Assembly: GCF_050947875.1 (NCBI RefSeq) | Contig: NW_027460346.1 | Location: forward strand, 2,484,000 to 2,547,999 | Direction of reading: 5' to 3' | Source: Dermacentor variabilis | Taxonomy: Eukaryota > Arthropoda > Arachnida > Ixodida > Ixodidae | Length of the DNA: 64,000 bases | Shown: piece after piece, positions 1 to 64,000 of the stretch | Position numbering within the stretch: position 1 is the first letter of the stretch | Layout: each line of letters starts with the position of its first letter | Notes under the pieces: generated by a model | Database searches by the model: none | Seen by the model: the letters and a program-made list of their open reading frames with translations, nothing else | Told to the model about the DNA's origin: nothing | Program-made: the position numbers and the translations under genes

Positions 1-2030
1 CATTTTAGAACTATCTTGATGTGCAGCACATCTAAGGATTAGAAAAAAACAAGCAGGATCAAAATTGGTCCTGCCATAATTGTGTTATGCTTTCCAGAAG
101 TGAGATGGCTGACACGAAAGACATTGTTGAGAAAATGGGCCACAATGTTCTGGAAGCAGTTGACCCATACTAAAATGTGCCAAGACTATAATATTCGTAC
201 CTAGTGACCTTATCAGCAGACAACCATTAGTATGTTGGCTTTTTTATTTGGCATGGCACTGTTCAGAAGCCTTTCTGGTTCACAGCGGGTGTTTTTTGCA
301 TATGCAAAACATGTCACCAGGCAGCTTAAACAGTGTGATATTCGTTTGGTGAAGCTTCGCAATCATAACTGGTAACCGCATACAATACAGTGCTGTGCAT
401 TGGGCATACTGTTGAAGCATTGAATTTTGTTGGCAAAAGACTGCACATATGCCGCAAAATTGTTGCTGTGCTATAGCTCATTGGCCGTATGAGAGATACG
501 CCTGGTACTAATGCTAGGTTCACTGCAGATCATGAGCTGCTGGCACTGTTCCAGATAATTTGAGTTTCCAAGAGCAGCGAGTGTGCTTTCTCATTTAACA
601 ATGACATCAGACACGTCTGGTCTAAGCTGCACAAACCTGTGGATGCGTAGAGAGGTGTGGGAACAAGTGGCAGCGCTTCATCTTCAGTATTCAAAGTAAA
701 ATGGCACTTGTGCGATGTCTGCGTTGTCTAATAGGTAGTAGATGGCTGAATGACAGGGCAGTGGTTTGCTTCGCTGTCACTTTAAGCATGGACCGTTTAT
801 AACGTAAGTCACCGGAGTAGCGAATTTTTGCACTATATAAGTGGTATTACAATATAACAAAAACATTTTTCGAGGTTGTGCACATGCAAAACATTTAGGC
901 TAAGCAGCCACGTGTGTCCAGGAATCTAAGCATACGACCAGGATGTGCCCTCACCCTTCGTTGGCGTGGTGGTTCCTCCCCTTTCTAACTGCTGTACAGA
1001 ATTTGTCGACTCTGCACGAAACTGCCACTCTGGCCGCCAGCTCCCGATGAGACGGCAGTGGTTAGGCCTAGCTGGCGGGTTCGTTGAGCGGAATGTGGTC
1101 GCTGGACACTCGCCCTTGATGTATGTTTGTACCAGTAGACGAGTACACATTGATTTGGCCCTAGGTCATGTGCACAGGTTGCACTGATGGCCATGCGCAT
1201 GAAGCAGGGTTCGCAGCTGATCAGCCAGCAACTACTGCGAATGTGTATAGCAAAAGTTTTTATGTGCACGTACTAGTAGAAATGGCGAAAGCTTGCGTGT
1301 GGGCAACGTTCCAAACTGATGAACTTGCGGAACACAGTTTGAACCGACACTGTCGAGGATCCAAGGTCGCACAAGCAGTATGTGCACTTCGCAAAGACGC
1401 ATATTGCAACGGGCGAATGTGAAGGGCACCCGCAGCCTCGACCAATTTTCCGCTGTGCTAGAGTTTCAGCAAATTGATTTTACTATCAAAATTCGTTTTT
1501 CTGTCCTGCCTGATTATTCAGACATTCTTGCGACCCTGTTCAAGTTCGAAAAAGTCAGTTGGTGGCTGTATTTACTTTCTGCACACAAACTGAAGAGCCA
1601 AAGAGCGGCAATGTGTACGTGTTCAGTGCGGACTGTGCGCCGCTGAGAAAAATCCAGAACAAAAGGCTTCTCTGTCGCCTTGGTAACCCCTACGTGCCCA
1701 ATGAGTCAAAATGCTGCTGCTGCATTTTTTTTTCCCGGTTCCTTGTTCACTCGCTTGCTCTGCGTCTCCTCCTCCTCCTCTGCATTGCTCTCATCACTCT
1801 TCCCCTCAGCCAGCACAGCTCATTGAGAAGCATGCGAGTTGCCTTGCTTGTCTGCGAGATTTTCCCGCAACTGCATTATAACTGGTATTTTGGTATTTCG
1901 TCTCCTGCAGCTGCACTATAGGCGGTATGTATATACGTACATGGAGTTCTATGGGAAGATAAGCGGGAGTCAGAAAAGACTGCATTACATCGACTCCTGC
2001 ACTGTAATTGGTTACATTATGTAACCGCTC
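1..2030. other. No recognisable gene
   Basis: I see no coding region I can support. Short open frames on both strands have no recognisable motif and are typical of chance frames. One small plus-strand frame at about 104-175 encodes roughly 22 residues before a stop and follows a CAG acceptor-like site; it could be a terminal exon, but nothing identifies it. If the ZYG11/ZER1-like gene further right has earlier exons in this stretch, I could not find them. Confidence 0.4.
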
Positions 2031-2082
2031 ATGTAAAACCCCTTCACTGGGGTCTTTGAGGTACTGTAAATAAAATAAATAA
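2031..2082 (+). repeat. LINE 3' end (CR1/Jockey-like)
   Basis: The stretch has a GTAAAACCCC...GGGGTCTTT hairpin followed by AATAAAATAAATAA. It resembles, in opposite orientation, the element end at about 18449-18520 (ACCCCCTGTAGGGGGTTTTAC). This pattern is typical of the 3' end of a non-LTR retrotransposon. The body upstream is too decayed to recognise. Confidence 0.45.
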
Positions 2083-2494
2083 GTGGTTTGAGCTCTATTA
2101 CTAACTTGGTTGTATGGACTAGCACAATTCGATCGGTGCATCTGATTCTTGTGATAACCCCCTCCTCTTTCTCATCATAGGAGGCAAATAGGCTTGCGCT
2201 TTGCTTTTTGTATGTGCGTCAAGTTTCGAGCATATTTCAAACGAGTGTCCATTCACCGCTTATGATCACAGTATGATCAACAAAAAAAACATAGTTAGCA
2301 ACGCAGTTTCTGAGGCATGCAAGCACTCTGCCACCAGAAGCGCTGCACCAGTGTTGTAGTAGCAACAGCCAATCGGCAGGCACCTCTCCACGTGCTGGTG
2401 TGCCGAGCCAAAAGTAGGGCTGCATGCATCGCAAACTTCATCAGGCCATAGGGTTTCCTACTAGAGAAGGAAGTTGGGCTGGTTGGTGTGTATT

Positions 2495-2671
2495 CCAGAC
2501 TTGAGACATTGTTAACTAGTGCTAAAAAGATGCGGGATGATAATGAGAAACACACAGGACACAATGTTAGTGCTAGTTTTGTGTCGCAGAGTTCAACTGG
2601 TGCTGTACTGTATGCTTTGTGTTCTTATCCTGTGTCTGTTTAGCGATGGCTAACAATGTCTCAAGTCTTGG
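2495..2671. repeat. Foldback repeat
   Basis: The two ends are inverted copies. CCAGACTTGAGACATTGTTA at the left is matched by its reverse complement around 2650-2671, with further pairing inward (AACACACAGGACAC on the left, GTGTTCTTATCCTGTGTC on the right). It is about 177 bp with no coding content. It is a MITE or foldback remnant; I cannot assign a superfamily. Confidence 0.6.
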
Positions 2672-2699
2672 AGTTTCCTACAAAATGAAGGAAACTTTA

Positions 2700-4145
2700 T
2701 GCATTAGATTGACCTCTGACTTGGCTCTTGGCAGACTTGGCTGGTAGTGCTATGTTATGGGTGCACTCTAACATGGTCTCGTTCTGTCAGCAAATGCTGT
2801 TGTGAAATTCTGCCACTGGTTCCTCAAAAATCTGTGCTGTAGCAGGACGTTTAAGGGCAAAGTGTTAGAAATCAATTTAGAAAGAGAGTGATTGTGAAAA
2901 GAAAGAGGCTCTATTTTCTGCAACCCTTTAGGGAGCACAGCTCAGCACCTTGGGGAAGGGTAGGGGGGCATAAACAGGAAAGAAGAGAGCGAAGGTTGTC
3001 ATGGTCATAGGACTTGTGGCTGACAGCGGCAGGCAGGCTGGGAATTTACAGCTTAGACACCAGCCCTGTGTCTTCCAGGAACCTAAAGATGTGCTTGAAG
3101 GCAGAGCTGTGGCACTGGCCGGAGAACAGCAGTTGTAATGCCGAGACTGCAGGGAGGCCAAGGCATCGAAATGATGTGGAGAGAAAAGCCCTCTCCTTGC
3201 AGTAGGTGGGACAGAAGCAAAGTACGTTGAAGTTAAGTTGTGGCTTAGTCCTTTTAACAGGTCTATAGTAGCGTCTTAATTGCAAGGTTCGTGAGGGAGG
3301 CACTTAGCCAGCTCTGTCGCTGCACCACTCTTTTAGTTCTCCTTTTTCAGTGTCAAATGGGTGAATCCAGATAAGAATGAACAAGTGGTCTGGGTCACCA
3401 TCTTCGGTTTTGATAAAATTCACATTTAAAAAAGACTTTAAACCTGAGAGGACAATTCTGAACTCAGTCTTATGAAAAAAAAAAATGTTTGCTTGCTTTA
3501 AAAGAGTAATAAATAGGGACATTCGGCTACTGGAACCCCATTTTAGCAAATTTCTCGATTTCTCAAATTTCAGCATACATAGCAAAAAATTGCTATAATT
3601 TTACAACACAATATTGTTTGTGAGTAAGGATAAGTAAACCTGCCTTTTAATCTATTGTGCTTTTCTATAGAAGCAAGTGTTAAGAAATATATAGCAAAAC
3701 TGCTACAAAGCACAAAGTACCTCTAATTTAGGAATCTATTTCTCCATATACATTGAAGTGGGAGGAAAATGAAACTCTCTAGCTATACACATACGTCTTA
3801 GTGGTTCTTATTTTTTTTTTTTTTTGACTGATTTTCATGGTCCAGCCAAACACCATTATGCTTTAAATGTTCAGTCAAATGTAGGCAGTTTATCAAAAGC
3901 TTTAAGATGCGAAAATGTTTCTGAAGATAAACCATTTTTAATTTTTTTACAAGTTACTAGTTAAAAGCCAACAATGTGGTCTACCAGCCTGTCTAAAATT
4001 ACGCTGTATTACGTCACTGTGGTCAAGTGTGTTCAAGTGCTTGAGTGAGCTGGCGATGCAGTTCACTTCTAAGAATACAAAAATGCAGGTTAAGGGATGT
4101 GAAAAATGTTGTGGTGCTTAAAAGGCTGTGGTGCCTGTATAATAG
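2700..4145. other. Unassigned intergenic or intronic DNA
   Basis: The sequence is AT-rich with homopolymer tracts, for example T-runs near 3811-3826. A reverse-strand open frame at 3046-3303 has no recognisable domain. No repeat boundary or exon can be supported. Confidence 0.35.
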
Positions 4146-4562
4146 TGACACGTGTACTTATCTTTATCGGGCGACCACGTTTCGCCGCCTAACAAGTGTT
4201 ATCGCACAGCGCGGGACGCGCCTGCATGTATCCGAAGTTTCTGGAAAGTTATCGATGGTTCTATTCGCTGTCTGTTGTCGCCGAACCTTATGTTATCTGA
4301 TTTCATCGCCTGCCGCGAATGGTGTAGAACTTTGTGGAAGGCACGCGGGTCCCAACGATTAGTCTGGAACATTCGACGATTGCTGTATAAAAGCCGACAC
4401 GCTTGACCCGCTGATCAGATTTTTGACGATCGCCGACTGTGTTTGCCGCTATCGTTGTGCTTTAAGTGTAGCCTGTTTTGTGGGCACAGGTTCGCCCAAT
4501 AAAAGCTAGTTTTGTCTTTCACAGTACTCTACTGTGTTCTTTAACGTCACTACCACGTGACA
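4146..4562 (+). mobile_element. Solo LTR, gypsy-type (family A)
   Basis: The 417-bp unit starts TGACACGTG and ends CACGTGACA, the TG...CA ends expected of an LTR. It contains a TATAAAA box near 4385 and an AATAAA signal near 4498. It is bounded by ATAG on both sides (4142-4145 and 4563-4566), extendable to AATAG, which fits a 4-5 bp target duplication. No internal retroviral-type region adjoins it, so it looks like the product of LTR-LTR recombination. A related copy in reverse orientation lies at 57510-57921 and a truncated piece at 53938-54080. It sits about 300 bp upstream of the first ZYG11/ZER1 exon. Confidence 0.85.
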
Positions 4563-4864
4563 ATAGCAATGAAGTGCTGCGCTGAAAGGGGATGAATTGT
4601 GCTGCCGAACTGAAGGCACTGCTGTCACTGCCATTGCATGAAGCACTCTTTGATGATAGTGACAAAGTTATAATTCCCAAACAGTATGCTACAAGTGGTA
4701 ACTGTACTTTGTTGGGCTTACAGTCCAAAAAAAACTAGAAGTATGAAGTTGGCTGAAAACCATTTCTGTCTTTTTTGTAGTGCCATAAACACATATGAAT
4801 CCAACCTGCTTTTGAGTAAGCTATCGTGTCTACTAATATGTTCACTGCCCTTGTTTCCGTGCAG

Positions 4865-4962
4865 TTCGTTCGAGCCAATCCTACGACTACTGCAGTGTGA
4901 ACACACCCCAGAGGCCCAACACTGGGCTGTCTGGGCCCTGGCCAATCTTACTCAAGTCTACC
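4865..4962 (+). CDS. zer1-like: ZYG11/ZER1-family protein, internal exon
   Basis: The 98-bp exon encodes about 32 residues beginning SFEPILRLLQ and ending WALANLTQVY. This is the armadillo-like repeat near the C terminus of ZYG11B/ZER1 proteins. Those proteins are substrate receptors of CUL2-RING ubiquitin ligases that recognise N-terminal glycine degrons. The acceptor is TTTCCGTGCAG ending at 4864 and the donor is GTGAGT at 4963. The exon starts with the last base of a codon and ends one base into the next, and that phase matches the exon at 7304, giving VYPGKYCPL across the junction. I favour ZER1 over ZYG11 from the QHWAVWALANLT segment, but this rests on recollection of the family. Upstream exons were not found in the window. 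Confidence 0.75.
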
Positions 4963-5102
4963 GTGAGTGTTGCACAAAGTGCAGTTCATTTGAAGTGATC
5001 ACTCGAGCTGTTCTGTCAAAACATAAATGTTTTTTAAAGTGCATATAGCATTCTTGGCATTATCAGAGCAGTTTTCTTTCACAAAGCATGCATAACCCAG
5101 TA

Positions 5103-6373
5103 CAGTGCAGTCCACTGTAAGAAGGAAAAATCCGATCGTTATAACCAATTATCGCTATATCTGGACTGCCGTAAAACAAAAGAAGGAAAAAAAGCTGCTA
5201 AACATGCCTTCGTAGCTCCGAAACCAAATTTGCCACTTATGATAAAAAATTGATGTAGAAAGAAAGTTGTGAAAAATGAAACGTTTATATATACCTCCAA
5301 ACAGCATGTCAAGCGTTAGACGCGCTGGAGTAGTCAAATCTGCACTTGCTTTCGCGGAAGTTTCAGGCTCACAACCACGGTGTGCATCGCGTCCAGCGGC
5401 TGCACGAACACTGGCGTTATAATTCAGCATACATGAAGTCAATGAGCAACTCTATCGACAAAAGTGCACTTTGCTTGAACATTGGGGTCAGTTTCAATGT
5501 CAATCTTGTCGCCTCGGTCGTACAACGCCGCTGTCTGTCGTGACAACAATAGCCCCGTCGGAGAATCTTCGCAGAATGAGGGAGCACTATCTTTACTCAG
5601 AAACTCCTCCGTCGAAGCCCCACCTATTTTAGTGCCCGTAGCGACATGCTCCCAGAGTTCGGCAATGTCAGCGGCTGCCACCATGTTGGTTTCACACATG
5701 GGGGTTTCACTCAAGCATACAAAGCCCGCCGTTTCTATTCATTGGAATGGCCACTGGTTCTAGCCTTTGTGATCGTGGCACTCACGGTTTTCAGAATCGT
5801 CGATATCATCGACTGCGCGAGCTGGTACTTTGAGTCTTGTAAAATTTGCAGCTTCATCTCAAGCGACACAGCTTTGCGCATTGTCGGGGCACGTACTGCT
5901 GCTTCTGTGGCGCATTTCCATGCTCGCTGAGGAAGATTGTAGAAAGGGAGTGCAGGCGCGGTTTGCTTCTGGCTTTTTTTTCTTTTCCCTCTGGATGCCC
6001 ACCGGCGACGCGGATGCGAAGCAGCTGGTGCCATCTTGTGGCACGCTGCGCTAACTTGCTATGCTCTCCGTGGCTTTCGTAATTGGTGCGCTGGCGGGAC
6101 ACGCTGCACGGTAATGGCAGCTGATTAGAACTCACATAGGCAAACTTTTCACCCCATCTCAGTTAAGAGGAACTTAGCAAAGGAAATTCACAATTATTCT
6201 GCATGGAAAACGCCTCCCAGAAGGCAGCATTTCGATTGTTATATCCAATATGCAGTGAATAACATATCGTTATACTATATTGGTATTTTTCTCATAGCCC
6301 TAATGCATCAGTTGATACTCTGAAGTCGACTCATCATTATACATGGTATTTTTACAAGTGGACTACTACGCTG
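5103..6373 (-). mobile_element. Tigger/pogo-like DNA transposon relic
   Basis: The element starts CAGTGCAGTCCACT and ends with an imperfect inverted copy AGTGGACTACTACGCTG. Both ends are flanked by TA (5101-5102 and 6374-6375), the target duplication of the Tc1/mariner superfamily. On the reverse strand, about 5881 down to 5790 reads MRKAVSLEMKLQILQD...ISTILK. That is the helix-turn-helix start typical of pogo/Tigger (CENP-B-like) transposases. A second reverse-strand frame (5714-5439) with ELWEHV...STEEFLSKDSA resembles the acidic C-terminal region of those proteins. The catalytic middle is missing and the frames are broken, so this is an internally deleted, dead copy. It lies in the intron between the two ZYG11/ZER1-like exons. 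Confidence 0.7.
5790..5881 (-). pseudogene. Tigger transposase HTH remnant
   Basis: About 30 codons of the N-terminal DNA-binding helix-turn-helix survive in one frame: a basic start, then SLEMKLQILQD and STILK. The DDE catalytic core that should follow is not present before the C-terminal remnant. It is a fragment only and would give no functional protein. Confidence 0.6.
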
Positions 6374-6574
6374 TATAGCAGTGTAGTACTATGCATGTAT
6401 CAAACTCCTGTTCACCGCCACATTCGATGTATTGGACACTGCACTGCACCTCTGCAAGTGTGCTTTGCTTGATGGGGCACATACTGTTAAACAAGACATT
6501 GAATCTGAAGGGCAGTGCATGCCATCGAGGAAAAATGAAGGGTGTGTGTCTCAGTTTTGCTTATTAGCTTCTGG

Positions 6575-6673
6575 CTTTTCAGCGCAAGAACTACACAAGG
6601 CATAAAGGGGGACCACACGTCACAGCACTTTTGTTGTGTGATCTCCCTTTAGTCCTTGTGTAGTTCTGAAAAG
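6575..6673. repeat. Short hairpin repeat
   Basis: CTTTTCAG...AGAACTACACAAGG on the left is mirrored by CCTTGTGTAGTTCTGAAAAG on the right. GGGGGACCACAC also pairs with GTGTGATCTCCC. The 99-bp structure has a short loop and no coding content. It is a likely minimal MITE. Confidence 0.65.
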
Positions 6674-7303
6674 TTAATGATGAAACAAAAATATTGCACA
6701 CACAAAGACCATTGTGGCAGTGGCTCATAAGACTCTTCGCTGGGCAATTTACAGGCTCAGAGTTTATGCTGAACACATTTCATTTGTGCTCGCAAGGTTA
6801 CACATGAGTGGGAGTGGACTCTGATGTCCTGCAAACCCAAAGCCACTCTCTAATTTAACAGCGTCTGTGTGGTGCTAGCAGCCAATGATGCAATTGCTGG
6901 AGGGGAAGGGGCAAGAATGAAGAACTGCAAGATGTGTTGCTGAGTGGCATGCAAGAAAAGATGGGTGTACTTAGGGCTGACGAGATGAAAGAATGACTCA
7001 TTGCAACAGGAAGATGGTTCTGAAATGGAAACCCAACATAATGGTCTGCCTGGTTGGCTCGTTATGACGTATGATGATCGACCGTTTAAACGTCGAGTTG
7101 TAACGGACATGAGGCTGGGCGCATTTATGTGTGATTTGCAGTACAAATGCGCTGATGTGTTTGCAAAGGCATAACATTAGTCTGTAGAAATTTTATTTTA
7201 CGAAAGATGCGCTGCACTGAGCAACATAGATGCACTAAACTGAATTGTGAAGCAAAACAATGCATTTTGGGAGTTGTGTAGCTGCATGTCATTTGCTTTG
7301 CAG

Positions 7304-7434
7304 CTGGCAAGTACTGCCCCCTGGTGCGGGAAGAGGGTGGCCTCGAGATGCTTGAACAACTGATGCGGAACCCTAGGCCATACCCACGTATCCACGAGCT
7401 CGCCAAGCTCATCATTGATCAGTGTGTCAAGTGA
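7304..7434 (+). CDS. zer1-like: ZYG11/ZER1-family protein, C-terminal exon
   Basis: The exon follows the acceptor TTTGCTTTGCAG ending at 7303. Joined to the 4865-4962 exon it reads PGKYCPLVREEGGLEMLEQL and continues to LAKLIIDQCVK. The YCPL.REEGGLE.L pattern is the end of the last armadillo-like repeat in ZYG11/ZER1 proteins. The end is ambiguous. A TGA stop occurs in frame at 7432-7434, but CAA|GTGAGT at 7428-7436 is also a strong splice donor that would remove it. I list the stop as the end. The preceding intron is 2341 bp and carries the Tigger relic. Confidence 0.75.
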
Positions 7435-8180
7435 GTGTCACATCACTCTTTGGGAAAGCTCATTAGAGTAAGGAACCATGGAGTTGAAATTTTAGTGAAG
7501 CTACTGCATTCATTTAGGAGTCTATTTGGAGATGTGGTCAGCCCTGCATTTCTGGTGCATCAGGCTCCCATGCAAGCTGCCAAGAAATTTATTGACTGAA
7601 TTTGTTACGAATACATAGTACATGTCATTGACGCATCTGTAATGGAAGTCACAGGGTTGGTAATTTTGTAGCTCTGAAAGCCTGTAAAAGGCCCTAAAGC
7701 AGCCCTTGAGCTTGCGAGTAAATGCATTCCATTTGTAGAGCACGAAGCTGTGAACATCTTGGCCAAGTTCTGTAGTGTGTGCAGTATGTGTAGCTTACAC
7801 AAGGCACATAAAGACAGCTCTCCCTAATTTTGAAGAGAAAGCTCCTCGCCATTTTCGGAACTGCCAGCTGGCTGCCAACTGACAGGCAGGCAGCAGCCTT
7901 CTTTAAGGAGGCTTGTATGACATGCTGTTTACAGGGAAGTAACCGGATGCAACAGCTGTCTCTTCTATGTATACTGAGGGAAGAGCATGTTTTTGTGCAG
8001 TCATTTTCCTAGGGGATTACTCTCCCTCCTGTGCCTGCCTGGCCTTTGCAGGCCCTCATGGCAATGTGAAGACATTTTGAGAGGCCTGTGTTCTGGCAGT
8101 AATGCCACGAGACAGAAGTCTGTCGCATTAGGCCGGCATCGATGAAGAGGTAAAAGTTGCTCCTTGCCATCTTGGCTGCT
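7435..8180. other. Unassigned, possible 3' UTR or intron
   Basis: Nothing coding is recognisable. If the TGA at 7432 is used, this is 3' UTR and flank. If the donor at 7431 is used, it is intron. Confidence 0.35.
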
Positions 8181-8199
8181 GTGACTCCTATGCTGCTCG

Positions 8200-8285
8200 C
8201 CTTACTTGTAAATATTTGTAAATATATGTGTTTTGTGTAACATTTCTGGTGGAGGTGTGGGGTATCGATCCCCGTACCTCTTGCC
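8200..8285 (+). mobile_element. Gypsy LTR end and leader trace
   Basis: TGTGTAACA is followed by TTTCTGGTGGAGGTG and GGGGTATCGATCCCC. An LTR end in AACA followed by a TGGTGGAGGTG leader is the arrangement seen after gypsy LTRs elsewhere in this window (44422-44433 and 57447-57461, both on the reverse strand). No gag follows, so only the junction survives. Confidence 0.45.
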
Positions 8286-8741
8286 ACTGTTTTTGCCACA
8301 TGGTGGGTCAGCATGTCCAACCATAATATTTGCGTACATCAGTTGCTGCAGAGCTTCTGGGCAGCCCTTGAATGTTCCTTCACTTCCTGGCTTCTCCCAA
8401 AGCGCTACAGATTACACACACGCATGCATGTGTGCAAACACTCGCACACGCTCACTCACTTGTACAAGATTCAACTTGTACGATGGGGGTGCTTTCTTCA
8501 CTATTCATCGCTTCAGCATGGCAGGCATACATGGGCGAGTTGCCTTTGTAGCCTGCCATATAATTAAAATTCTTTAACTTTTCTACTATGGGCTTTAAGG
8601 CTCATGTTGCAATGGCAGTGTTGCAGTAGGTTGTCACAGAAGGCTAAAATAATTTACACAATTTTAAAAGCAGCATTCTTTGTTGAGATATTTGTTCACA
8701 AAACTAGCCTTTTCCAAAACTGGGTGCACTAAGAGCGGTTT

Positions 8742-9001
8742 AAGCAGTCAGTGCTGTCTTAATTAAGGCACCCGAAGTACCAGCAGTCAGTTCGCATGCT
8801 GTGTGAACCTGTTTTCTAAATTCCACTGCATCCACTTCAACAGCACGTATTCTCGAGGAAAGTTGTTTCAGCTCAGCATCAACCGATGCCTGCCAGTTCT
8901 CGAGCACACATAAGTCATTACGTATTGCGTCTTGGCCTGATTCTATCCTTTGGACGGTAGCAAGGACTGGTACTAAAACGTCAGTGTTAGAGGGACCTGG
9001 G
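8742..9001 (-). pseudogene. LINE ORF1 coiled-coil fragment
   Basis: An open reverse-strand frame of about 85 codons without a start codon reads IESGQDAIRNDL...LKQLSSRIRAVE. This heptad-rich coiled coil is of the kind found in the ORF1 (RNA-binding) protein of animal LINEs. It is bounded by stops on both sides and has no RNA-recognition domain. It is a fragment in the opposite orientation to the LINE at 9390-13230, so it comes from a separate insertion. Confidence 0.45.
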
Positions 9002-10176
9002 TTTTATTTGATGTCGCCAAAAAGAATTAGAGGTATGTCTGCAAGGCAAAGGGCAACTCTACATTTGAGTTGTGCAAACATGTTCAACAATTCACAACTT
9101 TGGGGCAAGACACTGCAATGAAGCAACGACGACTGGTTTTCACGTAATTGCTTACGTTGAAGTAACTAACCTGGAATAGTAGGGTCTGTGAGTGGACCAT
9201 TCCATGTGTGGTGTCGAAACACTGCAGCTGCTTACATGCTCTGCATTCATCGCTGATTGTGGCTGACAGGAGCCGATGTTGCCAGGCGAATTGTTGAATG
9301 GAGGCCAGAGTTCGCGCTTGCGTCCATGATGGGTCATTCTGCAACCGGTGCTGTGCAGTTTCGTAGGGAATCCGCAACAGATAACTTCCTAGTAAACTCC
9401 GGTGCATGCCTGTTTAATAAAAAAGAACCGACTTATTATAATATCTCGCACAATTCTTACTCTTCTATAGACCTAGCGATTGGATCGGCAGCTCTTCCTT
9501 ACTTAGAGTGGAGCGTTATAAAATATCCTTAAAGGAATGACCACTTTCCCATAATGATAAACCTAATTCAGCAACACGAATATCCTCCACGTCCCCCACG
9601 GTGGAACCTAGCCTCCACCGACTGGAATCATTTTAAGGAATCTGCTTGCTTATCATGACATTTTATCACCGATTTTAGTATAGGCGACGCAGTAGCCTGT
9701 TTTAGTGCTTTTATCCTCGACACAGCAAACAAGTTTATTCCACAATCACATCGTAGCTCATGGAAAAGACTAGTGCTGTGGTGGAAAAATGAGTGCAAGG
9801 AGGCATGGAAGAAACAAAATAAAGCGTGGGCCATACTCTGTCGATCCCCAACTGCAAAAAATTTGATCGAATTCAAAAACATTAAATCACAGGGAATGCA
9901 GATGCAATGGCAAGCTAGGAGGGCAAGTTGGGGAGACTCCCCTCTGGCATTAATTCATACATACAGGAGGCAAAAGTATGGAATGGGCGAAGGAAGCTTA
10001 AGAGTCAACAAATCTATCCGTTGCGCCTTTTGGATGAAGGGAACAAGTTGGAAGACCAGGCCGATGCTCTTGGTGAACACTTGGAGTGCGTGTCTAGCTC
10101 CACCCACTATTCAGAGAACTTTCTGAAATATAAAGTAATAGAAGAATATAAGCCACTGAACCGGAAATGTGGCCCA

Positions 10177-10541
10177 GATGATCCTTATAACCATCCTTTT
10201 AGCATTGCCAAACTTAAAGCTTCCTTGACCACATGTCAGAGCTCTGCACCGAGCCCCAATAGAATTATGTACGATATGATTAAGCACTTCCACTCTGACA
10301 CACAAATCACACTACTCACACTTTTCAATATTATCTGGGCCGCTGGGTATAGACCCGCTGGGTATAGATGATCCTTATAACCATCCTTTTAGCATTGCCA
10401 AACTTAAAGCTTCCTTGACCGCATGTCAGAGCTCTGCACCGAGCCCCAATAGAATTATGTACGATATGATTAAGCACTTCCATTCTGACACACAAATCAC
10501 ACTACTCACACTTTTCAATATTATCTGGGCCTCTGGGTATA
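10177..10541 (+). repeat. 190-bp tandem duplication in LINE RT
   Basis: The block starting GATGATCCTTATAACC at 10177 is repeated starting at 10367, a period of 190 bp. The copies are nearly identical, differing at isolated bases (for example CCACATGTC against CCGCATGTC). The second copy runs on into intact downstream RT sequence, so the duplication happened inside this copy rather than in the source element. Confidence 0.9.
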
Positions 10542-10807
10542 GTCCATCTAAATGGAGTGAGGCTATTGTTATCCCAGTTTTGAAGCATGGTAAGTATTCT
10601 TCATTGCTGACCAGTTACCATCCTACAGCACTTACAAGCTGCCTTAGTAAGCTAGTAAGCTTTTTGAGAAAATGATCAATTGCCATCTTGTACATTTCCT
10701 AGAGTCCAACAAAGCGCTTGACCCATTTCAATGTGGCTTTAGGGAAGGTCGATCTACAACCGACCATCTCATGCACATCAAAGCAAACATCTGTAATGCA
10801 TTCGTAC

Positions 10808-11869
10808 TGTTAGGAATGGCCTGCCGAGGTGGCAACATGCAAGTTTTCTCAGCCAGCTGCAGCTGCGAGTGTTGCGAGCTTCCCCGAAGAGAACCATGGA
10901 AGCCTATCACAATTGCTGCGGTGACTCATGTCGTAGGGACCTCGAGGTGCCGCTTCAACACCCCCTCGGCGCCATTGTGACTAAACACGATCGGCAGACC
11001 AACTATTCTTGCTGAACCCACCACCGCCGACACGGTCTCTCTGCAGCAAGAAGAGCTTCCCTAACAAAAGGGTATTTTGCGGTACGTGGGCCCCAGGATT
11101 CGTCACAGTCTGCTGACACTCGTGGCAACTACGGGACGCAAGACAATGGACAACTGGCGGCCACGCTGCGGGGGTCAGCTCGGGGAATTAGACACACCTT
11201 TCAAGACTCAAGATAATGGAGAACCGGCGGGTCGACTGGCGTCGACGTTGGACGCTGCGAATCGGCGGTGAACTGCCGTTTTTCCCTCACCTAGGGAACT
11301 AGGGACCACCGGAGTGTTTATAAGCAGCTGTTGTTGGCTGCTAGTGGGTGCTCGTCAGTGTGCTCGACCAGCAGTGTGCTGGGTGTGTTTGGAGCTTCGT
11401 GCTCGCATGCTGTATGCTTTGTCTTGCGTGCTCCATTTGGGAGCCACGCTAGACTGTCGAATGTATCTCCTTGTTCTAATGTCATCATCATCATCATCAT
11501 CATCAGCCTGGTCACGCCCACTGCAGGGCAAAGGCCTCTCCCATACTTCTCCAACTGCCCCAGTCATGTACTAATTGTGGCCATGCCGTCCCTGCAAACT
11601 TCTTAATCTCATCTGCCCACCTAACTTTCTGCCGCCCCCTGCTACGCTTCCCTTCCCTTGGGATCCAGACCGTAACCCTTAATGACCATCGGTTATCTTC
11701 CCTCCTCATTACATGTCCTGCCCATGCCCATTTCTTTTTCTTGATTTCAGAGTTCTAATGTAAAATACTGTAAATAAATCCTGCTCGCCTAGTTCCTCCC
11801 AAGTTCCTCCCGATGACCTCCAACCCTTACAACTGGTGGCAGCAGCGAGATCCTCCGACAACCCTAATA
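10808..11869 (+). mobile_element. LTR insertion in LINE (solo-LTR-like)
   Basis: The insert starts TGTTAGGAATGG and ends ACCCTAATA, inverted ends close to TGTTAGG/CCTAACA. GTAC lies on both sides (10804-10807 and 11870-11873). The LINE reading resumes directly after it with HTQYFLSVY, confirming the junction. CTGGTGGCAGCAGCGAG at about 11833-11849 looks like a primer-binding or leader segment just before the 3' end. The insert may therefore be a collapsed element rather than a clean solo LTR. No coding region remains. An RTE-type fragment is nested within it. Confidence 0.75.
11482..11751 (-). mobile_element. 5'-truncated RTE-type LINE in LTR
   Basis: The 270-bp insert in reverse orientation is flanked by GTTCTAATG at 11473-11481 and 11752-11760. 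Its 3' tail is a TGA/TCA microsatellite (11482-11503) instead of poly-A, as is common for RTE-clade elements. The reverse strand at 11709-11512 reads KRSRGRQKVRWADEIKKFAG and then WRSMGEAFALQWA before a stop, the C terminus of a tick LINE ORF2. Family assignment is from motif memory. Confidence 0.8.
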
Positions 11870-11910
11870 GTACACACGCAGTACTTTCTGTCTATAATCC
11901 TAGATATGGC

Positions 11911-12486
11911 AAATCATATCATGAGAAGCCAACAATCAAGGACACCAAGGACAACATAGGGAAAATGACTTGTACTTTCTAATTGAATTAAAGAAATGAT
12001 AAGTTAATGGCAATGAAAGTGGATGAAAAAACAACTTGCCGCAGGTGGGAAGCGATCCCGCGTCTTCGCATTATGTGTCCGATGCTCTAACCAATTGAGT
12101 TACTGCGGCGCCGTTTCCCCATCTTCGGTATTTATGTGTCACTGCTAGAACTAACCTTGGCAGTGTTAGCCAGCGCTATCACTCGCAAACCTTGACGGCG
12201 GATGTGGAACATCCTTTCTGCCGCAGGCGTCACGAGAACGTGATCTTTCTGGGTGAAGGCAAATGGTCAATAAACCCGCACATGCTACCTGAAAGCATCA
12301 ATGTTGCCGGATTCGAGACCCTCGTTATGTAAGAACGAAAAGAAAGGGGGTGAACGGACGGGCGCAATTTTTATTAATCATATCATGAGAAGCCTCAACA
12401 AACAAAGACACCAAGGAAAACATAGGGGAAATTACGTGTACTTACTAGTTGAATATTAAAGAAATTATAAATTAATGGCAATGTAA
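11911..12486. repeat. 464-bp repeat unit, about 1.2 copies
   Basis: The block CATATCATGAGAAGCC...ACACCAAGGA...TTACTTGTACTT begins at 11915 and again at 12379, a period of 464 bp, with both copies in the same orientation for about 105 bp. Between them are a tRNA-like segment on the reverse strand and an AGGCAAATGGTCAATAAACCC-containing unique part. The layout is that of a tandem array cut down to just over one unit. The array interrupts the LINE between RT and C terminus. Confidence 0.75.
12035..12112 (-). repeat. tRNA-like head of the 464-bp repeat
   Basis: The reverse strand reads GCGCCGCAGTAACTCAATTG, GTTAGAGCATCGG and later GGATCGCTTCCCACC. These resemble the A box and B box of a tRNA. 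The stems are mismatched (a degraded B box, and a T stem that does not close), so I treat it as a tRNA-derived repeat head and not a working tRNA gene. Confidence 0.65.
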
Positions 12487-13214
12487 TTCAGTAATGGGTA
12501 ATTAAGCCACATTTAGGGAACTGGCCATCATTAACAAAATCACGACGATCTGACGTCCTCTTTTGCCACCTCAGAATAGGGCACACATGTTACCCATTCA
12601 TACCTTTTGACTGGCGATGAACCTCCCCTTTGTGGCAAATGTGGCGAGAGACTGACCGTACTCCACGTCTTACTGGAGTGCCGGGTAGCAGAAGAACAGA
12701 AAAAGGACTTTCCAATAGTATACCAAACTACCTATTCCCTCACATCCATCACTGTTTCTTGGCCTAGAGCCTATGTTTCAAATCAAGGCAGTGCTCAACA
12801 TTTTACATGATGTTGTTCAGCATGTTATTAGCCCGAAAGATTTGTATAGCCCTACCTGTATCTAGAGGGTATTGCTGTGAGTGTACTGTTTTGTAGAGCA
12901 CGTGCCTCCAGACCCTTGTGCTCAAGGGTCTTAGTGAGGTGGTAACGCTAGCAGAATCAACACATTTTTTTTTTTCGTGTTGTTTCATTTTAAGATATGT
13001 TTTATGGTCATTGCCCACATAACTCTGCTTGACATTATTTTAATGCTTGCATATTTTATGCACCTTACTGGGAATGTTTTCGACTTCTATACAGCCTTGC
13101 TACATCTGACTTTTGTCATCCACTGCATCATCAACTTCCCTACACCATTTCTTGGCGCTCTTTGGCCATCCCTGGCCCTTGCACCAAAAAAACCCATACA
13201 TCATCATCATCATC

Positions 13215-13310
13215 ATTGCGCTGGGCCCTGGGTGAAGTCTTCTTTGAGGATTTTTTCAGTGTTGAGGACAGTGTTGAGGTCTGTGGACCACTGACCGACG
13301 ACGATATTAT
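13215..13310 (+). pseudogene. Possible Tigger C-terminal fragment
   Basis: A plus-strand frame reads FEDFFSVEDSVEVCGPLTDD, an acidic stretch like the region after the DDE domain in pogo/Tigger transposases. It directly follows the LINE's CAT-repeat end. A poly-A signal (AATAAA) follows at about 13365. Only about 30 codons are informative. Confidence 0.35.
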
Positions 13311-13399
13311 GTATAGTTATTATAATCCCGACTTAAGTAGTCTATGAAGACAGACTACCTTAAGCAATAAAAAAAGGTTTGAATTTGTTCATTTTGCCA

Positions 13400-14228
13400 C
13401 CATTTGTTAATTCAACTTTTCGGATCATTTGACCTAGTCTTGCGCTCCTACAAAGGTAAAATTAACAGGAATTAAGTGTATAAGAAAGTCAAAGCTGACA
13501 TTTTATCTACAGGTTTTGTTGTGATGTATTGTCCGATTATGCAGAATGAATGTGCATTCATAGGCACTCTTTTGTCGGTTAACATTCTGTGCTATATGAA
13601 CCAGTTTGCTGGAGCTTGCATCTGGTGTGCAAACAATAGAATCTCTATGATATGAATTTCTCGGGATGGCACAAACATCCCGTATCACCTGAAAGTCGGA
13701 TCACCCAAAAATGTAAAAAAAATCGGGTAGTTCCCAACTTAGTCAAAATTTTCCATTTAAATTTTGTTTCCCACAATCCTAAGACCTTCTTTGTCTCATG
13801 GCAGAATATTATAAAGTAATACACAGCAGAGCTTGAAAAGAGTGCACTTTTTTTAGTGTGTGGCCTTCAATATCGGAATGAAAATCGGGCTTCTAGAGGT
13901 GCTATTGCACTGCTGATCATGTGCCTTTCTGTTGACGTAGTGCCGCCATCTTGGTATCACCGTAAACATGCGGGCACAAAGTTCATATAACTAAATTTAG
14001 AGGAAATGCTTGCCATAGCACTCATGCATTTAAATTGGTAACCGAAAAGGTGCTACCATGTTGCTACTCCGTGCAGGCAGAGACACGATGTTATTCAGAT
14101 GTGTAATCAACGCGATCCCGAGTCTCCCTCAGTATGGTAGCACCATCTAGTTCAGGGGCCTGTAAACGCATCCTCTCACACATTGTAAGTTTTACTCTGA
14201 AATTTTATAAATAGCCATTGTATCTTTA
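13400..14228. other. Unassigned DNA
   Basis: I see no exon, repeat boundary or structured RNA I can support here. Confidence 0.35.
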
Positions 14229-14470
14229 GAGAGGTTTAGCTTGTCCGGTATTCATGTAAACATAGGCGGCACTGGCATAATCGTGTTGCTGCCAAAAATT
14301 TACACCCGCAGCAAAGTAGAGTACACTTGGTTACTGCAATATTAGCTGTTTTTGTCTGTTTGAGCTCCGCGCCAGCAGGTGGCTGCACCATGCAGGCCGC
14401 TCCTGTTTACACCTCTGTCCCACCTGTGTCCGTGTGCGTTTACCCGAATACCAGACAAGCTAAACCTCTC
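14229..14470. mobile_element. MITE with GAGAGGTTTAGC ends
   Basis: The inverted terminal repeats are about 30 bp. The left reads GAGAGGTTTAGCTTGTC and continues GGTATTC...GTAAAC; the right is its reverse complement ending at 14470, with a few mismatches. The unit is 242 bp and non-coding. The flanks (TTTA on the left, TTTT on the right) give no clean target duplication, so the superfamily is open. Confidence 0.7.
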
Positions 14471-14479
14471 TTTTCTCAA

Positions 14480-17085
14480 AAACGTTCGGAATGAACTTTA
14501 CACATTGTCCATACGTATGTGCTATGTGTATTTTGATTATTCTTATTGTTAAAAAAATTGGAGGTAGCAACATAGCGGCGTCCTTGTGGTTGGCAATTTT
14601 TTCGCTTAACTTTTGCTCTAGTCATTATAGTAACTCTATGCATAAGAGATCGGAGCTTCATATTTTTGCAGAAGTGAGCTGCATGTTTCACAAGTTTCAA
14701 TGCTGGCATTTCATTTTTTAGCAGAGCATTACCATATACCAGCTGCCAAGATAGCATGTACGTGGTGTTTAGTGGGCTCCGGTATAAGTTTACCAGAACA
14801 CTCCTCCGTATACTATGCTTGCGCAACATGCCAGCACTGAGGCTGCCCGCTTTGATCCTAATTCGCCTGTGGTACTTGCTCTCTGTCATGATAGCATGAA
14901 ATAAATGGCAAAATTGCATGGAGACGGAGTCAAGGTGAAGTGATGTAGGTCACCCTGGCGCAGCAGGAATGTGACTGGCGCAACGGCGTGGCGGCTCTGC
15001 CAGTCTGAAAACAGCCAGCTCCTGGCCCTAGCATTCTGCTTGCCGCCTCCTTGCTGGCTTTTCTGGGGATCATGCGGTGGCTCGGTTGTTCATACCATCT
15101 GCCGCCGTACAAAAAGACGTTCACAGCATCAGAAATTTAGCACATTCTAAGCTAATGGACATGGGCCAGGACTTATGAAAAATTTGTATCATCCTGAAAT
15201 TCGCATACTGGCAATAAAGCTACTATCCTTTTTTTTCCTATAGCTGTCTACTAATTTGCTATCATAATCTGTTTCACCTTTGAGGCGAAACTGCCAATTT
15301 GTTTATTTATCGCAACTTTAGTGCATTGGGGTGTAAATCTTTGTTCTTTTCCAAATGAGAGAAAGTGGTATTTTTGTATGAAAGAGTGAGGTGCGCGGTA
15401 CTGTAAAGGACTTTTCTTTTTGTAGATCACGGAAAACGGGTGCGCGTTACATTCGAGGGCGTGTTAGAATCTTGTAAATACGGTATCTTAAGATAACGAA
15501 TAACCGTCTGAGCGACCTAGCTGTGCTTGCGGTCGAGCGATCTTCTGCCAATAAGATAGATCTTCAGCATGTTGTCAACATGTTCGATGCTGCGCACAGT
15601 AATCAATGTATATGTCTGCACTAGTATGCCGCTATAATGGGCCGATACCTATACTGGTGTGTCAGAACACCTGCTTCACCATCGAATAAATCCTGGCTGT
15701 GTTTTGTCTTGTACTTTCACAGCGCAGGCATTGGCATGTGTGGTTGTGATGAAACCTTCCTGTCCCTGTGTTCGCTTTGAAAGGGACTCTATATGGGATG
15801 CTTTCCGAGGCCATGTCGGTGGCCTAGTTTGTGTAGTGAACAGCGTATGGTCAGAGAGCTGTTATTTGCATTTGTGAAACGTGCTGTACTGTATAACCAA
15901 ATATGACACTGGCTCAAATGCCTATTGCGTGCTCTATTTTTGCAGTTCTCTCCTCTCTTCTATTTGTTGTTGTTATTCTTTTTCCCATTTCGAACATTTA
16001 GAATCACTAGCCGTTGCCACAATTGTGGGTGTATTATTATTATATATTTATTTTTTTTGTAATCTAGCGTGTATTTACCAAAGTTGGAATTGATATGCAC
16101 ATTGCTTAGTAGTGTTAGTTCTCTCTCCTGTTGTGAAATTGCTCTCTTGACGCTATATTGTGATCGAGCTAACTGATGTTATTTTGTTGCTGCTGAGTGT
16201 TTTTTTTTTTATTTATTTAATACTGTTTTTTGTGTATGAGGTGTCCATGTATTATATAAATTTTCATTTTCTTAGCAGAAGCACTGCTGTGTAAATATGC
16301 TAAATTTTAATTTATATCTTACTGCTATACTGGAATACCTTATTCACACTGATGTGTTTAGAAGACCTTCAGCCCAGGTAAACATGGTCAAAACACAATG
16401 CATAAGTTCCCGCCTCCCTGCCCCCCAAAGGAACTGGCTTGTCGCATGTGCAGTAAAAAAATCCTAATGCCATCCCTGCTGCATAAGTAGCTGGAGTGCT
16501 AAACACACAAGGAAAGAAAAGGGGACATGCAACAAAATGTAGACAGGTTCCCCTGCGCTTTTGTCTTTACAGCAATATTTTTATTCGTTTGCTAATAAAG
16601 TGATGTTTTCTGAGTGGTTCCTGGCAGTCTGAAAGTGTTTTGAAAAGAAATAGTCTCATGCTAGCCTAAATAAACACAAAATTTTTGCATTGAGAAGTGG
16701 TAATGAGTTATTTCTAAGAAAACATATTAAAGCATGCTTGATGATCGCGAAACATTACAGAGCATGGTGTAACTAATGTTCTAGACTAACCACTTGTCAA
16801 TGAAATTGTGATTCTTCTTGTCAGTGAAAATTTTATGTATGCAAAACCAAGTAATTAGAGTTATGAGCGGAATCTAAACCTAAAATCTAAACTACACTGC
16901 CATTTAGTCTATGTGAAATTTCACAAATTAGCCCTGCGATTGTGCCTCATTTCCAAAGCTGCATAGACTAGTTTACTCGTTTGGTGTGACGATTCATGAC
17001 TGATACATGAGACTGTGTCCCCGACTGCGACAGGTATGTTTATATGGAAAAAAAATATTTTTTTTCTATTATTTATGTATTAAAT
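14480..17085. other. Unassigned AT-rich DNA
   Basis: A reverse-strand frame of 147 codons at 14476-14919 has no recognisable domain and a low-complexity composition. The rest is homopolymer-rich with no repeat boundary I can defend. Confidence 0.35.
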
Positions 17086-17088
17086 TCT

Positions 17089-17176
17089 GGAGTTTTATGT
17101 GTCAAAACCACAGTACGATTATGCGGCATGCCATAGTGGTGGCCTCCGGATGAATTTTGCCCGCCCGGGGTTCTTT
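17089..17176 (-). mobile_element. Ruka-type SINE, 3' half (split)
   Basis: The reverse-strand SINE tail holds a degraded form of the GTTTTACGTGCCAAAACCAC motif, a GATTATG...GCATGCC segment and GGGGTTCTTT. The LINE block at 17177-18798 interrupts it, and the SINE continues at 18799. GGGGTTCTTT at 17167-17176 is repeated at 18799-18808. Confidence 0.75.
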
Positions 17177-17369
17177 CATCATTATCATCACCAGCCTATT
17201 TTTATATCCACTGCAGGACAAAGGCATCTCTCTCCCAGCAACCTCCAATTACCTCTGTCTTGCGCTAGCTGATTCCAACTTGCATCTGCAAATTTTCCAA
17301 TATCATCACCCCACCTAATCTTCTGCCGTCCTCGACTGCACTTCCCTTCCCTTGACACCCATTGTTTAA

Positions 17370-18142
17370 AGGGACACTAAAGGCAAATACTAAGTCGACG
17401 TGGACTGTTTAAATACCAGTCCAGAAACCTCGCAAAACTTGTTCCATGCCAATAAAATACTTCGTTAATGAGAAAGTAGCATCTGAAGGGTCTGAATACC
17501 TTTATCGCAATTCAAATCTCCCGCCATCCAACCGGGGAGGAGTGACATTGTATATGCCATCACCGCCCTTTGCCACCGTCGGGGAGTAAAATGGCGCCCA
17601 ACAGATGGTGGTATGGTTTCTTGCACAAAATGCAAATGCACGTCTATGGAGAAACCGAGCCAAGACAGAGCAGTGGATTCGTGGCTGCAGCTGCTTTTGG
17701 TCAAGTGGCATGGACCATTCGTGCATCCCGTGACATCTCATGCCCGTGGAATTCTCTGCCACTTTCAGTTTGTGCGAGTTTCACAAGCCACCAAAACCAG
17801 TGCAGCACTACACGATAATGAAACTACGGAAACCCGAAAGCGCGGGCGCTTTCGACTGCCCACGTCTTTGTCAAGGGTAATTTCAATGAGTTCTTTTTTC
17901 TAAAAATGAAATAGAACCGGACAAGTAACATTTTCATTCGTCTTATAATGTAATAAATTGATGTTCTTATAATGACTGGTTGAATACTAGTGGCAGAACT
18001 TAAATGAGGAGTGCCTTCATCATCGGGACATCCCAGGGGAGTGTCTAATCATGCTCTGCTCGTGATAATATTGATGCCTTAGAGATTCTCGAGCACTAAT
18101 CTATGACTTTAGCGCAACTTAATATTTGCCTTTAGTGTCCCT
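17370..18142. mobile_element. TTAA-flanked MITE (piggyBac-like)
   Basis: Perfect 20-bp inverted ends begin AGGGACACTAAAGG (17370-17389) and are matched at 18123-18142; similarity continues imperfectly for about 10 bp more. TTAA flanks both sides (17366-17369 and 18143-18146), the target site used by piggyBac elements. The 773-bp interior has no transposase. It inserted into the LINE, whose sequence continues across it. Confidence 0.8.
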
Positions 18143-18448
18143 TTAACTATAATGGTCTTCCGATTATCGGCGCTATGCATTACATGGCCTGCACAGTTCC
18201 ATTTCTTTCTGTTAATGTCAACTAGAATATCAGCTACCCCCGTTTGTTCTCTGATCCACTCTGCTCTCTTCCTGTCTCTTTAACGTTATGCCTAACATGT
18301 TTTGCTTCATCACTCTTGGCGCAGTCCTTAAGTTGTTCTGTGTTAACCTTTAAGTTCCTGCGCCATATGTTAGCACCGATAGCATGCAGTGATTGTACAC
18401 TTTGCTTTTGAATGACAGTGGTAAGCTCTCAGTCAGGCATTGTTAATT

Positions 18449-18740
18449 TCATTTCATTTCATTTTTATTTCCTTAAAGACCCCCTGTAGGGGGTTTTACA
18501 TAAGGGGTGGGGTTAACGTGAGAAAGTAAAACATTTTTTTTTTTCATGATGACAGGTGGGATGTAACTTTTTCTAGGAAGGTTGATGGACAGGTGATAGC
18601 TGCAATTTGATGGGGAAGGTCGTTCCAGTCGCTTGCTGTTCGGAGGAAGAATGACTTGGAAAATGTAGTCGTACGGGCACGTTGGCGTGAGACTTTCAGC
18701 GGATGACCAATTCGGCGAGACGTGCGTGATGGTCTTAATA
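18449..18740 (-). mobile_element. CR1/Jockey-like LINE 3' end
   Basis: The reverse strand encodes a LINE ORF2 C terminus (SKSFFLRTASDWNDLPHQIA, then FLEKVTSHL and a stop). It is followed by GTAAAACCCCCTACAGGGGG and a tail of GAAAT repeats ending at about 18449. The pentamer tail and 5' truncation are as expected of retroposition. It lies inside the RTE-type LINE. Confidence 0.75.
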
Positions 18741-18798
18741 ATTTTCATATGCCTTCCAATACATTTTTATTCTTCTGTAAATTTCCTTCTCATGCTCA

Positions 18799-18960
18799 GG
18801 GGTTCTTTAACTTGCACCTAAATTATAGGACATGAGCGTTTTTGCATTTCGTCCCCATCTAAATGCAGCCACCACAGCCAGGACCTAACCTATGACTTCG
18901 AGCTCAGCAGCACTATGCCATAGTCACTGTACTACCATGTTGGGTGGTTATGTGGAAGGT
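18799..18960 (-). mobile_element. Ruka-type SINE, 5' half (split)
   Basis: This continues the SINE begun at 17089. GGGGTTCTTTAACTTGCACC is followed by GCATTTCGTCCCCATC, a degenerate B box in the reversed tRNA-like region and CTCAGCAGCACTATGCCA. The tRNA-derived head is at the right end, consistent with reverse orientation. Confidence 0.75.
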
Positions 18961-19247
18961 ACAATTAATATATAGAGTTTCTTGTTCTAATGCTAGCATT
19001 TATAAAACCAACACTAGGAAAAATACAGCTAGTAACTGGAGAGTGTTGTGCTGTGTGAGTACACAGAGCACGGGCAAATGAATGAAAAAAGCAGACAATA
19101 AAGGGGAGACCCTCTGCTGATGTCACCAGAGCACCGTTCACAGCACCACCATTGGTTGCGCACAAGGTCAATAAGTGAACACACTGTTATTCATATTGCA
19201 TTTCAGTGCTACCTACCTAACCTCAGAAAGATGTTTTTTTTTTTTAA

Positions 19248-20451
19248 TGGAGTATTGACATGAAATTTCAAAGTCGAGATAACTTGCAAGGTCAATTTTT
19301 GTGGACACACACACACACAGCATCTACAAAATATCAATGGCGAATGTAGCTTAAAACATATTTAAAATGAGTTTTGAAGTATGTGCGTGCAGAAAACCAC
19401 AAAGCGCAGCACCTCGCAACATTGACATCAACAAGGTGGGTTTGTAAACATACCAGAGAACAACAACAATAGCACTGTGTCACGAGTTTGTGGTCTCTAC
19501 CAAGCTCCTTTTATGTGCTTCTGCTCGCCTCATTACCACGACCTTCATTGTCACACTCCCAGTATTCCTCGGATGTTAGTCGAAGTAGGATGTTATCCAT
19601 GTTGCTGCAACCGTTTTTTTTTTATGCCCATTGATATTTCCCGCACTGTCTGCATTGATTGTGCTGTATTGACCATGCACGAAACATGGGTACAGCACAA
19701 TTTCAGGGGCATACTGGATTGTTGACTTTTGCCTGACACGTTTAGGGCTGGGTATAGTCATGCATAGGTTTCCCCGCGATGGGCCCTCAGCGGCACAAGT
19801 GGATGGAGTTTGTGCACGGCCACTGGATGCAAGGAGTGGACCCTGCTGAAGAGCAGCTGCATTTGTTCACCTCATTTCGAGTGTAGAAAAATATTAATTT
19901 TATTACCTCTGCTTTGCCTTACTGAAAATTTGCAGAGAGATTGTACATATTTTATTGTCCTTATGGTTCAGTATAACACTTGGCACTCTTACTGGCCTGG
20001 ATTTTAATTAAGGAACAAAATGTGAATTTGCCTTCATCTATAGGGAAGTTAGCTGTTGCCAAAACAGCGCTAATGGCATGGACATGTGTCACCGCTTATC
20101 AGCAGCTGCTAAATGTGGAGCAATTATTCCAGGAGGGTCGCCACGGGGGAAAGGTGGTTGATTTGAAGCTGCCTACACCTGAAAGAGATTGGCTGCATGC
20201 AGCGCGGTGGCAACTCCCGTCTACAGAAAATTGTCACCGCTGGACTCGCGTGACTAGCTGTGTTTACAAACCTACCGTCCCCTCTCATTCCTCTCTGAAA
20301 TCAAAACTTGGACTGGTTGCTACGAACAAGGCTCTAAACAATTAACTGCTGCACACTGAAGCAAACGAGGTTTCGTGCCATGATAACTGGGTCATTACCT
20401 ACTTGTTACAACAGAAAAGACAAAATCCAAAATTTTTGTGTCAGTGCTCCA
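19248..20451. mobile_element. TTAA-flanked non-autonomous DNA transposon
   Basis: The ends TGGAGTATTGACA and TGTCAGTGCTCCA are imperfect inverted repeats, bounded by TTAA at 19244-19247 and 20452-20455. Similarity continues inward as ATTTC/AATTTT tracts. The 1.2-kb interior has open frames without recognisable transposase motifs. By target site it is piggyBac-like, but its termini differ from the MITE at 17370. Confidence 0.6.
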
Positions 20452-20464
20452 TTAATTCTGTATG

Positions 20465-21805
20465 ATACTAGTGTCATTCAATAAAGATTTCCCCTGGCCC
20501 AGTTTACATAGGCGTCCATAAAAGAAATTTCATACAGCGCTAGGTAAGCATCTCTATAGGTCATAAAAAGAATGTTCAGCTCTTTTCCAATAAATATTTT
20601 AGTTTTACAGTTTTAAAAAGAGGAGGGTGGGAGCATGGAGCCAATGGAGCACTAGGCAGTTATGAATTTTCCCTTTCTCAAATGCAACACACCTTCACAA
20701 AATTTTCAAGAAGTGACAACTGTGTATGGGACAATTTTTAAATTGTATGATATCATTATGTACTAGCATCAGCAGTTGAAACCTGGAAAGCATTTAGTTA
20801 AAATGGCAACAATTCCCGGTCGACTTCATTTAGCCATTGAGGAGGATACTGCAACAAAAATGGAGGCTGCAATACGAGAAAATCGCTGTGTAGCAGCTGA
20901 AAAATAATGGTCAGTGTAGGGTATAAATAATATATTGTTCAGAAAAATCTGCTCATGCGAAAAGTGTCAGCACATTGGTTTCCTAGCTAGTTGTCTGTTT
21001 TCACAAAGAGAACCGAGTAACTGCAGCCGTCGACACTTAACCCCGTGCCTTCAAAACCAAGATTACTTTTTGTGAGATTATTTGCAGAGGATGAAACGAG
21101 AGTTCAATATTGCAACCCAGAAACAAAATTCGCAACAACGAGAGCACTACGACTCATCACCACCCTAAAAGACATGCGTGGAAACCTCTGTTAACAAGGT
21201 GATGCTGACAGTTGTTTTGATCAGCAAGAAGTAGTGATAAGAGATTTCCTGCCACAAGGTGCCACTGTAATGGGACCTATTAACTTGTTGATGAAATTAA
21301 GGGAAACCATCAAAATTGGAACAAAGCATTGGTTCTGGACAGTTGGTAATCCATGCTTAATACTGTTTTAGTGCAAATTTTACAAAAAAACCAGTCCCGT
21401 TCGTGTCCCTTTGTGCTTTTTGTAATGTTTTGTGCTAAAACATTAGGCATCAAAATCGGCAGGCGTGGCATGCTGTCAAACGGCGCCTTGATCTTGCAAG
21501 ATGATTCTCCAGTTTACAACTCGCATGTTGCACAGATGGAAGCTAGTTCCTGTAAATAGGAAATTGTTCGCCGTACCTCGCACTCCCAGAACCTTGTGCC
21601 CACAGATTTCCACTTCTTTCTGTGAAGTAATGGCTCCAAGGCCAACGTGAGGACTTTACAAGAGTGGTGTCCGTAGCTGCATAAAGCACTGGCAGAAGTG
21701 TGCGACATTTGGTGGTAGCAATGTAGAAAAAGAAAAGTAAATATGCCAACTTTCGTGCTCCTCAACTCAGAGGAAGTGGGTCAGGGGAAATCTTTACCTC
21801 TTGTA
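20465..21805 (+). mobile_element. Mariner-type transposon relic
   Basis: The ends carry inverted copies of AAAGATTTCCCCTGGCCC (left, near 20483) and GGGTCAGGGGAAATCTTTAC (right, near 21780-21799). The plus strand between them keeps mariner signatures. EDETRVQYCNPETK at about 21088-21130 holds the first catalytic D. FLPQGATVMGPINLL lies near 21247-21290. LILQDDSPVYNSHVAQ at about 21490-21535 holds the second D. VPTDFHFFL at about 21600-21625 is at the third-D position. Stops and frameshifts occur throughout, so the transposase is dead. It lies 14 bp from the preceding TTAA element. Confidence 0.7.
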
Positions 21806-21809
21806 AGTG

Positions 21810-22430
21810 GAAATACAGTGCCATGAAGGACCAACTATCGGTTTGACCATTTTTGTTCTGTATCTTGTCAAAACTAACTGAAAATGTAGCAACTAATTTG
21901 AAACTGTGTTACTACCCTCGCAAACAGCATGCATTCAGCATCCCCGTGGTTAAAGGTTGCATTGAAGGTGTCTTAAAAAGAAACAAACAAAAATCTTTAA
22001 TTCCCATCTGAAAAGTTATTGAATACGCAGTATGGTTCAGACAAATACTCTGTCACAGAAGAACTTTTCTATTGTGCAGATTGAGCTACGCGGTCATATT
22101 ACTTAAGCTTACCTGGTATATTAAGTTATAGATTTCAGCAATTCTGGAAAATGTCATCTTCATCAAGATGTCACTACTACATTCATCGGACATTGCGCTG
22201 CAAGACAAGAACAGTGTTTTAATTTCAGTACACTGTGTCATGCACCTACTAAATCGGGCTTTTTGTTCAGTTTTTCCTAGCGAACCTGATACCGAACTTC
22301 TTTATCCTCCCGTCAATCACTCGATCAGCCCGAAATAACGTTTGACGCTGTTTGTATTGCCAGAATTATCGATTCACTAACGCATCTTCCGGTGGTGCTC
22401 ACAGCATCAATGTGAAAGTACTGACGAATT
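21810..22430. other. Unassigned DNA
   Basis: No coding or repeat feature can be supported between the mariner relic and the next LINE relic. Confidence 0.35.
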
Positions 22431-24590
22431 CTAAAAATGTAACCAGTTTCATCCTGTCGCATACATTTCAGTGGTGTCTATCAAGTGGAGTGGTGCTTCG
22501 AGACTGGAAAGTGGGCATGGGTTAACCTCATCCAGGTACCACATCTTCATCCAAAAATTATCGTCCCATGTCTCTTTCAGGTGTCCGCTCAAAAGTAATG
22601 GAACATGTCTGTTCCTACATAGCTAAATTTCTAATGTCATTTAAGTGTTTTTGCAAAAATCAACAATGTTTCCAGTGTTTCTTCTGATACTCAACTTGCG
22701 CTGTTAACGTTAGCTTTAGTGCAACCACTTTATGAAAACGTATGGGTACATTTCCATCAAACAGCCGTGGCTTTAAAACTACTGTAAATGTACTGGTTGA
22801 TGCTCTCTTTCTTAACTTCAAAAAAGCTTTTTGCAGACTTCCTCATAAACAGCCATTTCTAAACTTTCGTGCATCAACCTTGAGCCTTCTGTTTTTGGAT
22901 GGATTTATAGCTTTCGAACTGCAGAAATTTTTTTGTGCTACTAATCGATCTTCTCCCCGAGTCCTGTTATTTCAGGCATGCCTGAGGGCATGGTCCTTGG
23001 CCCTTTGCCAAGGATTTTCCAGGTAACATTTCTTCAAGGATGAGACTCTTTGCAGGTGACTGCCACTTATTGTTCACTAAACAACACATATGTTCACTCC
23101 CTTCAATTTGGCCTTCATCAAATTAAAACTTTAATTGCTGGCAATACTGCTGAACGCCAAGATTTGTTGTTTACAACAGTGAAATTTCATCTGCAAATAC
23201 ATACAAACACCTAGCATTATTTGTCATCATATCTAACACGAGTTCTTCACATGATGCATGTGGTTTACGAAGCTAAACACATTCTTAATTGTCTCCGGTG
23301 TAACTGCTTATCAGGCATTAAAAGGAAACTTTAGTTTCGGGGCTCCTTTCTAAATACATGGGGAACGGAAGCATCATTTTTCTCAGCAGCCACAGTACTG
23401 ATATCTATGAAGTTTGTTGCATTTAAAAGAAAAAGTTAAAATCTAGTGATTGTAAAAAACTGATGTTTTATTTAGGCGGTCTATATTTTTCCCAAAAATT
23501 GTTGAGAATTGCAAGATTTCAAAAGCTAATGTATCAATTTTACAACTCTAACTCTGCAACGAAAAATGATTTCACAATTCGGTCAACTGCACCTGAACAA
23601 AGTGAACAAAATTGATGTAATGTAAACTGCTTTTAAATATAACACTTATTTGTTAGTAGGAATATTGCTAAACCCTCATAAACATTGTAACAATTTCACA
23701 ATAATCCATAAATTTATATTTCAAAGTTGTCCCTTTTTGATGCTCTAATAGATGCAGTTTGCAGAACTGGGATATCTGTTTTTGGCGCATAGTTACAGAT
23801 TTGTAAACTTCTTTCTATTTCTTAGACGTACCGAATTTCGGCATTAAAAAATATATTGAGGTCCTAAATCAATATTTTCCTTCTTACAGTCACTGTAATT
23901 TAATTTTCTCTGTCAGATATAATAAATTTTATTCAAATCAGTCCAGAGGTTGTCTCATCAAAGCATTTATGCATAACATAACAGTAGTTATGTTTACCTA
24001 TTACTTAATTGTGTAAAACCATTTATGCATTTTACATGTATTTGTATAACGAAAGCAGGTCTGAGCTGAAGCTTCCTCTTGGTGACACCTAAATTTGAAT
24101 CTGCGTGTGCTGGTTGCAACCTTCACTATTTTTACCTTGGCAAAACTTCAGAATCTCCCCAAAACCATGCAGCGGAATTTTTCTTAGATTACTTATGTAG
24201 ATCAATTGTGACCGAACTAAAGCCTCATGCTAATCTCAAGCCTTTCATCATGTCACAATTTAGCTCATCTTTGTCTGTCCAAGTTGTATCATGCGCCACC
24301 TCAAACTCTCGCCTTCAAGCAAGCCCATGGTGATTCAGATCACATGAACCACGAAAATGCTATGTACTTGCTGCCGATTTACTCCTCTATGTACCTTCAA
24401 TTTTTCATCGAGACATCACAAGATTAGAATAGCCTTTCCCCTGAGATTGTGTTCCACTCTAGTATCAGTGACTTCAAAGCAATGATCAAACAACTGAACA
24501 GCTTTTAATATTTCTGTAATAGTCAGCTCCTACCCATTGCAGAACCCATTCACTGTGACCTTTGAGGTATAGTAAGTAAATTTGTAAAGG
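22430..24590 (+). mobile_element. CR1-like LINE relic
   Basis: Plus-strand reverse-transcriptase landmarks survive in scattered frames. These are KNYRPMSLSG near 22550, LFLNFKKAF near 22808, GMVLGPLP near 22985, and SSRMRLFAGD near 23032, where the YADD-like box is degraded. The C terminus (QAHGDSDHMNHENAMYLLP, then SPEIVFHSSISDFK) is at 24317-24505. The end near 24560-24590 (CTTTGAGGTATAGTAAGTAAA) resembles the LINE 3' end at 2031. The copy is heavily mutated and non-functional. Confidence 0.65.
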
Positions 24591-24599
24591 GAGATGAAA

Positions 24600-26830
24600 C
24601 TGGTCCTCAGCAGCGGTGACCTCCACATTTTTATTAAGTGAAGTTTTCTTTGCTCCTTCTCCACACTTTGCAGCTAAAGAGAAAGGAAGAAAAAGTCAGC
24701 AAGAGAAGCTGCCAAGTGGGGAGGAAGAAGTCAAATTAACAGAATAGGTACAAAGTGTGCATTGAGATAGAAAGAAAGAAGCCTGGAATAAGCATTGGGT
24801 AGAACAAGAATGACATTATTATGATGCAAAATGTTCAGAACAGAACATTTGCTGGCTTATAGACATTCAGTGGAATGACGACGCTTGGTAGCCATGGGCA
24901 GCTAAGGGCTTAGCAGACATTACACCTAAAAGCAGTAACTGCAACGTTGACATGTGGCAGCCTCAGCAGTGAGGAATGTTGTAATCTTTTTAAAATCAAC
25001 GAGCACACCACTTCTGATCATTGTGCTATGTTAACATTGCCGTTACTAAAACGCACTCAAGAAAATATGAGGCACTAATTCGTTTGGTGCGTTGCCTGGA
25101 GTCATGATACGATGCCCATACAGCCATCTGAAGCGGCTTAGTTGGAGCCACATTGCCGATTATGAAACTGACGTTAGCTTTTGGTATAGTATGTAGTAGC
25201 TAACTCAAGAATGTAGGGTGTGCATTTGCATTGCTGCGACACATTGTGCTTGCCCTGTGTGTAAGTGATGCATGCAGTGCTAACACACGCAAGGGCAGTG
25301 GGGCTTACAGGAAAATGGCCGTGCTCGCCAAAGCAGGTGCCGCCGGGTTTGTATCTATCAAGTTGTCATCCTGCACTGTTTGGCCCATTTGTTCCAAACT
25401 GATGCTTGTATATGCTTTAGATTTGTATTCTGATGCTTTGACAGTAAAGTACTAGCGAAGCCTGTGGGCTGTTTTCTTGATCTGTTCTTGATTGTTCCAT
25501 TGCTTTAGGCTTAACAAGAGAGAGGCTTTACTAGCTGAACGTGGCCTCCAAGATTTGACATGCGCGGCAAGCCACGCATGTGCTGCCCAATTTCAGAGGC
25601 CATAGACTACGAATGTTTTCTTCTACTTTGTATTTTGTGTAGATCATGCCACAGTGCAGATTTTGTGATCATTATTAGTATCTGCAAAAAAGCACAGTAT
25701 GGTCAGATACAGACAGATACAGCATTAGGTGGGATTGACATTTGGTGTGCATTTGGCTTACTGCTACTTTGTGAAATTTTACATCCAGGTAGTGTCACAG
25801 TGGGTTGCGTTTGCATTCTGCTCTGTTGCACTGTTTCAAAAGTCTTGTTCGTGCCATGATTTGCAGTGTACGAAAGCATTAGTGCTTGCTTCACCCACTA
25901 ACCTAATGCAAGTGTTTTATGCTGTAATAAAACTGAATTATTGATACATAACGTAAATAAACTGTCTTATGAGTTGTGGAAGTGATGTGCAGTGCAATAC
26001 AGTGGACACGTGCGTTGCCTCCACATTGAAACATTTACGTGATTGTGTTATATTTGCATAAACATTGCACTGCATTTGTGTCGCTTTATATAAATATTTG
26101 CACCATTAGCATTACATTTCCATAATATTTCCTTTAAGCTTTCCATAAACATCAAAGAAAGCTATCGCCGATTCCCATAAATGTGTGTACGGTTTTTTTC
26201 TTGACAATAAGTTTTTTTAAAACTAAGCATGGGGTTCAGTGTTCCACCAAGAAAAGGAGCAACATATGTTTTCATAAAAATTAAAGATGTTATCTGGACA
26301 TGCCTCGCCAGTGTTACGTGGAATTATCCTGGTACTGTTGCGTGGCAGAGAGGGTGTCAGCACGGTCCGTGACATTTTGTTACACTCTGGTAATCGCACT
26401 ACGCTCTGCATGTGGCGACATGGCAGTGCTGTTCATGGGGTTTGGAGCATTTCTGTAGTTCACACTGAGATTCTCAACATTGCCATATGGCGAGGGAAGA
26501 GTTCACTGCTGCTGTCATCTCGGTTGTTTCCTCAGGCCTGCATGCCTTGTGCAAGTATGGCTTTATGTGCCGAAGATCTCTGTAATGGAGTAATAAGAGC
26601 CAACACTAAAAGTAATGCAAGCAGTAGATTTCTTTGTATGTATAGAAATGTTAGCCAAGGTTCCTGGCATTTTCTCAAAGTTGTAAAGAAAGCTGTTAAG
26701 TGCATGCACTAGTTCTAATTCTGTGAGTTTAGGCATTGCTTGTGAGCCTTAGTAAGTGTACAGGGAATGTTGCAGAGCAAGAAGAGGGTAACACGTAAAT
26801 ACTTTTTCTTTTCACGTATCTTGTTGCCTG
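24600..26830. other. Unassigned; possible terminal exon near 25.5 kb
   Basis: No repeat is recognised. At 25501-25508 an acceptor-like TTGCTTTAG precedes an open stretch of about 34 codons to a TAG near 25607. AATAAA-type signals follow at about 25927 and 25954. This could be a terminal exon, conceivably of the ZYG11/ZER1-like gene if its last donor at 7431 is used. The predicted residues have no recognised similarity, so I do not call a CDS. Confidence 0.3.
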
Positions 26831-26831
26831 C

Positions 26832-27048
26832 CGCAGTAGCCCAGGGGCTGTGGTGTTTTGCCACTGAGCACGAGGTCACGGGTTCCAGTTCCGTCCTCGG
26901 TGGTCGCATTCTGACGTGGAATGCGAAAATGCTCAGGTGCATGTTAAAGAACAGAAGGTGGTCAAAATTAATCCGGAGCCCTCCACCATGACATCGCTTA
27001 TAATCTGCTGTGTAGTTCCAGGTCGTTAAACCCCACAGTTTATTCTTT
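26832..27048 (+). mobile_element. Ruka-type SINE
   Basis: This is a plus-strand tRNA-headed SINE. An A-box-like segment (GTAGCCCAGGGGCTGTGGTG) and a B-box-like one (GGGTTCCAGTTCC) form the head. The family-specific body follows: GGTCGCATT, GCGAAAATGCTCAGGTGC, GTTAAAGAACAGAAGGTGGT, CGTTAAACCCCA. Several substitutions relative to the younger copy at 47724 mark it as older. Confidence 0.85.
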
Positions 27049-27059
27049 ATTGTACATAT

Positions 27060-28695
27060 CGCAGGAAAATCCACAGCCACTTGTGACAATATATTGTGCT
27101 TGAAGTTTGAGTAATTATGCAGCAAGCAGTGTTTTCTATGCTGCATATAAGAATAATGACTGGTGTCTGCTGAAACATTGTTTGTGAAAGACCATAAACG
27201 CTTAGTTATGGTTAACACTGTTTCTAGTTCTGGTCCATTCACTGTTTTGGCCAAAAGTACAGTGACACTGAGCCCAGGACAAACAATGCACTCAGTCAGA
27301 GCGCTAAAAATATGCCAGATTTTTGTTGCTGTTTTTCAGCAGTGTGATTGCAAAAAAGGAAATGTATAACAAAGTGATTGTATGGAATTTCTTAAAATTA
27401 CCCTGTTAATAGTTATTGAATATGCCAATGTAGTCTCATTTAATGCAGTCGCACTCTTAATATCTGGATAGAGAACTTTTTTTTTTGCGACGAGTCGATA
27501 CACAAAAGACATCAAGAACCCTTTATGTGTGTGTGTGGGCCTAAGTATTCAGTGCAAATACATTCTCAGTGACAATACTTGAGGGAAAATGGACAACACA
27601 ATTGCGAAACTACGGAGATATCCTTAAGTATTCTGTAAAAAAATTCTTACTCTTCATGTTGCATCATGTCCCATCAGTCACCTTCAGTCTTATCTACATA
27701 TTCTTTAGTTATATATACTCTGCGGTTGCTCCTTTATTGTCTGGAATGCAATGGCATGCCCAGGCGCACATCTTAACATGAAAAATCCGGAGGGAGCAAT
27801 GTCAAAGTAAGGAAATGAACACAAGATTGATGAATATTTTTGTGGAATGGAAGCCCTAAAAGTTGTAAGAATTTTTCAAGTGACCACTGACACGTGCTTT
27901 ATTTGAGGCAGTATCTCACTTCAACTTACTTCGTTATAAAAAATGTTCGAGTCCTGATTATTTTGGTTAACTTGACTCAACAGAAAATTTATATGGTATT
28001 AACACAAACTGTAACATTGAATAAAAGCAGCACAATTTGGTACACTTGTATCATCACATTTATGATTGTCTGCAATTAGTTAGGGAAAATGCCAACTGGA
28101 GATCCAAATATCTTGCAAAATTCCTAGATGTGGCCAGAAGGTATGAAAAAAAAAAACTAAAGTGAGGGGTAAATAGGAAATAATTTTAAATTCGGTTCGC
28201 TTATGAGCTAGCTGCCTCTATTTCCAATCACTGTGGTTATTTTTTTATCTACGATCTCTACATATGTTCTTCACCTTGTGGCAGCAGACCTGTGGCCCTT
28301 GTTTTGTCTTGCAATTTATTTGCAGTGGTGTTGCTACAAGCTGCTACAACAATGCACCCTCTTGTCATTTACAGCAACCAGACTGAGCATGGCGATTCAA
28401 TGTTCCTGGAAGAAGAGACTGCGTGACAGAGAGCCCCTGCGTTGGGTCGCCAAAAAGATTTGCAATAAACGCTGCTGCAGCGAGTCGCAGCGTCTTCGCG
28501 CCATATGTGTTCTCTTCAATGGCACCCCTGTTTTCTTTGGAGAAAGGAGCCCCATGTATGCTTCATGTGCAAATTGTGACAGCGCTGTTCTGCCTTTTCA
28601 TGCGCACTGCTAGAATAGGCGGTAATTACTCATAAGAAATCGCAGTATTCAAGTGGTCACGATCAACTAATTACTCCCTTACTGCATGGTGTTCA
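27060..28695. other. Unassigned DNA
   Basis: Several open frames up to 126 codons (28233-28613, plus strand) have no recognised domain. No repeat structure can be supported. Confidence 0.35.
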
Positions 28696-28698
28696 CAC

Positions 28699-29286
28699 AG
28701 GCTGTCCCAGCCAGCTATTGTGCATCATATTTAAAAAAAAAAAAGACTGGTCATTCTCCATTAAGATAACAAAGTGCATATTCACAGTAGAGCAGCTGTC
28801 ATTTGTTCATGTCACTCAACTTATTAATTGCAATTAACTAATTTTATAATTACTGCTCTGAATGGCATGTTTTGGGCCAGGTAATTTTGCCCTATTATTT
28901 CCATCTGATAAAGGCCTCAAAAAATTAAAAATATTGTGTGACTAACCGCCCGTCCCCATTAAAAAGCAGCAGCGCCCTCAAACACGCTCCGCAGGAGTTG
29001 GCGAGTGCACTTTTTCCACAACATATCAACCACCAGTTATCGCACTCTTATCAGCACCAAGGTTGTGGGTGCAGCACACCAGATAATGTGCTAGCTGTAA
29101 TGAAAAAATTAATTTTAAATTCAGTAGTTAGAAAATTACCTAATTGTAATTATTAAATTGAATGAAATCATCAAAAATACTGGTGGCTACTCAACTTTGA
29201 AGAATATGCACTTGATTAGGTAATCTTCGCCGAGAATGGCCAGTTTCTTTTTTTAAATGCGATGCCTGATAGCTGGGACACCCTGT
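28699..29286. mobile_element. MITE with TGTCCCAGC ends
   Basis: The left end ACAGGCTGTCCCAGCCAGC...TTTAAAAAA is an imperfect inverted copy of the right end TTTTTTAAA...GCTGGGACACCCTGT. Similarity covers about 40 bp. The interior is AT-rich at its edges with no transposase. A clean target duplication is not visible. Confidence 0.6.
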
Positions 29287-29289
29287 ATA

Positions 29290-30590
29290 TGATACACCTA
29301 GAACTTCTAGGCAATGAAATCGAAAAGAAAGTCCTCCATATTCTCGGGAAATGAATGTCCTGTCTAGCAATAAAATACAGAGTGACTTTAGCACTGAATG
29401 TACTTGTTTGGTTCCTTCAAAATATGTATGGTGGCAGCTCGTCACGCAATATGCAAAAAGTTAGTAAATAAACAGGTTATTTTCAAAATTTATACACTTA
29501 AAATTAGTGTGAAATAGTTATTAGGGTGTTTGTTTACTATTTATTAGTCTAATGTGATATGATTATTTAACCCATTCAGGTGGTCATGCGATGCACGAAT
29601 TAATTGCTGTATCGTATATGATACACAACATGTAGTTATGGGCTGTTTTGTGGATAAGATTTGGCTTGGTTTGGTGCCTGTAGTTGTAGCACAACCCACT
29701 ACGGGGGATTGGCCATGAATTGGGCGGTAGTGGGTCGAAAAAGAATAAATACCTAAATAGGTTTTTCTTTCTTTTTTTTTTTACTGAACATGAGATATTA
29801 GCAGAGGTTTGTTTCCTTGCGAAAGAAGAAATTTGGTGGAGAATATAACTCTTGTATGGGTTATACTCTCTTGTAGCACCATTAGTGCTATAGCATAGGT
29901 AAGAAAATTAGAATTGCTGCTGTGTTTACATGGCAGAAAGTATAGGGCCTGCCCTGTTCCAAGAGCTATAATAATGAAGGGTACAGTAATTATTTGCAAC
30001 AATTCTAATTCAGAAACCTAGTAGTTTCACCACACATTACACATAGCATTCCCCCTCCCCTCCTCCCATTTTCACCGAATTAGAACTTGATGTCTTCTTC
30101 AACTATCTGGGGGCTCCCCAGAAAAATTGCAGATAACAGTATTACAACAGTTTGAAGTGCTTTAATATGTAACTTTCTACAAAGACTGTTATTAACCTGC
30201 ACAGATTAAACACTTATCATTTGTGACCGGCAACATCAGTCCTAGTTCAAGGAAATATAAACAGCATGCCTAGTATGGTTCACCAAGGAGACTGGTAAAA
30301 CCAACTGTATACCCACCTCGTATGGTGCATAAAAATTGTAAAAGGACGAGTATTCAGTAATTATTTTTGGAGTGTGTAATTAACCTACATATTCCAAACT
30401 TTCGGTACACATCACCCATAGAGTGGACCTTGTTTCTTCTAAATATAATATCTGTGCCATTCTTGGTCCACCCAGGGATGTGCGGAAACTTTTACTTACA
30501 GTTAGTACCTCTAAACAAACTGAAAACAAGGGCTTAGCAATTTTCATTTACCCCCTAATCAACCAACCACTTCACAATTTGCCTGCATAT
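29290..30590. other. Unassigned flank of gypsy element
   Basis: AT-rich sequence without a recognised gene. It is host or older repeat DNA at the 3' end of the reverse-strand gypsy element. Confidence 0.35.
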
Positions 30591-30760
30591 TGTTACGCGA
30601 ACAAAGGATTAAGACTGCATTATTTACAAAGTATATTTACAAAGGGTGACTGCAGCGCTGGCCAGTTCAGCCGACAGCTCAAGAGCCAGAGAGTGTTCAT
30701 CGTCTTTGTCGGGGCGCCCGCGTGCATCGGCCACAAGAAACACTCAACATGCATGTATCA
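30591..30760 (-). mobile_element. 3' LTR of the gypsy element (family B)
   Basis: On the plus strand this is TGTTACGCGAAC...GCATGTATCA, 170 bp. In the element's sense direction it therefore begins TGATACATGC and ends GCGTAACA. The G-rich stretch CCACCGGGGGTAA on the sense strand immediately before the LTR is at the expected polypurine-tract position (30761-30773). Two further copies lie at 44433-44600 and 57461-58048. No matching copy is found beyond the gag end near 35.6 kb. Confidence 0.85.
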
Positions 30761-30996
30761 TTACCCCCGGTGGCAGAAGCACCGTCCCGGGGCGTCTAAA
30801 TATCAGTGATAACAGAAGAGTAATATGGCTTGAGGCGTGCGACATGCACAACCTCAGTAGAATTCAGGGCAGATGAGGCACTGGTACTGACTAGAGCGAT
30901 TTCATAGGTAACTGGAGTCACGGCCCGCAGCACTCGATATGGGCCTGTGTACCGAGACAGGAGTTTTTCTGACAGGCCAACGTGATGAGTCGGGGA

Positions 30997-31842
30997 TCAC
31001 AGGAGTACCAGAGATCCAGACGCAAAGTGGACGTCTCTGTGTTGGCAATCGTACAAGCGGCGTTGCTTGTCTTGGGAGGTCAGGAGGCGAGCGCGGGCAA
31101 TTTCGCTTGCTTGGGCTACCCTGGTGATGGCGTCAAGTGCATACTCGCTGGTCTCTGCTGCGGCGGATAGAAGGGATGCGTCCAGTGGCAGTGTGAGTTC
31201 TCCGCCAAACAGCAGAAAGAATGGGGAATAACCGGCAGTGTCGAGACGCGAAGAATCATATGCAAAAGTGACATAAGGTAGGGCAAGGTCCAAATCAGTA
31301 TGGTTGGACGAGACGTACTTTGCAAGCATGTCTGTTAAGGTGCGATTCAGACACTCAGCGAGACCATCGGTCTGCGGATGGTAAGACGTAGTCAGCTTGT
31401 GCTTGGCGCAGCAAGACTGCAAGATGTCAGCGATGACTTGAGAAAGAAATGTTCGACTACGGTCTGTGAGCAGTTGGTGTGGAGCACCATGCTGCAGAAT
31501 CATGTCGCGTAAAAGAAAATCGCCGACATCTGTGGCACAGCTTGTTGGAAGCGCTCTGGTGATGGCGTAGCGCGTGGCATAATCTGTCACCACAGCGACC
31601 CACTTGTTTCCAGACGTGGACAGCGGGAAAGGGCCAAGTAAGTCCAAGCCTACGCGACAGAACGGCTCCGAAGGAATGACGAGCAGTTGAAGGCACCCGG
31701 CCGGGAGCGTCGATGGTATTTTTCGGCAATGGCATTTTTCGCACTCCGAAATGTACTTCCGGACGGAGCGGGCAAGGCCTGGCCAAAAGAAGCGTCGGTG
31801 GATCCGGTCGTAGGTGCGGGAGACGTCAAGGTGACCTGCCAT
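30997..31842 (-). pseudogene. Gypsy pol: integrase
   Basis: This reverse-strand open frame of 281 codons covers the integrase. The zinc-binding region comes first (GHLDVSRTYDRI, then CEKCHCRK). The catalytic core follows, with the first D in VGLDLLGPFP, the second in LLTDRSRTF and the E in GLAECLNRTL, so the D-D-E set is visible. Integrase inserts the reverse-transcribed copy into the genome. The N-terminal join to the RT-RNase H frame is broken by a frameshift near 31.85 kb. The frame ends early at GSLVLL, so the C-terminal domain is cut. The element is not competent as it stands. Confidence 0.9.
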
Positions 31843-31849
31843 TGGTAAA

Positions 31850-33724
31850 TTGTGAAGTTCTTGGAGAACTGCTCACCGGAGGTGCTTAGGAATGATGAGA
31901 AGTAGGGCAGGACCATCGGGGCGTACATTGTAGTGGTATAATACACCATCCCGGAGAACAAACAGGTGAAGGGACGAATCGGAAAGCGAATATCCAAGCC
32001 ATCAATGATGGCACGCAAAGTGGCTTCACCGCGTTGCTCGTCAGCAATGTGTAGCAGCTGAGAAACAGAGAAAACGCATGCGTTGGTATCGGGGTCAGGG
32101 TCAGCGGGTGGTTCGTCCACTGGATAGCATGATAAACAGTTTGCGTCTTGATGTAATCGGCCCGACTTGTACACTACTGCATAGGAATATTTTTGTAGCT
32201 GCAGAGCCCGGTGACCAAGCCGGCCAGTAGAATCCCTGAGTGAGGAAAGCCAGCAGAGCGCGTGGTGGTCGGCGATTACAGAGAAGTGCATGCCATACAA
32301 GTATGGGTGGAATTTGGAAACCGCCCAGATGAGAGCCAGGCATTCACGATCTGTAATCGAATAGTTGCGCTCCGCTGCTGTGAGGAGGCGGCTAGCGTAT
32401 GCGATAACGCAATCTTGACCCTGTTGGCGCTGGGCTAAGATTGCTTCAATACCGTGACCACTGGCATTGGTATGCCCCTCTCTAGGAGAGGACAGGTCGA
32501 AGTGGTCCAGTATAGGTGGCGTGGTGAGAATGCTGGTGAGGTGGGTAAACGCGGCAGTTTGAGTGGGGCCCCACGTAAACGGCACGTCCTTCTTCAGAAG
32601 ATCAGTAAGGGGTCGGGCAATCACTGCGAAGTCTTTAACGAAGCGTCGGAAGCAGGAGCAGAGTCCTACAAAACTTCGGATGTCTTTGACAGACTGAGGT
32701 ACAGGAAAAGATGTGACAGCATGAATTTTCTCCGGGTCTGGTTGAATACCTGAAGCGTCGACGAGGTGGCCCAGCACTGTAATCTGCTGACGACCGAAGT
32801 GACACTTCAAGGAATTTAGTTGGAGCCCAGCCTCACGGAAGACTTAAAGAATAGCTGATAAGCGCTCAAGGTGCGTCTGAAATGCAGGCTAAAATACGAG
32901 AACGTCATCTAGGTAGCAGAGGCATGTTGACCATTTTAACCCTTGAAGCAATGAGTCCATCATACGTTCGAACGTTGCTGGGGCGTTGCATAGACCGAAT
33001 GGCATAACTTTGAATTGATATAGACCATCAGGAGTGACGGAATGCAGTCTTGGTCTTTTTCACCCACAGAAATCTGCCAATAAGCAGATTGCAGGTCTAT
33101 TGATGAAAAGTTGTTGGCACCGTGGAGACAATCGAGGGCGTCGTCAATGCGAGGCAAGGTAATGCGGTTTAGATTATGATAATCTACGCAGAAACGCCAT
33201 GTGCCATCTTTCTTTTTAACAAGCGCCACGGGCGACGCCCAAGGGCTTGACGAAGGTTCTACAATGCCTTTGGCAAACATCTTGTTCACTTCATGTGGAA
33301 TAACCTTACGTTCAGAAGCAGCAGCTCGATATGGCCGGCGATGAATAGGCCTGGCATCACCAGTATTTATGTGATGCTTAACAATTGAAGTCTGGCCCAA
33401 TTGGTGATTGCTGACGTCGAAGAAGTCGTGGTAGGAAACCAAAAGGCGACACAGAGCTGCTGCTTGTTCAGGCAATAGGTCCGCAGCAATCGTGGGACGA
33501 AATGTTGTGTCATGGCAAATAGCATCCTGTGGACATGGTGAAGAATCGGAGCAGGCGTCTACAGAAAACGTCGGGACGTGGTCATCTCCGATAGTGCGGA
33601 CCGTTGCAACCGACATGCCTTTGGGGAGAACTTCCTTTGTCAGGCCAAAATTAATGACAGGGAGGCACGTCCGGTTATCGGCGACGGTGACGACTGAGTG
33701 GGGCACAGTGATATTGCACATCAA
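31850..33724 (-). pseudogene. Gypsy pol: reverse transcriptase and RNase H
   Basis: Reverse strand. The part at 33724-32960 carries the start of RT (RFCVDYHNLNRIT, then FSSIDLQSAYWQI with the first catalytic aspartate). The catalytic YLDDVLVF box lies near 32890-32915 in another frame. From 32810 the frame continues with QQITVLGHLVDASGIQ, SVKDIRSFVGLCS and the RNase H region (VIAYASRLLTAAERNYS, then DRECLALIWAV). At least two frameshifts separate these parts, so no single polyprotein can be made. Motif order (RT, RNase H, integrase) is that of Ty3/gypsy and not of Copia elements. Confidence 0.9.
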
Positions 33725-33884
33725 AAGGACATCAGGAACAGGTGTGGTGGCGTAATCACCATTGGGAACAGGGAAAGACTATACCAAATCGACGAAAATC
33801 AAGGCTTTAGGCGGCAGGCGGACGAAGGCGGTCGTACTAAAGTTGTTCGGCAGTTTAGCACGAATATGCACGAGTAGAGGAAGT

Positions 33885-34175
33885 TCAAGGCAAAGCGGTA
33901 CTGGCAGAACAGTCTATCAAAGCTGAATGCGCCATAAGAAAGTCGAGTCCGAGGATTAGGTCATGGGGACAATTGGTCAGCACTGTAAAAAGAACAGGAA
34001 CGTGGCGGTCGGCGACACTCATACGGGAAGTACATATTCCAGAGACGTCAACAGTGCTGCCATCGGCCACGCATACGGCTCGAGTAGTAGGAGGCGCGAG
34101 AACCTTCCTCAGTCGACGACGGAAGTTACAACTCATTATGGACACCTGGGCTCCAGTATCAACGCCGTCAAAGGG
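33885..34175 (-). pseudogene. Gypsy protease
   Basis: The reverse strand at about 34170-34140 reads VDTGAQVSIM, the aspartyl protease active site (DTGA). LILGLDFLMAHSALID at about 33950-33905 is the second conserved protease segment. It lies upstream of RT in sense order, as expected. The frame is not continuous with gag or RT. Confidence 0.8.
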
Positions 34176-34219
34176 ACACCATCGATGTGAACATCAAGTA
34201 AGTTCTGGTTCGTTGGGAG

Positions 34220-35617
34220 CGTCAATGGAGGATTTCGACACGACGAAGATAATGCAGCATTACCCCCAGGAGCTGCATGGTCAAGTTTTCCATCCGGGAG
34301 GGTCCATAATTGGTCGGCGACGAATAGTGGTGTGGCTGGGGCGACTTGGACCGATGGCGCTGAGGTGACGGCGAGCGAGCAGGACGACTGTCGGTGACGG
34401 ATATGCCTGAGGTAGGAGGCATACGGAGAGACGTGTAACGGCGTGGCTCGGCATGTGGGCGAGGAGGTGGGGAAAAGGAGCTAAATTACGGTGATGTCCA
34501 GGAGGTGCGGTAGTGGCAAGCAACGTGGCCAATGCGGAGGTAACGGAAGCAAATGGGCTTGTCGTCTGGAGTCCACTCTGATACACCGCAACCCTACCAC
34601 TCGGTAGGGTTGCGGTATCTCAGAGGGGAATACAAATTGCCGCGAGGCGGAGCAGTCGGCACCAGTCGGGCGTCAGGTCGGGAGAGGGAGCAGGCAGCAG
34701 GAAAACCTAGGTTTGAAAATTCTTGCCGTACAACTGCCTGAATGAGAGATCACGAGGGCTGGTTGGTCAATGGTGGGTTCAAGTGGGCGTGAATGGAACG
34801 GCGCAGGACTTGTAACCTCGAGTTCGCGGCGAACAATACATGTGAGTGCTCATTTAAGGGTGGTGAAGCGGTAAGGTCAATGCAAGCATAGTCGCAGCCA
34901 TGTAAGGGAGCCGGGAGAACTGTGAAATGACGTGGCGGCATTCCTTGACAATGACGTCAATAGTGGAGACGTTGAAGACCAACAAGTTGAATGCGTCGTC
35001 CGCGATCCCTTTGAATATGTGGCCGACTTTGTCAACCTCTGCCATTTTGTCGTTGACGTTCCGGCAAAGAGCGAGCACGTCTTGTATGTACGAGACATAC
35101 GATTCAGTAGAAGACTGAACTCGGGTAGCAAGCTCTTTTCTAGCAGCCAGCTACCGACCAGTGGGATTTCCAAAAAGGTCGACGAGATTCTCTTTGAAAT
35201 CATCCCAGCTAGAGATCTCGTCCTCGTGTGTCCAGAACCAGACACGAGAATCGTTCCACCCAAGTAGAATAGGACATTGGCTAGCATAATGGTAGGGTCC
35301 CAGCAGTTGTTTTGGCTAGCACGCTCATACAGGTTGAGCCTGTTCTCAATGTCGACATTATCTTGGCCGGGGAATATGCCAGGATCGCGAGGATCGGTAA
35401 CCGTAATGTACATTGTTGTCAAGTCGCAGGAGTAGGAGACGAGGTTATGGTGGCTAGAAGGGGAGGTGTCAGCATTGGCTGGGCTGCGCCGCGTACGGCG
35501 GTGCGGCATTTTTTCATGACGACAGGTGGCGCTCGCGTCGTCTCCGAGATGCCTAGCGCGAGGTTGTGTTTGAGCGGAGGCATTGGTTTGAGCCAAAGCC
35601 GGTCGTGGTTTGAGCAA
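34220..35617 (-). pseudogene. Gypsy gag region
   Basis: A reverse-strand frame of 246 codons at 35617-34877 contains TVTDPRDPGIFPGQDNVDIE and LYERASQNNCWDP, the start of the capsid-type gag domain of tick gypsy elements. After about 35.2 kb the capsid sequence changes frame. Near 34540-34560 the sense strand reads PICFRYLRIGHVACH, a degenerate CCHC knuckle with its second cysteine replaced by tyrosine. A local 14-bp hairpin (CCGCAACCCTACC/GGTAGGGTTGCGG, about 34587-34617) adds to the damage. The 5' LTR and primer-binding site that should lie beyond 35.6 kb are absent. Confidence 0.75.
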
Positions 35618-35736
35618 TCTCTCCGGCGTGCGCCTCGTGTAGTTAGCTTTGTGTGCCCCGCTTTTGTTTGCTAGTGCATGACGGATCCTGACGGCTCACC
35701 TGCGAGTTTGTTGTTTCCTTGTGCCGACTCAACGTG

Positions 35737-38700
35737 ATGGCAAAACAACAGAGACATTGTTTTGCTCCTGGATGTACCACTGGATACGTCTCAGCCAGAA
35801 AAAAAGGAAAGAAGGCCTCTCTCTTCGCCGTCCCCGCCGATGATTAACACCGCCAGGCTTGGGAACGTTCCATTCCGCGAGCTGACAAGCCACTGGACAA
35901 GAACTGCGTTGTGTGTGAAGTTCACTTCGACGAGAGGTTTGTAGTTCGCAGCTACACACATGTAATCAACGGTGAAACAGTGGAAATTCCCCGTGATCGC
36001 CCTTCTCTAACACCTGATGCGGTTCCAACTTTGTTCCCCAACGTCCCTGCGTACCTTTCCAAGAAGCTACCATCGAAAAGAAAGACAGCTACTTCGACTG
36101 GATGTGTGCCGCACAAGCGAAAGAAGGTCGACCATTCAGATGAGCATGATGACAGTGTAGTCAGCGACATCCCATCAACTTCGCATTCTGACAGCAGCAG
36201 CGGAGGCTTGGACAGTGTTATAGAAGTAAGCCTCCCAAGTAAGTTCTGGGCAAGGCACCTGATTTCAAGCGCTCCAAAAGTTGTGGCATTTTCTGTGTGT
36301 GCGTCGAGCGGCGAAACAATGTGCTTTCAGAAGTTACTTTTGTGCACTAGTACTGATGTAGATTTCCACTGCACTGCATATGTGCAGGGATCATTGGTGA
36401 AAAGCGTCAATGTTAGCAATGTTATTGATGTGAAGGAGTTGCTGTTTCAGATAGATGCTATGAGTCCTTGTGAAGGGTTAGAAATTCTCAGAATTGATAA
36501 TACAAAAACAAAACACGAAGTTTATGGAGGGAAGCATTACAGCCTCAGATGTTGCAGAATATCCCAAAATGAGACGAGGTGCTTGCAATGCAAGTACCTT
36601 CGGAAGTTGCTGCTGAATCAAGCCTCCTACAAACGCACACGAGGAAGACAGGCTAACTTGTCACGCAAGCTAGTAAGAAAAAATGACCAACTTCGTCGAC
36701 AGGCTGAGCATTGGCAAGCTGAGTGACACGGTCAAAAAAATGAAACGGGGCAATGAAGCTACGTCTACTGCTCATTTTGAAGCAAAGTTGGCAAGCCTGT
36801 CAAGAAAGCAGCAAATGCAAGTCAGAACATGCTTCGAAGCTTCAACTAGGAAAGGCACAAATGGTATGAAGTATGAGCAAGAGTGGATCGTGGAATGCAT
36901 TGTTATGCATATGAAGAGCCCACGACTTTATGACCACATTCGAAAGCACAAAGTAATGGTTGTCCCGAGTCCTTCATGCCTGCAGTCTTACATCTGCAGG
37001 ACAAAAGCGGGTTTGGAATAAATGAAAAGGTGCTCGCGGCAGTAGCTGAGAAGGCAAAGGGCATTGACGTTCGACGCAGACATGGAGGCATCCTTATTGA
37101 CGAGATAAAGCTCTCAGAAAACTTGAGGGTCAACAGAAATGGACTGATCGACGGATTCGTTGACCTCGGCAGCTACACCTCTGGAGAACAAGCAGAGATC
37201 CATTGTGACCATGGGCTGGTGATTTTGTTTCAGCCATTCACCGGCAAATGGCAACAAATTCTCGGGGTTTTCGGCTCGCGAGGTAATGTGAAAGCGGATC
37301 TACTGTCCAGAATAATTGTTGATACTGTGATCTGCTCTGAGAAATCTGGACTCTTTGTTGATTTCGTCACATGCGATGGCGCTTCATGGAATAGAAGCAT
37401 GTGGAAAATTTTTGGCATTAGCGGAAATCTAAAAAATACGGTGTCTAAAGTACAGCACCCAGTGGATACAAGTAGATACCTACATTTCATTTCGGACTTC
37501 CCTCATCTTGTTAAATGTGTGCGTAATTCCATAGCATCGAAAGGGCTCTTGACACCTAATGGAAGAGTGGGCAACGAGTACATGAAGGAAGCTTGGAAGT
37601 TTGACACTGCGAGTACAGTACGGCTGAGAGCAATGCCACATGTAACCATGGCTGTTTGCCAGCCAAATGGATTTGAAAAGATGCGAGTGAACCTGGCGTT
37701 TAGGTTCTTCAGCGACGAGGTATCGAGGGGCCTTTATATATACAAGAATGAAGTGGAGACCCGCTATGGTCCTGGCAGTACAATGGCAACCTCATTGTTT
37801 GTATCTATGATGAGGGACCTAATTGATGCGATGACGTCTAGGTACAGCCGGAAGGGTTTGAGATGAGGCAGTGAACAAGCCAAACACATAAAAAAGTTCT
37901 TGGATTTTCTTGATGTGTGGGAGCAAGCAGTCGGAAAGCAGGGTGGGTTCCTGAGCCAAGGAACAGCTGAAGGCCTCCGTGTAACCCTCTCCAGCACACT
38001 CTCCCTGTTGACTTACGTCACAGAGACATTAGGCTTCAATTATTTGATGACCTCACGTTTGTGCCAGGACGCCCTTGAAAACCTGTTTGGTATATTAAGG
38101 CAAATGTCAGGTTCCAATGACCACCCCACCCCAGCGCAATTCTTGATTTCTGTTAACTGCCCGAGTTTCTATAGCTTGGCCTGGTCACCTACCAGCGGCA
38201 ATACGTCGCAAGGAGTTCTCAGTAGCCTGCTTGACCCACGCCACTGCAAAAATTTGGTCGACATGCAAAGTAAGCTGGATGATCTCCTGGATGTGGGCCA
38301 CCTAAATGAAGTTCACGAGATGGTAAAGGCATGTGATGCGATGCCAGATCATCGTGAAATGGTAGGCTCAAATAGCGACTCTCGCATAACCTACTACGTT
38401 AGTGGGTATGTGGCCAGAAAAATGCTAATGAGAACAAAGTGCGAAGAGTGTTCTCAGCTGTTGCTTCAAGCAAAAGACTCTCACTTGCTTCCGGAAGAGT
38501 CGTGCCTAACCAACCACATGGATAGAGGTGGCCTACTCTACCCATCTCACGCACTAAAAGACTTGGTTGCTGCGATAGAAGATGCCTTCACGCATTGTTT
38601 CAGCTTCAACAAGTTGAAGGCTGACAGCATTATGGACCTGATTTCCTGCCTCTCCATAAATAAGCTGCATATGGTTGGCTGTGCACAACATCACGTAGAA

Positions 38701-38826
38701 TTCACCAACCAAGTGATACGGTTTTTTGTTATCACGAGGTTGCACTTCCTTGTCGCAGGAGAGAACGCTTCGAAGCAAGGGAAACGAGAAAAAATGAAGT
38801 ACCTCAGGCTGAGGTGCACAACATAA
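35737..38826 (+). pseudogene. THAP/P-element-like transposase, broken
   Basis: This is an intronless plus-strand gene of about 1030 codons. An N-terminal THAP zinc finger begins at the ATG at 35737 (CFAPGC, then NCVVCEVHF, then DAVPTLFP), and a leucine/charged region follows near 36650. The P-type transposase core has GILIDEIKLSENL, VTCDGASWNRSMWKIF and HFISDFPHLVKCVRN. The C-terminal block has SRLCQDALENLFGIL. Four lesions are visible: a TAA in the THAP domain at 35845-35847, a frameshift near 36715, a second near 37010 that returns to the first frame, and a TGA at 37864-37866. It is dead as read. It may be a THAP9-like transposase of a P element; no convincing terminal repeats were found. 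It abuts the truncated 5' end of the gypsy element. Confidence 0.85.
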
Positions 38827-38829
38827 CTG

Positions 38830-39737
38830 CAAAGTTTATATCAGTTAGACCAAGACAAAGCATCTGAATATGTATATAGAACAGGAATTGTTCACATCAC
38901 ATTGTATGCCCAGAAATATCTGCATATCTGAACAGAACTTGCCACCTGACAAATTATTATCGTTTGCACTGCACCTTGTTCACCATTTCTGGGTATATAC
39001 CTCCATTATATATTGAATTTGTGCTCCATTTCGTGTCATATTGTTTGTTTGAGAGCTAGCAACCATGTATATACAGTCGACCGTGTGCATTATTTTATTA
39101 ACAATAAATATTCTTTTTCTTTTCTAAGACATTCTTGGCATTTTCCTAGGTGCCACATACGTGGACTTAGTTCTTTGCAGGTTTCAAATATTCGAAACCA
39201 AATTTCCCTTTGCGCTCTCATTATACTCAGTTTTGACCATTGGTGTCTACAGTTCTACCTTTCATTGCAAAATTAAATAAACTTGAAATAATCCTGGTTC
39301 ACTTGAGCGGCCCGGCCCGTTTCAAGTGCCGAGGCGCGCACCATCCAGTAGACGATTAGGACAAGCGCCTATAGCTCATGGCACTAATAAAGTCACACCA
39401 GGCAGAACAGCATACGGTACCCTATAATAGTCCCTTAAAATGAAAATGCTGCACTGGCAAACCGCAAACGACCGCCTACTGCGGAAGCTTTCTCTGTTCG
39501 GTGGAATTATGAGTTTCATAAGTGTTGCACAGAGCGCGAAGCTAAAGCACGGCGATAAAACGACCAAAATTTAGTAGTACGTCAGGCCAGCTACAGTGAT
39601 AAAGTCGCCTAGCCTTTAAAATGATTCTCCGATACGCGTATTGCGCCCCAACAAGCCGCGGAGCGAGAAAACACTTCACAGCGGAACCAAACAACCGCAG
39701 CGGACCTTAGCCAGCGTACGGGACGCATCTCGGAGTA
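38830..39737. other. 3' flank of broken transposase; gypsy-leader-like
   Basis: Poly-A-type signals (AATAAA near 39104 and 39276) follow the broken transposase. GC content rises sharply after about 39300. The last bases before the P element (GCATCTCGGAG) resemble the leader just upstream of gag in the gypsy element (reverse strand, near 35550), so the P element may have landed in another gypsy-like copy. Confidence 0.4.
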
Positions 39738-39745
39738 TCTCGGAG
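39738..39745. repeat. P-element target duplication, left
   Basis: TCTCGGAG immediately precedes the left terminal repeat and is repeated exactly at 44250-44257. Eight base pairs is the duplication length made by P-element transposases. A further TCTCGGAG copy plus TA lies just to the left (39728-39737). Confidence 0.95.
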
Positions 39746-39784
39746 TAGGGTGCCTCGATGCGCGCGCCCCCGCTTAGGGTGAGG
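39746..39784 (+). repeat. P-element left terminal inverted repeat
   Basis: The 39-bp repeat starts TAGGGTGCCTCGATG and ends GCTTAGGGTGAGG. It is the exact reverse complement of 44211-44249. TAGGGTG occurs at both the outer and inner edges, so each repeat carries two direct copies of that heptamer, a possible transposase-binding arrangement. Confidence 0.95.
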
Positions 39785-39927
39785 TCACCCTTTGAACCAG
39801 CCGGCGCCGCCTAAACCTGTTTTCGCGCGCTCCCTCCGCCATTGCGTTGCCCGCGTCGACTTCGCCGCGCTGCTGTGCGGGCGTCCTCGAAACGCTGCTG
39901 CGTTCGCGCGGCTTTCATCGGCGTAGA

Positions 39928-40080
39928 ATGCCTGGATGTTGTGTTCCTCAGTGCTCCAACCATTCGAGAAATGGTTGGAGGATGTTCCATTTTCCAAGGG
40001 ACCCAAAAAGGCGGCTTCTGTGGCTGGTGCGAGTCAAGCGTGACAAGTGGCAACCGACGAACTCCTCGTGTGTCTGCAGC
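39928..40080 (+). CDS. P-element transposase, exon 1 (THAP domain)
   Basis: The ATG at 39928 opens a 51-codon exon reading MPGCCVPQCSNH...FHFPRDPKRR. It is the first half of a C2CH THAP zinc finger, with Cys4/Cys5 and Cys9 as the first ligand pair. The donor GTAAGT at 40081 follows AGC without splitting a codon. The start lies 143 bp inside the left terminal repeat, in GC-rich sequence without an obvious TATA box. The THAP domain would recognise the element's own ends. Confidence 0.9.
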
Positions 40081-40554
40081 GTAAGTGCCACATGTTGGTT
40101 CAGTGCTGTTTTTGTTGCGATTTATTTGTATTTTGTTGCGTTTGGGCAGCTAAGTGTCGTTCAATATTCTTCTTGCTCGGCTTAAAAAAGCTGCGTGAAA
40201 CACTAAAACAAAGTAAATGAGTTTCACTACAGCGCGGTACAGGCCATTGTCTGCCGCTTGCTTGTTCGCATCCGAAATTGCACGACACGTGTCCGCTGGG
40301 GAATACGTACCACGCGTGCTTTCGCCGCTTCTTTTCATTCAAAGGTAATTGCCTTTACTAGGCGCTTGCCAGCGAATTGCGGTCTGGGCCCAAACATTGC
40401 ATCAAGGCACAGAGCATGAGGACAAGCAAGGGCACATAAGCTGTGGCAATTACTGTGCAAATGGATGGTCCAGGAACCAATTTTGATTAATTCACTCACG
40501 ATTTCTGAAGTTGTTTTTGACATGTGTGCGGCGTTGGGTAGCTTCCGCTGCCTA

Positions 40555-40822
40555 TTAACCGGACGCTTCGTCCTACGACGCCGCATTATGTCAGTAAATG
40601 AGATTAACAGAGATCGTTGTTATGTGCAGATTGAGGCGCTCATTCGAGTAATTCGCCTGATATTTCGACTAATTTGTTCTTTGGCCTGTTAACCCGACGC
40701 TTCGTTCTGCGATGGCGGATTAAGTCAGTGAATGAGATAGACAGGATATGTTATGTGCAGATTGAGGCTCTCATTCGAGTAATTCGACTGATATTTGGAC
40801 TACTGTGTTCTCTTGCGTGCTG
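40555..40822 (+). repeat. 134-bp tandem duplication in P-element intron 1
   Basis: TTAACCGGACGCTTCGT at 40555 recurs as TTAACCCGACGCTTCGT at 40689, and the copies run in parallel for about 134 bp each (shared TTATGTGCAGATTGAGG and CTCATTCGAGTAATTCG). They are about 85-90% alike by eye. The duplication lies wholly inside the 807-bp first intron. Confidence 0.8.
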
Positions 40823-40887
40823 CCTTCATTGTTTTCATTATCGAGCCGGAAATGCGCCGCTAATTTCAATATCAAATTCATCTGCAG

Positions 40888-40981
40888 GCTCATTTCGAAG
40901 CCAGCAGCTTCGAACAGAACCGCGCGGATGGGTGGAAGAAGCTCAAGCCTAATGCTGTACCAACGGTGTTCCCATTCAAAG
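40888..40981 (+). CDS. P-element transposase, exon 2 (THAP end)
   Basis: The acceptor TCATCTGCAG ends at 40887. The exon encodes 31 codons, AHFEASSFEQNRADGW...KPNAVPTVFPFK, plus one base. His53 of AHF completes the C2CH set with Cys50 from exon 1. AVPTVF at residues 74-79 is the hallmark end of a THAP domain. The donor GTGAGA starts at 40982. Phase matches both neighbours, so the three exons read as one frame. Confidence 0.9.
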
Positions 40982-41175
40982 GTGAGATGCCTCCTGACCC
41001 TGGTATTTGTTACCACGTTGCTTATCGGCTCATTATCTACATTTGAAAAAGTTATGTGAGGAAACGATTCATGCGCATACATATTAAATTTTCTGGCGCG
41101 CCTTCTATTCTGCTTTTAGTTAACACAATCTTAAATATATGTAATGGGCATTTTTTCTTATTTATCTGTTTCCAG

Positions 41176-43589
41176 AACTTCCTAAAGAGCGAAGGCCACC
41201 AAGGGAACGAAATGCACACGTGCCTGCATTATTCAGTGACGACGCAGCCGCACACAATTCTTCACGAGAAGTGAGAAACGTTCTTCCCTCAACTACGCAG
41301 GAATTTTCTCCCGCTGATTCTTCGTCAGACGGGGAGATAAATGAGAGATTGGCGGCTACGGAAACCAACAATGCTAATGGGCAACTTACTTCGACCCCCA
41401 GGGATGCACGGCTTCAAGAAACTGCAATAGTTACTGCGACCCAACCCCTCGATTCTGAGGCAGCTGAGCTTAGGAAGAAGATTGCAGATCTCACAGCAGC
41501 CAATAATAAGCTTAGACAACATCATAACGAATCTAAGAACACTGTCAAAAAACTACAGATGCAGGTACGCAAGCTGCAGAAAGAGGCAACTAATTTCTCA
41601 CGAAATACGAAGTTTTTAAATGAAGACCAAATTCGTGCTCTTTCTCGGAACAACAATCATGGTAATTCGTGGTCAGCGCAAACAGTAAAGCAAGGTCTAA
41701 AAATTAAATTTGCTTGTGGAACCACCGGGTATGAAACACTCAGAAAGATTGGCTACCCTCTTCCATCCAGCAGAACGTTAGCAAGAAGAATTCAGGGCCT
41801 GAAGTTTCTGCCAGGTATCCTGCATGAAGTGATCGACGTCATGAGGTCGAAAGCAGAGGGAATGGAGGACGTGGAGAAAGACTGCGTTCTCTTTTTAGAT
41901 GAAATGGAGATAGCACCCGGATTTGAACTCGACCGTGGCGAAGACGTGCTTCTGGGAGGAACGACGTTGCCCTCAAAGCCTGAAGAGCCAGCCAATCATG
42001 CTTTGGTGTTTATGCTAGGTGGGGTAAACCAGAGATGGAAGCAAGTGATAGCCTATGAATTCACTGGTAGGCACGTGGACGGCTCTGTACTCAAGGCATA
42101 TGTCCTGGAAATAGTGCAGATATGCAGCCAGATTTCTCTAAGAGTCCGTGTTATCACATGTGACATGGGTGCAGCAAACCGCGCTATGTGGAGAGAATTT
42201 GGCTTTTCGAGCCACCGCCATTCGACAACTTCGTGCTCAATACCTCACCCAACCTTAAAAGGGAAGGAACTTTTTTTCATCTCGGACCCGGCACATGTCC
42301 TTAAGAACCTGAAAGGACAGCTTCTAAGCTCAAAAGTTTTCACACTCAGTGATACTACAGTAAGCAGGAACGGACTGACGGCCTCGAAGGTGAAATTGGA
42401 GCATGTACAGGCCGTCTTGGATTATGACGCAGCCAACGAACTTAAGGTAGCACCAAATTTGTCAGAAACCCACATTAGTTGTGGGCACTTCACCAAAATG
42501 AAAGTAGGAGTCGCTGTCCAGCTCTTCCGTGAAGCCCCACCAGCTATTCGGTTCCTAATAAAAGAAGGAGTGATTGAGCCAGAGGCCGAAACAACAGCGT
42601 GGTTTATGGACCTCGTTTCTAGGTGGTATGCCCTCATGTCATCGCGTCATCCCACCATGGCGCTAAGCCGCAGGAACATTACTAAATATCATGCCGCCTT
42701 GGACACACTACGCACGGCAACAGACACCATCAGAGAACTGAAAATGGGCACTGGATCTCAGTGGAAGCCATCGCAAGCAGGGGTCCTAATTGCGACAACG
42801 GCTGTCCTTCGCCTTCAAGAAGTGCTTCTTGGCAGTGAAGGGTATGAATTCCTCCTCACGAGCAGGCTGTTGCAAGACTGCCTAGAAAACCTTTTTTCTG
42901 TGGTGCGGCTCATGAAGCCAGTGCCCACTGCGTATGACTTGAAGTGTGCACTCCGACTCGTCAGCGTCAGCCACTTTCTTCACACTCCGAGATCAACAAG
43001 CTACGAACTTGACGACCGCGAATACCTTGTCGATCTGCTTGCACATAGCAAGAAGGAATGTGCAGAAAGCGAAGTCGATGAAATCAACGACACGGAAATT
43101 CTGTTCATTGAAGAGCTCACGTCAACCGAGTGCCGCATCTTGTTTTACCTTGGCGGTTTTATTTTGAAAGGAATTTTGAAATCTATAACTTGTCCGCAGT
43201 GCAAGGCTGCTCTCCTTGGCAAGCCTGACGATCAGTATGCTTCCCTGACTGCACTCAAGGAATACGTCAGGGATGGGCAAAACCTCGTATATCCAAGCGC
43301 TGATGTCATGAAAACTTTAAAAAACTACGAGGAACATTTCACCGCTGTCAACTCATGGTGCACAGGCAAATTTTTCACCATGAAGTCGCCACTTCGTTCT
43401 CTGATAGCCTATCTCGAAGGCATAGACAAACCCTCAGTGAACACATGCATGGCTCACAAAGAACGAATAAGCAAAATGCTGACTGCTGCATATGCCAGAG
43501 TGAGGCTCCGAATTCATCTCCGACAAATTCCGAGCACTCATCCTAGTGGCCACGGAAGCAAGACTTGTGCAGGGGTCAGCCTTGCGTAA
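41176..43589 (+). CDS. P-element transposase, exon 3 (catalytic)
   Basis: The acceptor TTTCCAG ends at 41175. The exon supplies residues 83-886, ending in a TAA at 43587-43589. A serine/acid-rich linker comes first, then a leucine-zipper-like coiled coil at about 174-222 (AELRKKIADLTAANNKL onward). The P-type core has candidate metal ligands D324 (VLFLDEMEIAPGF), D412 (TCDMGAANRAMWREF) and E653 (LLQDCLENLFSVVR), with HVLKNLK after FISDPA. A C-terminal IEELTSTECRILFYLGG and CPQCKAALL segment follows. The whole protein of 886 residues compares with about 750-900 for P and THAP9 proteins. Ligand assignments are inferred by motif position. A poly-A signal candidate is AATAAA at about 43787. Confidence 0.92.
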
Positions 43590-44210
43590 GCAAGCTGGAA
43601 TCTGCAGTTCTGCGAGCCTTTTCCTTCAAAGTCTGAAGTCTGCATCTATATATATAGTGATCACAACTATTTTATCAATTACGGTCTATTTAACATAAAT
43701 GTCGACTTTTAAAAAGTGCAATAATGTTCAGTGTTCACGTTCCCATTAAACACAAATCTCTAACTTTGTGTGTTTTCATAAGCACTGAATAAATGATTTC
43801 ATGTTTGCTTGGGTAACAGCTTTTGTATTCATCTGGCTGTTACCAGACGAAAAGGGGACTTTATATTTTATTACCGTTGCTGATGCTGTTTCTTCAAAGC
43901 GTGCAGAACCAAGACGTTGTTGCATTGACCGCGTCGGCTGAATTTTCTTACCGATCAAATTCACTCACTTGCATTGGGACATCAGTGAGGTTTCCCATGC
44001 AATCCTGTTTACCGCGCCTCCGTTCACGAAGAAAAATGCCCATTCAGCCTTTTAACGCCCTCCGCATAACAGCGCGGGAGAAAGGGGGTTAGCCCCAGTC
44101 GCTGCCGAGCGTGAGATAGGGAGCCGGAAAGCGGAGGAGTCCGTTCTCCGCGAGAACAAGCATGCAGTGGGAACGAGAATGGCGGCCGCCGTAGCAGACG
44201 ACGCAGATGT
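43590..44210. other. P-element 3' non-coding region
   Basis: This holds the 3' UTR and subterminal DNA of the P element. AATAAA lies near 43787. From 44040 onward it becomes GC-rich up to the right terminal repeat. No coding feature is supported. Confidence 0.6.
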
Positions 44211-44249
44211 CCTCACCCTAAGCGGGGGCGCGCGCATCGAGGCACCCTA
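44211..44249 (-). repeat. P-element right terminal inverted repeat
   Basis: This is the exact reverse complement of 39746-39784 over all 39 bp, starting CCTCACCCTAAGCGG and ending GAGGCACCCTA. The target duplication TCTCGGAG follows at 44250-44257. Confidence 0.95.
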
Positions 44250-44257
44250 TCTCGGAG

Positions 44258-44360
44258 CCGACAGCAGCGCCGCCGCATCGCCCTGAAAAAATGCTGCCTC
44301 TCGGGCGCTCCGATGCCGACACCTCCCCCTCTAGCCACCATAACGAGGTGTCGTCACCGG
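44258..44360 (+). mobile_element. Gypsy gag-start fragment, plus strand
   Basis: CCTGAAAAAATGC...GATGCCGACACCTCCCCCTC and TAGCCACCATAAC match the start of gag in the reverse-strand element (about 35520-35440). Here they lie on the plus strand, the shared peptide being ADTSPSSHHN. The match stops near 44360 where a reverse-oriented LTR leader begins. The P element sits just upstream of this gag start. Confidence 0.7.
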
Positions 44361-44600
44361 AAGCCATGGCAGGATGGTGCGGCCGCTGCGGAGCTCCGTG
44401 GCAAGGACGGGGAACGGCACCCTCCACCAAAATGTTACGCAAACAAAGTATTAAGACTGCAGACTATTTACAAAGTATATTTACAAAAGGTGACTGCAGC
44501 GGTGGCCAGTTCAGCCGACAGCTCGAGAGCGTTCGTCGTCTTCGTCGGGGCGCCCGCGTGCATCGATCGGCCACAAGAAACACTCAATATGCATGTATCA
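44361..44600 (-). mobile_element. Gypsy 5' LTR (family B) with leader
   Basis: TGTTACGCAAAC...GCATGTATCA at 44433-44600 (168 bp) is a family B LTR in reverse orientation. Its inner side reads on the sense strand GTAACA then TTTTGGTGGAGGGTGCC, the leader or primer-binding position, showing it is a 5' LTR. The leader runs into the oppositely oriented gag fragment at 44258-44360, so this is a rearranged junction or two abutting insertions. Confidence 0.75.
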
Positions 44601-44609
44601 ATAAGCGTC

Positions 44610-45430
44610 TCCTACATTTTCTCAACATAATAATTTCGTGAGTGATCTAGTTCTTTTGTCTGAAAACTGAAAACTAGCATATAACAGCAGTGACAAATAA
44701 CTTTTGGAAGAAAAGGAAGGTTTTCTTTTGCCATGGCATCAAACTCCTAAAGACAATGCAAAGCCAAAATTAACATAAAACCAAGTCTTATTAATGATTC
44801 AGTCTAGATAATAAAGCTATTCAATCAAGGATGACATCAACATTTAATGAAGCTAATATATACGAGCTGGAGCTGTGAGAAATGCACTTTAAGCAATGTG
44901 TCAAGTTTCTCGAAGGGCTTTCATATTTTTTGCAATTGAAATTCCTTTCTGCATGGACCCAAGATGTACTGTACCTATAACCATAGCTAGGTCGTCTAGG
45001 TCGTCTAGCATAGGCATAGCTAGGTCGTCTGGCACCCGAGGCCCATAGGTCTTCTGTCACTCCCCCCCCTTCTGTGTGTATAGTCGAGGAAAGGCGAGGA
45101 TATCGACAATTTCCGGGTGTCTTCAGACGTATATGATAGCCCCCGCTCCCCGTGCCCCCCCCCCCCCCCCCCCCCCCCCCCGTTGCTACGCCCCTGTCTA
45201 TAACTGCCTGCTATATCGTATGGGACAATTTTGGCTCATAAAATGGCAACTGAGCGTTTCTTTTGAAAAATTGAGTCGACATCCCGGCCCTGCGAAAGTG
45301 GATGTCTAGCGATGCTGTTGAAAACCACCACAACTGTCGAGAGGAATATACAATGCTTTATTGCTCGATTCCCCCGGTACATTTTCAGCCAAAGGAGAAT
45401 TTGGACGCGCGGACTTCCTCTGCTGGAATT
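44610..45430. other. Low-complexity DNA with poly-C tract
   Basis: Short direct repeats of GCTAGGTCGTCT occur at 44990-45035. An uninterrupted run of 27 cytosines lies at 45155-45181, which on the reverse strand could form a G-quadruplex and is also a likely assembly-error spot. No gene is seen. Confidence 0.6.
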
Positions 45431-45432
45431 CC

Positions 45433-45480
45433 ACGGCAATACGACCAGTGGCGGCACACCGCCGCTGGTCGTATTGCCGT
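45433..45480. repeat. Near-perfect 22-bp hairpin
   Basis: ACGGCAATACGACCAG and GGCGG pair with CCGCC and CTGGTCGTATTGCCGT across a 4-base CACA loop; one mismatch in 22 pairs. It could be a minimal foldback element or encode a small hairpin RNA. Nothing else indicates function. Confidence 0.8.
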
Positions 45481-45489
45481 TTCTTTTCC

Positions 45490-46780
45490 CCTTTTCGCTC
45501 CTGGTATTCACGCTGCTCCTCGAGAGTCCTATGTGTTGCCTACCCATAGCGGTGCTTCAACAATAAAATGAGTTGCTAGGCTGGTTCCTTTTTTTTTTAC
45601 ATTAAAGGTTGTGACGTCACTCCCGACGTCACAAGCCGCCGTCGCCGCGGCAGCTTGGGCAACAGTAATTTTTACCCTGAAACGTAAACGGGGATCGCTG
45701 CGTGCTTTGCATTGTTCGCAGGAGCACGTTATCAATTTGGTTTTGTGCTTGTTCTTTATTGAAACGTATGCTAGCGGAGCAAGAATGATTGAGGAGGCTA
45801 AGCAGCGCTCGTTAGGGCGTCCCAATAAATTCACAGCGTCGGGCACTAAAGCCCCTCAATCGGGCACGGTGCCGACGCGCCCTCTGTCGTGAGTCGCCTC
45901 GCCGAGAAGGCAAAACGCGCGCGGTGCGCTTTCCGAATTTGAGGCAACATATGAGACGACATCGCGATTTTTGTGCGTCACGTGTGTAGGAGACCATGTA
46001 AACGCAGTTTTTGCCGTAGCACGACAGATGACACGTCGGGCGTGTTGCCATTTGCCATTAGGGATCGAGCCTGTATGCGCGCGCTCCCCTCCGACCGTAG
46101 TTGCCATCATTTCCTCCTCGCCCGACCGTGACTTTATCGGGCCGCCCGCGCGCGCTGTCGCGGCCTAGCAGATGCCTCTCCAAACACTTCTTTCTCAGTG
46201 GTCAGGCATATTTGGCCAAAACAAAGGCTTGTCGAATTTTTTCACAAGAAAATTAAAATTCATGAAGTAAGGAGTCGCATGCTCCGAAACTGAAATTCAA
46301 ACCGGGCTACGAGATACCTGGCCTTAAAATGTGTGCTACAAAATACATCGGCGTTCCTGTTAAGTCTCCCACAAACGTATGTAGCAGTTGCAGGCCAGAT
46401 TTTGGGACTTATATCTTGAAAGGGGCGCTGCTCTTATTTCTGCTAACCAGACACGACTTCGACTGCAAGGCTTCAGTCCCAGGGGTGAATTTCCGCATGG
46501 CTGCCGTTGTTTTAAGCAGACGCTCTTTCGACGCTAGCGCCAAGGTCGCCTTCAGTTATGGCCTCAGCAGGAGGGCGATACTTTGGTAATCGTGTGCTTA
46601 ATTGGTACTTTGGTAAACAATTGTGTGCTCTGCCATTTTATAAAATGGCAGCGCACACGATTATTTGCGTTGCCATGGCAACAGGAACAGCAGCCGCGTG
46701 GCGCTTCCTCGCCCTAGCGCTCTTTGTTATGACGACCCTGCCCCGCTCCCTTGCACCGCGCACCTTTACTTTTGCTTTCT
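45490..46780. other. CpG-rich DNA, no gene recognised
   Basis: GTGACGTCAC and GACGTCAC near 45610-45635 are CREB-type sites by sequence. The stretch 45600-46190 is CpG-rich, as promoters or young DNA transposons can be. No supported exon follows on either strand. Confidence 0.35.
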
Positions 46781-46786
46781 TTTTGT

Positions 46787-46925
46787 AATGCAAAGAAGGG
46801 GTAAGGCGTGCAGGCACGGACACAAGTGGACAACGCGAACGCCGCCACCCCGACACGAACACCAACGTTCGTGTTGTCTACTTCTCTTGTGTCCGTGTCT
46901 GCATGCCTTACCCTTTCTTTACATT
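46787..46925. repeat. Foldback repeat
   Basis: AATGCAAAGAAGGGGTAAGG, GGCACGGACACAAG and CGAACG on the left pair with CGTTCG, CTTGTGTCCGTG and CCTTACCCTTTCTTTACATT on the right. The arms are about 60 bp around a short centre. It is non-coding. Confidence 0.75.
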
Positions 46926-46929
46926 ATGA

Positions 46930-47605
46930 ATCCTTACCAACTAGCTCAGCTTTCTGTTGTTCTAAGCTTTGTTTTTGCCTGTCCACGGTGCGTATATCTT
47001 GTTTTTTTTTTATCGCGCGCGCGCGCTACGCCAGACATTAAAAAGGTTTAGACTAGGGGCTCCAACTAAACGTTTGGGGCCCTAAAGAAATAGCGTCGAA
47101 GTCACTGCACATGCGCCAGACGGAAACTGCATTTGGGTTTTGTGTCGGGCACGCTATTTCACTGATTTAGCGGGAACCCCAAAAGTTGCCCCAAAAGATT
47201 TGCGTAAACAAACATGGCGGCACCCACCGAAGCGACGCGTCTCTAACCTAGCGCCAAAAGAGGTTCGATTCGTGGTAACGCGTGAAGTTCGCAAGCTAGG
47301 AGAAGTGACTGCGGTTATCGCTTTGTCTCAACTAGCGTGTGTTATGAAGACTGATTTATTAGATGCCGCTGATTCCGAATTTGATTGTGGATTTCATGGC
47401 TCGTAGACTGTACGCAGAGCCCTCTTCTAAAACTCCTCACTCCTGCCTACCCCAACGCTATGGCAGAACATATATAAAATACACTTCCTACACAACAAAT
47501 CTTTGGCCTCGTTTTATTGACTTCCGTTTCCGAAAACAAAGATTTTTCGCATAACTTGGTATAATACAGGCTCAGAAAATGAACAAAAATGAAAAATGCG
47601 TGACA
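46930..47605. other. Unassigned DNA
   Basis: No recognised gene. A GCGCGCGCGC tract lies near 47015-47026. A plus-strand frame of 88 codons at 47140-47406 has no recognised domain. Confidence 0.35.
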
Positions 47606-47609
47606 TGTA

Positions 47610-48176
47610 CAGGCGCCGACAAAAGTGGTATACTCCACGCAGTACACGCTGTACACGCAGCGGGAGCCGGAGCAGCGACACACTAGAGTTACTGTATATG
47701 CTACCGAATATATATGCTACCTGCACCCGCCGTGGTTGCTCAGTGGCTATGGTGTTGGGCTGCTGAGCACGAGGTCGCGGGATCGAATCCCGGCCACGGC
47801 GGCCGCATTTCGATGGGGGCGAAATGCGAAAACACCCGTGTGCTTAGATTTAGGTGCACGTTAAAGAACCCCAGGTGGTCAAAATTTCCGGAGTCCCCCA
47901 CTACGGCGTGCCTCATAATCAGAAAGTGGTTTTGGCACGTAAAACCCCAAATATATATATATTATATATGCTACCTGTGGTAGCATATACAGTAACTCTA
48001 CGGCACACTGCATCGCGACGCCATCTACAGGCGGCATATGGGATCGAGACAGCCAATGGTCGCCCTTTATTATCGGCAGACATGACCCCACATGCTGCCT
48101 GTAGATGGCGATGCGATGCAGTTTGCCGTTGCTCCGGCTCCCGCAGCGTGGAGTATACCACTTTTGTCGGCGCCTG
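47610..48176. mobile_element. Foldback MITE with CAGGCGCCGAC ends
   Basis: The terminal repeats begin CAGGCGCCGACAAAAGTGG and pair over about 31 bp, with a further stretch (GCGGGAGCCGGAGCA) after an 18-bp insertion in the left arm. TA flanks both ends (47608-47609 and 48177-48178), fitting the Tc1/mariner superfamily. The right half contains its own inner hairpin (CCATCTACAGGC/GCCTGTAGATGG). A Ruka SINE is inserted in the left half. Confidence 0.75.
47724..47962 (+). mobile_element. Ruka-type SINE, near-intact
   Basis: The tRNA-like head (CCGCCGTGGTTGCTCAGTGG as A-box region, GGGATCGAATCCCGG as B box) is followed by the family body (GCGAAATGCGAAAACACCCG, GTTAAAGAACCCCAGGTGGT) and a short ATATAT tail. 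A 15-bp duplication TATATATGCTACCTG brackets it (47709-47723 and 47963-47977). Both boxes match the RNA polymerase III consensus, so it may be transcribed. This is the best-preserved copy in the window. Confidence 0.95.
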
Positions 48177-48189
48177 TACATGACTATAC

Positions 48190-49920
48190 TAAACAACACA
48201 AAAGTTCACAGACAGTGAAATAACAAAATAAATAAATAAATAAATAAAACTCAAGAAAACGTGAAGGCCGTTTTATGTACACAAGTATACAAAAAATAAT
48301 TTTGTATAATGCCCTAAGACCAAGGTGTTGAAGAGCTGATATGCGCACTGAGAGCTTCTGATATACTCGCTGAGATATTGCAAAAACCTAGAAGTGTATA
48401 TGACACAGTCACGAGAACTAAAGAAAAGGAATATTCACTGGTAATGATGAAGATAATGACACGCAAGATACCTAAAACATACAATAAAATGCTAAGATTG
48501 TTTGGCAGCCATAAAAAAAGAATTTATATACCTGAACAAAAGTATATGAAATGCGTGACATGTTTATTGCTACTGAACAAAATGAAAAAGATAAGGCAGA
48601 AGAAAAATAACCTTGTACGAAAACGGAAATACACTTTGTCACATTATTTTGTATCTGGCCACAACTTGAGTAACGGTGGCAAGGGGGAGCAAAAGGTAGT
48701 CAGCTTTTGCAGCAGAACATAAACATTCGCAAAAAGGCCTATTCCTCAAAGACCAGGTGAAATAAGCCAACAACAGAACTTTTCTTTCACAACGAATGTA
48801 ATACTTAACAGTAAAATTAATTCACCTAAGGAAAGTGAACCGTTGGGCGCTAGTTGGTTATCCGACATAATAAACGAGTTTTGCGCCAAAACCAAACACA
48901 CAAAAAAGGGTCCGTGTTTCCTTTCGTGCGCAAATCGTTGTTACTTAAGGCGCTACATCATACCTACTAGGCACTCTTTTGTGTAATAAACACGAACTGC
49001 AAAAATATGCATATAGGACACTTGCAATGCTCCCCCCCCCCCATGCTTAAATTTCAAGAAAAAAAAAACGTATCGTGCCTACACATGAATGTTGTTCGCG
49101 CGGTTTTCCCATCGGCAATTAGTGAGATATTACATAGACACGAACAGTGTTCTTCAGTAATTTTTCAGCTGTTAGTACGTTTGTAGAACGGTGCCACAGA
49201 AAAAGCAGTGAGAGCGGAATGGAAAGCTAGGCGAATTACTGAAGACGCAGAATGAGACTTGGCACAGAAAAACACAAGCCACAGACCATGTGACAATGAG
49301 GAGGAACATCTATTTGTCAGCTTTCTCTACTGGTAAGAGGGTAGCCCAATCAAGGCGCAACGACGTCTGGTGACTCATGGAACACACACATGTACAGGGC
49401 CGTGCTGGTGTACATAAAGCCCCACATCCACGCGCCACCGCCGCTTGCTTTAGGTGTAGTACATGCGCCTTCTGATGTCCTTGGCTCTGCGCACTCACCT
49501 GTTGTCTTTAGGTACCCGGAAGAACCTTGCAGCTGGGGCTTGTTTTTGAGGCATTCGTGCACCACTGCACGATGCACGAGCGCTGCGAGTCGTGAAATGG
49601 GTGAAACATCGCGGAGCATAAGCACACAGCTATCGAGGACCACGAAACTGACGAAACTGGCCCACGCCGGGCCAGGCACAGCAGCGCACGAGCGCACGCT
49701 TCCCGATAACAGCAGATAACGAAACATGAAACTTCATGCAGCGGGCTTAGCTGACGCCGGACCGGCGTCCGCGCGCGGACAGTGGAAGGGGAGTGAGGGC
49801 AAGGGGAGAGAAGTGGAGAGGAAGGGTGAAAGGGCACGGCCACGGCTTCGTGGATCGCTGATATAGGAGGTCGTGCAAGGGAAGCGGATTTACTTCTCCG
49901 CGCTCCTGATGGATGGTGAC
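48190..49920. other. Unassigned DNA
   Basis: An AAAT microsatellite lies at 48226-48247. A reverse-strand frame of 125 codons at 49350-49727 and its plus-strand overlap have no recognised domain. No repeat boundary is visible. Confidence 0.35.
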
Positions 49921-49925
49921 CTCCT

Positions 49926-50101
49926 CACTCTAAGAACAGTTTACACCCTTTGGCTTGCCCCTTCTGCCACACAAAAATAATCGTCATCTGCCTTGATTCG
50001 TTTCCTTTCTTTATCGCTGCAAGCCCGGAACTTTCCAGTGACGAACGGCACGCGCGTTATCAGAAGGGGCACTCCAAAGGGTGTAAACTGTTCTTAGAGT
50101 G
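49926..50101. mobile_element. MITE with CACTCTAAG ends
   Basis: CACTCTAAGAACAGTTTACA and CCCTTTGG form a near-perfect inverted repeat with 50070-50101, continued by GCCCCTTCTG on both sides. The 176-bp unit shares inner sequence (GATAATCGTCATCTGCC-like) with the larger copy at 53672-53924. No clean TA duplication remains. Confidence 0.8.
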
Positions 50102-50276
50102 CTCTGCCACCTAAAACCCCTCAATTTCCAAAAATAGCGTCAACCACGAGACGTTCATTTGAGGGATCGCCAGCCGTTTGTGCGCAGGCGCGAGTGAGAG
50201 CGGGCGCGAGAGTGAAAATCTGGGTGCTTTTGCTCCTTGAATATATGACTCTGCCTAGGCACCACGGAGGAGGTTT

Positions 50277-50518
50277 AATAATAATAATATTTGGGGTTTT
50301 ACGTGCCAAAACCACTCTCTGATTATGAGGCACGCCGTAGAGGAGGACTCCGGAAATTTTGACCACCTGGGGTTCTTTAACGTGCGCCTAAATCTAAGCA
50401 CACGGGTGTTTTCGCATTTCGCCTCCATCGAAATGCGGCCGCCGTGGCCGGGATACGATCCCGCGACCTCGTGCTCAGCAGCCCAACACCATAGCCACTG
50501 AGCAACCACGGCGGGTCA
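50277..50518 (-). mobile_element. Ruka-type SINE in the foldback arm
   Basis: A reverse-strand, nearly full-length Ruka copy has its B box (reversed) within GGCCGGGATACGATCCCG and its head ending at CAACCACGGCGGG. GGAGGAGGTTT flanks it on both sides (50266-50276 and 50519-50529). The other foldback arm lacks the SINE at the corresponding position, giving an empty-site comparison. Confidence 0.92.
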
Positions 50519-50889
50519 GGAGGAGGTTTCCTTAGGGCATGTTGCATGCGTTTGCGCCCTAGACATGCCGGCATTGCGGAGTGCCGTCAGGTTTGTTTAC
50601 GCTCAGCCTCTGGCTGCCCGTGCGGTGAGGCGCTGGGCGCGGACGCCGCATTTGGTAATCGCTGTGCCTGAAGGGGCAAGGTTCTGACAGGTGTTGTAAA
50701 AGTCACGGGTCGCTTTTTCATCGCGACGATAGATTGAATTTTTTTTACAAGCACTGCTCCAGGAGGTCACATGTAACCGCCAAACGGAGGCCTCAGGAGA
50801 GCACCTGAGTTTATAACAAAGCAGGCGGCGCAGGATCTCCAGGGCACCCGGCCAAAGGGTAGCGGGAGGATCAAAGCAGGAAGCAGGGC

Positions 50890-51020
50890 GGCCCGTGTGT
50901 TGGGGCCGCGGAGGCCAAAGCGTGCCAGGGGGTGTTCGCATAAAAAATTGGCTGTCCGCGATTGTGGACAGCCGATGTAATACACCCCTGGCACGCGCAG
51001 TCCTCGGCTTGCCCCAACCC
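50890..51020. repeat. Inner hairpin of foldback element
   Basis: GTTGGGGCCGCGGAGGCC, GCGTGCCAGGGGGTGTT and TTGGCTGTCCGCGATTG pair with the following CAATCGCGGACAGCC-type complement, AACACCCCTGGCACGC and GGCTTGCCCCAAC. The arms are about 60 bp. Confidence 0.75.
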
Positions 51021-52089
51021 ACGGACCAGTCTGAGTTCTAGTTTTGGTGTCCCCTTTGCCGCTTTGGTGTACTGGAGGAGCCGCCAATAATGCGAAATAA
51101 TGATATACGTTGTTACAATTAGTAAAAAAACACGATTGAATAAGTACAATTACGTCCGGCCGCCAACTTGTAACGCCAAGTTCAGCACTACCGCGCCCCG
51201 CGACTTCTGCAACACCAGTCAGAACTTTGTCTCTGAAGGCACGTCGGACAGACTTTCTCGTGCCTGCGGCGTTGGTGCTCTCATCGTCACCGGCTGCCTT
51301 TCAGCCACTTGCGTTTAAACGCGGTTGCTAAGGCGCTCTGCCTTCTAGATTGTCAATATATGCAGCCCGGGCTCTACTACGGTCGCTACTGCTCCCACAG
51401 AAACATTTCTGATGTTATTTACAAGGTACATCGCCGTAAGGCGCTTGAAAGTTATGATCCGCCGCGACTGACTTAGCACAAGCGCTGCAGGTGCGAGACA
51501 GTCTTTCCGACACATCGGTCGCCAAATCGGGCGTCGGTGCCGCTGCTTCACCTATTTTAAGGCGTAAGCCTTTAGTGGCTCATGAGTATCCGGGCGCAGT
51601 CCGTGGTGGACGCAGAAAAGCGGTGATCACCGGCGAGGGGAGCAAGGAGAGGAGGCGCCATGCCAGTAGCGCTGTGCGAGTGGGCGCTTGGTAGTGCGCG
51701 CACATCGGAGACAAACCTCACAGCCATATGGCTGTGATTGCATCCCATGCTCGCGGCACAACGGCGTCCGTTCGCAGAACAGTTCAGACAACCGCAGCAG
51801 AGGCAGTCATAGATAGGCTTTCGCCTATCGCAGTTTAGCTCAGCAAAGTGCCCATAGATCTTTGCCGTGCCGGCAGCCAGCGTCCAAGCGTAAACAAACT
51901 CGAGCTCATTCCGCAATGCCGGCACGCCTAGGGACAAACACCACCAACAGACGCTAAGAAACCTCCTCCGTAGTGCTTAGGCAGGAGCAAAAGTCCCGAG
52001 ATTGTCTCTCTCGTGGCCGGTCTTACTCGCGCCTGCGCACAAACGGCTGGCGATCCCTCAAATGAATGTCTCGTGCGCCAACAACTTTT

Positions 52090-53060
52090 CTCCTCATCCG
52101 CTCCACTGCCGCGCTCGGCGCGGCCCCGAGAGATAGAATAAACTTTTTCTCCAACGGATAAGATGATCTACCCACCCCCCGACACGCAGGTCAGGAGGCG
52201 AGTGTCGCTGCCTCAGATGCAGACTGGGAGGTCTTGGGTCCCAGCAGGCTGTGCCACCGCATATGCTGGCCCTGCCGTAGCGGACGACGGCTAACGATCT
52301 GCCGGAGGAAATCCGCGGAAAAGTTCGTTCGAGCCCTGCGGAGCAGCTTCTGAGGCGATATCTTGCTTCGTCAGTTGGTAACTGGCCTTAATAACGTCGT
52401 GTTGGAACTGCGCAAAAAAAAAAAAAAAGGAAATGACCACTATTTAAGGCGTAAAGCGCCCGCACGTTGAGAGTTCGCGTTGCTGAAACACGACGCATGC
52501 GCACGGTGTGCTCAAACACGCGCGTAATTACCTAAGTTTCAGGTTTTGGCTGCGTGAAAGTGTGTGTATGTGGTTTCGTATGTTCATTTACGTACCTGCA
52601 GGATACTTTTGTTCGGCCGGTGCGTGAGTGATTCCAACTGTCTGGGGCCAGCAACGCCTAGCAACAGGGCCACTTCTGCTCCGTGCCTTTTATAGATGCG
52701 TGTAGCTCATGCACGGGTTGTGGCGGCCATGAGGAACGTTTTTGCACCTAGACAGTATTGATAATTTTAACAACGCACCAGCACATGAAATCGTTATTTA
52801 TTTATTTATTTATTTATTTATTACAGTGCAAGTCGTTGGGATTTGATAGTAAGAACGAACTTGATGGGATAACTGGACAGACGTTCCGAAAATAATTATC
52901 CCCCCCCCCTTATTAGCATCAGTAACACTTTTGTTGAAATGCTCATTTTATATCTGTATACTGCGGCCGTCTGTATTCTTTTGCGTTCAATGTTTTCGCA
53001 GGGAAGAAGTGTTGCTTTAACTGGAACACTCAAGGCACACAACACAGAGGAAAAAAAAAT
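52090..53060. other. Unassigned DNA
   Basis: No gene seen. A TTTA microsatellite is at 52796-52822 and a C-run near 52901. Confidence 0.35.
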
Positions 53061-53061
53061 T

Positions 53062-53255
53062 ATTCTTGCGTTTTACGTGCCAGAACCACGATCTGATTGT
53101 AGGCACTCCGTAATGGGGGACTCCGAATTAATTTTGACCAGCTGGGGTTCTTTAACGCGCCCCCAATGGACGAGACACTGGCGTCTTTGCTTATCGCCCG
53201 CATCGAAATGCGGCCGACGCGGCCCCGATTTGATCCCGCCACCTGCCGCGATCAA
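53062..53255 (-). mobile_element. Ruka-type SINE, diverged
   Basis: The reverse-strand copy holds GTTTTACGTGCCAGAACCAC, TAGGCACTCCGTAAT, GGGGTTCTTTAACGCG and ATCGAAATGCGGCCGACG. The tRNA-like head at its right end (GATCCCGCCACCTGC) is degraded. Confidence 0.85.
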
Positions 53256-53671
53256 TCCGTCAGCGCGTACTTTCGTCGCACTGGGCCAGCAATGGCGGTC
53301 GGAGCGCGCTGGAAAGAAAAAAAAAAAATATACAAAAGCGCGTCGCGTGCTTCCAGCTGACACATATTAGCCAATGGGGGAGCGGAGGAGGCTGGGGTGA
53401 CAGGAGGCGTGGAGGAGGAAACGCCGGGCAGAGTGGGGTCACGGAAAGATCTAAGAATGGTGCTACTTTTGAAAAATTGAGGGGTTATTGCCACCGAAGC
53501 GGCGGAGTTTCCGAGGCCGGCTTCAGTCCCACAATTTGGACACGTGCCCTTAAGTGAACAATTCAAATGTTCACGAATATTGCGATATGTCGTGCAAGTA
53601 ATGTCTGCCTCTTCAGTAATCTAGCCGAACAGACCGCATTGCGCTACAATATATCTACACATACAGTCTTA

Positions 53672-53924
53672 CACTCTTAGGCAAAGGTACACCCTTTGGA
53701 TTGCCCCTTCTGCCACACAGCGATAATCGTCATCTGCCTCGATGCGTTTCCTTTCTTGAAAAGGCCGCGCCCACTACTTTCCTGTTGGGAATGTTATGCT
53801 GATAACGCGCATGCCGTTCGTTACTGGGAAGTACCAGGCTCGCTGCGTTAGAGAAAGGAAATGCGGTCAAAACAGATGACGACTATCGTTGTGTGGCAAA
53901 AGGGTATAATTTTGCCTAAGAGTG
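53672..53924. mobile_element. MITE with CACTCTTAGGC ends
   Basis: The ends CACTCTTAGGCAAA and TTTGCCTAAGAGTG are inverted, TA flanks both (53670-53671 and 53925-53926), and the arms stay complementary for about 100 bp. It belongs with the 49926-50101 element by shared inner motifs. Confidence 0.85.
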
Positions 53925-53937
53925 TATAGTAATACGC

Positions 53938-54085
53938 GTACTTGCTTATCTTTTTCCGGTAACGGCTTTTCACCGGCTAACAAATGTTAAACGTTATCGC
54001 TCGCGGCGCAGGACGCGCCTGCGTGCATCGGAACATTCTCGATTCTTGTAACCGATTCTATCTGTTGTCGTCGAAACTTTTGTGA
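53938..54085 (+). mobile_element. Truncated family A LTR fragment
   Basis: CTTATCTTTTTCCGG, GGCTAACAAATGTTA, CAGGACGCGCCTGCGTGCAT and CTGTTGTCGTCGAAAC match, in order and with gaps, the first half of the solo LTR at 4146-4562. The 3' half with TATA box and poly-A signal is missing. Confidence 0.65.
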
Positions 54086-54422
54086 TCATGGGAGTTATTC
54101 TTGGCACGCATGGCTGCTGCGCGGCCGCCATTATTCGCCATGTTGACTCTTTGATTGGCTATATAGAGAGCTTACGTGCCTTGAAATTTGTGCCGGGAAA
54201 CGGAAATTTTGCAAAATACAATTTTGCGTTTTCTTCAAGATGAAACGTGACGAGGAGCTGCAAATTTTATGGACTAATACATTTTCTGGGTTCTTGGCAG
54301 CTATATTGCAACGTTAGCGCTTCAAAAAGAAAGTGAGCGGTAGCGTACAGAAGTCAGTGCAATGCATCTGCAATTTCGCGAATATGTGGTGGCGATCCAA
54401 GATAGCCGCCATGCCAGCGTGC

Positions 54423-56031
54423 TGGGGCCGAATCTTATAACGGTTCGGTCGGGGAACCGTTCGTTTGGCCTCACCTGATTGGCAAAAATTTTGGTTACGT
54501 CACAGGTCATCAGAGGCAGCGGGGCGGTATCGCAATTTATGAATACGTCATGCATCTGTCAATCATCTTCAAAGCGAACCGGATAGGAACCGGCCAAGGG
54601 GAAGTCCCGTTTTGGGTTCCGTTGCTGTGGCTTGGCTGTTGGCTTGCGACCCTGGCCGCGCGCGCGCCGGTCGCACGACCCCGGAGGCACGGGGGCGTCG
54701 CGCGCGCGTGCGTTGGTTGCTTCGGAGGCTATTCGTCGTCTGCTTGGCGTTGCTCTTTAGGTGTAGACCACGGCTGGAAGTGCGATACGCGTTCGAAGAA
54801 GTGACGGATAATGAGTTGCACTGCCCTTGCCAGCTTTCTAAGTGGACCTTTTGCAGGCTACGCTATCAAATGGAGGAGACTCGGGTGCAAGCGTACCAGT
54901 GGTCATTCCACGCAGAGGAAGGAGTATTGCGCACTGCGGTTCATCGCCGCCGGCCTGCAGCTCCCAAAGGTCGGTCGGACGCGAAGCATTCATCGGAATG
55001 GCCTAGATCTCTGCTGCCGACACTGTCCACAAAGTTGCTCTCGCAATTATTGTGTTGGCCGGTAGAAGGGCTGGGTCAGCTATACCGTGACCTCCGCTTC
55101 AAAGCCAATGCCAAGAAGATATTTGCATGGTGAGATCGAATTCCCAGTGCTATCGCCAGCGTGAATAGCTCACAGATCGCCGTTCAGCAATCAGAAGGGT
55201 TAAACCTATAGGCTGGTTCAGCGTTTCCTTCGTTCGGCTGATAAAACTATACAGTCAGGACGGGAAGATAGTGTGGAGATCTCTTATTTGGCTGCCCTTT
55301 TTTCTCTCGTTCGGGAGTGCCACACTTTGTTCCTCAATTTCACGGCACAGCGCGCACCGTCAGCACCACGCTCTTCGATTTTACTTCGCGCAGGCAATGC
55401 AGGGCCCGTATATCGCAATGTTCGATTTCAAGTTCCATTGCTTCTATCACGCGACACGCCGTGGGGCAGATAGCAGGGATAGCGGCAGCGCGGCGGCGAG
55501 CGAGTCATGTCCGAGCCTATGACGAAGGGTGAAAAAAGAAGTAAAATTGATAGAGTCGGCTAGTAAAGGTGCCCCTAAGAACCAGTTCACGGTTTTGTCG
55601 CGCTCGCTACTTAAGTGCTGGCAGTGCGTTCCTGTTGCGTGCATCGTGCGAGCTCCTGGTAGCAGAAGACATATAGCGCTGCGTCCTGCCAACTCATTTG
55701 CGCTAGCAATACCGCCTGTCGGCTGAGAATGAAAAAGAATGACATCAATAAATTAATTCTGCATTGCGTAAACGCCCTGCACCACATGTTTATACTTCAG
55801 AACTTGGCGTAAATATTTAATTTATATTTTACATTTATTTAGCCAGCAGAAACATTCTGCAATTCCTCGATTAGCTCGTCATATAATGACGTACACTTCA
55901 GAGGAGGCACCCTCTAAACTATTAGTCGCGTCCTCCCCTTCTGCCACCACCGGCTAGGGAGTGGCACATCTAGTGACGTAAGCGGCGAAGCGAACGGTTC
56001 GTATTTCGAACCGTTATAAGATTCGGCCCCT
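54423..56031. mobile_element. Putative DNA transposon with inverted ends
   Basis: GGGGCCGAATCTTATAACGG at 54423 has its reverse complement ending at about 56031. Each end also contains a small internal hairpin of GAACCG/CGGTTC. The interior includes a plus-strand frame of 173 codons (54612-55133) with no recognised domain. No target duplication is visible, so the two ends might instead be independent copies of a short repeat. Confidence 0.5.
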
Positions 56032-56044
56032 GATTGGCTGAAGG

Positions 56045-56831
56045 AATATGCCGTGGGGAGCATCACAGGAAGGGCTGTAAGGAGCACCTGGGCATGCACA
56101 ACACCCTGGAAGAAATTGCCGAAGCCCAGCAGCGCGCCCAGCTTGCTAGGCTTTCGACGACGCCTCCGAGGTGCACGATCCTATAGAAGCTAGGCTTTGC
56201 ACAAGGAGACATAGAAAAAGACTTTGCGGACCTCCCACGGGACATCCGCACCAAGATCACGGTCCGACCTATACCCAGAAACGTACACCCCGAGAACAAC
56301 AGGGGCAGACGACAAGCGAGAGGACAATTCCTCCTTAACCAAGCCTTGGCGAACCGCGAACGCTCAGCTTTTGTGGACGCGGCGGCATACGCGGGAAACA
56401 AAGCTTTCGCAGTGGCGGTTGTGGACGGACGCGGATACACAAGATATGCAGCTACGGTAATTGCAAGGAAGCCTGAACAGGCCGAACAGGTTGCGATCGC
56501 TGTTGCGCTCACCGACGACAATCTTTCCCATATCTACAGCGACTCCATAGCCGCTATCAGAGCTTTCCAAAAGGGCACGATCTGCGCACAGGCTCTCAGA
56601 ATTGTTATAAAGAAAGAGATTAAGAACCACGTCATATACTGGTTCCCGGCACACTTAGGACCAAAGATCGGCGACGTCCCCAACCTTAACGAGGCAGCAC
56701 ACGAGGCTGTGCGCGCGCTTACAGACCGCGCGGCTTCACTCGACCACTCGGAGAACAAGGACGCCCACACTACATACAATGAAATCACTAAACACTACTA
56801 CCTACAACGTAGAGAGTATAACACGCCTTAG
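56045..56831 (+). pseudogene. LINE ORF2 fragment with RNase H domain
   Basis: The plus-strand frame carries an RNase H fold. FVDAAAYAGNKAFAVAVVDG holds the first acidic residue, KPEQAEQVAIAVAL the glutamate and YSDSIAAIRAF the next aspartate. The upstream part (LGMHNTLEEIAEAQQRAQL) is LINE ORF2 sequence and has an in-frame TAG at about 56184. The protein ends early at RREYNTP. RNase H after RT is typical of I/R1-type LINEs. It is a 5'-truncated, stopped copy. Confidence 0.7.
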
Positions 56832-56839
56832 ATCTTTAA

Positions 56840-57455
56840 CAACACCGGGGGATGGCGCTTTTACCCCCGGGGGCTAGTATTACGATACCATCAACAGATG
56901 CTCAAGAGACGAGCCGCCACGAAAAAGACGGCGAAGTGTCTGGGCTCTTGGCGCGAGCCTGTGCCTGCCTGCGGTTGGCTCCAGCATAAACATACAGTGT
57001 AAATAGTCTCTTGTGCCTGTGCCATTCGACGCCTAACAATACATTTGCGGGGTGCTTCTTTTATTGTCATATCAATCGTAGAGGCACTTCAGGATAATGT
57101 CCACCGTTGGCGTATGCTGTAGATGCGAGGGAAAGCGTGCGAGGATGAGCCGAGTAGGATAGTGGCTTGACGCTGCCCAGTGTTGTGCGCGCAAAGGGTT
57201 GGACGGGGGCCGGTGAGCGCGCGTCTCATAGACTGACTGTTGATGCGCGGCTGAGCACGGCCCCGCGCGTCCTATCTTGGAGGCAATCTGCGGCGGGTGC
57301 CGAGCATTAAGCTGCAAATTACGCTCACAGGAGTGGTATAGAAAATCAGTGTAGTCAGAAAATAAATAAAATGAATTATGCCATAATTTTTTCTCCGATT
57401 ACGCAAAGCAGAGATGCGCTCACCGGCACCGCTTTGTGGCTTACGGCACCTCCAC
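56840..57455. other. Unassigned DNA
   Basis: No gene recognised. The last 15 bases (CACCTCCACCAAAA) are the leader of the reverse-oriented LTR that follows. Confidence 0.35.
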
Positions 57456-57460
57456 CAAAA

Positions 57461-58048
57461 TGTTACGCGAACGAAGGATTAAGAACGGGAGACTGTTTAC
57501 AAAGTATATTGTCACGTGGTAGTGACGGTGAAGAAAGCAGCAGAACTTTGATTAACGAAACTAGCGTTTTATTGGGCGAACTTTGCCCTCAAAAGCAGGC
57601 TACACTCAAAGAACGATAGCGGCGAATACACTCGGCGATCGTAGAAAATCTGATGAGCGGGTCAAGCGCGTCGGCTTTTATACATCAGTCGTCGAATGTT
57701 CCAGAGTAATCGCTGGGACCCGCGTGCCTTCCACAAAGTTCTACATTATTCGCGTTGCGCACACATGCAATCAGATTATAGAAGGTTCGGTCAAAGACAG
57801 CGGATGGAATCATCGATAACATTCCAGAAACTTCCGATACACGCAGGCGCCTCCTGCGCTGTGCGATAACATTTGTTAGGCGGGTAAACGTGTCGCCCGA
57901 TAAAGACAAATACACGTGTCAATATTTACGAAGGATAATGCAGCGCTGGCCAGTTAAGCCAACTGCTCGAGAGCCAGAGAGCGTTCGTCGTCTTCGTCGG
58001 GGCGCCCGCGTGCATCTTCCACAAGAAACACGCAAGGTGCATGTATCA
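57461..58048 (-). mobile_element. Family B LTR, split by a solo LTR
   Basis: TGTTACGCGAACGAAGG at the left and GTGCATGTATCA at the right are the family B LTR ends, as at 30591-30760. The LTR is interrupted after AAAGTATAT by the family A solo LTR and resumes with TTTACGAAGGATAATGC. The leader CACCTCCACCAAAA to the left marks it as a 5' LTR of a reverse-strand element whose body is gone. Confidence 0.85.
57510..57921 (-). mobile_element. Family A solo LTR nested in family B LTR
   Basis: On the plus strand it begins TGTCACGTGGTAG and ends ACACGTGTCA, the reverse of the 4146-4562 LTR. It includes reversed poly-A (TTTTATTGGGCG) and TATA (CTTTTATACATC) signals. ATAT lies on both sides (57506-57509 and 57922-57925). 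It is 412 bp against 417 bp for the plus-strand copy. This orders the two families: A moved after B here. Confidence 0.92.
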
Positions 58049-58059
58049 ATATGCCGGTT

Positions 58060-59010
58060 CGCTGAGGCTTGTATTGACGGTGATGCCCCTAATAGCTGTG
58101 GTACGTATACCCACTAGGGGGGATTGGCAAATTTTTGTCGGATTGCTTTCGTAAATGTATTGTGGGGATTAATTTAAGATACTGAAAATTATAGAAATTG
58201 AGCAAGCAGAGTCGAGATATAGTTTGCTTGAGGCAGCTCAGCCTGAATGAACAATAACTAAAAATTATGGGTGCGGCTTCCACCGTTGTCATCTTTTCGT
58301 CCATTTTGCTTATAATTGTTACATTTAAATTAAACAAATAGTTTCTCATGTGCCTTTCTATGACCCCATTCTCTGCTTTCTTAATACGATTGTTAACTTG
58401 CAAGTAACAATTAAGGAACCGATCCCCTCGATCCCCCATGTTCTCTTCGCTCATTGAAAAGAAAAAGCGAATAAACATTTGACCATTAAGATTAACAATG
58501 AAATTGGTGGCTTTCGTTAAGGGATTTCTTCGTGGCTTCGGGAGTTATCCAGCACAGCAGCCCCGAGAGAGAGCAGGACAGGAGTGCTGAAGGGCAGGAC
58601 AATTAGGTCGTCGCATATATTTTCGTGGGATTTTAATTTTCCTCGAAAAAAATGACGACAGTCAACTAAGCAGTGATCGATTGATTCTAGTACATTACAA
58701 ACTAAGAAGTGATCGATTGATTCTAGTACATTACAAACGTGTCAAAATGGACAGATAGCGAGATCGGGAGTGGGTGGGTGGGTGAGGAGGCATGGTAGAG
58801 TGTAGAAGCGCGACTGAACGAGTATGTAGAAAGAAACAGATACACAGACACAGCGCTTCACTTTCAACTATAGATTTTATTTTCGCACGCATCGATAAAT
58901 ATATACCGTACGAGTGAAAACAAACATGACAGCAAAAAAAAAAAAAAACATTCAGTGGTGCATTTCGATGAACCGTACACGTGTGCAAGGCATGGTGAAA
59001 ACATGTACTG
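58060..59010. other. Unassigned DNA with a 36-bp tandem repeat
   Basis: AGTGATCGATTGATTCTAG followed by TACATTACAAAC occurs twice in tandem at 58668-58739. No gene is recognised. A poly-A run at 58927-58947 may be the 3' side of the Penelope-like fragment to the right. Confidence 0.5.
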
Positions 59011-59016
59011 CAATGG

Positions 59017-59800
59017 TCACAAAGATAAACCGAGGAATCGTATCTCCTTTTCAGATAGCGGCACCGAAGGCTTGCTTACACACTTTTCCTCTAATTTTGC
59101 AATCTCGTAGGCCTCCACAATCTCCCTCGTCATCCTGCTATGAGCCCTATACAGAATGGAAGTACTTTCAAACATAGGCTTGCAGGAACAATCTCGGCAG
59201 TGAATACCCAAATGACCCGAGATTACCCTAGTGACGTTATATCGAAACTCTTTTAATATCTCATTGATGCATCTGCCGCTTTGACCAACATACGCTCTTC
59301 TGCATGAAAGTAGAATGTCATAGACAACGTGATGAGTACAGGTTATAAATTGTTTGGGATGTTGAGTAGAACCTTTTGTTATTCTCTGTATTAACCTGTT
59401 TGCATAGCTTCTGTAGACGCTCAGGGGCAGAGAAAACCACGTCCACCCCCGATTACGCCGCTATTCTTCTGAGATTATGTGAAATGCATTGAATGTATGG
59501 TACCACAGCAACTTCCTTTGCTCTAGCATTGGCACCGCTTCCATTCGACGCGTTTTTGCACTTCCTGCTTAAGCCCTCCACGACAGAGGTGAGCATACGC
59601 ATCGGGTAACCAGAAAAATGCCAGGCGCTTGGCCTGATCTCTGAAACTGGCTTCCACTTTGCGGTCATATGACTTCGTCAGAGAATTGCTTAAACACGAT
59701 GTTACTACTGCGCGTTTTACAAGTTTTGAATGAGTGAAATGGAATGGTAGGACTGGCTTATTGCCTCTCGGCTGACAACTCCAGCAGGTCCAGCAGGAGG
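59017..59800 (-). mobile_element. Penelope-like element 3' part
   Basis: Reverse strand. Remains of the C-terminal RT region come first (PVLPFHFTHSKLVKRAV, then SFRDQAKRLAFFW and EVAVVPYIQCISHNLRRIA). VDVVFSAPERLQKLCKQVN follows, then a GIY-YIG-type endonuclease segment (RRAYVGQSGRCINE, then HCRDCSCKPMFES). It ends EEKCVSKPSVPLSEKEIRFL before a stop at 59017. RT plus GIY-YIG is the signature of Penelope-like retroelements. Frameshifts near 59640, 59450 and 59330 break the frame. Confidence 0.7.
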
Positions 59801-59985
59801 AGGCATATTCTGTAAGAGTTCTATAAGAGTCCACCTAGTGGAGAATCGACTGTCCCCTTCGGCGTCGTTGACTGACTGGAGCTGTAAGAGCGAGAAGGCG
59901 ACTCGCTGGGGGCGCCTGTCTCTTTCTCGCACGTACAACTCCAGCCAATCAGCGGTGGCCGAAATGGATAGTCGACAGCATACCT

Positions 59986-60003
59986 CCCCCCCCCCCCCCC
60001 CCC
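59986..60003. repeat. Poly-C tract
   Basis: Eighteen consecutive cytosines followed by GCCCCC, a second long C-run after that at 45155. Confidence 0.95.
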
Positions 60004-60269
60004 GCCCCCAGATCTGTGCATTTACAAATTTAGGGGTGGGTACTGGACAGCACAGTCTCGTCAATATAGCTTCGAGGTGACGTGTTGGTGTAGTGCGAGC
60101 CATGGTTGTAGTGGACGAAGTTTTCTTCGCACTTGCTGAGTGTGATAAGCAGCTGGAGATGGGGAGACATCACGATGACGTATTCGCTGGCGTGACGGAC
60201 GGACAATGCAAACCCTGCAGTCTCGAGCTTTTCATTGTTGTCCCAGTAAAAAGAGAAAGATAAGGAGCT

Positions 60270-60505
60270 CCACTGCGGTGGCTCAGCGGTTGTGACATCC
60301 ATGCTGCTGAGTGCGAGACTGCGGGTTCGATTACCGCGGCGGCCGAATGTCGATGGGGCCGAAATGCGAAAACATTGGTGTGCCGTGCTTTGGGTGCTGC
60401 TGGCTGAACGAGTCCAGGTGGTAAAAAATGAATCCGAAACCGTCAACAACGGCGTCCCTCACGTATACAGTCATAACCCACTATGCAGCTTCGGGGCATT
60501 GGAGC
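60270..60505 (+). mobile_element. Ruka-like SINE, diverged subfamily
   Basis: CTGCGGTGGCTCAGCGGTTG forms the A-box region and GCGGGTTCGATTACCGCGG the B-box region. GTCGATGGGGCCGAAATGCG and GTCCAGGTGGT follow as in Ruka, but the middle differs (GCTTTGGGTGCTGCTGGC). It is a distinct, older or sister subfamily. Confidence 0.8.
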
Positions 60506-60654
60506 GAAAACGGCGCACAAGAGCGGAGCTCACAGCGCCGACTTTTAACTGAGCGGCGACGTCAAGTCGTAAGTCGGCGCCACATGTGTCTTACGTTCTT
60601 GTCCCATTCGCGCGTGCCGTTTTCGTTCTGTCTGCGTTCCAGTTTGAACTAAAT

Positions 60655-60720
60655 GATTGAATTTCGGGGTTTAACGTCTCGAAATAGCACAACGGGTTAT
60701 GAGGTGTGGCGTTGGACGGC
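60655..60720 (-). mobile_element. SINE 3' remnant
   Basis: TTCGGGGTTTAACGTCTCG and GTTATGAGGTGTGGCG resemble the reversed SINE tail (GGTTTTACGTGCC...ATTATGAGGCACGCCG). Only the tail is left. Confidence 0.45.
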
Positions 60721-60921
60721 CGATGAATGAGGCGGGTTACAAATAAAATAACTCGTATTTGAGAAGAGAAGCGACCAGCGTGTGACTGCAACAGTCTGGT
60801 TTTACGTGTCTTTCTAGATGATACCTCAGACACGACGGTGCCATGTCCTCGGAGAGTCTCTGGTCCTTGCTCTTGCATGTGCCACCCAGCTGCCACAGGT
60901 ATACCACTGTAAAAATGTTTA

Positions 60922-61296
60922 CACCCTTAGCGGTGTTTTCTTGTCGCACGGGTAACACCCCTACCCGTTAGGGCCTTACAAAAACTTATAGAGGACGACA
61001 ACGGACCTCTAACTAGGCGCGCGATCACAAAAGACGTAGTTGAAAACGATGTAATCATTCTGACAGCCTTGGGCGCACAGAAATATCCGACAGAAGAGTT
61101 TCATATCTATGCCTGTGAAATTCTCCTGTCGGATATTTCTGTGCGCCCAAGGCTGTCAGAATGATTACATCGTTTTCAACTATGTGTTTTGTCATCGTGT
61201 GTCTAGTTAGAGCTCCGTTGTCGTACTCTATAAATTTTTGTAAGGTCCTAACCGGAGGGGTGCTACCCGTGCGGCAAGAAAACACCCGTGAGGGTG
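60922..61296. mobile_element. Large foldback element
   Basis: The 375-bp unit is almost entirely one inverted repeat. The ends CACCCTTAGCGGTG and CACCCGTGAGGGTG are flanked by TA (60920-60921 and 61297-61298). The central arms, about 80 bp from GTTGAAAACGATGTAATC to GGATATTTCTGT-type sequence, are essentially perfect around a 32-base loop. Outer arms carry scattered mismatches. It is non-coding, Tc1/mariner-type by target site. Confidence 0.85.
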
Positions 61297-61379
61297 TAAA
61301 AAGTTTGCAGTGCACTTGAACGAGAACCGTTTGACAGCAGATATTCGTGCAGCAGGTTGAGAGAGAGCATGCGCGGATG

Positions 61380-61811
61380 AAACCGCAGAGAGAAAGCCTA
61401 GTTCGGGTTGTGAAGGAGGCGAAAGACGATCGATGAACGCCGGTTTAAGCCCGTCGATGGGGATGGTGTCGGTGTGCCCGTTTGTGTCGACGGTGAAAGT
61501 CTTAGGTACAGGGGTGGCATAAAGCATAATGTTAGGCATGTGGGTGTCATACGGGCATTGCAGGGGTTTACGCACCGAGTCTCGACGAACCAAGATGTGA
61601 GTCGACGTCTCAAGTCAGGCGGGCCGGGTGGCGAACTGCGTTGTTGCGTGCGAGGCGCAGGTTGTCAAAGTCGCCGACAAAAAAACTGCAGCTGGACGAC
61701 TTGATGGTGTGGCTGCCGAAACGAATAACTCGTATGGTAGGTGCAGAGGATAATAAAAACCAGCTCTTCTGGCATGCGCTGCAGCTCATAATTGCTTGAG
61801 CGTAGCCTGTA
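61380..61811 (-). pseudogene. Gypsy integrase C-terminal part
   Basis: The reverse strand reads THILVRRDSVRKPLQCPYD, then KTFTVDTNG and IPIDGLKPAFIDRL. This is the SH3-like C-terminal part of a gypsy integrase plus the polyprotein end. It is continuous in element order with 63151-63480; the mariner copy between them is the interruption. Frames are broken. Confidence 0.6.
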
Positions 61812-63150
61812 CGAGGTCTGTTAGAAAAGTAACCGACCTTTGGCCGAAGAAAAAAAAAAACTGGCATAACTGGGGCGTTGGAAACCTAATAACACTCAAA
61901 GTAGTCTCCTTGGGACTCCACACACTTCTCCCAGCGGTGCTGCCATTGTTGGAAGCATTCCGAGAAGGCCTCCTTCGGAATGGAGTTTAGCTCAGCTGTC
62001 GTTGCAGCCATAACGCCCTCTCTTGTCTGAAATCGCGCTCTTTTCATTGACCTCTTGATTTTGGGAAACAGCCAGAAGTCGCAGGGGGCCATATCAGGAG
62101 AGTAAAGCACTGCTGAACTACAGGAGTCTGGTATTTCGCCAAACAAGTCTGGATCATGTGCGAGGAACGTGCAGGCACATTGTCATGATGGATGCGCCAA
62201 TTTCCTGTTGACCACAACTCCGGTCTCTTGCGCCGCACAGCATCACGTAGCCGACGGAGGACATCCCTGTAGTACTCATTGGTGATTGTTTGACCCTGTG
62301 GTGCGTACTCGTGGTGTACCACACCGCGTGAGTCAAAGAAAGCAGTCAGCATCACTTTGACGTTGCTGCGCACTTGGCGGACCTCCTTTGGTTTTGGTGA
62401 CGTGGAATGCTTCCACTGTGATGACTGGGATTTGGTTTCCAGGTCGTACCCGTACGCCCAAGACTCGTCACCAGTGATTATGGTGGTCATGAAGTCGGGG
62501 TCACTGTTTGTGAAATCTAGCATGTCCTGTGAGACTTCAACACGAAGTTGCTTTTCCTCTACCGTGAGCAGCTTCGGCACGAATTTCGCCGCAACTCTCT
62601 TCCTGGCCGAATCTTCAGTCATAATGGAATGTGCAGAAAAAGTGCTGATGCCCACCTCTTCTGCAATTTGTCGGATAGTCGCACGACGGTCCTGCATCAC
62701 CACAGCGTTCACTTCGGCAATGACTTGGTCATCTCGGCATGTTGATGGCCCAGCGGAGCGTGGCTCGCTCTCCACCGACGTGCGGTAGTCTTTAAACCGG
62801 TTGTACTACTCCTTAATCTGTGTGCTGCTCATAGCATCGTCACCGAAAGCCGTCTAAATCTTCCGAATGGTTTACACTTGGCTGTCGCCCAGTTTCTGGC
62901 AAAATTTGATGCAGTAGCGCTGCTCCAGTCGCTCTGCCATCTTCCTTGCAATAAAAAACCGACGAGAACCCTGCGCACTACCTCACTCAAACGCTGCGTC
63001 CCAGCGACTGACGCTATCCGCAGGCGGGAAAAAATTCGCGCATGCGCACGAAGGTTCAAGGTCGGCTGATGCAAGCGCGCTTGTTTCATATCCATCAGGT
63101 GTTCGCAAAAAAAAAAAAAAAAAGATCGGTTACTTTTCTAACAGACCTCG
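61812..63150 (-). mobile_element. Mariner transposon in gypsy integrase
   Basis: The 1339-bp element has inverted ends starting CGAGGTCTGTTAGAAAAG. They are identical over 25 bp and nearly so for 30, with TA on both sides (61810-61811 and 63151-63152). It carries one reverse-strand transposase gene. Length, termini and target site are those of a full-length mariner. The poly-A/T tracts just inside each end (61850-61860 and 63107-63122) have probably expanded. Confidence 0.92.
61886..62940 (-). pseudogene. Mariner transposase, inactivated
   Basis: The start ATG is at 62940 (MAERLEQRYCIKFCQKLG). The catalytic triad is still visible: ITGDESWAYGYD for the first D, RIHHDNVPARSS for the second and SPDMAPCDFWLFPK for the third, as in D,D34D mariners. 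In-frame stops occur near 62871 (after DSQV) and near 62805 (after TQIKE). A frameshift between 62175 and 62100 displaces the third-D block. The coding span is 1055 bp, not a multiple of three. It is therefore a dead gene in an otherwise full-length element. Confidence 0.9.
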
Positions 63151-63480
63151 TATAGTGAGCAAGGCAAGCGGCAAAGACGTGCCCCAGTGCGTGCTGCCTG
63201 GTTGTGCTTTGAGAGATGCCGTCAGGGAGCGGAAAAAGCACTCCACCGTGTCGGTGGGGTGGTACGCCGTCGTGCTGATGCGGATGTTTCGAGGAGCGCC
63301 GTAATGTTGTAGAAAAGCGATGACTTAAACTGACCGCCGCGATCAGTTGTGATGTATAGAAGGGACACACGATCCTTCTATTGACACTTTTCTCGGAGCA
63401 GTTTCTTCTAGAGAAACGAGATGGCGCTTTCGGGGGTGCGCCGCACGTAGCCTCAGCGACAGCGCACGAATGCGAAACCA
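63151..63480 (-). pseudogene. Gypsy integrase core part
   Basis: The reverse strand reads LYITTDRGGQFKSSLF, the second-aspartate region of an integrase core. A frame-broken equivalent of the HP...VE segment follows, then SKHNQAARTG. The mariner element starts where the core would continue. Its sequence differs from the integrase at 30997-31842, so it is a second gypsy family. Confidence 0.6.
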
Positions 63481-63584
63481 TCACCGCTTCTACCTTGCTT
63501 CTGTGCGATCAGCTGTCGGAAATGCAACTGAGTTTTCACTAACGCACTGTGCTGTTCTAATCATGCTTGATTGAATCGTGTGGA

Positions 63585-63830
63585 TTGAAGAAGTGCGCAG
63601 TAGTTGGCTGCAAAAATAGTGACTGGCATATTAAGGAATGGAATGAATCTGCGTGGCTGAGTTCGTGGACCGCTGGTGCAACTGTCCGTACGTGTTACCG
63701 GCACTTTAAGATGCATGGCTTTCCTCGAGGATACAGAAATTTGCTCATCCACCAACGCTGTATCGCTGACCTTAAAAACAATAGCGTCTGCCCCGGAACG
63801 TCGGCAAGAGTGAGCCCCGCTCCTCAAACA
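63585..63830 (+). pseudogene. THAP-like zinc-finger fragment
   Basis: The plus-strand frame beginning at 63567 reads KKCAVVGCKNSDWHIKEWNE, then LHGFPRGYRN-like MHGFPRGYRNLLIHQR and PGTSARV. The opening C-x4-C and the HGFPRG segment resemble the start of THAP domains found in tick DNA-transposon proteins. The second cysteine-histidine pair is not visible before the frame changes character. It differs from both THAP genes at 35.7 and 39.9 kb. The window ends about 170 bp further on. Confidence 0.45.
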
Positions 63831-64000
63831 ATGACAAAGGAAGTAGCGCCGCTTACTGTCATAGCAAGTTTCGCGCGCGGTATCTACACACATCTTCCCC
63901 GCCTCGCACGGAAAGTTCCGCCCACTATATCGCCAAGGTGTCAAGAATAAGTGAATGGGCGTACACTTGAATATGTGCGCACTATATACGCACAATAAAT

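Follow-up and report, generated by a model that had tools for sequence, protein, structure and literature searches.

The element described here, in a Dermacentor tick, is very probably a full-length, structurally complete member of the P superfamily of cut-and-paste DNA transposons, and probably an autonomous one. It has terminal inverted repeats (TIRs), a target site duplication (TSD), an intact three-exon transposase gene, and a catalytic triad, as expected of the complete P element that a sequence-only reading had recognised in this tick DNA. The span given in that reading, 39738..44257, takes in the TSDs; the element free of them is 39746-44249. The features identified are collected in Table 1, with positions counted in the window, which is the whole 64 kb stretch that was analysed.

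Table 1. Features of the tick P-superfamily element and its flanks.
Feature	Position	Strand	Basis
P-superfamily element, 4,504 bp	39746..44249	+	TIRs, TSDs, and transposase gene
Left TIR, 39 bp, starting TAGGGTGCC	39746..39784	+	
Right TIR, 39 bp	44211..44249	-	
Left TSD, TCTCGGAG	39738..39745	+	
Right TSD, TCTCGGAG	44250..44257	+	
Extra target copy plus TA (TCTCGGAGTA), adjoining left TSD; possible excision footprint or local duplication	39728..39737	+	
Exon 1 (51 aa), encoding the start of the THAP domain	39928..40080	+	agrees with P0001
Intron 1, 807 bp, GT/AG	40081..40887	+	
Exon 2, remaining THAP domain	40888..40981	+	
Intron 2, 194 bp, GT/AG	40982..41175	+	
Exon 3, encoding long helix (coiled coil), helix-turn-helix region, RNase H core and its insertion domain, and C-terminal part; ends in stop codon	41176..43589	+	
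Catalytic D324 codon (Drosophila D230)	41898..41900	+	alignment; position by hand
Two GT sites (42019, 42024) fitting exit points of other D. andersoni gene models after residues 363-365	42019..42025	+	donors inferred by hand
Catalytic D412 codon (Drosophila D303)	42162..42164	+	alignment; position by hand
A568 codon, position of Drosophila GTP-binding D444	42630..42632	+	alignment; position by hand
Catalytic E653 codon (Drosophila E531)	42885..42887	+	alignment; position by hand
ATTAAA, candidate polyadenylation signal	43745	+	
AATAAA, possible polyadenylation signal	43788..43793	+	

The TIRs are identical at 39 of 39 bp and the 8 bp target duplication is exact, both as had been claimed, so the two features of the P superfamily that concern its ends are present. 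Position 40 is mismatched and is followed by two matches, giving arms of 42 nt with one mismatch. A 23 nt TIR probe, allowing up to three mismatches, matched these two ends alone in the window, against an expectation of 0, and no derivatives consisting of TIRs only were found in the window at the same stringency. Outside the TIRs, exact inverted words shared within the outer 550 bp reach 9 nt at most, so that exact subterminal inverted repeats of at least 10 bp were not found in this part of the element; an imperfect 12 nt inverted pair (92%, 40256-40267 and 44154-44165) could not be told apart from chance. Subterminal inverted repeats, of 11 bp in Drosophila and 12 bp in zebrafish, were not taken as defining the superfamily. 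Inside the left TIR, the motif TAGGGTG recurs at TIR positions 30-36.

The proposed transposase of 886 codons in three exons holds up, with GT/AG splicing, intron phases 0 and 1, and 886 aa up to the stop. The product is identical over its full length to a Dermacentor andersoni protein, P0001, by which the three-exon model is reproduced, P0001 being itself probably a software prediction. The cluster of P0001 at 90% has 10 members on 9 contigs. Intron 1 contains a 131 bp unit in two tandem copies (40550-40811).

The THAP zinc finger (PF05485, residues 4-79, E 1.2e-17) is complete, with C4, C9, C50, and H53 of the C2CH arrangement all in place; it was judged by sequence alone because the blocks covering residues 1-80 of the AlphaFold model average a pLDDT below 60. 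In the same model, where pLDDT is below 50 in 204 of the 886 residues, a long helix at residues 175-226 fits the coiled coil. The candidates D324, D412, and E653 align with Drosophila D230, D303, and E531, so that the RNase H core has the D, D, and E of the P superfamily. The predicted structure of the catalytic core agrees: residues 227-685 align to the Drosophila structure 6p5a over 417 residues, with a Foldseek TM-score of 0.74 normalised to the target and a low 0.39 normalised to the query. The alpha-helical insertion domain that lies between beta5 and alpha4 is also present, the model being mainly helical at 454-647, within the range aligned to 6p5a. The transposase has no match at E<=1 to PF21788 (GTP-binding insertion domain) or PF21789 (C-terminal piece of the RNase H fold), while PF21788 matches all four relatives scanned, one of them slightly below the curated cut-off. 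For P0001, NCBIfam gives a sub-threshold match alone. PF22824 is precomputed for P0001 and is absent from the Pfam scan made here.

From this anatomy, homology, and predicted fold a cut-and-paste cycle can be inferred, in which the transposase would bind the element ends by its THAP domain and helix-turn-helix and pair them as a coiled-coil dimer. The RNase H core, through D324, D412, and E653, would then excise the element and join it to the target with an 8 bp stagger, generating the TSD.

The Drosophila melanogaster P transposase (PDB 6p5a, 6pe2) is the top solved match of the tick transposase by both sequence and fold. With the Drosophila features as given in PMC7776569, the two systems share an 8 bp TSD, TIRs of more than 30 bp, the THAP domain, the long dimerisation helix, the split RNase H core with its insertion domain, and the aligned DDE triad. 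The Drosophila element differs in being 2.9 kb rather than 4.5 kb, while the tick TIR starts with TA and no exact subterminal repeat of at least 10 bp was found with it. Zebrafish Pdre2 likewise has an 8 bp TSD and a full-length P-type transposase inside TIRs, and its protein, zfTHAP9, has a disordered stretch between the THAP and dimerisation regions, but its TIRs are 13 bp, start with CA, and are accompanied by 12 bp subterminal repeats (PMC10983969). Human THAP9 is also a P-type transposase with a DDE triad (D304, D374, E613; PMC8230255), but itself lacks TIRs and internally deleted copies (PMC7776569).

That the tick gene might be a domesticated, THAP9-like host gene whose old transposon ends have been kept by chance has to be considered, as ticks do have THAP-bearing gene models related to the family of this element, some of them fused to C2H2 zinc fingers (P0106, P0108). 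A domesticated THAP9-type gene would be expected to have no mobile ends, whereas the TIRs and TSD here are perfect and fit a mobile element. So does the identical N-terminal half shared by two D. andersoni loci, which would not be expected of a single conserved gene. Domestication is thus highly improbable. The earlier generalisation that THAP9-like relatives are mostly immobile suits human THAP9 but not the zebrafish Pdre elements, which carry TIRs, are flanked by TSDs, and include multiple internally deleted copies (PMC7776569, PMC10983969).

The rarity of P elements outside the dipterans was overstated in the sequence-only reading. Relatives are present in several tick genera, and the automated annotation of Petersen et al. 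places the P element superfamily in every arthropod species investigated, I. scapularis included (PMC6327564). The term 'P element' does not occur in the main text of the genome papers on I. scapularis (PMC4748124, PMC10561763) and D. variabilis (PMC12341941), and none of the titles and abstract openings listed in the literature searches describes an intact tick P element.

A search of 5.8 billion proteins, in which the 7,994 candidates sharing the most words were scored, gave 52 matches at E<=0.001, P0001 being the best. The closest full-length relative, compared here as a protein, is from R. microplus (LOC142767345, P0002; 69% identity over 100%). Proteins of D. andersoni and A. americanum also align over 100%, with 60% and 59% identity, respectively, and one of I. 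scapularis aligns over 80% with 51%. Relatives in Amblyomma aureolatum and Ixodes ricinus are both named 'Putative tick transposon'. No relatives were confirmed among the prokaryote contigs or among the viral contigs scanned with the transposase.

Four other protein clusters of D. andersoni begin with the sequence of this transposase. LOC129385819 and LOC129380871 start with 365 and 363 identical residues, respectively, P0077 (9 members) with 364, and P0088 with 244, these being identities at the protein level between models that are presumably software predictions. The two different LOC names mean at least two loci, and hence at least one besides the element described here, since the gene-model records ('nr') may be of an older annotation and one of the LOCs may be the locus of P0001. 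Further loci are suggested by the 9 members of P0077. P0014, P0015, P0077, and P0088 diverge near three different GT sites, as placed by hand, into unrelated tails, and therefore look like models spliced from further copies. None of the four tails is encoded in the window, where that of P0015 finds only distantly similar retrotransposon pieces (33-36%, at 31.3-33.0 kb). Precomputed Pfam matches in the tails are PF03184 in P0014, which we take to be a pogo-type DDE domain, and PF00665 and PF00078 in P0015, presumably integrase and reverse transcriptase. The insertion is recent enough for the reading frame to have stayed intact throughout, along with all 39 bases of the TIRs and all 8 of the TSD, and the element is supported as a candidate for recent activity. 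If it is active, it would be a P-type transposon native to a chelicerate, from which gene-transfer tools for ticks, where few exist, might be developed.

The tree was built from 41 rows picked from the search matches, its long outer branches being flagged as unsure. In it, 23 rows form one group with support 100/100, comprising 12 named ticks and 11 'lgn' rows that are placed by the tree only. One tick row, D. variabilis LOC142592801, falls outside this group, as does the other P-like gene that the window contains. The element groups with P0002 of R. microplus, P0055 of D. variabilis, and one further row, with no settled order within the four. The D. variabilis protein (71% over 53% of the query) is hardly closer than that of R. 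microplus (69% over 100%), which would be in keeping with a recent horizontal arrival in D. andersoni rather than vertical descent within ticks, while another subfamily is nearly common to both Dermacentor species (P0070 and P0055, 70 of 84 and 34 of 37 residues identical in the two best pieces). Old subfamilies within ticks account for the same pattern of identity, however, and the case is weakened both by the unsettled branching of the four rows and by the fact that it was only in clustered protein searches that no closer D. variabilis protein appeared. Horizontal arrival is accordingly considered unlikely.

Eight GTP-binding residues have been given for the Drosophila transposase, for which the GTP requirement is described as unique (PMC7776569). 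In a 46-row alignment that includes Drosophila, three of these are kept in the tick protein (D528, K400, and V401 as D650, K525, and V526), F443 is conservatively changed to Y567, and four, K385, S409, D444, and N447, are replaced by N510, R534, A568, and S571. These replacements set the tick protein apart from the Drosophila transposase, from zfTHAP9, in which the GTP-contacting residues are conserved according to its authors (PMC10983969), and from human THAP9, which retains an equivalent of D444, D519 (PMC8230255). In Drosophila, D444C abolishes both excision and integration (same source), and the loss of D444, together with the changes at K385, S409, and N447, might mean that the tick protein is defective or that it works differently.

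The element could thus be a recently dead or non-autonomous copy, which moved lately but encodes an inactive transposase, for instance through its altered GTP pocket, any copies being moved by another source. The presence of alanine at the essential D444 position, with four of the eight GTP-binding residues changed and a fifth conservatively so, would favour this. The changes are not peculiar to one copy, however. In the tick group of 25 alignment rows (the 23 rows of the tree with P0012 and P0025, ticks by name), there is Asp at the D444 position in none, P0002 of R. microplus included, and the S409 position is R in 24 and K in one, while the DDE residues are retained in every row that reaches them. 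This points to a state of the whole group rather than to damage in a single copy, and a dead copy is the less favoured explanation, though not a negligible one. The N447 position is S in 24 of the 25 rows and T in the other, and F443 is mostly Y; K remains at K385 in 11 rows, so this change is not general. Among the 20 rows outside the tick group, Asp is found at the D444 position in just 7 of the 18 that align there, so its loss extends beyond ticks, whereas 17 of the 19 rows with a letter at the S409 position have S there, and the S409 change therefore marks the tick group.

That an intact and apparently recently spread element has, by alignment, this pocket suggests altered handling of the cofactor, or a defect. 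The transferred strand of the Drosophila element ends in a G that contacts GTP (PMC7776569); the TIR of the tick element starts with TA, so its transferred strand would have A as the 3' base. It is possible, although this is put forward tentatively, that ticks carry a living P lineage whose transposase has lost the Drosophila mode of GTP recognition. In such a lineage the pocket would have been rebuilt (S409 to R, D444 lost, N447 to S, and F443 mostly to Y) along with the outermost base pair, as far as the ends of one tick element can indicate, and the enzyme might work with a different cofactor or without one. Because it keeps the DDE triad intact but lacks D444, the tick enzyme is in effect a natural experiment on the GTP requirement, and makes it testable whether this requirement holds across the whole P superfamily.

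As a paralogous empty site, the joined flanks of the element were compared within the window; the best candidate (35550-35444 on the - strand, 71% over 108 columns) was rejected as too weak. At the left junction the order is TCTCGGAG-TA-TCTCGGAG-element. Exact tandem duplications of 10+10 nt using more than two letters have three start positions in the 64 kb, two of which, 39727 and 39728, belong to this tract. On one reading, an earlier excision left TA, the terminal dinucleotide, between two copies of the target, the second of which then received the present insertion; a simple local duplication explains the tract equally well.

There is a second P/THAP9-type transposase gene in the window, on the same strand as the element and ending approximately 0.9 kb to its left. 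The parts of this gene recognized by Pfam are the THAP part, RNase H, the insertion domain, and the C-terminal piece of RNase H, with an in-frame stop codon at 37864–37866. In the alignment the catalytic D, D, and E are retained, as is the equivalent of D444, a GTP-binding residue of the Drosophila P transposase. The identity of this second gene to any row of the tree is 34% or less, and it is placed outside the tick group.

Repeats and coding features noted in the window
Feature	Position	Strand	Location or basis
ZER1-like exon	4674–5045	+	PF22964, E 7.8e-13
Retrotransposon pol fragments	30997–33778	-	RT match under Pfam's cut-off
Second P/THAP9-type transposase, broken	35848–38826	+	Pfam
131-bp unit, 2 tandem copies	40550–40811		Intron 1 of transposase gene; 84% matches
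Repeat in right flank of the element	44433–44603		87% identity with 30591–30763
Mariner-type transposase piece	62047–62805	-	PF01359

At the left junction of the element (39728–39745) there is a tandem, TCTCGGAG-TA-TCTCGGAG, which is possibly the footprint left by an earlier excision. Shorter pieces of the right-flank repeat are found near 57.4 and 57.9 kb of the window.

In three tick proteins, P0106 (R. microplus), P0108 (I. scapularis), and P0084 (H. longicornis), the best match to the element's transposase has 65–73% identity and covers about a quarter of the 382-aa query. All three carry a THAP domain, and two also have C2H2-type zinc fingers. These may be host genes that arose by transposase capture, or they may be artefacts of the gene models. 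The R. sanguineus rows P0022 and P0053 are nested in the tree within a group otherwise made up of Ixodes and unnamed rows. This placement could reflect either ancient paralogs or the passage of an element from one tick genus to another.

The pol fragments have integrase-like and RT-like similarity to the tail of P0015, a D. andersoni gene model that starts like the element's transposase. The ZER1-like exon is likely to belong to a host gene, the only one noticed, incidentally rather than through a systematic search for host genes. An ORF at 63561–63950 (+) has by eye the look of a THAP finger (C..C...C..H), with no Pfam match at E≤0.01. At 12037–12109 (-), where ARAGORN called no tRNA, there is a tRNA-like sequence scoring over Rfam's gathering score, which could be a tRNA-derived SINE.
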